Below, one piece after another: positions 1 through 52,631 of a stretch of DNA of 52,631 bases (its first letter is position 1; each line of letters begins with the position of its first letter). The DNA is taken from contig CAMCBW010000038.1 in assembly GCA_945873105.1 (NCBI GenBank), positions 1 through 52,631 of the forward strand, in the 5' to 3' direction. Made by a program: the position numbers and the translations under genes. The notes below the pieces were generated by a model. It was not told the DNA's origin. It saw only the letters and a program-made list of their open reading frames with translations, and searched no databases. Source of the stretch: Tangfeifania diversioriginum. Lineage in GTDB: Bacteria; Bacteroidota; Bacteroidia; Bacteroidales; Prolixibacteraceae.

Positions 1-117
1 GTGGTAGGTAAACTTTCCTGGAAGAAGGACAACTGGAAAACCACTTATAAAATATGGCCTATTTTGGACAAAGACCTGATCTCCAATCCAAAAATCAAAC
101 AAAATCCTGGATATTAA
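1..117 (+). CDS. SusD/RagB-like lipoprotein, C-terminal end only
   Basis: The frame is open from base 1 and stops with TAA at 115-117, giving 38 residues. They end in the pattern WPI...NPKIKQNPGY, which is the characteristic tail of SusD/RagB-family outer-membrane glycan- or peptide-binding lipoproteins (established family knowledge). The body, including the lipobox and TPR repeats, lies left of the window, and a SusC partner would be expected there. The TlpA-like gene starts only 26 bases downstream in the same direction, so the two probably share a transcript. The identification rests on the tail motif alone. Confidence 0.6.
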   Translation: MVGKLSWKKDNWKTTYKIWPILDKDLISNPKIKQNPGY

Positions 118-143
118 TTAATTATCTAAAATATTACAAAGCA

Positions 144-2219
144 ATGAATAGAATAAAAACATTTTCGTTATTGGTGGTCCTGTCGGTTTGTTCGATGGCT
201 GTAATGGCACAAAAAAGTATCGTGACGGGTAAAATTACCGGATTCGCTGGCGAAAAAGTGGCTGAAATACAATTTTTCTACGATGCGAAAACGCAGAAGG
301 TTGCTGTCGATAAAGAGCAGCATACTTTTCAGGCGGAATTGGATCTGAAAGAGGCTCAGTTTCTGGAAATTAAAAGTGGTGGAAGTTTCAGTAGTTTCCT
401 TTATGTAGTTCCGGGTGAAAATTTTGAACTCAATATTGACAAGGCGACCCTTAATGATGCGACAATTGTTCCTTCAGACGGCAAAATTAAAACGTTGAAT
501 GCCGGAATGAATCAATTTTATAAGTTCGTCGAAGAAAATGGATTCAAAACTACCATCAAAGATTGGGGAAAAGAGCTGTTTAACAGGCCTGAACTTGTTT
601 CCAGAGCTATTGAAAAGGCCGTCGCTGAAAACGCTTCCAACGAAAAATTGATCAGCACTTTGGCCCCCCAGTTCAAAAAGGATTTTAACTTGTTCGCAGA
701 GGCTGTCAAAAAGTATATTTTGATTGATAAATTGACCTTGTCGGAGATTGAGATTCTCTTGGAAGGGATTTCACATTCGGAGATGAAAAATACTGTATTA
801 ACAATTCCACTCTACAGGGAATATCTTATTGATTTAACCAATTCCCTGGCTGCTCGAAAATTGGAGAATTGGGACTTGATCCTGGATTATCAGAAGAGTA
901 GCTATATCGCGCAGAGCATTGCGTCAGAAGCATGTGTCAAGTATTTCCCCAACAAGAGCGTCATCAATTACCTCTTCTATGACAAGATTAGCAGGGAGCT
1001 GACGGTGAGTGGAGTCAAGCATCAAAAATACATTGATTACCTGTTTGCCAATTCCTCCAAGATTATTACCGACAATTTCACCAAGCAATACGAAACACTG
1101 AAAGCCAATTCCTCCGGAGTTACAGAAAAGGAAAGAGTTGCAGCCAAGGATTTTGAATTTCACGATGTAAATGGGAAGGCCTATCATTTGGCTGACTTTA
1201 AAGGCAAACTGTTGCTGCTGGATTTTTGGGCATCCTGGTGTGCTCCATGCAAGGCACAGATTCCGCACATGAAAGAACTTGAGAAAATTTATGCGGGCAA
1301 GGATATCGTATTTGCAAGTATATCGCTCGATGCAAGCAAAGAAGCCTGGTTAAAAGGTGTAAAGGATGAAGAGCTTCATAATCTGGTGCTTCATGCCGAA
1401 AAGAATTTCAAAAATGCCTTTCCGGTAGCTTATGGAATTAATTCAATTCCCCGATTTATGCTCATTGATGCGGAGGGGAAAATCATTTCGGACAATATGT
1501 CCAAGCCACAAAATAAAAAAGAGGTCATGGCCATGATCGATGCCGATCTTTACAAGGCACAGTTAGGTCAGATCCTCGACAAACACATGAAGGCGGTGGG
1601 TGCGGAGAATCTGATGCATGGCAATGGTCTTGAAATTAAGTCATTGCAATCATTCATGGGGATCGAAATAGTGCACGAAAGCCAATACAGCTATCCCAAA
1701 AATCTAAGGTTCAATTTCCGTCCGAAAGAAAATGCAGCGCTTCTTCCTGCAGTTGGTGAAGACTTTTTCAAAAATCGGTACTTGGTAGTTAACAAAGACA
1801 CTGCAGTTGGAAATGTGAAAGATCTGGAGAAGGCAGCTAGTTCCTGGATAGGCAAGTTGGCGGGACTGGAAATATTTCTTGCGAACAAGGTGGAAAATGT
1901 TTCATTTGATTTTGCTGAGGAAAATTCTGACAATCCAGACAATCAATATGTTTTGAAAGGCACTTTCAACAATAGAACCGATAAGTACTACCTTGACAAA
2001 GGTAGTTTTCTTATCAAAAAAATTGTTAGCATTGGGAAGATTGATCCCAGAATGGGTGGTGGATTTATTGAAGCAGTATCCAAATATGAAAATTATAAGT
2101 CGGTCAATGGAGTAATGATACCTCATTCAACCAACCTGAACAACATCATTACGATAAAAGTAATGGAAGCAACGGTAAAACCCATTGACAAAAAGGTGTT
2201 CAGCATTTCGGAAAAGTAA
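144..2219 (+). CDS. TlpA-like thioredoxin-fold protein with DUF4369-like N-terminus and LolA-like C-terminal region
   Basis: Exported thiol-disulfide protein of 691 residues. The start at 144 was chosen because it gives a clean signal peptide (MNRIKTFSLLVVLSVCSMAVMA); an in-frame ATG 30 codons upstream lies inside the preceding gene. Residues about 25-115 resemble the DUF4369 beta-sandwich found before many Bacteroidota TlpA domains. About 335-480 form an AhpC/TSA-Redoxin domain with WCAPC (Cys366, Cys369) and a cis-Pro segment IPRFML. The last 200 residues (about 500-691) look like the LolA/LppX-like region seen at the end of some peptidase-associated proteins, with YENYKSVNGVMIPHS near the end. 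Proteins of this type often follow SusCD pairs and are thought to reduce disulfides in the periplasm. The substrate is unknown. Confidence 0.8.
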   Translation: MNRIKTFSLLVVLSVCSMAVMAQKSIVTGKITGFAGEKVAEIQFFYDAKTQKVAVDKEQHTFQAELDLKEAQFLEIKSGGSFSSFLYVVPGENFELNIDKATLNDATIVPSDGKIKTLNAGMNQFYKFVEENGFKTTIKDWGKELFNRPELVSRAIEKAVAENASNEKLISTLAPQFKKDFNLFAEAVKKYILIDKLTLSEIEILLEGISHSEMKNTVLTIPLYREYLIDLTNSLAARKLENWDLILDYQKSSYIAQSIASEACVKYFPNKSVINYLFYDKISRELTVSGVKHQKYIDYLFANSSKIITDNFTKQYETLKANSSGVTEKERVAAKDFEFHDVNGKAYHLADFKGKLLLLDFWASWCAPCKAQIPHMKELEKIYAGKDIVFASISLDASKEAWLKGVKDEELHNLVLHAEKNFKNAFPVAYGINSIPRFMLIDAEGKIISDNMSKPQNKKEVMAMIDADLYKAQLGQILDKHMKAVGAENLMHGNGLEIKSLQSFMGIEIVHESQYSYPKNLRFNFRPKENAALLPAVGEDFFKNRYLVVNKDTAVGNVKDLEKAASSWIGKLAGLEIFLANKVENVSFDFAEENSDNPDNQYVLKGTFNNRTDKYYLDKGSFLIKKIVSIGKIDPRMGGGFIEAVSKYENYKSVNGVMIPHSTNLNNIITIKVMEATVKPIDKKVFSISEK

Positions 2220-2248
2220 TACTTTTGAAGCTCTTATGGATAAGGTAG

Positions 2249-2278
2249 GCGGATAGAAAACCCTGATTGGCTATCCGC
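2249..2278 (+). terminator. Hairpin after the TlpA-like gene
   Basis: GCGGATAG (2249-2256) pairs perfectly with CTATCCGC (2271-2278) across a 14-nt loop, about 30 bases after the stop codon, with a possible outer GATAAG/CTTATC extension. No long T run follows, so it could be a weak terminator or a 3'-end-stabilising hairpin rather than a strong intrinsic terminator. Confidence 0.4.
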
Positions 2279-2351
2279 TTATCTTCCCTGAGGGCATTTC
2301 TGTTTTCATAAGTTAAATTAAACATTGTCAGACTTTTAAAAAATATTGTTT

Positions 2352-2831
2352 ATGGTATCATCTATTAGAATTCTTTCAAGGCTATTTATTACCCTTGTTG
2401 TAATTATCACTGTAAATGAGAGCTATGGCCAGGTATTGACTCCTGTCAAATGGAGCTTCAGTTTCAAGAGTATCAGCAAGAGTGAAGCGGAACTCATTTT
2501 TACCGCTACCATCGACAAGGGTTGGCACCTCTATTCGCAGGATATTCCGGAAAATGGTCCAATCCCAACCAAGTTCACTTTCGAAAAGGGGATGGGATTC
2601 CTGCCGTTCGGGAAAATTTCAGAGCCGGTTGCCACGGAAGTATTTGACAAACAGTTCAACATGAAGGTGAAATATTTTGGCGTAGTGGCCGAATTCAGGC
2701 AAAAGGTCAAGGTGATGTCTGCCAAACCTGTGGAGATAAAAGGGACTGTGGAGTTTATGTGCTGCAACGACGAAAGTTGTCTGCCTCCAACCGAGGTGCC
2801 TTTTGAATTTAAACTTCCTGCCTCGAAATAG
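2352..2831 (+). CDS. Stand-alone DsbD alpha-type (N-terminal) periplasmic domain protein
   Basis: Exported protein of 159 residues with a hydrophobic signal (about 1-27, ending ESYGQ) and one domain matching the N-terminal immunoglobulin-like domain of DsbD (DsbD-alpha). The GWHLYSQ segment and the C-X5-C pair in the motif FMCCNDESCLPP correspond to the redox cysteines Cys103 and Cys109 of E. coli nDsbD, followed by the same PP turn. In DsbD this domain passes electrons from the membrane domain to periplasmic thioredoxin-like proteins; here no membrane domain follows. A TTG six bases upstream is also in frame, but the ATG at 2352 was preferred. It follows the TlpA-like gene by 132 bases, which suggests a shared thiol-redox role. 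Confidence 0.75.
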   Translation: MVSSIRILSRLFITLVVIITVNESYGQVLTPVKWSFSFKSISKSEAELIFTATIDKGWHLYSQDIPENGPIPTKFTFEKGMGFLPFGKISEPVATEVFDKQFNMKVKYFGVVAEFRQKVKVMSAKPVEIKGTVEFMCCNDESCLPPTEVPFEFKLPASK

Positions 2832-2922
2832 TGGGCCCGCATTGGCTTCGGTTATCAGGATCCAGCAATTTCTACACCGAATTTTCTTGTTCAACAGGTG
2901 AATTAGTGGGGAAATACCGATA

Positions 2923-5316
2923 TTACACCTCAAGTTTGTCCGGAAAATAATTCTTGATAAGTTTCAGCAGATTTTGGCGCACGATAGGTTTGGCAATGTA
3001 ATCGTTGCAGCCGGCAGCCAGTGCCAGCTCTTTGTCGCCAGTCAATGCCAGGGCTGATTGTGAGATAATGATCACATTGGTATTAAACTCCCTGATCAAC
3101 CGGGTGGCTTCGAGTCCATCCATCTTGGCCATTTTGGTATCCATCAATACCAAGTCAATATCCGGATTTTTTCGGCAGGCATCCACCGCATCTGCCCCAT
3201 TTCTTACGCACAAAATGTCATGGCTGAATGCCTTGACGATGGTCGAAATATAGAGGGAGGATATCTCATCATCTTCGGCTATCAATATTTTAATGGTTTT
3301 TATAGGTTCTTTCACGACAAGGGAGGCATCTGTTTCTGCTGTTTCCAACGCTTCCGGATTGTAGGGGAGGGTAAAGAAAAAAGTTGATCCCTTCCCTTCG
3401 ACACTGTCCACCCATATGGCGCCACCAAGCATCTCGACATAAGCCTTGGAGATGGATAATCCCAATCCTGCACCTTCATAATTTCGGGACAGGGATTCAC
3501 TGCCTTGCCGGAATCTTTCGAAGATGATTTGCTGGTGATCCTTGTCGATTCCTACCCCTGAATCCTTTACAAAAAATTTCAATTCAGCAGCATCTTTCTT
3601 TTGGACCAGGTCATAGCCAAATTCGATAAAGCCAGATTTGGTAAATTTTAGGGCATTTTTGACCAGATTGGTCAGGATGGCATAGATTTTCTCCCCGTCC
3701 GAATGAATAATAGCCTGATCCGAAGGCAATGAATTGCAAAATTGAAAATGAAGACCCTTTTGGTCGGCTTCCGGTTTAAAGAAAAGATAGATGTATTCGA
3801 TCTGTTCATTGATATTCGTCTCTTTAACAGAAAGTTCCATTTGGCCTGACTCTACCTTGGATATAGTGACAATATCATTGATAATGTTGAGCATTCTCAG
3901 ACCGCTTTTCTCGATGATGTCTATGTACTCCTTTTGGTCAGAGCCTGTGAGTCCCGGCTCTTTCAGTAGTCCGGCAAACCCAAGGATACCATTCATGGGG
4001 GTTCTGATTTCGTGACTCATATTGGCAAGGAAGGCTGATTTGAGCCGGTCGCTCTTTTCTGCCTCATTCTTGGCTTTTATCAGCGCTGTTTCATTCTCTT
4101 TTTGAATGGTGATATCAATAATCTGGGTAATATAAAACTGAGGTTGGAGGTTGGCATCCCTGATCAACGATGCTGAGACATGTGTCCAAATAATCCTTTT
4201 GTCTTTGGTTACATACCGTTTTTCATAGGAGGTATGGTCAATCTCACCACTCAGCAGCTTACTTAATTTGGAGGAGCCAATTTCAAGATCCTGGGCGTAG
4301 GTGATATCTGCAAAATGCAGATCGACCAACTCACTTTCATCATAACCTGTCATCTCTTTGAACACCTGGTTCACACGCTGGAATCTGCCATCGAGACCCA
4401 CCAGGCAGCTTCCGGAGGCTGAATAGTCAAAGGAATGTCTGAATCGCTCTTCGCTGTCGCGCAGGGCAAGTTCTGCCTTCTTCCTTTTCGTGATGTCGCG
4501 TATGTTGCATTGGATCACCTTCTTATTGTCGACCAGGTAGACATTGCTGATAAATTCCACATTTATTTTTCGACCATCAGCTGTCTCCAGGGGTAAATTT
4601 TCATAACGGACATATTTGGTTTCCTGCAATTCCTGGAATTTCTCCTGACTGGCAACAACATCCTTTAGAAAGCCAATTTCCCAGATTGCTTTTTCAAGGA
4701 ACTGATCTTCTGAATAGCCCAACATCTCCATTAGAAAGGGGTTCACATCCATGATCATTCCAGTTTCAGCATCCAAAATCAGAATTCCATCCTTGGCTGA
4801 TTCAAAGAGTCGCCGGTACCGTGCTTCGGAGCTGACCAGTGATTCTTCTGCTCGCTTCCGGTCACTGATATCGACAACAAGACCTGCCACCACCAGCGGT
4901 TTTCCACTGCTGTCTCTTTGGGCAACCGAGCCATTGTCGTAAAACCATTTGTAACCTTCTGATTTTGTTAAAATTCGGTATTCGGCTTCGTATTTGTCTG
5001 CCTTTCCGCTCAGGTGGTTTTGCATGGCCATCATGGTCCTGGCGCCATCATCCGGATGCACCAGGGCCATAAAATCCCTGTAGTGGTGAAATTTTTCGGG
5101 AGGGTATCCCAGCATCTCGGCTTTGCGGTGGCCGAAAATAACCAGACCGGTAGTTGTATCCATTTTCCACCAGGCCATGTTGGCTGCATTCATGGCCAAT
5201 TCAATGGTTTTGCTATTCTCCTGAATAGGTGTAGGATGGATGGATGGGTTTGGTTCAGGTTCTGCTTCTGCTCTGGAGCGGAGATCGAAAGATGCCGGGT
5301 TTTTTACTGTTTTCAT
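2923..5316 (-). CDS. Soluble PAS-PAS-PAS hybrid histidine kinase with C-terminal receiver
   Basis: Two-component sensor of 797 residues with no signal peptide or membrane segment, hence cytoplasmic. Domains in order: PAS/PAC about 35-155 (PAS_3-like), PAS/PAC about 160-285, PAS/PAC about 285-410, HisKA with phospho-acceptor His in MSHEIRTPMNGILGF (about 430), HATPase_c with the N box near LTNLVKNALKF and G boxes DSGVGI and GAGLGLSI, then a receiver (about 675-790) with acidic pair EDD, phospho-acceptor Asp in LVLMDTKM, Thr/Ser switch and Lys in DYIAKPI. The architecture is typical of hybrid kinases that hand phosphate to a separate HPt or regulator. No partner is adjacent and the signal is unknown. 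It converges with the DsbD-alpha gene. Confidence 0.9.
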   Translation of the reverse strand: MKTVKNPASFDLRSRAEAEPEPNPSIHPTPIQENSKTIELAMNAANMAWWKMDTTTGLVIFGHRKAEMLGYPPEKFHHYRDFMALVHPDDGARTMMAMQNHLSGKADKYEAEYRILTKSEGYKWFYDNGSVAQRDSSGKPLVVAGLVVDISDRKRAEESLVSSEARYRRLFESAKDGILILDAETGMIMDVNPFLMEMLGYSEDQFLEKAIWEIGFLKDVVASQEKFQELQETKYVRYENLPLETADGRKINVEFISNVYLVDNKKVIQCNIRDITKRKKAELALRDSEERFRHSFDYSASGSCLVGLDGRFQRVNQVFKEMTGYDESELVDLHFADITYAQDLEIGSSKLSKLLSGEIDHTSYEKRYVTKDKRIIWTHVSASLIRDANLQPQFYITQIIDITIQKENETALIKAKNEAEKSDRLKSAFLANMSHEIRTPMNGILGFAGLLKEPGLTGSDQKEYIDIIEKSGLRMLNIINDIVTISKVESGQMELSVKETNINEQIEYIYLFFKPEADQKGLHFQFCNSLPSDQAIIHSDGEKIYAILTNLVKNALKFTKSGFIEFGYDLVQKKDAAELKFFVKDSGVGIDKDHQQIIFERFRQGSESLSRNYEGAGLGLSISKAYVEMLGGAIWVDSVEGKGSTFFFTLPYNPEALETAETDASLVVKEPIKTIKILIAEDDEISSLYISTIVKAFSHDILCVRNGADAVDACRKNPDIDLVLMDTKMAKMDGLEATRLIREFNTNVIIISQSALALTGDKELALAAGCNDYIAKPIVRQNLLKLIKNYFPDKLEV

Positions 5317-5669
5317 TTTTGTGATACTATTCCCAGCCCAACTTCCCGTGACGAACGAATAATCGTGTATAAACCCAATTGTCCATTTCTCAAAGGCAAT
5401 GGTGGCTAGCCAGGCGGAACCAGATTAAAGCTGAAAGATGATTGAAAATAATGGCCCAATGTAGGCTCAATTATTTCCATATCAGTTACAAAACAATTTG
5501 GGAAGATTACATAATTCACACCTTTGTCAGCTTTCCCTTCCTCCAATGCATCCGGTATACTTGAGGTCGTTCCCCAAACAACATTCTTTGCGACGCTTTG
5601 AATGGTTGGTGCAGATCAGGAAATATTTTCCTACTCCCCTCTTTCAAAAGTCTATCAGCTGGAAATCTT
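5317..5669. other. 353-base intergenic stretch without a recognisable gene
   Basis: This lies between the kinase start and the sialidase stop, both minus strand. It must contain the kinase promoter, but I see no exact TAnnTTTG element. Short open frames exist on both strands around 5500-5700; they have no start context or domain I recognise. Nothing else was found. Confidence 0.5.
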
Positions 5670-6791
5670 TTACAAATCACGCAGCGCGACCGCCTGGTAA
5701 ATGATTCCCTGGTAGGGGCTAATGGGGCCGGCTTCGTACAAACAGCCAATGTCTCCGTTGGGCAATTGTGTCAGATCCCCGTAGGCAGCGGGACCGGGGA
5801 AAAGCACGATTGATTTGGCCCAGGTTTTTCCCTGGTCAAAACTAATCCGAAGGGTCATATTTTTTCTTTTGTTCTCATCTGCAGGATTCAAAAAGAGCAG
5901 TCTCTGCTGGTTTCGCTTTTGACAGGCATAGGTCAGCAGACTACCCTGGCAGATTGGCTCTACCAATGTCTTGTCTGTGTAAATGTCACTCCAGGTGGTA
6001 CCTCCATCCTTGCTGACAGATACCTTTCTGCATTTTTCTGCTCGATTGTAATTCCGCATATTCAGCATCAGTTTTTTGGCTGATAATTCAGCCACCGTGC
6101 ATTCATTTACCTGATCCTGAGGAGTGGAACCTCCCAGTTTCCAGGTTTTACCATGATCGTCCGAATAGATAATATGGGAGAAATATTTGTTCGTCACTGA
6201 TTCAATGTGGTCGCAGGGAACGATCAGCCTTCCGGAAAACCGTCCTTTCTGCAACTGTATTCCGTGGCAGGGACCCGTTGCATACCAGGTCCAGTCGGGC
6301 TTCTTAACATCAGAAGTAATCTCTTTTGCCTTGGTCCAGCTCAGTCCATTATCGGCAGAGGTGAGGACAAAAATTCGACGGGTATCCAGACTGGTTCCAT
6401 TGATGATCTGTTTTTCGTGGTCTGTTCCCAGGTTCCAGGTGGAGACCAGCACAATGTTTCCCGACTCACGATCCACGATTGGTGAGGGATTTCCGCAAGT
6501 ATTGGCTGCATCATCCCATACCACCATCAGTTTTGACCAGCTCTTTCCTTCGTCAGAGGATCGTTTTACCACCAGATCGATGTCACCGGAATCGCCGCAT
6601 CCGGTTTTCCGTGCTTCGGCAAAGGCCAACAGCGTACCTGATGGGGTAGTTACGATCGCGGGGATCCTGAAACAGGCATATTCCGCTTCTCCTGCTGTAT
6701 AAAGGGGTTTAAGATCCTGCGAGAAGAGGGGCAAATTGAGCAGCATTAGCAGGGTCAGGGTAGCTGCAAATGGGAATTTATTCTGTTTCAT
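5670..6791 (-). CDS. Exo-alpha-sialidase, GH33 (secreted)
   Basis: Retaining sialidase that removes terminal sialic acid; 373 residues. The start at 6791 gives a signal peptide (MKQNKFPFAATLTLLMLLNLPLFSQ); a longer frame upstream to 6869 has no signal character. Visible GH33 features are the FRIP motif just after the mature N-terminus (first Arg of the triad), the Arg-Asp region in ARKTGCGDSGDIDL, and five Asp-box repeats (SSDEGKSW, SADNGLSW, SDDHGKTW, SKDGGTTW, SFDQGKTW) marking the beta-propeller blades. Two further Arg residues lie in NMRNYNRAEKCRK, and the nucleophile region GDIGCLYEAG carries Tyr-Glu. It is about the length of a single-domain bacterial sialidase. No sialic-acid catabolism genes are adjacent, so it may act alone or serve scavenging. 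Confidence 0.9.
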   Translation of the reverse strand: MKQNKFPFAATLTLLMLLNLPLFSQDLKPLYTAGEAEYACFRIPAIVTTPSGTLLAFAEARKTGCGDSGDIDLVVKRSSDEGKSWSKLMVVWDDAANTCGNPSPIVDRESGNIVLVSTWNLGTDHEKQIINGTSLDTRRIFVLTSADNGLSWTKAKEITSDVKKPDWTWYATGPCHGIQLQKGRFSGRLIVPCDHIESVTNKYFSHIIYSDDHGKTWKLGGSTPQDQVNECTVAELSAKKLMLNMRNYNRAEKCRKVSVSKDGGTTWSDIYTDKTLVEPICQGSLLTYACQKRNQQRLLFLNPADENKRKNMTLRISFDQGKTWAKSIVLFPGPAAYGDLTQLPNGDIGCLYEAGPISPYQGIIYQAVALRDL

Positions 6792-7021
6792 ATTCAAATT
6801 GGGACTAGCATGTGGTGTAAAGGTACAAAGTGTTGCCGATGTTTGGAACAGTTGGGGGGGTGAAACCACCTTGAACGGGATCCGTAATAACCAATGACGC
6901 TCATGAGATCACAGGTAAAGTGCGGGGATGAATCCTGCCACCTTGATTTCAGGGAGTCTGGCAACCAACGGAATAGCCTTTCAAAAGGTAGCCAACCCCA
7001 ATCTTTTAACAACTGCAAAAT

Positions 7022-7378
7022 ATGAATGGATACGATGAAAACCGGCGGCGGTTTTTAACCAAACTAGGTCTTACGCTGGGGGTTACCCTTACCGGCACGA
7101 AGGTAATGCAGGGAGAACAAGCCCCTGCAAGCATTGAAACGGGGCTAAGTGCAGAACAAAAAGCCTTCATGGATAACTACGAAAAGTGGATGGACAATTT
7201 TATTGAAGTGATCAAGTTTCAGAAGAAAGACCCCAATGACTTGGGAAACAACATGAAAATAGTAGCCCTGTCGGAGGAGGCCAAAACGTTTCAACAGGAG
7301 CTGATTGGTTACATGAAGGATGATAATTTTGCACGTCACTACATGGTGGCCACCGAAAGAATGACGCTCACCATCTGA
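7022..7378 (+). CDS. Small protein with twin-arginine signal, unknown function
   Basis: I do not recognise this 118-residue protein. Its N-terminus carries a twin-arginine motif, RRRFLTKLGLTLG, followed by a modest hydrophobic stretch, which suggests Tat-dependent export, possibly with a cofactor or as a partner of a folded enzyme. The mature part (about 30-118) is charged, probably all helical (AEQKAFMDNYEKWMDNF) and free of Cys. It sits alone on the plus strand between the sialidase and DUF4403 genes, and no partner enzyme is adjacent. The 3' side is immediately followed by a MITE. The coding call rests on the intact Tat motif and ATG. Confidence 0.6.
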   Translation: MNGYDENRRRFLTKLGLTLGVTLTGTKVMQGEQAPASIETGLSAEQKAFMDNYEKWMDNFIEVIKFQKKDPNDLGNNMKIVALSEEAKTFQQELIGYMKDDNFARHYMVATERMTLTI

Positions 7379-7390
7379 TCAAGCGTTTCA

Positions 7391-7645
7391 GAGACTGTTT
7401 AAATTTATAACACAGAGAATATCTAACTATTTATCGAAAAGAGAGAGTAAATAGAAATTTCTGCTATTTTGAATTTTCATTAGAGAAACCCCGGATTTTC
7501 ACAGAGTTGGAAAATCGCAAGCGATTTTCTCTCTGTGTACCTCATTTCTTCTCTTGTAAATTTTGCACAAAGCGACAATTTCAATGACATGATCAGTTTC
7601 ATCAAGGAGTCATAAATACTCTGTGTAATAATTTTAAACAGCTTC
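7391..7645. mobile_element. MITE, family A, copy 1 (255 bp)
   Basis: Non-coding element bounded by imperfect terminal inverted repeats of about 28 bp: left end GAGACTGTTTAAATTTATAA, right end on the other strand GAAGCTGTTTAAAATTATTA. It is flanked by a 3-bp direct repeat TCA (7388-7390 and 7646-7648). The middle holds a perfect inverted repeat GAAAATCGC/GCGATTTTC with a 2-nt spacer. The whole element recurs in inverted orientation at 40491-40787 with very high identity outside two insertions. No transposase is encoded, so it would have to be moved in trans. A TNA-type 3-bp duplication is known from some IS5-family subgroups; the link is inference. It lies between convergent genes. Confidence 0.8.
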
Positions 7646-7668
7646 TCAGAAATGGTTAGATAAATTCG

Positions 7669-9069
7669 CTATCTCTTCAGGGCGGTCTCTTCAATGCCGA
7701 GAGAGAGTTTTCCCGAAAAGACCAGGTTGGCCTTGACCGACTCCGGTGTCAGCAACAGATCGGATACCGTGATGTTGGACAATTTTCCGCTTAGTTCAAA
7801 TCCATAGCCAAGTTTCTGGTGGTTCAGATAACTGGAAAGGAGCCGTTCAATTTCGCGGATGTCGCTGTTGAAGGGGATGGCTATGGCCTCTGTCAGGGAT
7901 CTTTCAATCTTTCCGTTGAAGAGCCAGTTGGCCGACTTCATCCAAAGATTTCGGCTCTTCAGGTCAAATTTCAGATTTTTCACCCGCAAGGTAGTGTCTT
8001 TGGCATTGAAATAGGGTATGCCGGTCAGGTACATGGTCCCCTTGATGCTCCCCTTTACCACGGTTTCGATCACCATCCGTCCCTCTGTACCGTAGATTCG
8101 GAGAGATTCAAATGCAACCTGCTTCTTTCCAAAAGTAAAAACCGAATCGCGCACCTCTTCCATGGTAAGTCGTTCGATGGTCTGGTAGGGTACATCTGTC
8201 AGGAGGTTGATGCGAAAGGTATCTCCTGCCATTTCGAGGGGTTTCAGGTTGGGAAGCTGGGGGATTTTGGTCACCGGCGGTTTTCTGTCGATCAGGCACT
8301 CAATCTCAGAGGTGACGACCGCCCCGAAGCGGAGTTTCCCATTGGTTGCCTTAACCGGAAGCATGGCAATGGAGGAGGGAGACATGGATAACCATGCCTG
8401 GTAGCTTCCGGGGATCCTGAAGGGTTCGTAGAGCATCTGCCAACCTCTTTCGGCATATTTCCGGAAATTAAAACCGGAGGCAAGGGTTTCGTCCACCTGT
8501 TTGGAGTAGTTGTCAAGATTGAATTTGAGCAAAACATCGGCAATGGCGGAGACAGGAATCGTAATGCCGGCAATCTTCAGGGTGGGCTTTTTGGTCCACT
8601 CGTAACCGGCGGGGGTCGTCTCTGTATGGATGGTCCAGTCGTTGTTGACCCTGAACCGGGTCTTGAACTTCAGTTTGATCTCCCCCTTGCTCTCCATGAT
8701 ATCACCGATCGGACGGTTAAAGGCAACCAGGAACATTGTTTTTTGGACGGAAATCCGCAAGGGGATTTCCCAGGAGAGGAGATCTTCGGCCAGGGAGAAC
8801 CTGATCTCTCCATTTTTCCAGGCTTTCAGGGTCATGTTGTCGCCGGCAAAACTGGAGTCTTCGTACAAGACGCTGTCCGTGTTGTTGTTGACAATGGCCG
8901 ATAACCTGTCGAGGTCCAGGTCGGCATAGAGGCTTACCACCGAAGGCTGTGGCTTGACAAGGATGTTGTTGTAACTCTCGGCCGGCATCGGTGGTTCAAT
9001 GGTTTTACAACCTTCCAACAACCATCCGGCAAGGAAGAGGAACAAAATTGAATAGGTGAGTTTGCTCAA
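7669..9069 (-). CDS. DUF4403 family lipoprotein
   Basis: Lipoprotein of 466 residues with a clear signal and lipobox LLEGC (lipidated Cys21), so anchored in the envelope. The body matches my recollection of the DUF4403 family, large mostly-beta proteins common in Bacteroidota with a tubular lipid-binding-like (BPI/TULIP-like) fold; that fold is family-level expectation, not seen directly. Length is typical. No catalytic motif is visible. It diverges from the dehydrogenase gene, and a TAACTTTG promoter element lies 26 bases upstream of the start. Function unknown. Confidence 0.75.
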   Translation of the reverse strand: MSKLTYSILFLFLAGWLLEGCKTIEPPMPAESYNNILVKPQPSVVSLYADLDLDRLSAIVNNNTDSVLYEDSSFAGDNMTLKAWKNGEIRFSLAEDLLSWEIPLRISVQKTMFLVAFNRPIGDIMESKGEIKLKFKTRFRVNNDWTIHTETTPAGYEWTKKPTLKIAGITIPVSAIADVLLKFNLDNYSKQVDETLASGFNFRKYAERGWQMLYEPFRIPGSYQAWLSMSPSSIAMLPVKATNGKLRFGAVVTSEIECLIDRKPPVTKIPQLPNLKPLEMAGDTFRINLLTDVPYQTIERLTMEEVRDSVFTFGKKQVAFESLRIYGTEGRMVIETVVKGSIKGTMYLTGIPYFNAKDTTLRVKNLKFDLKSRNLWMKSANWLFNGKIERSLTEAIAIPFNSDIREIERLLSSYLNHQKLGYGFELSGKLSNITVSDLLLTPESVKANLVFSGKLSLGIEETALKR

Positions 9070-9094
9070 AACAACGGGTAATTTTAATTGTCTG

Positions 9095-9102
9095 CAAAGT
9101 TA
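9095..9102 (-). promoter_or_regulatory. Bacteroidota -7 element (TAACTTTG) of the DUF4403 gene
   Basis: On the minus strand the sequence reads TAACTTTG, an exact fit to TAnnTTTG, 26 bases before the start codon at 9069. No convincing -33 TTTG is seen. Confidence 0.4.
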
Positions 9103-9181
9103 AGTGATGTTGCAATTAAAAATAAATTTAATTTTAACCTGCTGTTTATTGTTTCAGCCAAACTAAAAAGCACCATTTAAA

Positions 9182-10198
9182 ATGACCAGAGTAAGTTTTG
9201 AGGTGATGGAGGCCACCATCAAGCAGGCCTTTCTCCTTGCCGGTATGCCTGAAGCTAAAGCGGCCATCTGTGCACGAATCCATGCAGAAAGCAGCAGGGA
9301 TGGAGTCTATTCCCACGGGTTGAACCGTGTGGAAAGGTTTGTGGATTATTTGAACAAAAAGTGGGTGGATGCGGATGCAGAGCCCAGCCTGGAGATCGCT
9401 CTTGGCGCCATGGAAATCTACAACGGGAATTTGGGTCCCGGCATTCTCAATGCACAATTTGCCATGAACCGTGCCACAGAACTGGCCGAAGCAGGTGGGT
9501 TTGGCATCGTAAGCCTGAAGAATACCACCCATTGGATGCGGGGAGGCACCTATGGTTGGCAGGCTGCCGGGAGGGGTTACATCGCCATTTGCTGGACCAA
9601 TACCGAATCCTGCATGCCTGCCTGGGGTGCAAAATCTGAATGCATTGGCAACAATCCTTTCATCATGGCTGTTCCCGGGGAGGGGAATCCGATTGTGCTG
9701 GACATGGCGATGTCGCAATACTCCTACGGCAAATTGCAGGTTACCAGGCTGAAAGAGCAGAAATTGCCCTTTCCGGGAGGTTTCGATCATGCGGGTAATC
9801 TCACCGATACCCCCGGGTTCATCGAGGAGACCCGGCGTATCCTGCCGATGGGGTACTGGAAGGGTTCGGGATTTGCTGTTTTGCTGGACCTGATTGCCTC
9901 ACTTTTGTCCGGAGGTCTTACTACGGCAGGGATTGACAAGGCAGGCAAGGGCAGTTGTGGCAGCTGTTGTCAGGTATTTATCGCCATCGATCCCTTTAAA
10001 TGGAATACCAGGGAGTTCGTTGAACAGGCTATACAGGAAACCATTGAACAGCTAAAATCAGCAGTTCCTACCCACGAAGGTGGGGAGATCTATTATCCTG
10101 GGGAACAGTCGCAAAAAAACAGAAAAGAGAACAGTGAGCTTGGAATACCGGTGGACGACAGCGTATGGGCGAGGGTGAAGGAGCTGGCCAGGATATAA
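9182..10198 (+). CDS. Malate/L-lactate/2,3-diketo-L-gulonate dehydrogenase family oxidoreductase
   Basis: Cytoplasmic NAD(P)H-dependent reductase of 338 residues of the Ldh_2/MDH family, closest in pattern to 2,3-diketo-L-gulonate reductase (YiaK/DlgD). Visible family signatures are the SHG motif near residue 47 (YSHGLNRVERF), the TTHWMRGGTYGW segment with the catalytic His, the NTESCMPAWGAK region, GNNPFIMAVP, and a glycine-rich GSGFAVLLDLIASLLSGG near the end. The length fits the family (about 330-340). Transport and ulonate-catabolism genes that accompany dlgD in enterobacteria are absent here, so the exact substrate is open. It reads divergently from DUF4403 and ends at a strong hairpin. 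Confidence 0.85.
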   Translation: MTRVSFEVMEATIKQAFLLAGMPEAKAAICARIHAESSRDGVYSHGLNRVERFVDYLNKKWVDADAEPSLEIALGAMEIYNGNLGPGILNAQFAMNRATELAEAGGFGIVSLKNTTHWMRGGTYGWQAAGRGYIAICWTNTESCMPAWGAKSECIGNNPFIMAVPGEGNPIVLDMAMSQYSYGKLQVTRLKEQKLPFPGGFDHAGNLTDTPGFIEETRRILPMGYWKGSGFAVLLDLIASLLSGGLTTAGIDKAGKGSCGSCCQVFIAIDPFKWNTREFVEQAIQETIEQLKSAVPTHEGGEIYYPGEQSQKNRKENSELGIPVDDSVWARVKELARI

Positions 10199-10199
10199 A

Positions 10200-10238
10200 A
10201 ACAGCAGCCAATTGATGGGGATCGTATTGGCTGCTGTT
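10200..10238 (+). terminator. Strong hairpin after the dehydrogenase gene
   Basis: AACAGCAGCCAAT (10200-10212) pairs perfectly with ATTGGCTGCTGTT (10226-10238) over a 13-nt loop, starting just after the stop codon. A run of A precedes it and the T-rich flank is short, so it could also act on the opposite strand. Confidence 0.75.
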
Positions 10239-10268
10239 AAATTCTATTGGTCACAGGGTCTCTTCATT

Positions 10269-10424
10269 CTATTGTAGCCGTAGGACTTTCCCATTCCCTT
10301 GTATTCTTCCAAAACTACAAGCTTGTCCATCCCTGACTGTTATTGTTGCTAGGATGTCTTTGCGATTGTCTTTTCCCCAGGATTGATTGGCCTCTTTGCT
10401 GGGCCAAAAGCAGAAACTATTGTG
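10269..10424 (-). pseudogene. Orphan C-terminal coding remnant (tentative)
   Basis: Beyond the stop of the 745-residue protein, in another frame on the same strand, about 50 codons read like the end of a real protein (FWPSKEANQSWGKDNRKD, then ITVRDGQACSFGRIQGNGKV) and stop with TAG at 10269-10271. There is no start codon or upstream body. This could be the tail of a gene lost by deletion, or the true C-terminus of the upstream gene after a frameshift. I cannot assign a family, and it may be chance. Confidence 0.3.
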
Positions 10425-12654
10425 GTGATTTATTTGTTGTTAATTCCTTGTATACCGGAAGATCTCCACGAAAATCGACCAGGTAGCCTGACTTTCCGTC
10501 TGACACTTTCATCATCCCTTTGTTTATTCTAAGATAAGGCGAAAGGTACACCGATCCCTCGGTGAATTTGTCCCAATTTTGTTTCTTGCGGTTGATGGTG
10601 GCATTGCACCGCAGACCTTCGGCATTGTAATTCATGGTAATGTCATCTCCTTTTAGTGAATGGTAATTCACTTGCATGTTTTGTTCAAGTCTGGAAAGAT
10701 CCAGTTTTGTTTTTCGAACGATTGCTTCGATAAAATTCTGTATGTTGCCGAACTCTTTTTTCTCTGCCGTTTCTACCACATAACCGGAAATCAGTCCCGG
10801 GAAAACCAGCAAACTGTAATCACGAAAGAATTTCTGCACCTCCGGGCTTACTGGGTTAAGCGAATTATCAGAAGGAGATAAACAGTACCCATCCTTGCCT
10901 ACCGGGATAATTGCCAGCAACATGTGTTCGGCTTCGAAAAAGAATTTTCCATCTATTTCAATGGGTTGAAGCTGTTGGGGATAGTAAAACCAAGAGGAGG
11001 CAGATCCCTTGCTTTCGTTCCAAAATCGCTCCAATTCTTCACCTGACTGATTTTTTGGTTTTTCAAGGGGCAACAAATCTTTTGCTGCATATTTCTGCCG
11101 GTTCCTGGGTTCAAAATTATTTCCCTGTTCAATATCAGGGAGCAACCAAAGGTTATCACGTTTTACCTTGGAATAGTTAGGAGCAATTGCAGTATCAGTT
11201 GCAACGATGACCCTTGTAGGAGCTGTCAGAACGAACAAAGTCTCCTTGGATTGCAGGGTCTGGGTATATGGACTGTGACCCGAAGTACTTCCCCTCATGG
11301 GCTGGCCGCCACTGAAACAGAGCGGTGCGGTTGTTCCTTTGGCCACAATGGACCAGACCATCTGTTGATTGGGATTGTCCACAATTGTCATCTGGATATT
11401 TCCCAAGGCATAGGAATCGGAACAATAGAATGTTTCGGCAAAAGCATGGGGATGATCCATATGGTAAAAGGGGCGGCTCATTTTTGCTTCGAAGGGCATT
11501 TTAAGCTGCTTGTTAACAATGTTGCAGATGATTCTGTTGGGTCTGTAATTGGTAGTGGCTTGTTGTATGGTGACAGATTGCCCGGCCATGCTACGTGAAG
11601 TGTTGTTAAAAAAGGCCCACTGCATCACCTCCATTTCATTTGGTACTGAACCTGACAGGTAGCCTCTTTTCTGAGCTCCGGCAATGGTTCCGTCGATGAC
11701 CTTCAAACCATAGGTAAGAAAATAATAGTCAAGGGCAAATTTAGCCAGTTGACGGGTTTCCTCATCCGGTGAGAAATCGTACAAATTCAGAAAACCTTCT
11801 ATGCTGTGCGGATAATAGATCTGGGAATCATATTCACCATTACCAGTGACAAGCAATCTTTTCAGGTAGTTGCGCAACATCTCAATTGTCAGCTTTTCAG
11901 CCTCTTTGACCGGATATCCGGAGATTTTGGCTGAATTGGGAAAAAGCTGGGCGTAGAGCAGACAACTGGTGCGCCACATGGTTTTGTGGTTTTCTGTTCC
12001 CCCATCAAGCGGATTTCCACCTAGCAAAAAGCCGGGTTGTCCTACCAAATTGTGAGCAGTAACCAACTTCAGCATTTCTCTGCTGGGACCGTCGGAGGGG
12101 CGCCGTTCTTCTGCATATTCTGCCACCTGTTTTTGAAATTGTTCCTGCCATTCAGACCCCAATTTTTCTGCCAGTAGCGGATAAAACCTTGCCCAGTTTT
12201 TACATGCAAAGTGGTATTGCTGCTTCAAATTTCCAGGAATGGAGACAAATGCCCTGGCCTGCGAATTCTCCGGATTAAGAAGCAGAGCGGCGGTTGCCGG
12301 AGGCAGGTCGTACTTCAAAGGGTCACCGCCAAAAGCAATAATCTCACCTTTCTCATTCCTTGCTTTGGGACCAAAATAACCAGTAGGGCCTTGTTGGTAT
12401 TTCCGGCCGGTGTAGGGCGAAATGATCTCTTCACCTTCGACAGCCCAGACTTTTACCAGAAGGCCGGTATCCGGACACTTTGATTCTGCAAGACTTCGTT
12501 TGCCAAATTCTTTTGTGGCGATCTTTTGCAACATGCCTTTCATGCGCTGCTGGAAGCCAGCTTCGTCGGGATATGTTGAGCATGACCAGGGTTGGGCATT
12601 TGAACATATTGCCAGACCGAGAAAAACAAACGTGTAAATGATTTTTTTTATCAT
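10417..12654 (-). CDS. Secreted PUL protein of unknown family, possibly a polysaccharide-lyase-like alpha/alpha-toroid plus beta-sandwich
   Basis: I do not recognise the family with certainty. The 745-residue protein has a signal peptide (MIKKIIYTFVFLGLAICSNA). The first half (about 30-370) appears helical with Trp/Tyr-rich helices, as in (alpha/alpha)-toroid lyases, and contains DGGTENHKTMWRTS and NGEYDSQIYYPHSIEGFLNLYDF, which look like active-site loops with conserved His/Tyr. The second half (about 390-745) is beta-rich with HMDHPHAFAETFYCSD. The start codon overlaps the stop of the upstream gene by 4 bases (ATGA), so the two are translationally coupled. It is the last gene of the PUL. 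A lyase or hydrolase role is inference from layout. Confidence 0.7.
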   Translation of the reverse strand: MIKKIIYTFVFLGLAICSNAQPWSCSTYPDEAGFQQRMKGMLQKIATKEFGKRSLAESKCPDTGLLVKVWAVEGEEIISPYTGRKYQQGPTGYFGPKARNEKGEIIAFGGDPLKYDLPPATAALLLNPENSQARAFVSIPGNLKQQYHFACKNWARFYPLLAEKLGSEWQEQFQKQVAEYAEERRPSDGPSREMLKLVTAHNLVGQPGFLLGGNPLDGGTENHKTMWRTSCLLYAQLFPNSAKISGYPVKEAEKLTIEMLRNYLKRLLVTGNGEYDSQIYYPHSIEGFLNLYDFSPDEETRQLAKFALDYYFLTYGLKVIDGTIAGAQKRGYLSGSVPNEMEVMQWAFFNNTSRSMAGQSVTIQQATTNYRPNRIICNIVNKQLKMPFEAKMSRPFYHMDHPHAFAETFYCSDSYALGNIQMTIVDNPNQQMVWSIVAKGTTAPLCFSGGQPMRGSTSGHSPYTQTLQSKETLFVLTAPTRVIVATDTAIAPNYSKVKRDNLWLLPDIEQGNNFEPRNRQKYAAKDLLPLEKPKNQSGEELERFWNESKGSASSWFYYPQQLQPIEIDGKFFFEAEHMLLAIIPVGKDGYCLSPSDNSLNPVSPEVQKFFRDYSLLVFPGLISGYVVETAEKKEFGNIQNFIEAIVRKTKLDLSRLEQNMQVNYHSLKGDDITMNYNAEGLRCNATINRKKQNWDKFTEGSVYLSPYLRINKGMMKVSDGKSGYLVDFRGDLPVYKELTTNKSPQ

Positions 12655-14180
12655 GGTTGTACTTTTTTGAAGCTAAAATCATCAAAATTGGCAAATCCAT
12701 CTCCAATTGCCATAAATCGTAAATCGGCAAATGGGTCGTAGTTGGGAGTTGTAAAAACAAGTTCTATTTTTCCCCATTTATTTTGCTGATTGCTCTGGTT
12801 TGTCTGCTGTTTTTTCAGCCATGCTTCATCGTGTGGAGTCCATTCATAAAGGTCGGCCGAGATAAAAGCCTTTACATTCCCTGATGTGCGGACATATGCT
12901 TCAATCTTATAGGTGCAGTTGGGCTCGAGCAAAATCTGTGGAGTGATAATAAAATTGGCATATTTCTGATGCGACTGTTCCTCGGTAATCCCATCAATGC
13001 GGATGGATTTTTTCCCACGATGTGCCAGAGATTGATCGATCACAAAATCCTTTTCCCACCAGCCTTTGCAAATGCCACGAATGCTTGTTGAGGTCGACAA
13101 GGGTTGTTCTTCAAATCCTTCATCCACACCCAGCCGAATCTGAACCATAGAATCTTTTTTCAACTTGAACGGAACCGAATTTTCAATCAGATAATTGGCC
13201 ATTTGGGGTGGAAGATAAACAAACCGGAATCGTGGATTCACGCGGTACATTCCATCAGCATCAGGTTTTTCGGGAAGCAAAGCTTTGTTGTGCTGATCGA
13301 GCCAAACATTGCATGTATTTTGAACGTACGTTGCGTTTCCGGTTCGAAGCAGAGCTGGTGAATATTTTCCCTTGTCGACAAAGGCCATTAATCCTCCGTT
13401 GCGGGTTGTTGTTCCTTTTCCCCATTTGTGCTGAATTTCGTCGGACAAGTCGCCGGCTGCCAGATTACTTGAAAAACGAACATAAGCTGAAGTGTCGGCT
13501 GATGAATAGATCGTATAATCGAACTTCCATTTTTCCGGCCATGGATTGGATTGTTCGGGCGACAGCAAATTGGTAAATTCGATGCCTCCTTTAATAAACT
13601 TATCGGTTTCGAATGTACAATGTAGGTCGAAAACATATCCAAAAACCGGATCGATACGCAGGGTTGCCCGGTGTACCGATTTTGCCCTACACTTGAATTT
13701 ACCTTCGGGCAGCCATTCCTGCGATTCGACAATGGTTAGCGAATCGCCACTACCAACAAAATGGAATTCGTGTTTGTCGCCGGATATTTTAAATTCGGGC
13801 CAATAAGCAATGGTAGTAAACCGTGTGCCAAACATCGCACCGTAATGGTATCTGGCCGGAAGATCTAATTTTGTGGGAGCCATTTCGGGGGTAGGCGCAA
13901 TTACATCAATTTGCGATTGAGGTTCCTGTAAAAAAACGGCAACAATTTTTTCTCCATCTCTGATTTCCCAAAAATAATTTTGGTAGTCGCCGGTTGCTCC
14001 ATGAAACTTGTATAAGGCTTTTTTAATGTGAAAATTGGGTTTATAATGGGCATAGTTTGCCATGATTTTGGTTTGTTGCACCAGATCCTGTATTTCGTTG
14101 TCCGCCCTAGAATTCTGTGCTACAACATTTTGAATCAACAAAAAAGCAAAGCCAATGGGGAAAATATACGATTTTATCAT
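12651..14180 (-). CDS. Secreted PUL protein of unknown function with C-terminal carbohydrate-binding-like domain
   Basis: Protein of 509 residues. The start at 14180 gives a compact signal peptide (MIKSYIFPIGFAFLLIQNVVAQ); a start at 14204 adds 8 residues. The N-terminal 330 residues are beta-rich, with no motif I can name. About residues 355-509 (from VDEGFEEQP to FDDFSFKKVQP) look like a CBM4/9-type jelly roll, including a YKIEAYVRTSGNVKAFIS strand pair and a closing FANFDDFSF. The beginning overlaps the end of the chimeric gene by 74 bases, and the end is translationally coupled to the 745-residue protein. A non-catalytic binding role or a new hydrolase are both possible. Confidence 0.7.
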   Translation of the reverse strand: MIKSYIFPIGFAFLLIQNVVAQNSRADNEIQDLVQQTKIMANYAHYKPNFHIKKALYKFHGATGDYQNYFWEIRDGEKIVAVFLQEPQSQIDVIAPTPEMAPTKLDLPARYHYGAMFGTRFTTIAYWPEFKISGDKHEFHFVGSGDSLTIVESQEWLPEGKFKCRAKSVHRATLRIDPVFGYVFDLHCTFETDKFIKGGIEFTNLLSPEQSNPWPEKWKFDYTIYSSADTSAYVRFSSNLAAGDLSDEIQHKWGKGTTTRNGGLMAFVDKGKYSPALLRTGNATYVQNTCNVWLDQHNKALLPEKPDADGMYRVNPRFRFVYLPPQMANYLIENSVPFKLKKDSMVQIRLGVDEGFEEQPLSTSTSIRGICKGWWEKDFVIDQSLAHRGKKSIRIDGITEEQSHQKYANFIITPQILLEPNCTYKIEAYVRTSGNVKAFISADLYEWTPHDEAWLKKQQTNQSNQQNKWGKIELVFTTPNYDPFADLRFMAIGDGFANFDDFSFKKVQP

Positions 14181-15360
14181 TGTTACTGATTTTAGCTGTT
14201 TCAAGGTTTAGCTCTGAGGTATTAACGTTTTCAGCTCGTTCTAATTCCACTCGTGCATTTTTCAGGTAGTTATTCCTGAATGTCAGATTTTGGGTTGTTT
14301 TACCCGATACCTGAATAAATGTTTTTGTTTCTGGTTTGGCATAACATCTTTCTACAATTCCATTCCGGAGGTTGGTGAGTAGTAAAGCCGGATGATTGGT
14401 GTCAGAAGCCTGTTTCCCTGAAATTTTATCCAGACGTAAATCCTGGATGTTCTCAAAAAAGAAAGCACTACTCCAATTTGGCTCCGGCTTTTCTTCATTC
14501 CATCGATGGTCACAATTGTACATTGAAAGATTGCTTACATCGTGTGCCAGAAATCCATGCGTAGCTCGTTTATCCGGCAGCGATTCACTGTAGATAGTCA
14601 TTGCTATGTCATTGAATTTGATATTCTCCAAAGGTTTTTCCGGAAAACCTTCTATCCTTGAAGTTCCCTGACAACTTCCGGAGATATTGTAGAATGTAAC
14701 GTTTTTAATCTTTCCGACTTTTGAGTTTTCGTTACCTTTGAAACGACCAACCAGCGAACGAAGTCGAACTTCCAAAAATTTCAGTTTGGTGGGATAATCG
14801 TATTTCGACATCCAGTCAGGAACCGCTTTGGGTACTGTCCAAAAGAGGGGATGTCCTTTCACTGTTAAGCCATTGGCAATGCCCCAATCGACGGTATCGG
14901 AAAAACCATCCAGCTTAAATTCGCCCTGGAAAGCTTCCGTTTTGGCCATGTTGTTTTTGGGGCGCTCTGTCCAGTAACAGGTTGAATTAACTGCATTGAG
15001 CGTCCCTGAAAAGAGTTTCCGGTATACATCCAGCTTCTCAGCAGCAGCCTGTCCCATGCGGTACATGCTGTTCATGTTGGGATTGCAGTCGCCAAAAAGG
15101 AAAGAATGTTTGGTCTGTAAAACTTCTACCGATTTGTTTTTTAAAGGATTACCAAGATGGTCAAGCAATTGGATCTCGACCTCACGCATCCGTATTCTTC
15201 TAATAGAGTCTGAAGTGTTGGACATGGCTCCACCATTGGCCCCTGGAGTGAAGAAGAGTCCTTGTCCATTGGATGATGAACTTTTCAGTGGATTTGCTAA
15301 TGCTGCACCGACTGCGCCAAAAGTAGTCAACTTTAAAAAATCTCTTCGGTCGTTATCCAT
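14107..15360 (-). CDS. GH10/GH28 chimeric protein, probably catalytically dead
   Basis: 417 residues made of two unrelated halves. Residues 1-30 hold a Tat-type signal (RRDFLKLTTFG). About 50-207 follow GH10 xylanase-like enzymes: FSGTLNAVNSTCYW, then VDWGIANGLTVKGHPLFWTVPKAVPDWM and RSLVGRFKG, which normally runs into the WDVxNE acid/base segment. At about residue 207 (near 14735) the sequence switches to NVTFYNISGSCQGTSRIEGFPEKPLENIKF, the C-terminal coils of a GH28 polygalacturonase. Neither GH10 glutamate nor any GH28 motif (NxD, DD, GHG, RxK) remains. The last 30 residues run out of frame over the next gene's signal peptide, so the original stop may be lost too. It looks like a deletion product of two adjacent genes. 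Confidence 0.75.
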   Translation of the reverse strand: MDNDRRDFLKLTTFGAVGAALANPLKSSSSNGQGLFFTPGANGGAMSNTSDSIRRIRMREVEIQLLDHLGNPLKNKSVEVLQTKHSFLFGDCNPNMNSMYRMGQAAAEKLDVYRKLFSGTLNAVNSTCYWTERPKNNMAKTEAFQGEFKLDGFSDTVDWGIANGLTVKGHPLFWTVPKAVPDWMSKYDYPTKLKFLEVRLRSLVGRFKGNENSKVGKIKNVTFYNISGSCQGTSRIEGFPEKPLENIKFNDIAMTIYSESLPDKRATHGFLAHDVSNLSMYNCDHRWNEEKPEPNWSSAFFFENIQDLRLDKISGKQASDTNHPALLLTNLRNGIVERCYAKPETKTFIQVSGKTTQNLTFRNNYLKNARVELERAENVNTSELNLETAKISNNDKIVYFPHWLCFFVDSKCCSTEF

Positions 15361-15395
15361 TCCCTTTGATATTAGCTGGAATTAACATACAGATT

Positions 15396-17807
15396 TTAGA
15401 ATACATTTCTTTTAAATGCTGCGCCTATTTCCTTTTCAAGCAGGGCAGCCTGGATGAAAATTTGTTTATGCATACCAGGATCAAAATCACACAGTGTTGA
15501 CAAAACCGTTTTTATCCCTTTGTCATACGAGCGGGTAAATTCAACGTCTGAAGGATGCATTTTCCCTTCAGGATCAGTTGCCCGGAAATGGCAGCCACAC
15601 ACCAGTGCGAATAAAATTTTATCATAAGGCATTTTCATCTCGATTGCCAGTTTTATAGCTGCGGAAAGACGATCATTTGATCCTAATTTTCTGGGTAAGT
15701 CGCAGCCAACCCTAAAGATAGTATCCCCCAAAGCTTTGTTCATAAAGCGGTTTAGAAGGTCGTCGATGTGTTCAGTCATCGATTGATCATTAAATTCTGA
15801 TGGGTATTTTTTAATCAACAATTGAGCTGCTTGTTGCATAATGGCCCTGACCTCGGAAATAATTTCCGGAATTTCGAGCACTTCATGTATGTAGACCATT
15901 TGGGGGTAGTGCAGATGACCAAGATAGGCTGTTGCTGCGTGTCCCAGATTGTGGATAAATAACTTGCGGTCAACCCATGCTTTCATGTTGTCTTTTGGAG
16001 CCAATCCTTCCATTTCAGGAATTGGATTTCTGAATGCTTTACGATCTAAAATTAGGGTATTGTAAGGCTCTGCAAATACCTGCAAAATGTCTTCCTGAAG
16101 AGCTTTTTGTTCCATGATTGGAACCATTTTCCCAATACTCGTTTCTACCAGCCCAACCAATTGATGAAATGGATAAGATTTGGGTAGTAGTTTCAGAAGC
16201 TCGGTTTCAAAGTAATCAGCGGCGGCCCTTAAATTTTCAGCGATAATGATGTCAATTGCAGCTGCAGGTGTTTTCTTGTAGCGAAACAATAAGCCGCTGG
16301 CAATCAATGGGAAAACCCCTTTAAGTCCATTCATTCCTACAGAAACAGTGAGGAGTCTCGCAGTACTTATCTCATATGCTACCTGAGCGATATCGTCAGC
16401 CGGAATTCCTCTCACATTCTCAACAATTATCACCGATTCCCGAGCATCTTTCAGGATGACTTTGTAATTTCTCCGAGAGTTAATTTCGTCGATAACGGGT
16501 TTAAAAATATCGACAAATACCACTTCGTAACCGCCTTCACTGAAAAGTTGTCCAATAAATGAACGCCCGATCCTTCCTGCACCAAAAAGCACCAGTTTGT
16601 TATCCTTAGAAGCGGTTTTGAGCTCAATTTGTTTCAGATAAGCCTGCTGGTACTCGCTGATTTTGAGTCGCTTTTCTTTCGGCGATTGTTCAAAAAACGT
16701 GCCGCCAATGTAGCTACAGGCAAAGCCCCCTGAAGCTACTGCCCAGGACAGTGCTTCCTGGAGATGAAGGGATCCGGCAGCACCGAATTGCAATTGTTCA
16801 GCGATGGAAGCAATGATTCCTCCGGCAAAATTGTCGCCGCATCCTGTAGTGTCACCTTTCCTAAAAGACTGTTCAGCCACGCTGGCGGAGACAGGAAATT
16901 CCCCATAGAACGTTTCTTTAAAAAATTTTCCATTCGATCCTACTGTAATATTCCCTGATCCGTTGGTTATAAAAAATGATGGAACATTGAGCGATTTTAA
17001 ATATTCAGCAGCTAAACCAATGGTATTTTGTCCACATAATTTCAATGCTTCTTCCCTATCCATGATCAGCACATCGATCAGACTGAAACTGTATTCATCC
17101 TTTCCCAACGGCCATTTCCCATTGGGATTAGCCTTTTCATTTCTAAAATCATAAACGGTATTGACGATCGTAATGCAATTGTGCTGCTTCGCTCTTGTCA
17201 ATAATTCCAATAGATGATCGTGTATTTGAGGTACAAGAGCAGTTCCTCCAAAGCAAACCAGGTGTGATTGAAAGAAATCATCCGGCAGGTTCTCCGGCGA
17301 AAAATCCCAGGCGGCACCAATATTGTTCACAAAAGTTCGTTCCCCTTGCCCATGGTCAAAAGTTGGATCTGAGAACACATCTGTAAATGGCGTGGCTCTT
17401 TCACTTCCTATCTTGAAGTTGGAGATGTCAAGAGGAGTTTCCTTGAGCAATTCAAAAATTATGTTGGCATTTGAATCATTTCCAGTGACTCCAAAGAAAC
17501 GCACATCAAAGTCATCAGGGGGAAGCATCTGTGCGGCATGAATCAAGGAAACCAGACCAGGACCTCCTACATTGAAGGCAGCAGGCGAATTACCGTCAGA
17601 TATCTCTTCAACAATAAGTGGGTAAGATTTTGATGAAAAGTGCTCTAATTCTTCAGTGAAAACCAGTTTGCCGGGACTCAGGCCTCCATCTCCGGCACGC
17701 TTCGAAACATACTTTTGAAATGAATCGGAATGAAACCGGATGTCGGTGTAAAGTAAATCGACCAATGCGCAGCCGACACCAGATACAATGATTTTATTCA
17801 GATTCAT
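15396..17807 (-). CDS. PfkB-family sugar/polyol kinase fused to mannitol-1-phosphate 5-dehydrogenase-like domain
   Basis: Cytoplasmic two-domain enzyme of 803 residues. Residues 1-390 are a ribokinase/PfkB kinase: FNVGGPGLVS near the N-terminus and the signature DTTGCGDNFAGG with the catalytic Asp. Residues about 400-803 match MtlD-type mannitol-1-phosphate dehydrogenase: Rossmann motif LFGAGRIGRSFIGQL with the acidic FVD end, and the active-site stretch DRKLFIHNLGHAATAYLG with Lys and His. MtlD interconverts mannitol-1-phosphate and fructose-6-phosphate. A kinase on the same chain could phosphorylate mannitol, or fructose made by the isomerase encoded 3 bases upstream (inference). The fusion is intact, with no frameshift. 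No transporter is adjacent. Confidence 0.85.
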   Translation of the reverse strand: MNLNKIIVSGVGCALVDLLYTDIRFHSDSFQKYVSKRAGDGGLSPGKLVFTEELEHFSSKSYPLIVEEISDGNSPAAFNVGGPGLVSLIHAAQMLPPDDFDVRFFGVTGNDSNANIIFELLKETPLDISNFKIGSERATPFTDVFSDPTFDHGQGERTFVNNIGAAWDFSPENLPDDFFQSHLVCFGGTALVPQIHDHLLELLTRAKQHNCITIVNTVYDFRNEKANPNGKWPLGKDEYSFSLIDVLIMDREEALKLCGQNTIGLAAEYLKSLNVPSFFITNGSGNITVGSNGKFFKETFYGEFPVSASVAEQSFRKGDTTGCGDNFAGGIIASIAEQLQFGAAGSLHLQEALSWAVASGGFACSYIGGTFFEQSPKEKRLKISEYQQAYLKQIELKTASKDNKLVLFGAGRIGRSFIGQLFSEGGYEVVFVDIFKPVIDEINSRRNYKVILKDARESVIIVENVRGIPADDIAQVAYEISTARLLTVSVGMNGLKGVFPLIASGLLFRYKKTPAAAIDIIIAENLRAAADYFETELLKLLPKSYPFHQLVGLVETSIGKMVPIMEQKALQEDILQVFAEPYNTLILDRKAFRNPIPEMEGLAPKDNMKAWVDRKLFIHNLGHAATAYLGHLHYPQMVYIHEVLEIPEIISEVRAIMQQAAQLLIKKYPSEFNDQSMTEHIDDLLNRFMNKALGDTIFRVGCDLPRKLGSNDRLSAAIKLAIEMKMPYDKILFALVCGCHFRATDPEGKMHPSDVEFTRSYDKGIKTVLSTLCDFDPGMHKQIFIQAALLEKEIGAAFKRNVF

Positions 17808-17810
17808 TGT

Positions 17811-18485
17811 TTAAAGGTATTTGGGATAGTCGGATGCCAAAAGGTGAATTGGTTTTTCATCTTCAACAATTTCAGGGAATCGGCCAACCGGCTGAAAGAA
17901 ACGATTATCGCAAGTGTCGTCGTTGACAGCACTAACCTCACCAACAAATACTTTTCCCTTTCCGGGTTCTCCATAAAACTGGTGATAGATTCCCTGTTCC
18001 AGACAAATGCTTTCACCGGGAGTAAGGGTTATTTTATCTCCGGGCTTCAGATTTCGAATGACTCCATCTGTTTTAACAATAAAAGATTGATCGGAGAATT
18101 TCTCGTCCTCATCTGATTGATACAATTCGATGATCAGGTTTCCGCCACCCCGGTTGATGATATCCTCCATTTTGCTCCAATGAAAATGCATCGGGGTTTC
18201 CTGAAGTTCTTCCACAATCATGGCTTTTTCGGCATACGGTTTATTGTCTTTTTTTATGTTGCCGTTGCGGATGGTAAACAGAATAAGCCCACGCCGATGA
18301 AAATCGCCACTGCCAAAATCAGTGAGGTCCCAGCCCAGCATATTGTCCACAATTTCACTGCACGAGTCGTAATTCCCTTTCCAGTTTTCAGGTGTCCAGT
18401 ACGCCCATGGCGGAAGCTTGAAGTTCATTTGATTGAAAAAATCAATAGAGGAATTGATCAATTGGTTAATTTCACTGCGTTTCAT
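17811..18485 (-). CDS. D-lyxose isomerase (D-lyxose/D-mannose ketol-isomerase), cupin type
   Basis: Cupin-fold aldose isomerase of 224 residues, about the length of E. coli YdaE-type D-lyxose isomerases. Metal ligands are visible in PMHFHWSKMEDI (two His and Glu) and in EQGIYHQF (distal His). The family isomerises D-lyxose to D-xylulose and often D-mannose to D-fructose. The gene ends 3 bases before the PfkB-MtlD fusion and starts 8 bases after DUF4380, so all three are surely cotranscribed. Mannose to fructose would feed the fusion enzyme best. No signal peptide, hence cytoplasmic. Confidence 0.85.
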   Translation of the reverse strand: MKRSEINQLINSSIDFFNQMNFKLPPWAYWTPENWKGNYDSCSEIVDNMLGWDLTDFGSGDFHRRGLILFTIRNGNIKKDNKPYAEKAMIVEELQETPMHFHWSKMEDIINRGGGNLIIELYQSDEDEKFSDQSFIVKTDGVIRNLKPGDKITLTPGESICLEQGIYHQFYGEPGKGKVFVGEVSAVNDDTCDNRFFQPVGRFPEIVEDEKPIHLLASDYPKYL

Positions 18486-18493
18486 AAGTTTTT

Positions 18494-19612
18494 TTATCGT
18501 TTGGTTATTGACAGTGTTCTGATAGTTCCATTTTTTGGTTGGTAATCAACCTTGATTGAAGATTGAGTGGTCAGCACGGAAGTTGTTTTTACAAAATCGA
18601 CAGGAATACGGATTAGGAAACAGGTATATCGTTTGGTGAAGGCTGATTTGGCATCCACGAACAAGTTGTTGTTTCGACCGTGGAAAGTAATTGCAGCCCG
18701 ATCTTCAGGAGAAAAAGTATCGCCCAACCCAGTTGTTCCAAATTCAATTCCCCTGGTCCACAATTTGCCGTCTTTAATACCCTTCCAGACATGCAACCAG
18801 GGATAATCTTCAGTTTTCCATACATACCCGATCAGCAATCCTTTACCCGGATTGGTGGCAGTTGCCCACCCGATTTCATGGTCGATTACATGGGTAGATA
18901 CATATCCTTTTGAATCAGATGATTTGGTCAGATCGATGGTGTTTTTAAACGAATCGGAATAGGCCATTGGCCATTGATATTCAAATCCGGTAAGCGATCT
19001 GGAAATTAACACTTGATTAAAACCAGCTCCGGCATTGCTATTAACTACCACACTTTCATCCAGAAAAGCTCCTCCAAGGGTGGCATGTTGAACAATGGCC
19101 GTAAAACGTCCGGTATTTAACTGGTTTGTCAGCGTTTCCTGAACCTCGAAACAGGCTTCGTTGGCTGAAAGCTGAATGCTGCGTTCCATTTTCCATTGTT
19201 CCAGAGGAGCTTCGGTTTGCATGGTTACCTGGCCGATAATAGTATCCTGATGCGATACCCACCATTGATTGGCAGGTTCGCCGTTGTGTGGAATTCCCGC
19301 CTGTTTTTCGCCTTCGGTGGGCGATCCCCAACGTCCGACACACAGAAAATGTCCCTGAAACGGTGCTCCTTTTTTATTGTTTTCGGGCATGTCGTTGGGT
19401 AAAACTTTCCAATCAAGCGGATTCAATTTCTGGTTGGTGAAATGAAAATCAACGATTGCTCCACCAAATCGACTAATGGAAAGGGTCACCGAATCATTGC
19501 GAAGAACAATCAAGGTGTCTTGAATTGACTGCGTTTCCGGGGCCATTTTTTTTAACGGGATACTGCACGACCAGACGATCAGCAAAATAAAGCTTAGTTT
19601 CTGATATTTCAT
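18494..19612 (-). CDS. DUF4380 lipoprotein (aldose-epimerase-like fold expected)
   Basis: Envelope lipoprotein of 372 residues with lipobox LIVWSC (Cys16). The body matches DUF4380-like proteins: SRFGGAIVDFHF near the N-terminus, then HFLCVGRWGSPTEGE, and a WATATNPGKGLLIGYVWK segment. These proteins resemble galactose mutarotase-type beta-supersandwich proteins, so they may bind or epimerise sugars or belong to an undescribed hydrolase class (inference). The gene lies 53 bases after the GH42 stop and 8 bases before the isomerase gene, inside the PUL operon. Confidence 0.7.
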   Translation of the reverse strand: MKYQKLSFILLIVWSCSIPLKKMAPETQSIQDTLIVLRNDSVTLSISRFGGAIVDFHFTNQKLNPLDWKVLPNDMPENNKKGAPFQGHFLCVGRWGSPTEGEKQAGIPHNGEPANQWWVSHQDTIIGQVTMQTEAPLEQWKMERSIQLSANEACFEVQETLTNQLNTGRFTAIVQHATLGGAFLDESVVVNSNAGAGFNQVLISRSLTGFEYQWPMAYSDSFKNTIDLTKSSDSKGYVSTHVIDHEIGWATATNPGKGLLIGYVWKTEDYPWLHVWKGIKDGKLWTRGIEFGTTGLGDTFSPEDRAAITFHGRNNNLFVDAKSAFTKRYTCFLIRIPVDFVKTTSVLTTQSSIKVDYQPKNGTIRTLSITKR

Positions 19613-19665
19613 AACCTATTATTTTCAATCATTTGGTAATATATTCAAGACCTCGGAAGGAAGCT

Positions 19666-21798
19666 TCATTCCATCCACACTGCAACTTCGCCGGGTTTAA
19701 TTTCCGTTGTTCCGATCAGCATTTTTGCTGTTGCCGGAATGGGAAGTTTTACCGTTTCAGATGTATAATTCACCCCCACCCAAAATCCGTCTCGCCATTC
19801 AACGAAGGCGTAATTCGGAAGATCAAGAATTTGTATGCCTGCATGCTGATAGATCGTTCGTAATACCTGTTTTTCAAGTTCTCCATCATTGGTCCAAACG
19901 CCCAAATATGTAACTGTTCCTTTACCTAATTTTCGGTTAACAACAGCGGAAGTTCCGGCATAAAACTGATCAGAATAGGTTGCCACTGTTTCTGTTTCTT
20001 TTTGCGGAGTCAAAAGTTCACCCCAAACACTCCATGAATAATTTTTACCATCGAACAAAACGCTGGCTTTGCGATCGGGTGGCAGCTGATCGTTATCCTC
20101 CACTTTTGCACCAATCAGTTTCCAGATGGGTTGCTGCAACAAGGTTTCGTGAAAATGTCCATTGTTGTCCTTTTGTCCGGAGCGACAGCTTAAAATCAAA
20201 TGGCCTCCATCGTCAACGTATCTGGTCCATTTGGCGATAATTTTTTCGTCCACCATCGAATAGGCTGGAGCAACCATAAAAGGAAACTCTTTCGGATCAA
20301 ATACATCGGTTTCCTGAATAAACTGCACTGTGGCTCCCATTGTTTTTAAGTTCCCGTAGTAAGTGTAATAATGTTGCCAGCTGTCCCATAATTTGGTATG
20401 TGGACTAACCTGCATTTCCCAAAGATTATCCTGTTTCCACAAAAAGGCAGTTTTTCGCGATGCCACCGAGATAGGGACAAGTGGATTGGGTTGATAGTAC
20501 TTTTGGAGATTTTTAACCTCAGCAATTGCCTTGACATATTCTTTCCCTCCACGGGCAACGGTAATTCCGTCGGTTTCTATAATCCCCTTGTGTGTTTGCT
20601 CACTTCCAAACAGCGGCTGCCTGAAACGGTAGGTGCAGGTGAACTGATCTCCCAGCCCGAAGCTGTGCCATATCCACATTCGAACAGCACCCGGCAGAGG
20701 TTGTGCATTGTATACACCCCAGTTGATTTGCCCGGGCTGAAGTTCCATGATTCCGGTATATCCTTGAATCGATTTGGCCATCTCGTTCGAGAACGAAAGT
20801 TCCATTCCACTGCCAAGACGGAAGTTTAATGCCCCTTCAGGATAATTCAGAAAGGTACTCAACAGGTACATGGTGTGCGAGGCAAAGTCAAGATCGCCTT
20901 TGTTGCGGAACAGGTCAACCGGCGGAAGAAATTTGTAATAGGCGAAATTGGTCGTAATCCATTGTTGTGGTGAAACCAGTTTCCGGAGTAGTGTCGCCTG
21001 AAATCGGATGGACCCGGCTAAGCCATCGGCAGTATAACGTCTGTAATCGAGCAGGGCATGAGGATTCGACGACGATTCCTTTTCGTTGGGAATGCGTATC
21101 TGATTGAAGTTGTTGTATGAACTACTCCAAAAGGCATTTCCCCAGGCAGAATTGAGTGTTGAAATTGAGTTATTGTACTTTTTCTGTAGCCAGTTTTTAA
21201 AGTCGACCTGAGCAAAGTTGGAATAATCATAGATTGTTCCCAAATGAGGTTCATTGTCGATTTGCCATCCCCAGATTCGCGGATCGTTTCCGTAGCGTTT
21301 CCCCATTTCGGTTACGATTCGCTCAATATATTTCCGGCAGATGGGGTTACTTTGATTGGCATGAAGCCGATTGCCGCCATGTGCCGAGCGGATACCTGCA
21401 TCATTTACATTCAGTATTTCAGGATATTTGCTGGTTAGCCAGGCCGGTGGACATGGTGACGGTGTGCAAAGAATCACTTTTAATCCGTTTTTGGCCGCTT
21501 CGGCTATACACCAGTCGAGCCATTCGAAATCAAACCATCCTTCTTCTGGTTCCAGATTGGCCCAGGCAAATTCGGCCAGGTGGGTGAACGAAAAACCTAA
21601 TTCGCTCATCCGCTTCAGGTCACGTCCCCATTGACTTCGATCCCAGTGTTCGGGATAATAGTAGGCTCCAACAGGCATCAGTGCTTTTTCAGGAGAAAAG
21701 AACGATTGTTTTTGCGCATAGGAGGACAAAAATCCTCCAATCAAAAAAACAAGCAGCCAGGTTTTTAATGTTATTCGCATAGTTACTTTATTTTTCAC
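19666..21798 (-). CDS. Beta-galactosidase, GH42 (secreted)
   Basis: GH42 enzyme of 710 residues releasing terminal beta-linked galactose. Signal peptide ends GGFLSSYAQ; the start at 21780 (MRITLKTW) is an equally good alternative and avoids an 11-base overlap with the upstream gene. The N-terminal TIM barrel shows GAYYYPEHWDRSQWGRDL, the acid/base Glu in WGWQIDNEPHLG and the nucleophile Glu in IMELQPGQINWG, both in textbook GH42 contexts. A trimerisation (Rossmann-like) domain begins near VAPAYSMVDEK, followed by a short C-terminal beta domain. Exported GH42 enzymes in PULs act on galactans, arabinogalactan or agar-type oligosaccharides. Confidence 0.9.
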   Translation of the reverse strand: MKNKVTMRITLKTWLLVFLIGGFLSSYAQKQSFFSPEKALMPVGAYYYPEHWDRSQWGRDLKRMSELGFSFTHLAEFAWANLEPEEGWFDFEWLDWCIAEAAKNGLKVILCTPSPCPPAWLTSKYPEILNVNDAGIRSAHGGNRLHANQSNPICRKYIERIVTEMGKRYGNDPRIWGWQIDNEPHLGTIYDYSNFAQVDFKNWLQKKYNNSISTLNSAWGNAFWSSSYNNFNQIRIPNEKESSSNPHALLDYRRYTADGLAGSIRFQATLLRKLVSPQQWITTNFAYYKFLPPVDLFRNKGDLDFASHTMYLLSTFLNYPEGALNFRLGSGMELSFSNEMAKSIQGYTGIMELQPGQINWGVYNAQPLPGAVRMWIWHSFGLGDQFTCTYRFRQPLFGSEQTHKGIIETDGITVARGGKEYVKAIAEVKNLQKYYQPNPLVPISVASRKTAFLWKQDNLWEMQVSPHTKLWDSWQHYYTYYGNLKTMGATVQFIQETDVFDPKEFPFMVAPAYSMVDEKIIAKWTRYVDDGGHLILSCRSGQKDNNGHFHETLLQQPIWKLIGAKVEDNDQLPPDRKASVLFDGKNYSWSVWGELLTPQKETETVATYSDQFYAGTSAVVNRKLGKGTVTYLGVWTNDGELEKQVLRTIYQHAGIQILDLPNYAFVEWRDGFWVGVNYTSETVKLPIPATAKMLIGTTEIKPGEVAVWME

Positions 21799-23977
21799 AT
21801 CTGATCCATCTTCCGCTGTGGCTTTCGAGTGCGATCGACTCTGGGCTAAGCTTTTCTCCGGTCAAAACATCGGTAATTGATTTATACTTGTACTGTGCAA
21901 ATTTTAACGAAGTCGTTTTTGCTTCATCGTCGTTAATGAAAAAGTAATGATCGGCTGTTGGACTTGCCAATCGGTAAACTATGGAATTCGGGCAAGAGTA
22001 AGGTATGGCCAGATTTTTCAGCGAATGGCGCAGGGTCCAGTCTTCCATAAACGTATTGCCCCGGTTTTTCATGCCAAATGATGCGTCAGCAGCCAGAATG
22101 ACGGCAGTTCCTTTTCCCAGCTTGTTTTCCGTAACGACTGGTTCGTTAGTCTGGAATTTTTCGATTATTTGGGCAGTAGTGGGTTTCAGTTCGAATACAA
22201 ATCCAGAAAGGGTTTGGTCGCCAATTTTTCGTGGGACATTGTTTGAGTACTGAAAATCAGTGATGGAGGCTCCGAAAATCCGTTCAAAAGCCGATCCTTT
22301 TCCGGTGTTCAGTACTTTTCCCCTTTCGTCCCACCAACCTCCTGGAGCATCTAAAACCAAACGACCGCCCTGTCTGACATATTCTTCAAAAACAGGAAAC
22401 AAGTCCTGGTTGATGGCTGCCTGTGCTGGCAGATAAATCACTTTATACCGGGCTCCCAGTCCAGCCTTCAAATCAGATGGAGTAACATGTTCCCATGGGA
22501 TATTGCCATTGATCAATGCACGGCTAATTCCTATCCGGGCCTGAACAGGGTAGTGTTTTAAATGGGTTCTTCCGGGGCCGGATAGAGCCGCCCATATTGC
22601 TTCATTGTCCCAGTTTACAAACACTCCAACAACTGGTTCTTTGTGAGCTTTCCACAGTTCATCGCGGTATTTATTGGCAGCTTTGGCAATTTGCCCTGCC
22701 CGGATAGCCCGTTCTCCTGGTTCGTTTTGGCGGTTAAGTAATGCATATTCTCCCGATTCCCAGCCAGCTCCGCGATAATTCCACGCCCATAGGCCAACTC
22801 CCTTGAATCCACCGGCCAGATAAGAAAGCAACAACTGTGTCATCGTTCCGGTGTTAACAGTATATCCGGCTGTTCCTTCTTGACCTTTGCGGTCCCACCC
22901 TTTGCCTCCGCTGAATTGTTGCGGACCGCCTGTACTTTCCCAGGTTGCCGCCCAAGCTCCTTTAAACCAGTCGGTACAAATCGACGATTGCATGTAAATG
23001 CAACGAGCTACTTCGTATTCGGTTTCTTCGAAATGCCAGGCTAGGTGAATCGATGGATAAAACGAACCGCGGTCTTTCATGGTTTCGGCAATTCCTTCCA
23101 TATCGGTTCCACGGGAGGCGAACGGTAAAAACAATCCCATTTCGCCACCGGCCCGAACCGGTTGTTCCGGAAAATCGGGAATTACCGTTTGCCGGATATA
23201 TTCGATATTCATGTCGGCTTTGTAACGGAGAATATCACGCACTTGTCCGTATTCACGACCTGATGATGGAATAATTTCGTCGCTACCAGGAATTGATTTG
23301 ACCAACGGATCATTATCGAAATCGACCCACGATTGGTAAGGTTTATCGCAAATGCCCACTTCGTATTGGTTCCAGGCTTTCGACAGTTCTCCAATGGTTT
23401 TGTACTGCATTTTTACCCATTCTTTGAACGGTTTTACGTCAGCAGTGCGTAAATAGGCATCGGCTTCATGAAAGTAAATTTTCCCGTTGTACGATGGTTT
23501 GTTCTTTTTCCAGCCTTCGAGTTGTTTGTAGAAAACTTTTTTCTGGTAGTCGAGCATCCTTTGGTCTTTTCGAATGTCGGCCATGGGTGTTTTTTCAGGA
23601 ATACCCAGTTTTTTCAGCAATTCCGGAGTAATCGGCTCCCAGCCACCTTCGCCGTACCAAAAGGGTATGATTCCTTCTTCAAGTGCAATCCGAAGTATTT
23701 CCTTTTCGGGCCATTCGGGTGTTGCCATGGTTTGCTTTAGGTTGGTGAAACCCAATTTTCTCATCGTCCGGAAATGATTGCGCATATCCTGTTCAGTGCA
23801 TCCGGCCCAGGGCAAAAAAACCACTCCAAAAGGCATCGGAGCTATTTGTTTTATTTTTTGCTGCATGGGCGAATCGTGCAGTTTGTCGTAAAGCGAAGTG
23901 AGAAATTCGTCGGATTGCTGGGCACTTGCATTGGTGAGTACCAGCAAAAAAATGAAGTAAATAAAAAGTTTAGTCAT
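21788..23977 (-). CDS. GH42-like clan-A glycoside hydrolase family protein
   Basis: Secreted protein of 729 residues (signal MTKLFIYFIFLLVLTNASA). The fold pattern follows GH42: a barrel opening PMPFGVVFLPWAGCTEQDM, a helix-rich FKEWVKMQYKTIGELSKAWN typical of the GH42 region after strand 4, and a trimerisation-like domain from GARYKVIYLPAQAAINQD on. Usual GH42 catalytic contexts are altered: the acid/base candidate is in KIYFHEADAYLR and the nucleophile candidate in AATWESTGGPQQFSGG. It may belong to an undescribed or less common GH family. Start overlaps the GH28 stop by 8 bases; the end overlaps the GH42 start. Confidence 0.7.
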   Translation of the reverse strand: MTKLFIYFIFLLVLTNASAQQSDEFLTSLYDKLHDSPMQQKIKQIAPMPFGVVFLPWAGCTEQDMRNHFRTMRKLGFTNLKQTMATPEWPEKEILRIALEEGIIPFWYGEGGWEPITPELLKKLGIPEKTPMADIRKDQRMLDYQKKVFYKQLEGWKKNKPSYNGKIYFHEADAYLRTADVKPFKEWVKMQYKTIGELSKAWNQYEVGICDKPYQSWVDFDNDPLVKSIPGSDEIIPSSGREYGQVRDILRYKADMNIEYIRQTVIPDFPEQPVRAGGEMGLFLPFASRGTDMEGIAETMKDRGSFYPSIHLAWHFEETEYEVARCIYMQSSICTDWFKGAWAATWESTGGPQQFSGGKGWDRKGQEGTAGYTVNTGTMTQLLLSYLAGGFKGVGLWAWNYRGAGWESGEYALLNRQNEPGERAIRAGQIAKAANKYRDELWKAHKEPVVGVFVNWDNEAIWAALSGPGRTHLKHYPVQARIGISRALINGNIPWEHVTPSDLKAGLGARYKVIYLPAQAAINQDLFPVFEEYVRQGGRLVLDAPGGWWDERGKVLNTGKGSAFERIFGASITDFQYSNNVPRKIGDQTLSGFVFELKPTTAQIIEKFQTNEPVVTENKLGKGTAVILAADASFGMKNRGNTFMEDWTLRHSLKNLAIPYSCPNSIVYRLASPTADHYFFINDDEAKTTSLKFAQYKYKSITDVLTGEKLSPESIALESHSGRWIRCEK

Positions 23978-25505
23978 GAGTTTTTCGATTAGTTAGTTGA
24001 ATATCGGAGTTTCGTAGGTCGAACTTTATCTTTTCTCCCGATGAAGAATTGGCCAGTGGAGCGTTGATAAATCCACCTTTCAGCTTGTTTCCCCAAAATG
24101 CGCTAAATTCAGTTTGTCGCGATTTCGAATAATCCACACGATGAATACGGGGGCTCCCGTTTTCAATACGCTCAGGATGTTTCCAGAGTTGAGGAATTGT
24201 CTTGGATTGAGGCCAATCAATCATCAGGTTATCAATTACTAAGTTGGTAATATTTTCAGAAACAATCGCTGCCAAAGCTCCAACGGCCTCAGGATGATCC
24301 TGCATTTTGGGGAACTGAGAACTGCCAGCTCCGGCAAGCATCGGAAGGGGGTCTTCAATCATTGGATAGCGAAGTATAATGTCTCGCAAAACGATATTCT
24401 CCATAAATCCACCTTCGGCGCAGGTAAGCATTATACGACCCTCGGTTTCGCAAATAAAATTGCTGATCAGCACATTCCGGATGCCTCCCAGTGGACTGGT
24501 ATCTTTCCACCGGTTGACCATGATGTGAATCGGACGGTTAAAAATAAGGGGCGCATTGGTATTTGCGGTTACATTCGAAATGGTAATCCGATCGTAAATG
24601 GCTCCATCTTTCACATAAATGCCAATGGCCCGCGATGATTTATTAATGATGCAGTTGCTGAAGGTTACATCGGTCATATCTTTACTCGACTCGGTACATC
24701 CCAATTTTAGTCCAACGCACAGTGTCTCAATAATGCAGTTTGTGACCGTTACCCGATGGCATTCGCGACTGTCTTCGGTCGTTTTCAGGCAAATGGCATC
24801 GTCGCAGGTTTTAATGTAACAATCCGAAACAATTACATCATTGCAGCCGGTCATATCAATCCCGTCAGAATTTGGGCTGTATAAGTTATTGACAATATTG
24901 ATTCCGCGAACTTTGGCTACATCACAATCGAAGAGATGCAGGTTCCAACCTCCTCCTGTATGGATGGTAACATCGTTGATTGAAATGTTGCGGCTTCGTG
25001 TTATCTCAATCAGTGGGCTTACTTTTAATTTTTTAGCTTTAATCCAACGAGGAACAACCATATTGTCCTGAGGGTCTTTTTCATATTCCTGCCAAAACGA
25101 TTCACCATTGCCATCAATAATGCCTTTCCCTTCGATGGTGACATTTTCAGCATGATCTGCCACAATCAGGTGATAAGGCTGACGGTCGACATTGTGACCC
25201 CAAGTTAGTTCTTTGTAATCCGAAATGTTTGGAGAACCGAGCAGTGTTGCTCCGGCTTCAATACGCAGCGTAACATTGCTTTTCAGGAATATTGTTCCTG
25301 AAAGATATACTCCTTTTTCGAAAATTACAGTACCCCCACCAGCTTTGGCAAGCTGATCAATGGCTTTTTGTATATAGATGGTGTTGAGGGTTTTACTATC
25401 CGGCTTTGCGCCAGTTTCTTCAACTTTAAGGGTTGTACCATTGGCCTTAATGATTAGAAATAGAAAGATTATACAACTGGAGATTTTAATATACCCTGTT
25501 AGCAT
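23970..25505 (-). CDS. Polygalacturonase-type GH28 enzyme (secreted)
   Basis: Right-handed beta-helix hydrolase of 511 residues acting on alpha-linked galacturonate backbones (homogalacturonan or rhamnogalacturonan). Signal peptide about 1-23 ends IKANG. GH28 motifs: NSDGID and CDDAICLK with the three catalytic Asp; the usual G-H-G position reads CVGLKLGC, so the His is not in its common context; and IGIYVKD replaces the usual RIK. These departures are seen in bacterial rhamnogalacturonan and exo-acting subfamilies. It lies between a GH42 gene (63 bases upstream) and the GH42-like gene (8-base overlap). Confidence 0.88.
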   Translation of the reverse strand: MLTGYIKISSCIIFLFLIIKANGTTLKVEETGAKPDSKTLNTIYIQKAIDQLAKAGGGTVIFEKGVYLSGTIFLKSNVTLRIEAGATLLGSPNISDYKELTWGHNVDRQPYHLIVADHAENVTIEGKGIIDGNGESFWQEYEKDPQDNMVVPRWIKAKKLKVSPLIEITRSRNISINDVTIHTGGGWNLHLFDCDVAKVRGINIVNNLYSPNSDGIDMTGCNDVIVSDCYIKTCDDAICLKTTEDSRECHRVTVTNCIIETLCVGLKLGCTESSKDMTDVTFSNCIINKSSRAIGIYVKDGAIYDRITISNVTANTNAPLIFNRPIHIMVNRWKDTSPLGGIRNVLISNFICETEGRIMLTCAEGGFMENIVLRDIILRYPMIEDPLPMLAGAGSSQFPKMQDHPEAVGALAAIVSENITNLVIDNLMIDWPQSKTIPQLWKHPERIENGSPRIHRVDYSKSRQTEFSAFWGNKLKGGFINAPLANSSSGEKIKFDLRNSDIQLTNRKTHD

Positions 25506-25568
25506 AGTTTTATAGTTCTTTTGTGATCTATATGGGAGATTTTCGTTACAAAAAAATCGTCTTCATCA

Positions 25569-27659
25569 TCAATCCTCCTTCAAAACTTTTACCTCGAAAG
25601 GAGCTAGTTCAAAGTTTTTCCCGTTGATCCTTTTACCAGTGAGAATGTTTAAAAATCTCTCTGTTTCTGAATTTAATGTCACTTTCTTCGCCTCTCTGGT
25701 TAAATTTACCAATACCCATCCTTTTTGTTGTCCCTCGCGCGGAATAATCACAATCTGGTCACCTCCAGAAGCCATAGGTTTAATTCCCGCCTGACCGGCA
25801 TAATGCAATAGTAATTTTTGCATTGCCTCTTTTCCCGGATCTGTTCCAAGAATTACCACGTGCCCACTTCCAACTTTATTTTCAATAATGGCGGGGTGAT
25901 TATTGTGCGCTCCCCCTTGTGTTGTGGCAACAATTTTTCCTTCCGGTGAACGCAAGGCAAGGCTAAAAAGTGAACTTTCCGACATTGGAATATCCAGGGA
26001 AGAGTCAAATTTCAACATGAAAGGTATTTCAGCAGAACGTCTTGTTGTACCGATGGGTAAAACTGAAACGGTATAAATCCCCGTCCAATCTTCCAGTCCT
26101 CCGGTAAAATGATCCGTAAATTGAGCCCACTCTTCTGTCCGATAGCCAGTCATGGGGCCAAGGATTAGCGTTCCCCCGTTTTCCACCCATTCTTTCAACC
26201 GATTTTGAAATTCCAGGGGCATGTAAGGCATTAATGGAACAAAAAGTAGTTTATAACCTGAGATGTCTGCTGAAGGATAGATCACATCGCGCAAAATGTG
26301 GGCATCAGCCATGGGTCGATAAAAACGGTTGCTCCAATCCTGATAATAACTCAAACCGTTTGCATACTGCTCGATGCGGAGTCCCATCTGTGCCACATGA
26401 CTGTAAACAATGGCAGATTCTGCTTTTTTCACGGGATTGTTCATTAAAAAGTCAGACGACTTATTCAATTCATGACCCAGTTCCTTAATTTCAGAATAAT
26501 TGGCTGTTGTATCGCCCCACGCCGATAGGATAGAGCCATGAGGCATTTCGTGTCCGGCAGGATGTTGCCGCCAAAGCCAGAACATAGAACCCTGTGCGCC
26601 TGATGCGTAATTCATCCATAATGCAGCCTTCATACTGCCGGGTATCTGGTGTAAATACCAAGCGTTTCCTCCTTCTCCTCCTCCCGAATAATTGGCTGCA
26701 GTTTCGAACAACCAGTGGTAGCCTTTGCCCATTCCGCGCATTCGATCGTAGTTGCTCTGAATCAAAGGGTATGCCTCAAAACTATGATAATTGTTAACTG
26801 CTGCATAATCGAGGTTTTTAAAGAGTTTCTCGTAATCGAGAGTTTGTCCCGGCATTCCATCATGAGTAACAGGTAGTTTCGAATGGTTACGGATGGCTTT
26901 AAGTTGCAAATCCTGATAATCAACAACCTGATCGTTACAAAACTGGTCCCAGACAAAACGCAAAGAGGTATGGTGCCAGATAAGTGAGGATGGCATTGGA
27001 ATTTGATCGAATCTCTCATAACGTTGGCTCCAAAGATCGGTGTACCACAGTTTATTTAGCCGGTCAATTGTACCGTATCTGATTTTCAGCCATGCGTGCC
27101 AAATCACTTCGGTTTCTTTGCTATAGTCGGGCGACATCCCAAATTCATTATCGGTTTGCCAGCCAATAACTCCAGTTTTATTCCCAAATTCCTGAGCCAT
27201 TTTATCGCAAATTTTTATTGAAAATTCCCGATAAATCCGACTGGTATAACTACAACTCCGGCGGGCACCATGGGTCTTAGTGATGCCGGTTTCGTCAATC
27301 CTGAATATTTCCGGATATTTTTCTGCCATCCAAATGGGAGGAGTGGCGGTTGGTGTTCCTAAAATAACGTCAATACCATTGGCTTTAAGCTTTTCAATCA
27401 CCCGGTGCAACCAGGCAAAGTTAAACTGTCCTTCGGTTGGTTCCATTTTAGTCCAGGCAAACTCGCCGATACGCATCACATTCATATCCAGTTTCTTCAT
27501 TCGGATGATGTCACGGTCAATTTCCGATTCATCCCAAATCTCCGGATAATAAGCAGCTCCGTAATAAAGTTTCTTCTCGCCCAGATACTTAACTGGTTGT
27601 GCAAAGGCATTCAGAAAAATAGTAGCAAAAAATAACAGGAAGACTATTTTATATCTCAT
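25569..27659 (-). CDS. Beta-galactosidase, GH42 (secreted), second copy
   Basis: GH42 enzyme of 696 residues with signal peptide ending FLNAFAQ. Barrel motifs are LYYGAAYYPEIWDES, FAWTKMEPTEGQFNF, acid/base Glu in VIGWQTDNEFGM, nucleophile Glu in LFETAANYSGGG. The trimerisation domain begins around YKLLFVPLMPYMPLE and the C-terminal domain ends in FELAPFEVKVLKE. It differs enough from the 19666-21798 protein that the two probably split different galactosidic linkages. It lies between GH29 and GH28 genes. Confidence 0.9.
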   Translation of the reverse strand: MRYKIVFLLFFATIFLNAFAQPVKYLGEKKLYYGAAYYPEIWDESEIDRDIIRMKKLDMNVMRIGEFAWTKMEPTEGQFNFAWLHRVIEKLKANGIDVILGTPTATPPIWMAEKYPEIFRIDETGITKTHGARRSCSYTSRIYREFSIKICDKMAQEFGNKTGVIGWQTDNEFGMSPDYSKETEVIWHAWLKIRYGTIDRLNKLWYTDLWSQRYERFDQIPMPSSLIWHHTSLRFVWDQFCNDQVVDYQDLQLKAIRNHSKLPVTHDGMPGQTLDYEKLFKNLDYAAVNNYHSFEAYPLIQSNYDRMRGMGKGYHWLFETAANYSGGGEGGNAWYLHQIPGSMKAALWMNYASGAQGSMFWLWRQHPAGHEMPHGSILSAWGDTTANYSEIKELGHELNKSSDFLMNNPVKKAESAIVYSHVAQMGLRIEQYANGLSYYQDWSNRFYRPMADAHILRDVIYPSADISGYKLLFVPLMPYMPLEFQNRLKEWVENGGTLILGPMTGYRTEEWAQFTDHFTGGLEDWTGIYTVSVLPIGTTRRSAEIPFMLKFDSSLDIPMSESSLFSLALRSPEGKIVATTQGGAHNNHPAIIENKVGSGHVVILGTDPGKEAMQKLLLHYAGQAGIKPMASGGDQIVIIPREGQQKGWVLVNLTREAKKVTLNSETERFLNILTGKRINGKNFELAPFEVKVLKED

Positions 27660-27694
27660 AATCAGATTAATAAATTATCCGCAATGCCCAATGT

Positions 27695-28834
27695 TCATTC
27701 AGACTTCAGGTTCGATAATACTTCTACATCTTCGGGACGCAACTTCCCGTTCGCCATCGGTCCACAGTTCAGCAGCAGGTTGGCATCCATTTGCCGCGAT
27801 ACATTCAGGTAATTCAAAATGGTTTCTTTTGATGCCACCGAGTGATCCCACTCGTGCCAAAACCAGTTGCCCGACTTAAACTGCTCGTTGCCTTTGACCG
27901 ACATCGTAGTTTCGATTTGCAAAGGCAGATAAACCATGCCATTGAGCCAGTCCCACACTTTTAGGTCGTTTTTGTTGGGGCTGGTATATTTTTCGCCACT
28001 ACGGATGTCTACAGGATGCAATGGCACTCCGGGATATGCCGTTGTTGCATTGTTCATTACCAGACAATTGGGCTGAATACTTTTAATGAACTGGTACAAA
28101 TGGTCCATTTGCCAGCGAAAAGCCCCTTCCATCCGCCAGGCGTTGATAAAAGCCAAATCTCGATCGTGATTTTTCTCCAGAAAGCCTGCCTCTCCGTTTA
28201 TTTCCAACTTCTTACTCCAACCATGGTTTTGCTTTTTCCAGAAACCATCGAACCACAATTCCACCACATCGCCGTAATTGCTGAGTAGTTCCTGCAATTG
28301 GAATTTCATCCAATCAACATAAGCCAATTCATTGGTGTCGTGCAGCTTTTGGTTGCGATCCCAAAGCGAATAGTAGAGTCCCAGTTTTAGCCCATATTTA
28401 GCTGCCGAATTGGCTACTTTTGCTACCAGGTCGCCTTTCCAGGGCGACGCTGCGACCGTATAAGCAGTATGTTTGCTGGGCCAAAGGCAAAACCCATCGT
28501 GGTGCTTGGTGATGAACACAATGTATTTCATTCCCGCTTCAACGGCAGTTTTACACCATTGGTCGGTATCCAGTTTTTCTGGGTTGAAAGCTATCGGATT
28601 CAGTGTTCCGTCGCTCCACTCCTTGTCGTAATAGGTGTTTATTCCGAAATGAATAAACATTCCAAAACGCAAATCCATCCATGCCTTTTGCTGGGGAGTT
28701 GGTGTTATTGGCAGGTCGTTTGTATGAACAGGCACAGTGGCTTGACGTTCGGAGGCTGAAAGAGGCCATGAAGTGGCAGAGGCCAGTCGGGCCAATCCGG
28801 CTTGAAAAAGAAACATTCGTCTGTTGATTTCCAT
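27695..28834 (-). CDS. Alpha-L-fucosidase, GH29
   Basis: GH29 enzyme of 379 residues, the length of a catalytic barrel without an added C-terminal domain. The N-terminus (NRRMFLFQAGLARLA) has Tat-like character. Signatures: DLRFGMFIHFGINTYY, KYIVFITKHHDGFCLWPSKHT, the catalytic nucleophile Asp in VELWFDGFW, and LLLNCGPMANG near the end. The acid/base residue varies in this family and I cannot place it. Fucose-releasing activity fits a glycan with fucosyl side groups such as rhamnogalacturonan, xyloglucan or an algal galactan. The gene starts 6 bases after the GH50-like stop. Confidence 0.9.
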   Translation of the reverse strand: MEINRRMFLFQAGLARLASATSWPLSASERQATVPVHTNDLPITPTPQQKAWMDLRFGMFIHFGINTYYDKEWSDGTLNPIAFNPEKLDTDQWCKTAVEAGMKYIVFITKHHDGFCLWPSKHTAYTVAASPWKGDLVAKVANSAAKYGLKLGLYYSLWDRNQKLHDTNELAYVDWMKFQLQELLSNYGDVVELWFDGFWKKQNHGWSKKLEINGEAGFLEKNHDRDLAFINAWRMEGAFRWQMDHLYQFIKSIQPNCLVMNNATTAYPGVPLHPVDIRSGEKYTSPNKNDLKVWDWLNGMVYLPLQIETTMSVKGNEQFKSGNWFWHEWDHSVASKETILNYLNVSRQMDANLLLNCGPMANGKLRPEDVEVLSNLKSE

Positions 28835-28840
28835 GAGCCA

Positions 28841-30859
28841 TTATTTTGTGGATGAATGCCATTCGTACATTTTTGAGGAAGCCGTATTGACTGATTCTAT
28901 CATATGGTTATGTGGCTGATCTGTTATATCCACCAACCCAACTGTTTGACATTCACCATCGGTTGATCGGCCTGTCAGGTGCTGATCGGCAAACTGATAC
29001 CAATGACATCCCAGTGAAAAGGGCATTTTAGCCCACCGCTCCACATAATTCAGGTAAAAAGCTTTCCGGTCATTTTCGCTTAAGCATTTGTAATTGGGAG
29101 GAAACTGTCGTTCGCTGGCCAGCGGAACATGATGTTCACCAATAAGAATTGGTTTTTGGGCGTACTTGTACCATGTTTCCATATCTTGCTGAACGAAAGT
29201 ATAAACGTTGACCGTTATGACATCACAATATTTTCCTGCTGCACGCATAATGTGAATTGGCTTTAGTTGTCTGGTGAATCGGCATCCCAGATACAAATGA
29301 TTGGGATCGTATTTTTTAAGATTGCTTGAAACAACTTTGAAGTATTGCTCGGCAAAAGCAGTTTCGAAAGCGACGATGTCGGTCAAAAGCAGAGGAAATA
29401 GATTTTTGTCTTTCAGCAATTTGACTTCATCCCAGCTGGAGAAGCTGGTATGGTTTTGCAGATTTAGCTTTTCAATCGTTTGATATTTTTTTTGTAGGTT
29501 TTGTTGCCAAATTTTTCGCGAAAATGACGAATCCGATAAGTTTTCTAAAAAACCTGAAAAATCGCCTTTGCCCCAGCCTTGTTCGTTATCGACAAAATAA
29601 CCCAACAGATATTTGTTGTTTTTGAAACGAAGAGCATCGCGACAAACCGAGTCTACTGCGGCGACCCATCCCGGATGGAAAAAATCGGAAACACCATTCA
29701 CTGCTTCAAAACCGGGAATTTTGGTATCGAAACTTTTGGTAAAAGGTATTTTCGACTGGTGCAACAACGAATCTTCGCTCCAGTTGCCAATGGTGTTAAT
29801 TCCCCAACGGTTTAGCCGTTCAAAAACATGGGTTCGCCAATTCTCGATTTTCCCATATTTCCGCAGCAGATTAAGGTAATAGAAACTGATTTTGTCGTTG
29901 CCAACCCATGCCGAAGCATACGCTCCATCTTTTTCGGGCAGATAATCAAACATGAACTCGCGTCCCAAAACCCGGGTAACGTCAGTTTTGTCATTTTTCG
30001 ATCGAATTCCTGTAACTCCGAGCGACCAAAACAAGTGGCCTTCGGGAGTGACCATCCACCATTTGTGGTTCTCCATTTCGTACCTGAAAAATCCGGTGGC
30101 ATTCAGTTTTTCAGCTTGAATTCCACCAAATTCATCACGTTCCGGGATGTCGTTAAAATCGATTGGAGTATCGTTAAACAGCGATTCTTTCAGCATTTCG
30201 TCTTCCGTAACTTTTCCTTTCCAGCTTGTTTTTTTGCGCTGTCCATAACGGTCAACTACAGGTTCTGGTTTCCAATTGTCATCTTTTTCAATAACCAGTG
30301 ATTTGATTTTCAAGGACCATTTTTTTGTTTTTCCTGTAGCTTCCAATGCAATCAGCGAAGGTGAAAATGGCATTTCGGTTGAGCCAATCAAAGATAACTC
30401 ATCCAGTGGATAGCTAATTGTTTGGTTTTCACCCGGGGAGAGTGTAAGCTCCTTCATTCCCCGAAGCCAGCGTCCGCGAATGCCAAATGAAGCTGAAACC
30501 TCGGAATCATTTTCATTCTCCAAGTCTATCTTCAGCATTTTGCACTTTTCCCACGATGGAGGTAAACCTGCCAGAATAGGGGAAAAGTCGGCTCCGCCAA
30601 GAGTATCCGTAAAATGCACACGAACCATTCTGTCGGCCAGCAATTCGAATTTAGCATTCCTTAGGGTTAAAGGATTCATTTTTTTGAACGTTCCGCCGCC
30701 CAGAGTGGCTGATTCAATTGCAGTAGCTTCAGTGTTTGTATGAAGTGCATTAAAATCAGCAACAATCAGATCTGGTTTCGAACAGCTTAAAGGAAAAACC
30801 CAGATGAAAAGAATTAATATCAGTTGGTTAATCCCAAAAAGCTTCATTATCTTATTCAT
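28841..30859 (-). CDS. GH50/agarase-like glycoside hydrolase lipoprotein
   Basis: Lipoprotein of about 672 residues (lipobox PLSC). Start taken at 30859, overlapping the upstream stop by 8 bases; starts at 30889 or 30847 are possible. Residues about 60-200 are a beta-sandwich; about 240-670 are a TIM barrel like agarase-type clan-A enzymes: GFFRYEMENHKWWMVTPEGH, LFWSLGVTGI, acid/base Glu in YFVDNEQGWG, and nucleophile Glu in ILIGEHHVPL. GH50 members cleave agarose oligosaccharides, but related uncharacterised enzymes occur in many terrestrial PULs, so an agar substrate is not established. Its partners here are GH42, GH29 and a lyase. Confidence 0.75.
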   Translation of the reverse strand: MNKIMKLFGINQLILILFIWVFPLSCSKPDLIVADFNALHTNTEATAIESATLGGGTFKKMNPLTLRNAKFELLADRMVRVHFTDTLGGADFSPILAGLPPSWEKCKMLKIDLENENDSEVSASFGIRGRWLRGMKELTLSPGENQTISYPLDELSLIGSTEMPFSPSLIALEATGKTKKWSLKIKSLVIEKDDNWKPEPVVDRYGQRKKTSWKGKVTEDEMLKESLFNDTPIDFNDIPERDEFGGIQAEKLNATGFFRYEMENHKWWMVTPEGHLFWSLGVTGIRSKNDKTDVTRVLGREFMFDYLPEKDGAYASAWVGNDKISFYYLNLLRKYGKIENWRTHVFERLNRWGINTIGNWSEDSLLHQSKIPFTKSFDTKIPGFEAVNGVSDFFHPGWVAAVDSVCRDALRFKNNKYLLGYFVDNEQGWGKGDFSGFLENLSDSSFSRKIWQQNLQKKYQTIEKLNLQNHTSFSSWDEVKLLKDKNLFPLLLTDIVAFETAFAEQYFKVVSSNLKKYDPNHLYLGCRFTRQLKPIHIMRAAGKYCDVITVNVYTFVQQDMETWYKYAQKPILIGEHHVPLASERQFPPNYKCLSENDRKAFYLNYVERWAKMPFSLGCHWYQFADQHLTGRSTDGECQTVGLVDITDQPHNHMIESVNTASSKMYEWHSSTK

Positions 30860-32705
30860 ATAGCTTTTCTCCTGCTTGTATCTTTCCATTCTCTTGCTTT
30901 ACCTGTGGATGAGTTTTCCCTTTAGGTTGAAGTGTAAGCGCAACAGTTATATTGCCTTTTGTATTACAATCGATGGCATTTGTCCAGGCATACGATTTTC
31001 CGTGGTATTCAATACCCTTGTTATGAACTTTGGTGTTGCCTCCATAATAAATTTTTGAAGAAGTTACTTTCAGTTGGGCAGCATCAGTAAAAACAACGGC
31101 TTTTAATTCAGCTCCATCTGGAGAAACAAGCGTAAAACCATCAGGATTCATTTTTAAATTGTTGAATTCGGGTGAGTTCATTCGCCAGATTTTCCCGTTT
31201 TCGGAGCGATCGGTAATGATAAAGACTGCTTCAGCTCCCGACTTTTTACTGTAGCCGGCTTGAAATGTGCGCACATGGTTAGCCACTCCCATACAACTGC
31301 CGGTAGCGGTCATACTGCCCGAGCCATCGTTGTCGAAATGAGTTACAATGACTTTACCTACTGCCCCTTTTTCTCCGGAATGATTGGCTATATTGGATAA
31401 CGGAAACAAGCAAGTTTGACCAGCCACCTGATTGGTGCGGCCTGCGCCAACGGCCCAAATGCTTCCGAGTCCCAGGATGCGGAAGCCTAGATTATCATAT
31501 CCCTGGTGTCCACGCATCCGTTTGGCGGTTGCTGTAAATCCGGCAACAATGTCATTTCCATCCTGAAAGCGATTTCGAAACAGCGCCAACCCCTGATCAG
31601 CATCATAGAAAGTGAGCCATCCGGATTTCGCCGGATTTTCGGATTGAATATTTTCAGGAGTCCAAAGAATATTGTAAAAAAGCTGTTCCGCATCATGCAC
31701 CCAGGTATCGGTGCCACTCAGGTATTTGAGCATCCAAAGAAGCGCTGGCTTTTGTTTTTCAGGGAAAAGCCGCAGGCCAATGGGGTAAAGGAAATAACTG
31801 CTCATTGGGTCATCATCGGAAAAATCGGGCTGCATCACTTTGCCGTTGATTCCCGGAATAGCAACGGAAGCAGTGGAGTAGGCCCACAATGAATTCACAG
31901 CATTCGGTAAATTTTGGTCGATGCTGTATCGCGCTGCACCAATCCGGTTTTGCCAGGCAATTAGTGCCGGAGCCACGAATGACCAGTTGTAGGAGAAATA
32001 GGATAGACTTTCGGTGTTCCAGCCGCTGGGGTTGATATTCATAGCATTGTGTTCCCCCAGGCGTTTGTTTGCATCCCATTCAAAAGGCAGCAATCGGGAT
32101 TTCAACTTGTCATTTGCGTTCCAGTCGTCATTAACCAGTGCTGCCAATAAAACTGCCCCATACCGAACCCCCATCCAGTTGCTCTCGATGGCATAATTGG
32201 CATCGTAACCCATGTTCGAAGCAGTAGTCATGGTGGCGAAGAGGAGTTTTTCGCTCACTTCCCGGCAACGGTTTTCTGGCCAGCTATTGTAGCATAGATC
32301 GTAAGTTTCGGATAAATTCCGCAACAATGTGGCGCGGTTCAAACCTCTGGAAACTGGATTATTGAAATACTCATGGTTTTTTAAAACGCCACTTGCATAT
32401 TTCCATGCCTTTTCGGCATCGCTCTTTTGTCCAGAAAGGAGGTGGTTGTAGGCATAGATTCGCGACAAGGCAGAGCTGTCAGATACCGATTTTTCTTCTT
32501 TCAGAGCCATTCTATTTGCACTCTCCTTCAATTTAGAAAACATGGTTCTAAAAGGCTCATTTTGAATTTTTTCCCTGAGTAGTTTAATCTCTTCCCTTGA
32601 AATTAGCCCCCGCGGATGTGTAAATACAACTTGACATACTCCTGTTATGGTAAAAAATAGAACAAGAAATAGGGTATTTAGCGTATTCCTGATCATGACC
32701 AACAT
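30852..32705 (-). CDS. Heparinase II/III-like polysaccharide lyase (secreted)
   Basis: Protein of 617 residues with a signal peptide ending TGVCQ (starts at 32705 or 32696). The N-terminal part (about 30-330) is an (alpha/alpha)-toroid with RATLLRNLSETYDLCYNSWP, SNWMGVRYGAVLLAAL and NPSGWNTESLSYFSYNW, the last carrying probable catalytic Asn/Tyr. The C-terminal part (about 380-610) is beta-sandwich with MRGHQGYDNLGFRILGLG, where a conserved His lies, as in heparinase II/III and alginate/oligouronate lyases. It is the first gene of the enzyme block, 256 bases after the small lipoprotein gene and separated from it by a MITE. Substrate likely a uronate-containing chain. Confidence 0.75.
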   Translation of the reverse strand: MLVMIRNTLNTLFLVLFFTITGVCQVVFTHPRGLISREEIKLLREKIQNEPFRTMFSKLKESANRMALKEEKSVSDSSALSRIYAYNHLLSGQKSDAEKAWKYASGVLKNHEYFNNPVSRGLNRATLLRNLSETYDLCYNSWPENRCREVSEKLLFATMTTASNMGYDANYAIESNWMGVRYGAVLLAALVNDDWNANDKLKSRLLPFEWDANKRLGEHNAMNINPSGWNTESLSYFSYNWSFVAPALIAWQNRIGAARYSIDQNLPNAVNSLWAYSTASVAIPGINGKVMQPDFSDDDPMSSYFLYPIGLRLFPEKQKPALLWMLKYLSGTDTWVHDAEQLFYNILWTPENIQSENPAKSGWLTFYDADQGLALFRNRFQDGNDIVAGFTATAKRMRGHQGYDNLGFRILGLGSIWAVGAGRTNQVAGQTCLFPLSNIANHSGEKGAVGKVIVTHFDNDGSGSMTATGSCMGVANHVRTFQAGYSKKSGAEAVFIITDRSENGKIWRMNSPEFNNLKMNPDGFTLVSPDGAELKAVVFTDAAQLKVTSSKIYYGGNTKVHNKGIEYHGKSYAWTNAIDCNTKGNITVALTLQPKGKTHPQVKQENGKIQAGEKLYE

Positions 32706-32726
32706 TGTATCGAATTAGATGTTTCT

Positions 32727-32949
32727 AAAAAAGAGGATGTCTCAAAAGTCAAATATAAATTTCTATAGCTTACAATTTGATAGTAATTTCCGATTTGATC
32801 AGACCCCAAACCCCTGAAGGGGCTTAAATTCTGACCATTTCACGCATTTCCAAGTCCTCTTTAGGGGATTTAGGGGTGAAAAAAGTGAAAGACTTGCAAA
32901 TTGTAAGATCACAGAATTTCATCGTGACTTTTGAGATAGCCTCTTTTTT
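32727..32949. mobile_element. MITE-like full-length imperfect palindrome, family B
   Basis: About 220 bases with near-perfect ends: left AGAGGATGTCTCAAAAGTC, right (other strand) AGAGGCTATCTCAAAAGTC, extended by A6/T8 outside. The symmetry continues inward: CTTACAATTTG matches on both arms, and CCCCAAACCCCTGAAGGGG on the left mirrors CCCCTAAATCCCCTAAAG on the right. It has no open frame. As a transcript on either strand it would fold into one long hairpin ending in U, so it could also terminate or attenuate transcription between the lipoprotein and lyase genes. A target duplication is not clear. Confidence 0.7.
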
Positions 32950-32961
32950 TTCTCCAAAATC

Positions 32962-33540
32962 CTATTTTTTCAAGACAACTTTGTAGGCTACCGAATTTTG
33001 AGCGGTATTGTTGTATAGTACCCATGAAAGCGTCATTTCGGTTGCCGACTTACTTACTACCGTATAGGTGGTATAGGGTTCAGCAATTGGATTGGCAAAT
33101 CCGGTGTGAATGGTGGTTGTTTTCTCCCAAAAATTGAGGTAAATAGTCTTCCCCAAATAATCACCACCAGCAGTTTCGCCAATGGTAAAGTAACCTGTTT
33201 TTACAACTGGGGTTTTTGGAACACCATCGACAAAGGTAGTAAGGGTTATTTTTGCCGAATCTGTAACCATCATACCTGAAGCGCGCGCTATTCCCAAGTC
33301 AAATTGCATGTCCACCGTTTCGGTATATGTAGTATCCCTGGCGGTAAAGTCCTTGGTAATCAAGTTCTGTGTGCGGATATAGGTTGTTTTTTCGCGGTAG
33401 TTTTGCGATTTCCAGATACCCATATAGTCAGTTTTACCAACTTTGTTAATATCCGGCCAAACGGTTTTTTCACAACTTATCAGGCCAAAAGCCATTGTGC
33501 TTAAAATGACCAGTAGTTGAAATATTTTGTATCTTTTCAT
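32962..33540 (-). CDS. Small lipoprotein of the SusCD operon, unknown function
   Basis: Envelope lipoprotein of 192 residues (lipobox GLISC, Cys23). The mature part is beta-rich and threonine-rich (TTYIRTQN, TARDTTYTETVDMQF, WEKTTTIHTGF) with no motif I know. Small lipoproteins at this position after SusD often are accessory surface glycan-binding proteins; here it lies 34 bases after the susD-like gene, so this role is plausible but not shown. Confidence 0.65.
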   Translation of the reverse strand: MKRYKIFQLLVILSTMAFGLISCEKTVWPDINKVGKTDYMGIWKSQNYREKTTYIRTQNLITKDFTARDTTYTETVDMQFDLGIARASGMMVTDSAKITLTTFVDGVPKTPVVKTGYFTIGETAGGDYLGKTIYLNFWEKTTTIHTGFANPIAEPYTTYTVVSKSATEMTLSWVLYNNTAQNSVAYKVVLKK

Positions 33541-33574
33541 ATAATTCTGTATTTTAATAAGTTAGTCAGTGAAA

Positions 33575-35110
33575 CTATTTCAAAGCATCATTGTAATCTT
33601 TTTCGTTCTGCGGCATTGGATATACTAAGAATGGACTGTTCCAATCCAGCGCATCAACACCTCCTATAAAAACTTTGTCTGCAGCATCTCTTTGCCCGAG
33701 CGGAACAGGTGTCCCATCCACTGCCCCCAGACGAAGGTTGTCGAGATGGCGTACAGACTCGCAAATCAATTCCCTTCCCCGTTCATCGCTGATCTCTTTC
33801 AGGAGTGCTGCTTTAGAGGAGTAAACATAAGCAGGAAGTCCTGCTCTCAGACGTGTCAAATTCAATTCACCAACGGCATTGGCCTGCTGGTCTTTGCGTG
33901 CCAGTATCTCAGCTCTCATCAGGTGAAACTCAGCAGCGCGGAAAATCGGGACGTTCATCCCGGAGACAGCAAATTTCTTTTGCCAATAGTTAGCTCCAAC
34001 TTTCTCTACCAATAAAGTAAAGCGTTTGTCCTTGGTCTGATCCATCAGACTCAAATAGGGTGTTCCTATACGAACCCTTCCATAAGCTTGAGCAACAGTT
34101 GCCCCGTTTGCATCTTTTAATGGTCTTGTGTGACGATAAAATCCCCATTTGCTGTCTTGGGTCCATTTTTGGGCAGAAGCACCTTCAGCTGCAAAGATCA
34201 TCTCTTTGCCCATATTCGGTCCGAAATTTTGATTGCCGATAAGCTTATACAAGGCATCAAAAGTCGCAGTCAAAGGATATCTTGAAGATCCTGTGGCAGA
34301 TACCGGACCCAAAATCTTATCAACTTCTGCAAGTGCCTTGTCAAAATCATTCATCTGAAAATAGATTTTTGCCAGCAAAGCTGTCGCTGCATCTTGCCTT
34401 ACCCCTACCACATATCTTGAGGGGTGTTTGGTCGCATCGTATGAGACAGGTAGTTTGGCTTGGGCGTCCTTCAAGTCTTTGATAATCAGATCATACATTT
34501 CCCCTACTGTGCTAATCCCTTTTGGAATATCTGAAAGACCCAAATTGGGTTTGTCCCTAAAAATCCCTGATGGTTTTGACAGTGTTGTTGCATGATACTG
34601 GGCACCTAACATGACTGCTATTTGCCAATGAGCATAAGCCCGGATAAATTTTGCTTCACCCATTACCCTGTCTCCATCGGTTTTCTTTTTGGGATCATTG
34701 TCGACCATTCCCAAGTCGAGCGATTCGATGGCGGTATTTGCCAGATTGATGGCAAAGTTGTTCCACTGCATGACCTGAGCCTGCAGGTCATAATCTTTGT
34801 TCGAGTAGGAGTGTGTATAGGCATTTCCATCACGTCCGGTAATCCAGGCGGAACTCAATGACGGCTCGGCATAGAAAAAATCACTTTGATACTCCATGCA
34901 TCCCTGAAAGGAACCCATACCTGTGGGACTGAACAATGCTCCATAGGATCCATTTACCAATACATCCAGATCATCGATAAAATAGCGCAATGAGTAGACA
35001 TCCTGAGCTGTTTCAGGTTTGATTCCGGCAAGAAAATCGTTGGTGCAACTGCTGAATGCCAGAATAGTACTCAACACCACAATTTTGCCAATATATTTTA
35101 TCCGTTTCAT
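33575..35110 (-). CDS. SusD/RagB family outer-membrane glycan-binding lipoprotein
   Basis: 511-residue lipoprotein (lipobox FSSC, Cys22) that caps the SusC channel and presents glycan to it. SusD hallmarks: the NDFLAG opening after the Cys, TPR-type helices with EAKFIRAYAHWQIAVMLG, KDLKDAQAKLP, the segment KIYFQMNDFDKALAEVDKIL, the FRAAEFHLMRAEI(L)ARK motif, and the ERGRELICESVRHLDNLRLG motif shortly before the end. The tail ends YPMPQNEKDYNDALK. It lies 23 bases downstream of the susC-like gene. Confidence 0.95.
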   Translation of the reverse strand: MKRIKYIGKIVVLSTILAFSSCTNDFLAGIKPETAQDVYSLRYFIDDLDVLVNGSYGALFSPTGMGSFQGCMEYQSDFFYAEPSLSSAWITGRDGNAYTHSYSNKDYDLQAQVMQWNNFAINLANTAIESLDLGMVDNDPKKKTDGDRVMGEAKFIRAYAHWQIAVMLGAQYHATTLSKPSGIFRDKPNLGLSDIPKGISTVGEMYDLIIKDLKDAQAKLPVSYDATKHPSRYVVGVRQDAATALLAKIYFQMNDFDKALAEVDKILGPVSATGSSRYPLTATFDALYKLIGNQNFGPNMGKEMIFAAEGASAQKWTQDSKWGFYRHTRPLKDANGATVAQAYGRVRIGTPYLSLMDQTKDKRFTLLVEKVGANYWQKKFAVSGMNVPIFRAAEFHLMRAEILARKDQQANAVGELNLTRLRAGLPAYVYSSKAALLKEISDERGRELICESVRHLDNLRLGAVDGTPVPLGQRDAADKVFIGGVDALDWNSPFLVYPMPQNEKDYNDALK

Positions 35111-35133
35111 AAATTTCTTTTTTAATGGTTATA

Positions 35134-38100
35134 CTATAAACCCAGATTTAAACCAAAAGTGATGGTACGAACCTGGGGCATCGTGATATCTGCAATGCCG
35201 GGAGAGATATTGGCTCCCTGGCCGCTAGCCCTGAAAAACTCAGGATCTGAGCCTGGGTACTTGGTAAAGGTAAGCAGGTTCTCACCCATCATGTACAACC
35301 TCAAACTTCTCACATGAAGCTTCTGAAGGATTGTTGGGGGGATCTGGTAAGCCAGGGTAAGGTTCTTCATCCTAATGTAACTTCCATCGTACAGAAACCT
35401 TGAAGAGGCGCGACCCGACATTTGCGTATTCCATAACAATGGAATGTTGGTCGGAGTCTCTGCGGTCCATCCTTTTAGCAGGTCTGGTGAGACATTCTGT
35501 GTAAATGCAGTCGAAACGTAATTCAACCGTTGAATACCTTCATCGTAAATCCAGTTTCCATACTGGTAGACAAACAAGAAGGATAGCTCTACACCTTTGT
35601 ATTTAAAGGTATTGGTCAAACCTCCATAAAAATCAGGATATGGAGTCTTGTCCTTAAGTAATACCCTTAGGTTGTTGAATTGAGTTGCATTCAGTCGTTC
35701 AGCATCGATCACCTCATTTGTCAAATCATTCGTAGTGGCCATATTGGTGGAAGCAATCCCCTGATTGGTACCATAAACCATTTCATGACCTGTGGTTGGA
35801 TCAACTCCCGCCCAAATTGGGAGAAAGTAGGATCCCAGTGGATAACCTTCTACAACACGGTTCTTGCCTGAGTCTATAAAGCGTTGATTTGGTGAAAGTT
35901 TGGTTACAACTGATTTAGCCCTTGATATATTAAATTCGGTATCCCATTTAAGCGCACCAGTAAGATTATGGGTGGTGATACCAAAGTCAAACCCTTCGTT
36001 GCGCAATGTTCCAAGATTAACATTGATGTTGGTCGTATTGTACCCATGAAAATTCCCAATTTTATTTGAAACGATCAGATCGCGTGCATCCTTGATAAAA
36101 TAGTCAAATGTACCACTGATCCTGTTGTTCAAGATGGTAAAGTCCAGTCCAATGTTTGTTTGAACCTGTGACTCCCAATGGATTTGATCGTTCCCAATAT
36201 TGTCGAAGAGGAAGCCGGGTGTACTGCCATAGGGAACCCAACCTACCAAGGTAGAGAGATAAGGATAATTGCCCATCTCCGCATTACCAACAAAACCGCG
36301 GCTCAAACGCAATTTGAGGAAATCAATTTGCTTGATATCTCTCATGAAACTCTCTTCTTTGATGGACCAACCAAGCGAAACACCTGGGAAGTAACCCCAA
36401 CGGTCTTTTGCTCCAAACCGCGAAGACCCATCTGCACGATAGGATAGTTCGGCGTGATATCTGTCTTTGTAACTGTATTTTGCCCTTCCAAAATAGGACA
36501 AAAACCGATATTGTTCATAAGATACGCTTTGGCGGGTGGCAACCAACTCAGTATTGGCATTGGTAAGGGTAAAGTAACCCGAAGGAAATCCTTCGTATTG
36601 GTTGCTATTCCCATCGTAGGTATAAGCCTCTGCCGAATGACCAACAACTACATTAATGCGGTGATTGTTAAAAGTTTTGTCTAAAGTGGCATAGTTGTTG
36701 GTCGACCAGTTATAGGTCTGGTACCTGCCATAGTTGATTCCACCGGCGACACCCACTTTTGGGGTTGAGGTGGAATAGGCATATGCATAGGAATCTTCTG
36801 CCCGGCGGAACTCTTTGGATTGATAAGATCTTCCACGGTTGTTGTTGAAATTCAAAGACCATTCACTTTTAATCTGGAGCCATGTAACTGGTTTTAATTC
36901 CAGATATCCAGTTGACAGCAACTTCATTGACTGATTGTCGCTCCAGGTTTCATCGCGGATATAGAGTGGGTTGATGCCTTGGTTTCCTGCCTTGTTGCGG
37001 TCGTAGAAATATTTATTGGCCCTTAACGGCGAGTATATAGGATAAATGGGCAACAAGCGGTTGTAAACATCTGTAAAGCTTGCATAAGGATTTTTTGTAA
37101 ATTGATAGGTTCCTACCATGCTGGCACCAACTGTTAACCAAGTCTTTATCTGATGGTCAATTCCAATTCGAAGCTGTGCTTTGTCGTTTTTGTCTCCCGG
37201 GTTCAAACTATTGTAATTACGGTAGTATCCTGATAAAAATACTTTGGTCTTTTCTGAGCCTCCGACGGATTGCATGGAGACCAAATTGTAATTGGCTTGT
37301 TTCCTTTGTACCTGTTCCCTCCAATTTGTGTTGGTTGCTTCAGCGATTGTCCTGTCGAAGCCATCCCAACCAAATTCAGGAAAGTTAACAGCCTTGCCAA
37401 TGTTTTCTGGTCTGCTCGACCATGCTCTGTCGTAGATCTGCAACAACTGTGAGTTGTCAGCAATTTCCCAATCCTTAATGGGCTTACTAACACCACGTTG
37501 AACTTCGAAGTTCAGTGTGCTTTTTTCCTTGGAGCCTTTTTTCGTGGTAATCATGACAACCCCATTGGCTGCCCGAGCACCAAAAATGGCTCCGGCAGAG
37601 GCATCCTTCAAAATTTCAATAGATTCGATATCGTTGGGGTTTATATCGTTTAGACTCATCGCTCCTGGGATCCCGTCCACAACGATAAGAGGCGTACCAC
37701 CTGAGTTGATGGACGAGGTTCCACGGATACGAATATTGATTCCGGCATTTGGATCGCCTGAACTTCTTGTTATCTGAACCCCTGCAGCTTTCCCTTGCAA
37801 AGAGCCGGCTAAATTGGTTGTGTTGGAGGCGATGATTTGGTCACCGTTTACCTTTAATACTGAACCAGTTACTGCCCTTTTTGAGGTCGTACCATAGCCA
37901 ATGGCAACAATCTCTTCTATTCCAATCGTCTCTTCAATAAGTACGACATTGAAAACAGTGCCGCTGCCAATATTCACTTCAACAGACTTCATTCCTACAA
38001 ACGAAAAAATCAACGTTTTGGCATTTGCCGGTACCGCCAATGAGAAACCACCCTCTGCATTGGTTGTGACACCAATGGTCGATCCCTTCACAAAAACAGA

Positions 38101-38541
38101 CGAGCCAGGCAATGATTGTCCGGAGGAATCGGTAACTTTCCCAGTGACAGTTTTTTGCTGCTGACTACTGGAATTTAATTCACTTATAGTGCTGATGGCA
38201 ATGTACCTGTCAATAATTCTGTACCCCAATCCGGTATCTTTCAATAGACCATCCAATATCTCAGAAACGGTGGCTTCCTTGAAATCAATGTCAGTTTTTT
38301 TGTCCAGCAGGTTCTGATCATATTTGATGACCACATAATAACCGCTCTCTTTTTCAATTTGCTCAATGATCTCCTTGAATGAAGCGTTTTCAAGGGAGAT
38401 GGTCATCCTTTGATTTTGACCATACGTGTTAGCAAACGTATGGAAACTCAAAACGAGCACCAATACTGCAGCTATTTTCATAATGTTTAAGATTTTTCTG
38501 ACATTCCTCCACAAAGGGATGTCAGACATGCAATTTTTCAT
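35134..38541 (-). CDS. SusC/RagA TonB-dependent transporter with STN signalling domain
   Basis: Outer-membrane transporter of 1135 residues. The signal is MKIAAVLVLVLSFHTFA; a 20-residue leader before it is usual for this class. Domains: STN (secretin/TonB short N-terminal, about 45-115, RMTISLENASFKEIIEQIEKE), carboxypeptidase-regulatory-like (about 130-210, VTGKVTDSSGQSLPGSSV), TonB box/plug (about 215-335, with IRGTSSINSGGTPLIVVDG), then the 22-strand barrel ending TITFGLNLGL. The STN domain is the part that contacts a FecR anti-sigma factor in trans-envelope signalling, and sigma and FecR genes lie just upstream. It is the first gene of the SusCD transcript. Confidence 0.95.
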   Translation of the reverse strand: MKNCMSDIPLWRNVRKILNIMKIAAVLVLVLSFHTFANTYGQNQRMTISLENASFKEIIEQIEKESGYYVVIKYDQNLLDKKTDIDFKEATVSEILDGLLKDTGLGYRIIDRYIAISTISELNSSSQQQKTVTGKVTDSSGQSLPGSSVFVKGSTIGVTTNAEGGFSLAVPANAKTLIFSFVGMKSVEVNIGSGTVFNVVLIEETIGIEEIVAIGYGTTSKRAVTGSVLKVNGDQIIASNTTNLAGSLQGKAAGVQITRSSGDPNAGINIRIRGTSSINSGGTPLIVVDGIPGAMSLNDINPNDIESIEILKDASAGAIFGARAANGVVMITTKKGSKEKSTLNFEVQRGVSKPIKDWEIADNSQLLQIYDRAWSSRPENIGKAVNFPEFGWDGFDRTIAEATNTNWREQVQRKQANYNLVSMQSVGGSEKTKVFLSGYYRNYNSLNPGDKNDKAQLRIGIDHQIKTWLTVGASMVGTYQFTKNPYASFTDVYNRLLPIYPIYSPLRANKYFYDRNKAGNQGINPLYIRDETWSDNQSMKLLSTGYLELKPVTWLQIKSEWSLNFNNNRGRSYQSKEFRRAEDSYAYAYSTSTPKVGVAGGINYGRYQTYNWSTNNYATLDKTFNNHRINVVVGHSAEAYTYDGNSNQYEGFPSGYFTLTNANTELVATRQSVSYEQYRFLSYFGRAKYSYKDRYHAELSYRADGSSRFGAKDRWGYFPGVSLGWSIKEESFMRDIKQIDFLKLRLSRGFVGNAEMGNYPYLSTLVGWVPYGSTPGFLFDNIGNDQIHWESQVQTNIGLDFTILNNRISGTFDYFIKDARDLIVSNKIGNFHGYNTTNINVNLGTLRNEGFDFGITTHNLTGALKWDTEFNISRAKSVVTKLSPNQRFIDSGKNRVVEGYPLGSYFLPIWAGVDPTTGHEMVYGTNQGIASTNMATTNDLTNEVIDAERLNATQFNNLRVLLKDKTPYPDFYGGLTNTFKYKGVELSFLFVYQYGNWIYDEGIQRLNYVSTAFTQNVSPDLLKGWTAETPTNIPLLWNTQMSGRASSRFLYDGSYIRMKNLTLAYQIPPTILQKLHVRSLRLYMMGENLLTFTKYPGSDPEFFRASGQGANISPGIADITMPQVRTITFGLNLGL

Positions 38542-38554
38542 AAATTTGATAAGT

Positions 38555-38677
38555 TTTTGGTAAATAATGAATCCTTTGAGAGAAGATTTTGTTTATCAAC
38601 TTCATACCGGCTGTTTATTCCACCGGTTAATTACATCAGCCTGAAAATATGTCCAGTATTTTCGGGCTGGTTTTTTT
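38555..38677 (+). ncRNA. Candidate antisense sRNA over the susC leader
   Basis: Between fecR and susC, both on the minus strand, there is a plus-strand transcription unit in outline: a TAAATTTG element at 38541-38548, a short hairpin ACCGG/CCGGT (38606-38610 and 38623-38627), and a strong intrinsic terminator at 38637-38677. The resulting RNA of about 120 nt would be complementary to the 5' untranslated leader of susC. cis-encoded antisense RNAs at this position (DonS type) repress PULs in Bacteroides fragilis. Ends are estimates; the -33 element is not clear. Confidence 0.45.
38637..38677 (+). terminator. Strong intrinsic terminator on the plus strand, between fecR and susC
   Basis: CAGCCTGAAAATA (38637-38649) pairs with TATTTTCGGGCTG (38657-38669), 13 base pairs with one T-G pair and a 7-nt loop, followed by G and seven T (38671-38677). 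All genes for 28 kb leftward and to 43.3 kb rightward are on the minus strand, so it ends no annotated gene. Confidence 0.8.
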
Positions 38678-38753
38678 GCTTCTAAGGTGAGTTATTTTTC
38701 ATAATAAGGCTGTTTTGTTTCTTAAGTTCGGTTAAACTCTGACTCCTATGTCC

Positions 38754-39734
38754 TTACCTCCAGTAAATTATGGTTGGTTTGTCTGGCCTGTATTCAATTT
38801 TATACTTTAAGGAGGAGGATAATTTCAAAACCTCCAGTATTTGGTCAATTGGCTTATTTTTCAGGATTGTTCCAAAATAGGCTTGTTCCCCGATCTTTGG
38901 ATTGTTGATGATGATCTTGACATTGTACCAACGCTCAATTTTTTTGGCGATCTCCTTCAGTTTTTCATTGCGGAAAGTGATCAATCCATCTTTCCAGGAG
39001 GTATATATTCCGGTACTTACATTGGTCACGACAAGTTTTGTCTGGTAGGCATCATAATGGGCATTTTCACCCGGTTTCAGCCGGTGGAGCTCCTTTTGGG
39101 TTTTGTCTGAAATGGCCAGGCTACCCTCTACCAGGGTGGTATTGATGGTTGGGTCATCAGGATAGGCTTCAATGTTGAAGGAGGTGCCAAATACTTCAAA
39201 ATTAAGAAGGGAGGTCTCTATCCTAAAGGGGTGATCCTGGTCTTTGGCAACATCAAAAAAGGCCTCCCCCGTTAAAGTTACCAACCTTTCACCTTGCGAG
39301 AAATTGCTGTTATAAGTAATGGAACTGCCTGAATTCAGCATCACTTTTGACCCATCGGGTAATACAATGTTGGTCATTTGTCCCAGGGGTGCCGCAATGG
39401 AGCAATTTTGAGCATAAATGAGCTTTTCATGTTTCAATCCCCAACCTGTATATTGGAAGGCAAATCCGGCTCCAATTGCGAAAAGTAGCATCGCTGCATA
39501 CTTTGCGAAACGCCAGTAGTTGTGAACAAGCTTTTGCTTCCTGAATCTTGGCGCAAAGAGGCGATCCCAAACCTCCTCCTCTTCCCCTGCCCGTGAAGTT
39601 AGTGCCCATAACTTCTTGTACTGTATGAACTCCTTCTTGTTTTCAGGCGAGGCATCAATCCATTGAAACAAGGCGGTTATTTCAGATTCTGTCGCCTCTC
39701 CGCACAGGTAGTTTTCTATTTGTTGAATTTTCAT
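38754..39734 (-). CDS. FecR-family anti-sigma factor
   Basis: 326-residue inner-membrane anti-sigma factor. The N-terminal about 80 residues are cytoplasmic (sigma binding; ENYLCGEATESEITALFQWI), one membrane helix lies at about 80-100 (FAKYAAMLLFAIGAGFAF), and the periplasmic FecR domain follows with NIVLPDGSKVMLNSGSSITY and GEAFFDVAKDQDHPF. The C-terminal DUF4974 region carries ITFRNEKLKEIAKKIERWYNV. It would hold the ECF sigma factor inactive until SusC's STN domain signals substrate. It starts 91 bases after the sigma gene stop and has its own TATGTTTG element. Confidence 0.93.
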   Translation of the reverse strand: MKIQQIENYLCGEATESEITALFQWIDASPENKKEFIQYKKLWALTSRAGEEEEVWDRLFAPRFRKQKLVHNYWRFAKYAAMLLFAIGAGFAFQYTGWGLKHEKLIYAQNCSIAAPLGQMTNIVLPDGSKVMLNSGSSITYNSNFSQGERLVTLTGEAFFDVAKDQDHPFRIETSLLNFEVFGTSFNIEAYPDDPTINTTLVEGSLAISDKTQKELHRLKPGENAHYDAYQTKLVVTNVSTGIYTSWKDGLITFRNEKLKEIAKKIERWYNVKIIINNPKIGEQAYFGTILKNKPIDQILEVLKLSSSLKYKIEYRPDKPTIIYWR

Positions 39735-39763
39735 GTTTGGTCTTGTTCTTTAGTAGGTACAAC

Positions 39764-39771
39764 CAAACATA
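39764..39771 (-). promoter_or_regulatory. -7 element (TATGTTTG) in front of fecR
   Basis: Minus-strand TATGTTTG fits TAnnTTTG exactly, 30 bases before the fecR start, in the sigma-fecR gap. No clear -33 element. Confidence 0.35.
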
Positions 39772-39825
39772 AAATTACCCTATATCCTGGAAGGTAAAAA
39801 TATTTTCAGGATGAAAGTGGAGAAA

Positions 39826-40434
39826 TTAGAGCCCTTCCAAGATTATTTGAACCAATATTGCGGGCAGATAGGCAGCTAGTTTTAGCTTCAGGGTTTTTAA
39901 AGCCCGGGTCATGTTCGCTTCTACTGATTTAACGGAAATCTCCAGTTCTTTGGCAATCTCATTGTTTTTTTTCCCTTCGATCCGGCTTAACCTGAACACG
40001 AGTCTGCATTTTTCGGGTAATTCCTCAATCGCCTGATTGATCAATTTCTCCAATTCCATCAGTTCAAGTTGATCAAAATCAAATGATTCCAATATTTCTC
40101 GGTTCAACTCGGCCTCTTTCGCCTGAAGTTGCCGGTCACGGTGTCTGTTGATTATTTTCTGGTGCTTGAGGTAGTTTAGGCAATCGGTCTTTGCAGCAGT
40201 ATAAAGAAAGGAGTGTATTCCATTTACCGTTTCAAGCTGAGCCCTGTTTAACCATAATTTGACAAAAGCCTCCTGGGCTAGACTTTGTGACTGGTCCTTG
40301 TCCTCAATGAATTGCTGACAAAAACCAACAATTCGTTTGTAGTCGATTTTAAAAAGATGTTCGAAAGCGGACTCATTGCCCGCTTTCAACTGAGATAGGA
40401 AGAAATCATTGTAGGGAGAATAGGAGGCTTCCAT
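39826..40434 (-). CDS. ECF-type RNA polymerase sigma-70 factor
   Basis: 202-residue ECF sigma factor of the PUL-associated Bacteroidota group. Region 2 is visible in AFEHLFKIDYKRIVGFCQQF and SLAQEAFVKLWLNR, region 4 in ELPEKCRLVFRLSRIEGKKNNEIAKELEISVKSVEANMTRAL (helix-turn-helix; split here into known motif pieces ELPEKCR and EISVKSVEANM). It directs polymerase to the SusC promoter when released from FecR. It is the first gene of the PUL, and a MITE lies 56 bases upstream of its ATG. Confidence 0.95.
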   Translation of the reverse strand: MEASYSPYNDFFLSQLKAGNESAFEHLFKIDYKRIVGFCQQFIEDKDQSQSLAQEAFVKLWLNRAQLETVNGIHSFLYTAAKTDCLNYLKHQKIINRHRDRQLQAKEAELNREILESFDFDQLELMELEKLINQAIEELPEKCRLVFRLSRIEGKKNNEIAKELEISVKSVEANMTRALKTLKLKLAAYLPAILVQIILEGL

Positions 40435-40514
40435 TCAGCTATTTCAATTGTAAACTACAAATATCGGTATTTAATGAGAACGAAGACTCAGAAGCTGTTT
40501 AAAATTATTACACA

Positions 40515-40535
40515 ACTTGTCCCGATTCATTGGGA
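40515..40535. repeat. 21-nt hairpin insertion inside the MITE, unit 1
   Basis: ACTTGTCCCGATTCATTGGGA, inserted after CACA relative to copy 1. Arms TCCCGA and TTGGGA pair with one wobble over a 4-nt loop. Same length and site rule as unit 2. Confidence 0.75.
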
Positions 40536-40623
40536 GAATATTTATGACTTCTTGATAAAACTGATCATGTCTTTGAAATTGTCGTTTTGTGCAAAATTTA
40601 CAAGAGAAAAAATGAGGCACACA

Positions 40624-40644
40624 ACTTGTCCCGATATTTCGGGA
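40624..40644. repeat. 21-nt hairpin insertion inside the MITE, unit 2
   Basis: Starts ACTTGTCCCGAT and ends TTTCGGGA; arms TCCCGA and TCGGGA are a perfect 6-bp stem with loop TATT. Absent from copy 1, where CACA runs directly into GAGAGAAAATC. Confidence 0.75.
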
Positions 40645-40878
40645 GAGAGAAAATCGCTTGTGATTTTCTCTCTCTGTGAAAATCCGGGGTTTCTCTAATG
40701 AAAATTCAAAATAGCAGAAATTTCTATTTGCTCTCTGGTTTCGATAAATAGTTAGCTATTCTCTGTGTTATAAATTTAAACAGTCTCTCAATTTTCAAAC
40801 AAAATAGAGATCAAAATGATTGAGGTATTGGCATTTTTATTGCGTTGACCAATCTATTTTCATGAATGGATTCATCAT

Positions 40879-40917
40879 AAAAAAAGGAGCACAAGGTCTA
40901 CTTGCACTCCTTTTTTA
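40879..40917 (-). terminator. Intrinsic terminator of the rhodanese-cytochrome operon
   Basis: On the minus strand AAAAAAGGAGTGCAAG pairs with CTTGTGCTCCTTTTTT through a 5-nt loop with two G-U pairs, ending in seven T. It lies 16 bases past the rhodanese stop codon. The plus-strand reading also ends in T, so it may work both ways. Confidence 0.8.
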
Positions 40918-40932
40918 TCAGATCTGTTTTAT

Positions 40933-41934
40933 TTAGTTTAAAACATAATCATAACCCATGATCTCAGAAGCTTTAAAAATGGTCATGGCATTGGTAACCA
41001 TTGTGTCATACATCATGGCATTGGTTCCGAACAGGATAGATTTGGCATCGTATCCAAGCAATCTAAGATAAGCTACCAGAAAGGCACTTGTTTGTCCGGT
41101 GTAACAGTATACAGCAATGGTCTTTCCCACAGGAAGTGTCTTCAGATCAGGTGCCAGTTTGATGGTCTCTTTTGGGGTGTACTGCATGGCTCCAGGTATG
41201 TGTCCAATGGCATAGTGTGCAGTAGTCCAGTAGTTTAGAATTGAGTAGTTGCCAAGATTTCCAAAGACTGTTGCATTGGTTACACTGGCAGGAGTGAATC
41301 CTTCCACGAGCAAGGCAGCAATTCTCGCTTCGAGAATATCTTTCCCAGTTGATTTTCCAGTGCTGAGAACCGGTAATTCACCTTTTGCACCTTTGGGAGA
41401 ATCTGTTTTTACCATTTGTGAGGCATAGGCATTGCCGCTGGCAATAGCCGTATTCCATTTACCTGCGAAGAAACTGTTCCAGGAGCACATTCCCCACTTC
41501 AGGGAATAGACTTTGTCGTAACCCATCAGGCGGAGCAAAGAGGCGCCAAAACCTGCTGTTTGACCGGTATAACAAACAATGGCTACTTTGTCATAATTGG
41601 TCATGGTCAATCCTTTGACATGGCTGAGTAAATCACTGAATACAACGTTTTTGGCATTGGCGATATGGCCTAATGCAAAATCAGCTGCAGAGCGAATATC
41701 AATGATATAGACCCTGTTGGTTGCCATCAGGGTTTTTACCTCTGAAGCTCCAATGATGGTAGGCATGTCTGTATTGACGAAATCCTTTTTAAGTGGTGAT
41801 TGAGCAGATTCAAGGTATTGAACCAAAACTTCAGATTCATTGATCTTCACTTCTGCTTCTTCTTTTTCGCAACTTGCAAAGATTACGATGAAGAGCAAGA
41901 TTAACACAGGAAAGAAAAATTTGATTTTTTTCAT
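40933..41934 (-). CDS. Lipoprotein with two rhodanese domains
   Basis: 333-residue envelope lipoprotein (lipobox FASC, Cys22). It has two rhodanese domains, about 60-160 and 210-325, each with a cysteine active loop: VCYTGQTAG and YCYTGQTSA. Both keep the catalytic Cys, so both may carry persulfide; the usual Arg of CRxGxR loops is absent. Rhodaneses move sulfane sulfur; here the location outside the cytoplasm and the next gene, a multiheme cytochrome starting the same operon 39 bases upstream, suggest a role in electron or sulfur transfer on the envelope surface. No other sulfur genes are nearby. Confidence 0.88.
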   Translation of the reverse strand: MKKIKFFFPVLILLFIVIFASCEKEEAEVKINESEVLVQYLESAQSPLKKDFVNTDMPTIIGASEVKTLMATNRVYIIDIRSAADFALGHIANAKNVVFSDLLSHVKGLTMTNYDKVAIVCYTGQTAGFGASLLRLMGYDKVYSLKWGMCSWNSFFAGKWNTAIASGNAYASQMVKTDSPKGAKGELPVLSTGKSTGKDILEARIAALLVEGFTPASVTNATVFGNLGNYSILNYWTTAHYAIGHIPGAMQYTPKETIKLAPDLKTLPVGKTIAVYCYTGQTSAFLVAYLRLLGYDAKSILFGTNAMMYDTMVTNAMTIFKASEIMGYDYVLN

Positions 41935-41973
41935 GGTGGTTTAATTAATTGATATTTAAAGAATAGATTATAT

Positions 41974-43323
41974 TTATTTGGTGGGTTGTAACCATTTGGC
42001 AGGAAGCTTGTCATCAACGGTAATGCCTGTCGTTGCAGGTAATTCCCATGGCAGCAGGTCTGATTTGAATAGATACAAGTTTTTGTTGACCAATACTCCT
42101 CCTTCATTGCGGATATGGCAATTGGAGAAACACATCCCGGTGGTGATCTTTGTTCTGGGGGTCCAGCGCAAAAGGTTGTGGGGGGTGGTATAGTTGTAGG
42201 TAGGAAATGCATTGAAATTGCTGTAAAGCGGAACGCTGTATTCTTTCCAATTGTCGGGTGCAGCCAAAGTACGCCGCACAAGGCTAAAGTTGTATCCTTT
42301 CTTTATCGTGGGTATTGGGTTCATCGCGATTTTGAATCCCTGGTAACTTGGAACCCTTGCACCTTCCCCATGGATGTGACAGCTCCCGCAGTTGTTGTAC
42401 TCCTGGGAGTGACAAACCTGGCAGTTAAAGGAGTCATAATGCATGCTGTGGTATGGATTTTTGGTGGCGATGTTGGTATGGCAGTTCTCGCATTTCGGAA
42501 GCTTGGTATAGGCATAGCGCTGGTCAACAGGTTTCCCGTCTCCATGAAGTTCAGCCCCGCCATGACAATCGATGCATTGGAAATTGCTTTGGGTCAGGTG
42601 GGCATCTGGTTTTGTCCCGGATGCAACACCCAGGTAAGCATGTCCGCCCCTGGAGACGTGGCAGGTGACACATACGTTAACCATGTCAGGCGTTTTCTTG
42701 AAAGCATGTCCGGCTGCCAATCCACCACCTCCTGATAGGGGTCGGACGACGTGACAATTGCCGCAGCTTCCATGGCAGGTAGCACAGTTCTTGTTGTATC
42801 CTTCAATTTGATGCTGAGGTAGTTTATCGAAGTCAGCGGCTCCTGTTAGTCCACTTCTGATCGCAACTTTGCGCTTCTGTCCGGTGCCATTGTGGATGCT
42901 GGTTTTGAAATTGTCGACAATCTGTTTGTGACAACTGGCACATTTTTGATCTGCGATGGCCGAAGGGTGGGAGACAAAGTTCCCGCCATGTGCCTTGGCT
43001 TTGTCATCGGTCTTATCTGTTCCGTTGTGGCAACCAACACAACCCACGGCATAATGGGCCGTTTTTTTGTATTCTTCATAGCCATCACCTCCCATAAAAA
43101 CGCGGTCGTAGGGTTCGTAATGAGGGGCTTCACCACCGCAGCCCCCAGCAGGAGCTTCGGTATCGGGTGAAAAGACCTTTTGCAGGTGCTCGTAATTTGT
43201 GTGGCACCCTTCACAGGAATCGACAGCGAGGGCCTTGTCTACCTCAGAGTCTTTGGTACATGCCCAGAATCCAATCAGAAAGATTAGGATGGCACAGAAA
43301 ATCAGTCTGTTAATTTTTATCAT
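41974..43323 (-). CDS. Multiheme c-type cytochrome lipoprotein, about 11 hemes
   Basis: 449-residue lipoprotein (lipobox GFWAC, Cys22). Ten CxxCH motifs are seen in order: CEGCH, CVGCH, CASCH, CATCH, CGNCH, CVTCH, CIDCH, CENCH, CQVCH, CGSCH, plus an unusual CX3CH, CFSNCH, near the C-terminus. CATCH and CGNCH are only two residues apart. There are many further His residues for bis-His ligation. It has no catalytic domain, so it is likely an electron conduit or terminal surface reductase. Cytochrome maturation genes are not in this window. It is the first gene of the operon with the rhodanese protein, divergent from the Crp/Fnr regulator with a shared FNR-type box. Confidence 0.92.
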   Translation of the reverse strand: MIKINRLIFCAILIFLIGFWACTKDSEVDKALAVDSCEGCHTNYEHLQKVFSPDTEAPAGGCGGEAPHYEPYDRVFMGGDGYEEYKKTAHYAVGCVGCHNGTDKTDDKAKAHGGNFVSHPSAIADQKCASCHKQIVDNFKTSIHNGTGQKRKVAIRSGLTGAADFDKLPQHQIEGYNKNCATCHGSCGNCHVVRPLSGGGGLAAGHAFKKTPDMVNVCVTCHVSRGGHAYLGVASGTKPDAHLTQSNFQCIDCHGGAELHGDGKPVDQRYAYTKLPKCENCHTNIATKNPYHSMHYDSFNCQVCHSQEYNNCGSCHIHGEGARVPSYQGFKIAMNPIPTIKKGYNFSLVRRTLAAPDNWKEYSVPLYSNFNAFPTYNYTTPHNLLRWTPRTKITTGMCFSNCHIRNEGGVLVNKNLYLFKSDLLPWELPATTGITVDDKLPAKWLQPTK

Positions 43324-43382
43324 GGAATGAGATTCAATTAATCATGGTTACTGGCAAAGTTGAATTCTTCCTGATCCCGAAC

Positions 43383-43390
43383 CAAAGTTA
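43383..43390 (-). promoter_or_regulatory. -7 element (TAACTTTG) of the cytochrome operon
   Basis: Minus-strand TAACTTTG fits TAnnTTTG exactly, 60 bases before the cytochrome start. A start site near 43378 would put the FNR-type box centre at about -68, a class I position. Confidence 0.45.
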
Positions 43391-43439
43391 TCAGGTCGTC
43401 ATGTAAACAGAAAAATGATGTTTTGTATACATGTTACAA

Positions 43440-43453
43440 TTGATCCATATCAA
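43440..43453. promoter_or_regulatory. FNR-type operator, perfect dyad
   Basis: TTGATCCATATCAA is an exact match to the FNR consensus TTGAT-N4-ATCAA and a perfect palindrome in its conserved arms. It lies between the divergent cytochrome and Crp/Fnr genes, with centre about -40 from the likely regulator start site and about -68 from the likely cytochrome start site. Confidence 0.75.
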
Positions 43454-43472
43454 CAATTTACATGATAAATGA

Positions 43473-43480
43473 TATATTTG
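43473..43480 (+). promoter_or_regulatory. -7 element (TATATTTG) of the Crp/Fnr gene
   Basis: Exact TAnnTTTG match 23 bases before the start codon, 20 bases downstream of the FNR-type box. Confidence 0.55.
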
Positions 43481-43503
43481 CATTTTAATAATTGATTATG
43501 TAA

Positions 43504-44196
43504 ATGGGATCTAAACAACTAACTAGCTGCACAATCAGTTCCCGCCATTGTGCTTGTTTTGAACAGTTGACCAATGCTGAACAGAAAAGAGTTGAGGAGA
43601 ATACAGCGATCGTAAAGTACAAGAAGGGGGAGTTGATCTGCAAACAGGGTGCAATGGCCTCTCAAATCCTGTATATTGAGAGTGGTTTGGCGAAAGTATT
43701 TCTGGACAATGGCAACGATACGCTGGTATTGAAAGTAATTCCACCTGGCAATCTGCTGGGATTGACATCTATTGGATCAGAAAACAGTACATTCCAATAT
43801 TCTGCTTTAGCTTATGTTGACTCCGTAGTTAAACAAATCGAAATCAGCTGCTTTAAGGAGATGCTGCATACCAATCCAAAATTTGCATCCGAAGTAATAG
43901 AGATACTTATCTCCAATACGGTACAAATCAACGGAAGATTCTTTTGTCTGACGCACAAGCAGTCCTATGGAAGACTTGCCGATATTCTTCTATGCCTTGC
44001 TGACAGAATATTTTATAGTCAGGATTTTTTGTTGCCACTATCCCGCAAAGAGCTGGCTGAGCTCTCCGGAATAAGTGCTGAAACCGTCGTCCGAATGTTG
44101 AAAAAGGTTAATGACGAGGGACTGATTGCCACCGAAGGTAAGAACTTGCGAATACTGGATTACCACAAGTTGAAGATAATCAGTGAGATGGGATGA
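43504..44196 (+). CDS. Crp/Fnr family transcriptional regulator
   Basis: 230-residue regulator. Cyclic-nucleotide-binding-like domain at about 20-135 (KYKKGELICKQG, LKVIPPGNLLGL), dimerisation helix about 120-150, and winged helix at about 155-225 with LSRKELAELSGISAETVVRMLKK. The recognition helix keeps Glu and Arg in the FNR/CRP spacing (ETVVR). Cysteines at 9, 16, 18, 46 and 116 recall FNR's N-terminal cluster plus a central Cys, but the spacing differs from C20/C23/C29/C122, so an Fe-S or redox sensor is only possible. The TTGAT-N4-ATCAA site upstream suits self-regulation and control of the cytochrome operon. Confidence 0.9.
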   Translation: MGSKQLTSCTISSRHCACFEQLTNAEQKRVEENTAIVKYKKGELICKQGAMASQILYIESGLAKVFLDNGNDTLVLKVIPPGNLLGLTSIGSENSTFQYSALAYVDSVVKQIEISCFKEMLHTNPKFASEVIEILISNTVQINGRFFCLTHKQSYGRLADILLCLADRIFYSQDFLLPLSRKELAELSGISAETVVRMLKKVNDEGLIATEGKNLRILDYHKLKIISEMG

Positions 44197-44377
44197 ATAA
44201 ATTTCAAAGTTGATTTTCAACAACCAGTAACTCTAGCCTAGGTTGTTCCCAATGATCTATGTGCGGCATCTGTCGATCTTTTCGGATTTTGTCACAAGAG
44301 ATAATCTCCTGGCAGGGTATTGTCACAGATCAATTATAAAATACCCAAACGTAAGTTCAACAGGATAGAATTCTGAC

Positions 44378-45784
44378 TCAAAAGTAGCTGGAACCATCCC
44401 AGCAATGGGTGCATAATTTCTCTTTCGGTAATCCGATTGCCTCTACCAGGTCATCCAGCCGCTGAAATTTTAAGGTGGTCAGGTCAAGATTTTTCCGGAT
44501 TTGCTCTACCATGGCCTGGTATTTGGGATGATCGGCGTCTGAATAGTCCTTCAGCTCGGTATGCAGATCACCGTTAAGCTGCTCTATGGCCTTGTGCGTG
44601 GCCAGATCCATGTTGGAGCGCGACCGGCTGAAATTGAGAAATTCGCATGGGTAGGTAAGCGGCGGACAGGCGATGCGCATATGAACCTCTTTGATTCCGG
44701 CCTCATGCAGGTCGCGTACATTGTCCTGAAGTTGTGTTCCCCTGACAATGGAGTCATCCAGAAAAATTCCCCGGTTGTTGCAGATGACGGCTTTGTTTGG
44801 CAGCAGTTTCATCTTCGCAACGAGGTTTCTGATGTTCTGGTTTTGGGGCATAAAACTGCGTGGCCAGGTGGGGGTATATTTGGAATAGGGTCTTTTGTGC
44901 GGAATGTTGGTGGCATTGCTGTAACCCATGGCATGTCCCACCCCTGAATCGGGTATTCCTGCTACAAAATCAGCTTCAACAGGATCATTTTTAGCCAGGG
45001 CTGCCCCGCATTTGTATCGGCATTCATCCACATTGAGCCCTTCGTAAAAAGAGGGTGGATAGCCAAAATAGACCCAGAGGAAGGAACAAATCTGCATCTG
45101 TTCGTTGGGTTTTCTTAATTGCTCGTAACCATCCGCTGTCAGCGAAATTATCTCGCCAGGACCCATGAACAGCTCCGTATCATAACCCAGGTTGGGAAAG
45201 GCACAGGTTTCAAAGGTGACAGCATAACTCCCCTCTTTCCTGCCAAGAATCACGGGAGTCCTGCCCAGACGGTCGCGGGCGGCAATGATTCGGTCTTCCG
45301 TCATGATCAACATGGAGCAAGATCCTTTTACCAGCCTGAAAACATTTTCGATGCCTGAGGTGAAATCTTCGCCTTCTGCAATCAGCATGGCTATCAATTC
45401 GGTGGGATTGATGGAACCCTGGCTGGTCTCAGCAAAAGTACGGCGCATTTTCATGAAACGTTCTTCCAGCTCCTCCAGGTTGACGATTTTGCTTACAGTA
45501 GTTACCGCGAATCTTCCAAGATGAGAAGTAACCAGAATTGGCTGCGCTTCATAATCACTGATTACACCAATCCCGATATGACCTTTGAACCCGGGAATAT
45601 CTCCCTCAAATTTGTTGCGGAAATAACCATCTTCCAGGCTGTGAATGGCCCGCTGAAATCCGCTTTTTTCAGAATAGAAGGCCATTCCGGCTCTTTTTGT
45701 TCCCAAATGGGAATGATAGTCGGTGCCATAAAAGACATCAGAAACACAATCATACTTAGAAATGCTGCCAAAAAATCCGCTCAT
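44378..45784 (-). CDS. Amidophosphoribosyltransferase-like protein, amidotransferase Cys replaced by Ser
   Basis: 468 residues from the ATG at 45784 (longer frames upstream have no family match). The N-terminal half is a class II glutamine amidotransferase fold (DVFYGTDYHSHLGTKRAGMAF), but the catalytic Cys expected right after Met is missing: the start reads MSGFFG. The C-terminal half is a PRPP-binding phosphoribosyltransferase with FLDDSIVRGTQ intact. Cys residues in ETCAFPN, RIACPPL and LCTHCWDG fit the positions of the PurF 4Fe-4S cluster ligands. MSGFFG-type PurF paralogs occur in Bacteroides as I recall. It may use ammonia, or be regulatory. Confidence 0.85.
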   Translation of the reverse strand: MSGFFGSISKYDCVSDVFYGTDYHSHLGTKRAGMAFYSEKSGFQRAIHSLEDGYFRNKFEGDIPGFKGHIGIGVISDYEAQPILVTSHLGRFAVTTVSKIVNLEELEERFMKMRRTFAETSQGSINPTELIAMLIAEGEDFTSGIENVFRLVKGSCSMLIMTEDRIIAARDRLGRTPVILGRKEGSYAVTFETCAFPNLGYDTELFMGPGEIISLTADGYEQLRKPNEQMQICSFLWVYFGYPPSFYEGLNVDECRYKCGAALAKNDPVEADFVAGIPDSGVGHAMGYSNATNIPHKRPYSKYTPTWPRSFMPQNQNIRNLVAKMKLLPNKAVICNNRGIFLDDSIVRGTQLQDNVRDLHEAGIKEVHMRIACPPLTYPCEFLNFSRSRSNMDLATHKAIEQLNGDLHTELKDYSDADHPKYQAMVEQIRKNLDLTTLKFQRLDDLVEAIGLPKEKLCTHCWDGSSYF

Positions 45785-45834
45785 GGTTGAATTGGTTCGA
45801 TTAGTTTTAGAAAATCTAAAAATAGCAGAAAAGC

Positions 45835-45850
45835 TGGTACAATTGTACCA
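45835..45850. promoter_or_regulatory. 16-bp perfect palindrome upstream of the PurF-like gene
   Basis: TGGTACAATTGTACCA, centred 58 bases before the start codon, with an additional GTACCAA half-site at 45866-45872. Candidate operator; the regulator is unknown. Confidence 0.4.
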
Positions 45851-45920
45851 ACATGCTTCTAATTCGTACCAATAATTTGTGAAGGCTTCCAAACGCCCGG
45901 ATGGCCTGTTCCCAAAGGAT

Positions 45921-46403
45921 CTAGCGTAAGTGCTTTGCCAGGTATTGATCGATCTTTTCCGGTTTGATGATCGGACCAAACCGCTTCACCGGTTTACCTG
46001 TTGCATCGACAAGAAATTTGGTGAAATTCCATTTGATTTTTCCGCCAAAGAGTCCGCTCAACTCAGTTTTAAGGTATTTGTAGATCGGATGGGCATGATC
46101 CCCGTTTACCTCTATCTTGGCGAACATTGGAAATGATACCCCATAATTGATCATGCATCCTTCTGCAATGGAAGATTCATCCCCGGGCTCCTGGTTGGCA
46201 AACTGGTTGCAGGGAAATCCAAGGATCACCAATCCCTGGCCCTTGTATTTCTGGTAGAGGTTCTCAAGCCCTTCGAACTGTGGGGTCAATCCGCATTTGC
46301 TGGCAGTGTTGACCACCAATACAGTCTTCCCCTTGAAGCTTTCCATGCTGATTTCCTTGCCCTGAAGCGTCTTGGCAGAGAATTGATAAAAATGGGTACT
46401 CAT
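45921..46403 (-). CDS. Glutathione peroxidase family thiol peroxidase
   Basis: 160-residue cytoplasmic thiol peroxidase, of normal length. Catalytic Cys in NTASKCGLTPQ, Gln in GFPCNQFANQEPG, Trp-Asn in KWNFTKFLVD. Bacterial members of this family usually take electrons from thioredoxin rather than glutathione. It begins 14 bases after the ahpF stop, so it is cotranscribed with ahpC and ahpF and probably under OxyR. Its role would be reduction of hydrogen peroxide or lipid hydroperoxides. Confidence 0.93.
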   Translation of the reverse strand: MSTHFYQFSAKTLQGKEISMESFKGKTVLVVNTASKCGLTPQFEGLENLYQKYKGQGLVILGFPCNQFANQEPGDESSIAEGCMINYGVSFPMFAKIEVNGDHAHPIYKYLKTELSGLFGGKIKWNFTKFLVDATGKPVKRFGPIIKPEKIDQYLAKHLR

Positions 46404-46417
46404 TCTTTTAATGGTTT

Positions 46418-47977
46418 TTATGCGGTTAATAATTGATCCTTAAGCCTGTCCTCAAAGGCTGCCAATGCTGCTTTTGAGCCTTCCCCCATGGCGATCACAA
46501 TCTGTTTGAAGGGTACGACCGACACATCCCCTGCGGCATAAATGCCAGCCCGATTGGTGCGGCAATGTGCATCGATGATGATCTCACCAGCCCTGTTTAC
46601 CTCCACCAGATGGCTAAAATTCTTGCTGTTGGAGGTTAGACCGATTTGGACAAAGATACCATCCAATTCAATAGTTTGTGTTTCACCGTTTTTCCTGTGT
46701 CTGAATTGCAGCGAGTTTACCTTAGATCCGTCCCCAAGGATGGCCAGAGTCTCGGCTCCCGTAACAATGCTTACATTGGAAATGGTTTTTAATTTGTCCT
46801 GCAGGATCTGGTCTCCCTTCAGTTCATCCAGGTATTCCAAAACCGTTACTTCACTGGCCAGGCCCGACAGATCAATGGCTGCCTCAAGCCCCGAGTTTCC
46901 ACCTCCTACAACAGCAACTCGCTTGTTCTTGTAGAAGGGACCATCGCAATGGGCACAAAAGGCGACCCCCGATCCAATGTAATCGTTCTCCCCGGGCACA
47001 TTTAGTCGTCTCCAGCTTGCACCGGTAGCAATGATCAGTGCTGGGGCAACCAACGTTTCATCCAGGGAGGTCCGTACCTGCTTCTCTCCGTTTACCAGCT
47101 CCACGGTTTCAATTTTGCGGTTTTCGAACAGCTCAACCGGGTATTCTCCCAGGTGCTGCTTCAAGTTGGCTACCAACTGACTTCCCGTAGTGGTTGGAAC
47201 CGAAATCATGTTTTCGATGCCTGCCGTCTCTGTAACTTGTCCGCCAATGTGATCCGCAACAATGGCCACCCTGAGGCCCTTGCGGGCCGAATAGATGGCA
47301 GCCGAAACGCCGGCAGGACCACCCCCAGCTACAATTACATCGTACCGTTTGGCTTCCTTCCTTTGTGATTGGAAATTTGTTCCAAACTTCTCTTCCAGTT
47401 TGCCCAGTAATTCGCCAAGTGTAGTCCTGCCCACGTGCAAAAGCTCCCCGTTGGCATAAACCGATGGGACTGCCTGGATGTTCAGTCTTTCTGTGAGCTC
47501 CTGGTGGATGGCTCCATCGATGATCTCGTGACGGATGTTCCCATTTAATATCGAAATCATGTTAAGCGCCTGGACAACATCGGGACAGTTGGTGCAGCTC
47601 AGGGAGATGAAACTCTCCACCCTGATGTTGCCTTTCAGTGCTTTGATCCGGTTGCTGATCGTTTCATCGGGGATATTCTTCCCAATACCATCCATGTTAA
47701 GCAATGCCAGCACCAAGGTGCTGAATTCGTGACCGTTCGGAACTGCACGAAACAGGATGGACGAGGCCACTCCATCCTTTAACAGTTGAAAGGATAATTC
47801 TCGCCCTTCCGAAACCTGGCAATCGATTTTTTCTGTACAGGAAGCTACCTCCTGCAACAAGCCGATCAGCTCACCGCGGTTGGCATGATTTGGATGAACT
47901 TGTATGTGAAAGGTATAAGAGGATTTTAATCCTTGAAACAGGGTTTGGAGTTGCGTTTTAATGGCTTGATCTAACAT
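46418..47977 (-). CDS. ahpF: Alkyl hydroperoxide reductase subunit F
   Basis: 519-residue NADH-dependent flavoenzyme that reduces AhpC. The start at 47977 gives MLDQAIKTQLQTLF, the usual AhpF opening. Domains: tandem thioredoxin-like N-terminus with redox CTNC (SCTNCPDVV), FAD-binding VAGGGPAGVSAAIYSA, NAD-binding VVGGGNSGLEAAI, thioredoxin-reductase-like CAHC (AFCAHCDGPF), and a closing IYAAGDVSVVPFKQI. It follows ahpC by 64 bases, across a hairpin, and is followed by gpx. Confidence 0.96.
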   Translation of the reverse strand: MLDQAIKTQLQTLFQGLKSSYTFHIQVHPNHANRGELIGLLQEVASCTEKIDCQVSEGRELSFQLLKDGVASSILFRAVPNGHEFSTLVLALLNMDGIGKNIPDETISNRIKALKGNIRVESFISLSCTNCPDVVQALNMISILNGNIRHEIIDGAIHQELTERLNIQAVPSVYANGELLHVGRTTLGELLGKLEEKFGTNFQSQRKEAKRYDVIVAGGGPAGVSAAIYSARKGLRVAIVADHIGGQVTETAGIENMISVPTTTGSQLVANLKQHLGEYPVELFENRKIETVELVNGEKQVRTSLDETLVAPALIIATGASWRRLNVPGENDYIGSGVAFCAHCDGPFYKNKRVAVVGGGNSGLEAAIDLSGLASEVTVLEYLDELKGDQILQDKLKTISNVSIVTGAETLAILGDGSKVNSLQFRHRKNGETQTIELDGIFVQIGLTSNSKNFSHLVEVNRAGEIIIDAHCRTNRAGIYAAGDVSVVPFKQIVIAMGEGSKAALAAFEDRLKDQLLTA

Positions 47978-47996
47978 GAGATGTTTTTTTTGAAAT

Positions 47997-48021
47997 GGGA
48001 GCAACCCGTTGGGTCACTCCC
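47997..48021 (-). terminator. Hairpin between ahpC and ahpF
   Basis: GGGAG...ACCC / GGGT...CTCCC fold into a stem with two wobble pairs and a 3-nt loop. No T run follows on the minus strand, so it is more likely a partial terminator or 3'-end stabiliser than a full stop. It could set a higher level of ahpC than ahpF. Confidence 0.4.
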
Positions 48022-48041
48022 AATTGTGTGTGGCTGTTGAA

Positions 48042-48605
48042 TTAGATTTTTCCTACGAGGTCGATGCTCGGTTTCAGGGTTTCTCCCCCTTGTTTCCACT
48101 TGGCGGGACAAACTTCTGAAGGATGGCTGGCAACAAACTGAAGTGCCTGCAAACGACGCAGCAATTCATCTGCATTGCGGCCAATGTTTCCGGCCACCAC
48201 TTCGTAAGCTACAATTTCCCCATTTGGATTGACAATGAAGGTCCCCCTGTCGGCTATGCCTGCTTTTTCGATCATCACATCGAAGCCTCGTGCCAAAACT
48301 GCAGTTGGGTCGGCCAGCATGGGATAGTTGATTTTCTTAATGGTGTCTGATGTATCGTGCCATGCCTTGTGGACGAAGTGGGTGTCGCAGGAGACGGAAT
48401 AGATTTCGCAATTGGCTGCTTTGAATTCACTGTATTTGTTGGCCAGATCTTCCAGCTCGGTTGGACATACGAAAGTGAAATCGGCGGGATAGAAGAAGAA
48501 CACCGACCATTTGCCCAAAACATCCTGTTTGGACAACTCTTTGAAGCCATTGTTTACGAAAGCCTGTACTTTAAAATCAACAATTTCTTTACCAATCTGT
48601 GACAT
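48042..48605 (-). CDS. ahpC: Peroxiredoxin, alkyl hydroperoxide reductase subunit C
   Basis: 187-residue 2-Cys peroxiredoxin of the AhpC type, which reduces hydrogen peroxide and organic peroxides. The start at 48605 gives MSQIGKEIVDF, the standard start. Peroxidatic Cys47 in FTFVCPTEL, resolving Cys166 in SEVCPAKW, and the YF-type C-terminal tail is replaced by LVGKI. It is transcribed away from oxyR; the gap holds an OxyR-type site and a TACATTTG promoter element. Confidence 0.97.
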   Translation of the reverse strand: MSQIGKEIVDFKVQAFVNNGFKELSKQDVLGKWSVFFFYPADFTFVCPTELEDLANKYSEFKAANCEIYSVSCDTHFVHKAWHDTSDTIKKINYPMLADPTAVLARGFDVMIEKAGIADRGTFIVNPNGEIVAYEVVAGNIGRNADELLRRLQALQFVASHPSEVCPAKWKQGGETLKPSIDLVGKI

Positions 48606-48665
48606 AATTTTTAATTTTTGTGTGAATGAATTTTTATATTTCCTGTTGTTATTTGTTTGATGATG

Positions 48666-48673
48666 CAAATGTA
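48666..48673 (-). promoter_or_regulatory. -7 element (TACATTTG) of ahpC
   Basis: Minus-strand TACATTTG, an exact TAnnTTTG match, 61 bases before the ahpC start. The OxyR-type site begins 23 bases upstream of it, an activating position. Confidence 0.5.
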
Positions 48674-48696
48674 GATCCAATATTATTATAATAAAA

Positions 48697-48732
48697 ACAG
48701 ATAATATCTATGTATATATAGATAATTACTAT
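48697..48732. promoter_or_regulatory. OxyR-type four-block binding site
   Basis: Reads ACAG-N7-CTAT-N6-ATAG-N7-CTAT, against the OxyR consensus ATAG-N7-CTAT-N7-ATAG-N7-CTAT: 15 of 16 block bases match, with the central spacer one base short. It lies between ahpC and oxyR and overlaps the oxyR -7 element. Confidence 0.65.
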
Positions 48733-48737
48733 ATTTG
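48730..48737 (+). promoter_or_regulatory. -7 element (TATATTTG) of oxyR
   Basis: Exact TAnnTTTG match that overlaps the last CTAT block of the OxyR-type site. Bound OxyR would cover this promoter, which fits autorepression. Confidence 0.45.
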
Positions 48738-48901
48738 ACAAGCTGTACGGGAAGGGAATCTTTGAATGTTCTGGAGAAGCGAAAAAATATGGATACGAAG
48801 AATCCTGGTAATTAAGCTTTACCAGGCCTAAGCTTACTCCAGGCCATGGCTTGAATGATATTTTCCTAACGGGAATCAAATGCAATTAAAGTGGTTAGAA
48901 A

Positions 48902-49825
48902 ATGACGCTTCAACAATTGGAATACATAGTGGCTCTTGACAGGACCCGCCACTTTGTTCGTGCGGCGGAGCAATGCGGGGTAACTCAGCCTACCTTGAGT
49001 GCCATGATTCATAAGCTGGAGGATGAATTGGGCTGCCTGTTGTTTGACAGATCAATGCATCCGGTGGTCCCTACCGATGCAGGAACAAGGGTGTTGCACC
49101 ATGCCAATGTGATTTTGTACAATGTACGGCAACTAAACGAAGAGCTTTCTGCGCAGAAAGGCTCCCTGTCGGGAACCCTTACCCTGGGAATCATACCCAC
49201 CATTGCTCCTTATCTTTTGCCACGTTTCATTGCAGGGTTTCGCAGGGATTATCCCGATGTGACTTTAAAAGTGGCAGAAATGCGTACGGATTCCATCATT
49301 GCCAAACTGCATGCAGCGGAGATAGACATGGCCATCCTCTCTACTCCGCTGGAAGAGCCAAATATTCTTGAAGTGCCACTCTATTATGAAAAATTCATTG
49401 CCTACATATCGCCCGATGAGTCAATCTTTGGCAAGGAAGAGTTGTCGATCAGCGACCTTCCGATGGAGCATCTTTGGGTGTTGGAAGAGGGACACTGTTT
49501 GCGGAACCAGGTGCTCAATTTTTGTGAGAACAGGTTGCGTACCTCCACCTTTGAGGCTGGCAGCATCGATACTTTGGTGAAGATAGTGGATGTAAACGGC
49601 GGTTATACCGTCATCCCTGAATTGCACGTGGCCTTGTTGAGTGCGGAGCAGAAATTGAATCTGAGAGCCATCGTACGTCCGGAGGCTACCCGTGAAATTG
49701 CCCTGGTGATCCGCCACGATTACGTGCGTGAGGGGTTGGTGAATGCGGTAGCCAACAGCATCAAGACCATCATTCCCTCCTCCATGCTGGACCAGCGGCT
49801 GAAGAAATTTGCGATCAGGTTGTAA
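48902..49825 (+). CDS. oxyR: LysR-type peroxide sensor OxyR
   Basis: 307-residue LysR regulator that senses hydrogen peroxide by disulfide formation. Winged helix at 1-60 with FVRAAEQCGVTQPTLSAMIHKLE; effector domain about 90-300. The redox pair falls at Cys199 and Cys208 within EEGHCLRNQVLNFC, the same numbers and spacing as in E. coli OxyR. The context (divergent ahpC, OxyR-type site between them) supports the call strongly. Confidence 0.96.
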   Translation: MTLQQLEYIVALDRTRHFVRAAEQCGVTQPTLSAMIHKLEDELGCLLFDRSMHPVVPTDAGTRVLHHANVILYNVRQLNEELSAQKGSLSGTLTLGIIPTIAPYLLPRFIAGFRRDYPDVTLKVAEMRTDSIIAKLHAAEIDMAILSTPLEEPNILEVPLYYEKFIAYISPDESIFGKEELSISDLPMEHLWVLEEGHCLRNQVLNFCENRLRTSTFEAGSIDTLVKIVDVNGGYTVIPELHVALLSAEQKLNLRAIVRPEATREIALVIRHDYVREGLVNAVANSIKTIIPSSMLDQRLKKFAIRL

Positions 49826-49928
49826 AGGCAGCGCAAGCCACTGTTTGTGCCAGGAATACTTTGGGGTAGTAAAGAAGGCAAACCAGAAATACCCCGCATG
49901 GATCCATCCCTTCCACTTTGTGAAATAA

Positions 49929-50555
49929 TTAGATGATCCTGTAAATCTCCATGATCTCTTCCAGAATGTGCTTGAAATCAATTTTTAAATCGGTAAGTCT
50001 CCCTGACTTGACATCAAAAACCCAGCCATGAACCACAAGGTTCCGTTCTTTCGAGGCTTTTTGTACCTCAGAGGTCTTGATGACGTTCACACACTGCTCC
50101 TGGACGTTCAATTCAACCAGTCGGTTGTACCGCTCTTCCTCCGTGGCAATGGCGTCCAGTTCAGCCCTGTGCAGCCTGTATACATCCCTGATGTTCCTTA
50201 ACCAAGGATTGAGAATTCCCAGATCTGCCGATTGCATGGCCGCTTTTACCCCACCACAAAAGTAGTGGCCGCAGACTACAATGTGCTTTACCTTCAGGTG
50301 GTTTACAGCATAGTTGATGATGCACATCGCACTTAGGTCAGTGTTGGCCACCATGTTGCCGATATTCCGGTGCACAAAAACTTCCCCTGGTTTTGCACCC
50401 ATTAACTCTTCTGCGGTTACCCGGCTGTCGGAACAGCCGATGTACAATACCTCCGGATTTTGGCCAAGAGAGAGGTTCCTGAAATAGTCCTTGTCTATTT
50501 TCAGTTTCTCGGTGATCCAATCCTGGTTGTTCCTGAAGATCTGTTTGATATCCAT
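49929..50555 (-). CDS. Beta-class carbonic anhydrase
   Basis: 208-residue zinc enzyme converting CO2 and bicarbonate. The start at 50555 (MDIKQIFRNNQDW) is the usual start of this family. Zinc ligands and catalytic dyad: CSDSR (Cys and Asp-Arg), and HIVVCGHYFCGGV (His and Cys). The HRNIGNMV motif lies between them. It starts 8 bases after the stop of the PQQ-propeller gene, so the two are likely cotranscribed, although no functional link is evident. Confidence 0.95.
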   Translation of the reverse strand: MDIKQIFRNNQDWITEKLKIDKDYFRNLSLGQNPEVLYIGCSDSRVTAEELMGAKPGEVFVHRNIGNMVANTDLSAMCIINYAVNHLKVKHIVVCGHYFCGGVKAAMQSADLGILNPWLRNIRDVYRLHRAELDAIATEEERYNRLVELNVQEQCVNVIKTSEVQKASKERNLVVHGWVFDVKSGRLTDLKIDFKHILEEIMEIYRII

Positions 50556-50563
50556 GTAACGAA

Positions 50564-51916
50564 TTATTTGACAGCGACAAGGTAATGCTGTGTTCTGAAA
50601 AAGAGCAGATTCCCTGAAATCGCAGGAGTGGCCATGCAAACGTCCTTAAGTGGGTTTACAGCCAATTGCTGGAATACAGGTCCAGCTTTAATTACAAATA
50701 TATTGCCCTCTTCTGAACTAAAGTAAAGCTTCCCGTCTGCCGCAATTCCGGAGGCGGTGAAGGCTTCCTTCAGGCTCTCCTTGTACTTTAGCTCTCCTGT
50801 AAGGGCATCAAAACAGGTCAGTTGTCCATTGACCTGCAGGTTGTAGAGGTATCCCCTGTATACGAGGGGAGTCTGCATATAGGCTCCACCCCTTTTAACG
50901 CTCCAGGCAATGTATTTGTTTCGGGTACTGTCGGGGGCGAGGGTGATATCCCCGGTTGCATTGGGTCTGACGACAAAGATGGGGGAATATTTGCCATGGG
51001 CACTGTTGAGGTAGATCAGGTCGTTGGCTACTACAGGGGTAGGAGTAGGGATATCCCCGCCATTGCTCAGTTTCCAGATCTCTTTCCCGGTTTCAAAATC
51101 GTATCCGCACATGTGGGTGTAGCCGTTGGCGATGACCATGGTTTTTCCTTTTCCTTCATAAATGGCTGGTGTACAATAGGTCTGGTCTTCATCTCCGCGC
51201 GAAGTTTTCCAGATCACTTTCCCAGTAGCTAAATCAAGGGCAGTTATGTAGGGCGTTTTGGGAATATCACACTGCAGGATAATACGATCTTTGCAGATTA
51301 TTGGGGAGCTCGAATATCCCCACTCTATACCTGGAGCAGGTTTAAATCCAGGGTTTAACAAACCCATATCCTTTTCCCACAAGAGATTTCCTTTCATGTC
51401 ATAGCAGAAGAGGCCTTCAGAACCGAAATGCACCACCAGGTATTTGCCATCGGTGGCCGGAGTGCAATTGGCCTGGGAGGCTTTGGTGTGCCGCTTTGAT
51501 TTTGGGACACCTGTGCGGGCAACTCTCTCCCAAATAATCCTTCCATTCTGCTTGTCGATACAATAGGTCTTGAATTCATGTACCATCTTGTCGTCTGCTT
51601 CACCTATGTCACCATAAAGTCCTACTTTAAGTAATTCAGTATTGGCAAAATTGGATGCGGTGGTGATAAATACGAAATCGTTCCAGATTACCGGACTGGA
51701 GTGGCCCAATCCGGGGATTGGGGTTTTCCATTGAATGGAGGCAAGGCTGTCGATGTTCCATTTAACCGGAGGAATCGCCTTCTCTATAAATCCGCGACCT
51801 GCCGGTCCGCGAAAACCAGGCCATTGATTTTCAGAAGAACCCTGTGCCATCAGACATGGCGGTGTTAAGCAGAATCCAGCCAAAAAAAGGCCAAAAGCCA
51901 AGAGGTGTTTTTTCAT
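50564..51916 (-). CDS. PQQ-type beta-propeller repeat protein (secreted)
   Basis: 450-residue exported protein with signal peptide ending CLMAQ. It has repeated PQQ/BamB-type blades: GRIIWERVARTG, GNLLWEKDMGLL, GKVIWKTSRGD, GKEIWKLSNGGD, GELKYKESLKE. The opening NQWPGFRGPAGRG is common in outer-membrane or secreted propellers of Planctomycetes and Bacteroidota. No catalytic residues for an alcohol dehydrogenase (Cys-Cys ring, heme site) are visible, so it is probably a binding or scaffold protein rather than a PQQ enzyme. Next to a Gfo/Idh/MocA gene on the left-reading operon. Confidence 0.8.
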   Translation of the reverse strand: MKKHLLAFGLFLAGFCLTPPCLMAQGSSENQWPGFRGPAGRGFIEKAIPPVKWNIDSLASIQWKTPIPGLGHSSPVIWNDFVFITTASNFANTELLKVGLYGDIGEADDKMVHEFKTYCIDKQNGRIIWERVARTGVPKSKRHTKASQANCTPATDGKYLVVHFGSEGLFCYDMKGNLLWEKDMGLLNPGFKPAPGIEWGYSSSPIICKDRIILQCDIPKTPYITALDLATGKVIWKTSRGDEDQTYCTPAIYEGKGKTMVIANGYTHMCGYDFETGKEIWKLSNGGDIPTPTPVVANDLIYLNSAHGKYSPIFVVRPNATGDITLAPDSTRNKYIAWSVKRGGAYMQTPLVYRGYLYNLQVNGQLTCFDALTGELKYKESLKEAFTASGIAADGKLYFSSEEGNIFVIKAGPVFQQLAVNPLKDVCMATPAISGNLLFFRTQHYLVAVK

Positions 51917-51929
51917 AGAAAGTAATTTG

Positions 51930-52631
51930 CTAGAGCTTCATCTCCCAGCCCTTTTCGTAGCTGCGGCTCCAAAGCTTCCCGGCCTCCTTGTTGCCAAGGA
52001 TGTGGCCGTTTGCAGGATCCGTTAGCAGCGTGGCACCGGTTCGCTGGGCGATGTTGGCCAGGTGGCAAAGCACCACACTCTTGTGTCCCTCCAGGATGGG
52101 GGCCGTGACTGTGGCCTCCCCGCGGATACTGTCGATGAAGTTGTTCAGGTGGAACAGGTCGGCCTTCCCGCTGGCACTCACCGTGTTGTTGGGGTCGATC
52201 TTGTTGTCGGATTTGATCTCCTTCACCAGCTTGTTGGCCATGTCGTAGACCTTGTACTCCTCCCCGCCGTAGTTGACCAGCGTACCCTTGTCGCCATAGA
52301 CGATGAATCCCCTCCCGTTCCCCTCCACGGGGAAGGAGTTGCAGCTGCGCCCCTCCCAGGAGATGGTCTTCTGGTCACCGAATTCGAAGCAGGCCACCTG
52401 TGTATCGGGGGTTTCCCAGTCATCCTTGAAGGCATAGCGCCCGCCGGCAGAGGTTACCTTGGTCGGGAAGTCTACCCCCAGGAACCAGCGGCAGCAATCC
52501 AGCTCGTGGTTGCCGTTGTTGCAGGCCTCGCCCGTACCCCAGTGCCAGAACCAGTGCCAGTTGTAGTGGATCAGGTTGTCCTTGTACTCCCTGCGGGGGG
52601 CAGGACCCTGCCACAGGTCAAAATCCAGGGT
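51930..52631 (-). CDS. Gfo/Idh/MocA family oxidoreductase, C-terminal part (5' end outside the window)
   Basis: The frame is open from the window edge to the TAG at 51930-51932 (233 residues). It holds the C-terminal substrate domain of the family: HWFWHWGTGEACNNGNHELD, CCRWFLGVDFPTKVTSAGGRY, YAFKDDWETPDTQV and GDKGTLVNYGGEEYKVYD. This group is common in Bacteroidota and Planctomycetes, often exported, and acts on sugar-derived substrates using NAD(P); the NAD-binding domain lies outside. Base composition is visibly richer in G+C than the neighbouring genes. It is 13 bases upstream of the PQQ-propeller start. Confidence 0.88.
   Translation of the reverse strand, partial: TLDFDLWQGPAPRREYKDNLIHYNWHWFWHWGTGEACNNGNHELDCCRWFLGVDFPTKVTSAGGRYAFKDDWETPDTQVACFEFGDQKTISWEGRSCNSFPVEGNGRGFIVYGDKGTLVNYGGEEYKVYDMANKLVKEIKSDNKIDPNNTVSASGKADLFHLNNFIDSIRGEATVTAPILEGHKSVVLCHLANIAQRTGATLLTDPANGHILGNKEAGKLWSRSYEKGWEMKL

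Follow-up and report, generated by a model that had tools for sequence, protein, structure and literature searches.

Two 21-nt hairpin units in a Tangfeifania MITE copy as probable site-specific insertions of a REP-like element at CAC^A

Within the window, that is, the whole stretch of 52,631 nucleotides that was analysed, one MITE copy contains two 21-nt hairpin units that are missing from another copy. We consider it rather likely that a REP-like hairpin was inserted here in a site-specific manner, perhaps by a candidate Y1 HUH enzyme acting in trans. Each of the two units would have arrived by its own insertion of a non-coding, REP-like hairpin element, in which a single variable base is followed by the tag ACTTG (RCYTG in its wider form) and by a stem, TCCCGA/TCGGG(A), closed by a short loop. 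The monomer would enter at CAC^A with neither duplication nor loss of the target, its orientation being set by the target strand. Filled and empty sites, a target motif, a reversed unit, repeated gain and spread among Bacteroidota were all demonstrated at the level of sequence comparison. Precise and repeated entry of a 21-nt monomer into DNA, at a readable target, is indicated by the exact filled/empty pairs. The unit as substrate and CAC^A as target are both testable, and could help to find the enzyme that lies behind orphan palindromes.

The host repeat with both hairpin units inside (copy 2) occupies positions 40487..40791 (+) and copy 1 positions 7387..7649 (-). The first-pass annotation had described copy 2 as longer by two 21-base units placed where copy 1 reads CACAGAG, and the alignment of the two copies indeed has just two gaps, of 21 nt each, at these points. 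Unit 1, in the outer site S1, spans 40515..40535 (+, ACTTGTCCCGATTCATTGGGA), and unit 2, in the inner site S2, spans 40624..40644 (+, ACTTGTCCCGATATTTCGGGA); in copy 1 the empty S1 and S2 are found at the junctions 7622/7623 and 7534/7535, respectively. The TCCCGA/TCGGGA hairpin that had been attributed to each unit was present as a perfect six-pair stem in unit 2 (-5.8 kcal/mol, z -3.39), but unit 1 carries TTGGGA, making one of its six stem pairs a G-T pair, and its predicted fold was no better than that of shuffled sequence (-2.7 kcal/mol, z -0.87). The perfect-stem pattern matched once in the window (unit 2) against 0.00 matches expected by chance, and ACTTGTCCCGA with at most one mismatch matched three times against 0.70 expected, a number reached by 4 of 100 shuffles. 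As for the position claimed directly after CACA, both units do lie at CACAGAG, but the repeated A leaves one base of uncertainty in their junction, which relatives with a different first base position at CAC^A. The re-registered insertions are 40514-40534 at CAC^AGA and 40623-40643 at CAC^AGAG.

Two further sites of copy 2 are empty and read CTCTGTG, the reverse of CACAGAG: S3 (40672..40678, -), which is filled in copy L023 of the same genome, and S4 (40761..40767, -), within the right terminal inverted repeat. Between 40645 and 40678 there is a nested hairpin formed by an inner GAGAGAG and its inverted copy CTCTCTC, and the MITE thus looks like hairpins within hairpins. Comparison of 40300-41000 with known RNA families returned eight matches at E up to 1, every one far under the gathering score.

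The 5.36-Mb genome contains 62 pieces matching the MITE. Site occupancy was counted in 42 loci, comprising 40 MITE loci plus L301 and L303, both scoring far above shuffled sequence, while L300 and L302, which hold no whole MITE, stayed outside the counts. S1 was filled in two loci (the window copy and the divergent L303) and empty in 28, with 7 unreadable. S2 was filled in three (the window copy, L013 and L032), empty in 33 and unreadable in 1, with two of the empty sites cut by a contig end and one (L303) degenerate. S3 was filled in L023 and empty in 38 (3 unreadable), and S4 was filled in none and empty in 37 (5 unreadable). The unit of L023 is in the opposite orientation because the CACAGAG motif is reversed at S3. 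In five further copies (L028, L037, L040, L292 and the degenerate L301) S1 and S2 are joined via a single unit, all five of these fused copies carrying one. The lone right terminal repeat L302 has a unit after its CACA.

In the empty copy 1, the terminal inverted repeats match each other, CACAGAG included. On this ground the empty state of the MITE looks ancestral. We have built a tree with 39 MITE copies from four genomes of the genus, leaving out pieces that covered fewer than 200 consensus columns and keeping 255 of 407 columns, the sparse ones (e.g. the units) being dropped. The ten filled copies were scattered over the tree, several with empty sisters (support of 97/90 for the filled/empty pair L057/L080), and nine state changes were needed; with 19 of the 36 inner branches open, this figure is a guide and not a measured number of events. 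The loops of the filled copies read TTCA, TATT, TACT, TTCT and TGAA, which is suggestive of several insertion events. As judged from these comparisons, the window units are insertions and not losses from copy 1.

When S1 and S2 are both filled, as they are in the window copy, the MITE contains two near-identical direct repeats of ~28 nt. The sequences suggest that recombination between the S1 and S2 units would delete the stretch between them and originate the fused form seen five times, with the window copy being the expected intermediate toward fused copies.

We have then considered the unit, of the form N-ACTTGTCCCGA-loop-TCGGG at CAC^A, outside the MITE. The proposal that a very small palindromic element is dispersed and nests within other repeats held well: besides other MITE copies, the unit was found in arrays of CACAGAG-like words within the genus and in unrelated repeats of other genera, with empty counterparts. 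Scanning for ACTTGTCCCGA-N2-8-TCGGGA located it in 40 of 393 genomes of the order (32 of 207 genera), the reversed control pattern giving two matches in total in these 393 genomes. Named genomes contained at least 120 stretches; among the 120 matches listed, 107 were from Bacteroidota and 12 from eight other phyla, with 1 unassigned. The unit loci L085 (G010, same family) and L235 (Prolixibacteraceae) had the same flanks. The TCCCGA stem was present in 189 of the 221 RCYTG-tailed hairpins of the fetched loci, which had been chosen by that stem, and a variant in L188 (TCTCGT/ACGAGA) has other letters with pairing retained. No second unit was found within 200 bp for 117 of 122 units.

Tolerance of the 21-nt length in coding sequence, also put forward initially, was not supported by the data. 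Units inside ORFs of at least 150 aa numbered 16 of 119, against 74% expected from ORF coverage, and unit lengths ranged from 19 to 25 nt (82/119 being multiples of 3). A coding role for the length was thus rejected.

Some other features were seen in the surveyed loci. CACAGAG-like words in arrays with a ~10-base period recur around the units of the genus (L082-L103; G002, G007). There are also tRNA-like sequences with apparent palindromes in L128 (~16-140, -) and L232 (~5980-6030, -), with CCTGCCTGCCGGCAGGCAGG at the would-be D-loop position and a TCCCGA hairpin further along; ARAGORN detected no tRNA in L128 and, in L232, only the neighbouring tRNA-Val (5872-5948). A search of literature largely outside subscription papers returned no description of this unit, and the string matches listed were unrelated.

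Exact filled/empty pairs were obtained in this and in other genomes. In HyVt-532, TGCACG-ACTTG in the filled L251 corresponds to TGCACA-AAACC in the empty copies in L239, from the same genome; L206 displayed the same kind of change with T as the variable base. These readings imply that the inserted 21 nt start with the variable base and end at TCGGG, with CAC^A as the site. The best pairs had 59 of 60 (L248) and 54 of 60 (L251/L239) identical flank bases. When the two flanks of each unit were joined, an empty site was matched by 22 of 33 queries, a set mostly but not wholly from the same genus, and by 24 of 150 others. Part of these 24 matches reflect chance or an overlap with the unit, the overlaps being few (L207, L179). 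With the junction shifted by two bases, 1-3 empty matches per set were left. Of two cruder controls, the shift by five bases gave 9/33 and 6/150 matches and the swapping of flanks, in which same-genus flanks are alike, 14/33 and 6/150.

The target motif was derived from 119 de-duplicated units, units lying closer than 20-30 bases to a locus end and those with duplicate flanks having been removed, as for the ORF count. C was present at position -4 in 70 units, A at -3 in 78 and C at -2 in 59, and the left flank was near background from -6 outward. What precedes the unit is usually CAC followed by a variable base, and not in every case CACA. The CAC motif was retained in the 105 units remaining once CACAGAG contexts were removed. 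The right flank was not neutral, with deviations at +1 (few C) and +3 (G in 49/119) that were also seen in the 105 units, and the target may thus exceed four bases. The final A of the unit was set by the search pattern; in the small number of TG-tailed hairpins found without this constraint, 15 of 17 have it, and a pair formed with the first stem base could account for it.

Regarding the enzyme, the unit would be processed while single-stranded, as a hairpin, by a Y1-type HUH enzyme whose gene lies elsewhere and which would cut after CAC and join the unit. No unit was detected within ~1.5 kb of the Y1-transposase genes in 79 sampled Y1 loci, and Y1 genes were consequently rejected as cis partners. 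These loci are a sample and not every match, weak matches and contig ends included; 36 were taken from seven genomes belonging to the genus and family, and a search open to E 1 supplied 14 of the other 43. A lone TCGGGACAA occurs in one sampled locus (L159), and L281 has a unit and a Y1 frame 3.5 kb apart. A Y1 match was present in 38 of 40 unit-bearing genomes vs 26 of 32 chosen relatives without the unit, a comparison that is hardly informative. The best Y1 match was no better than E 5.7e-5 in G286, which has 18 units; G334 had one only at E 0.003 and G194 none below E 0.8. Given the 0/79 linkage, the presence of Y1 matches both with and without the unit and the weak matches of G286, the Y1 step is our best guess, by analogy, and not a result. 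The genome studied has six Y1 matches, several of which have their own palindromes next to them, distinct from the unit. In L104-L108, several of its Y1 genes adjoin different palindromes such as gtcccgtagggac, gctccggaggagc and gccctgaaagggc, and by eye these are apparent REPtrons.

The cut could instead be made at the CTTG by the hairpin, by another class of hairpin-acting enzyme (a Y2/IS91-like or rolling-circle HUH protein, or a tyrosine integrase). CTTG is part of some HUH nick sites and here it abuts the stem, and the sampled loci linked no Y1 gene to the unit; however, the resemblance to HUH nick sites comprises four bases, and we regard such an enzyme as unlikely.

It is likewise improbable, in our assessment, that no dedicated enzyme was involved and that a single old insertion spread as CACAGAG arrays and MITEs exchanged sequence through gene conversion or homologous recombination. 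The 11 ACTTGTCCCGA places of this genome, some degenerate, are all in the MITE or at a CACA/GAG-like site, CACAGAG-like arrays are possible donors, and inter-unit recombination explains the five fused copies. Nevertheless, the flank in common is only ~7 bp, the loops differ between sites within one copy, and CAC is still preferred both by the 105 units that lie outside CACAGAG contexts and in unrelated repeats. Precise loss of ancestral MITE parts from most copies by slippage on the hairpin has a very low probability: replication can delete hairpins and losses could in principle account for the state changes on the tree, but 33 of the 36 readable unfused S2 sites are empty, the empty state keeps both terminal inverted repeats matching, the unit is present in unrelated repeats and genomes, L023 has it at a reversed site in opposite orientation, and free-standing units in other genera, for which empty counterparts exist, largely refute it, the other copies pointing to gain.

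A wider and more doubtful proposal is advanced tentatively. RCYTG-tagged hairpins could form a superfamily spread over Bacteroidota and made up of the smallest units that insert site-specifically, with ~21-nt monomers going into single-stranded CAC^A, the tag (TGT vs ACA) serving as guide, movement by an enzyme not yet linked to any REP, and different stems with a common tag and target. One case, L245, suggests that several stems share tag and target. There, a CACAGAG-like array that includes an ACTTG unit also has, at ~5795-5860, a CCTGCC-stem hairpin with a GCCTG tail, placed at CAC^..AGAG. The CCTGCC-stem palindrome was present in 1 of 13 genomes, is anecdotal only and was rejected as a common partner.

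The unit works like a REP or an IS200/IS605 end, yet it is not filed as a member of the described families because their defining tags, stem lengths or gene linkage were not found in it. IS200/IS605 elements are not known to duplicate their target on insertion, and their ends (IS608, ISDra2) resemble the unit in this respect and in having a conserved short left target, represented here by CAC^A. Those elements have hairpins at both ends plus tnpA or tnpB, whereas the unit is a single 21-nt hairpin with no gene, which must serve as both ends, something that the known elements do not do. The available text of PMC6006769 describes a conserved left target tetranucleotide and hairpin-based recognition for IS200/IS605, and we infer a similar recognition for the unit. 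Rickettsia palindromic elements are also small palindromes dispersed at many places, but many of them are in frame inside genes, as far as PMC3733652 recounts, and the unit mostly avoids ORFs.

GTAG REPs and REPINs with their RAYT (Y1) share with the unit a short hairpin with a 5' tag at its foot (PMC3116915 and PMC6006769, in their available parts), and Y1 genes with their own palindromes occur in this genome. Their tag is GTAG or GTGG, replaced in the unit by RCYTG, and their RAYT gene is flanked by the palindrome, an arrangement that the unit did not display in the 79 sampled Y1 loci. Single REPs are presented in the accessible portion of PMC3116915 as defunct remnants of doublets, in contrast to the unit, which would insert as a monomer.

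CGTC-tagged REPs (Di Nocera et al. 2013, PMC3733652) are described, in the available part of that source, as intergenic palindromes of 20-40 bp with a short unpaired tag, with Bacteroidetes among their hosts, TGTC-tagged variants, no linked transposase gene and some families inside other palindromes. The unit resembles them in being a short tagged intergenic palindrome of Bacteroidetes that is nested in other palindromes. As portrayed there, they have an unpaired CGTC (or TGTC, CCTC) end tag, a stem of 8-9 bp starting with A-T pairs and a CCA tail, and are mostly head-to-head dimers. The unit has CTTG by its stem (TGTC appears only when two stem bases are counted in), a 6-bp TCCCGA/TCGGGA stem starting with T-A and C-G and no CCA consensus after it, is single in 117 of 122 cases, and differs further in its CAC^A target with empty sites. 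Within the scope of that source, CGTC REPs are nonetheless the nearest known kind, being, like the unit (0/79 sampled Y1 loci), palindromes without a linked transposase.
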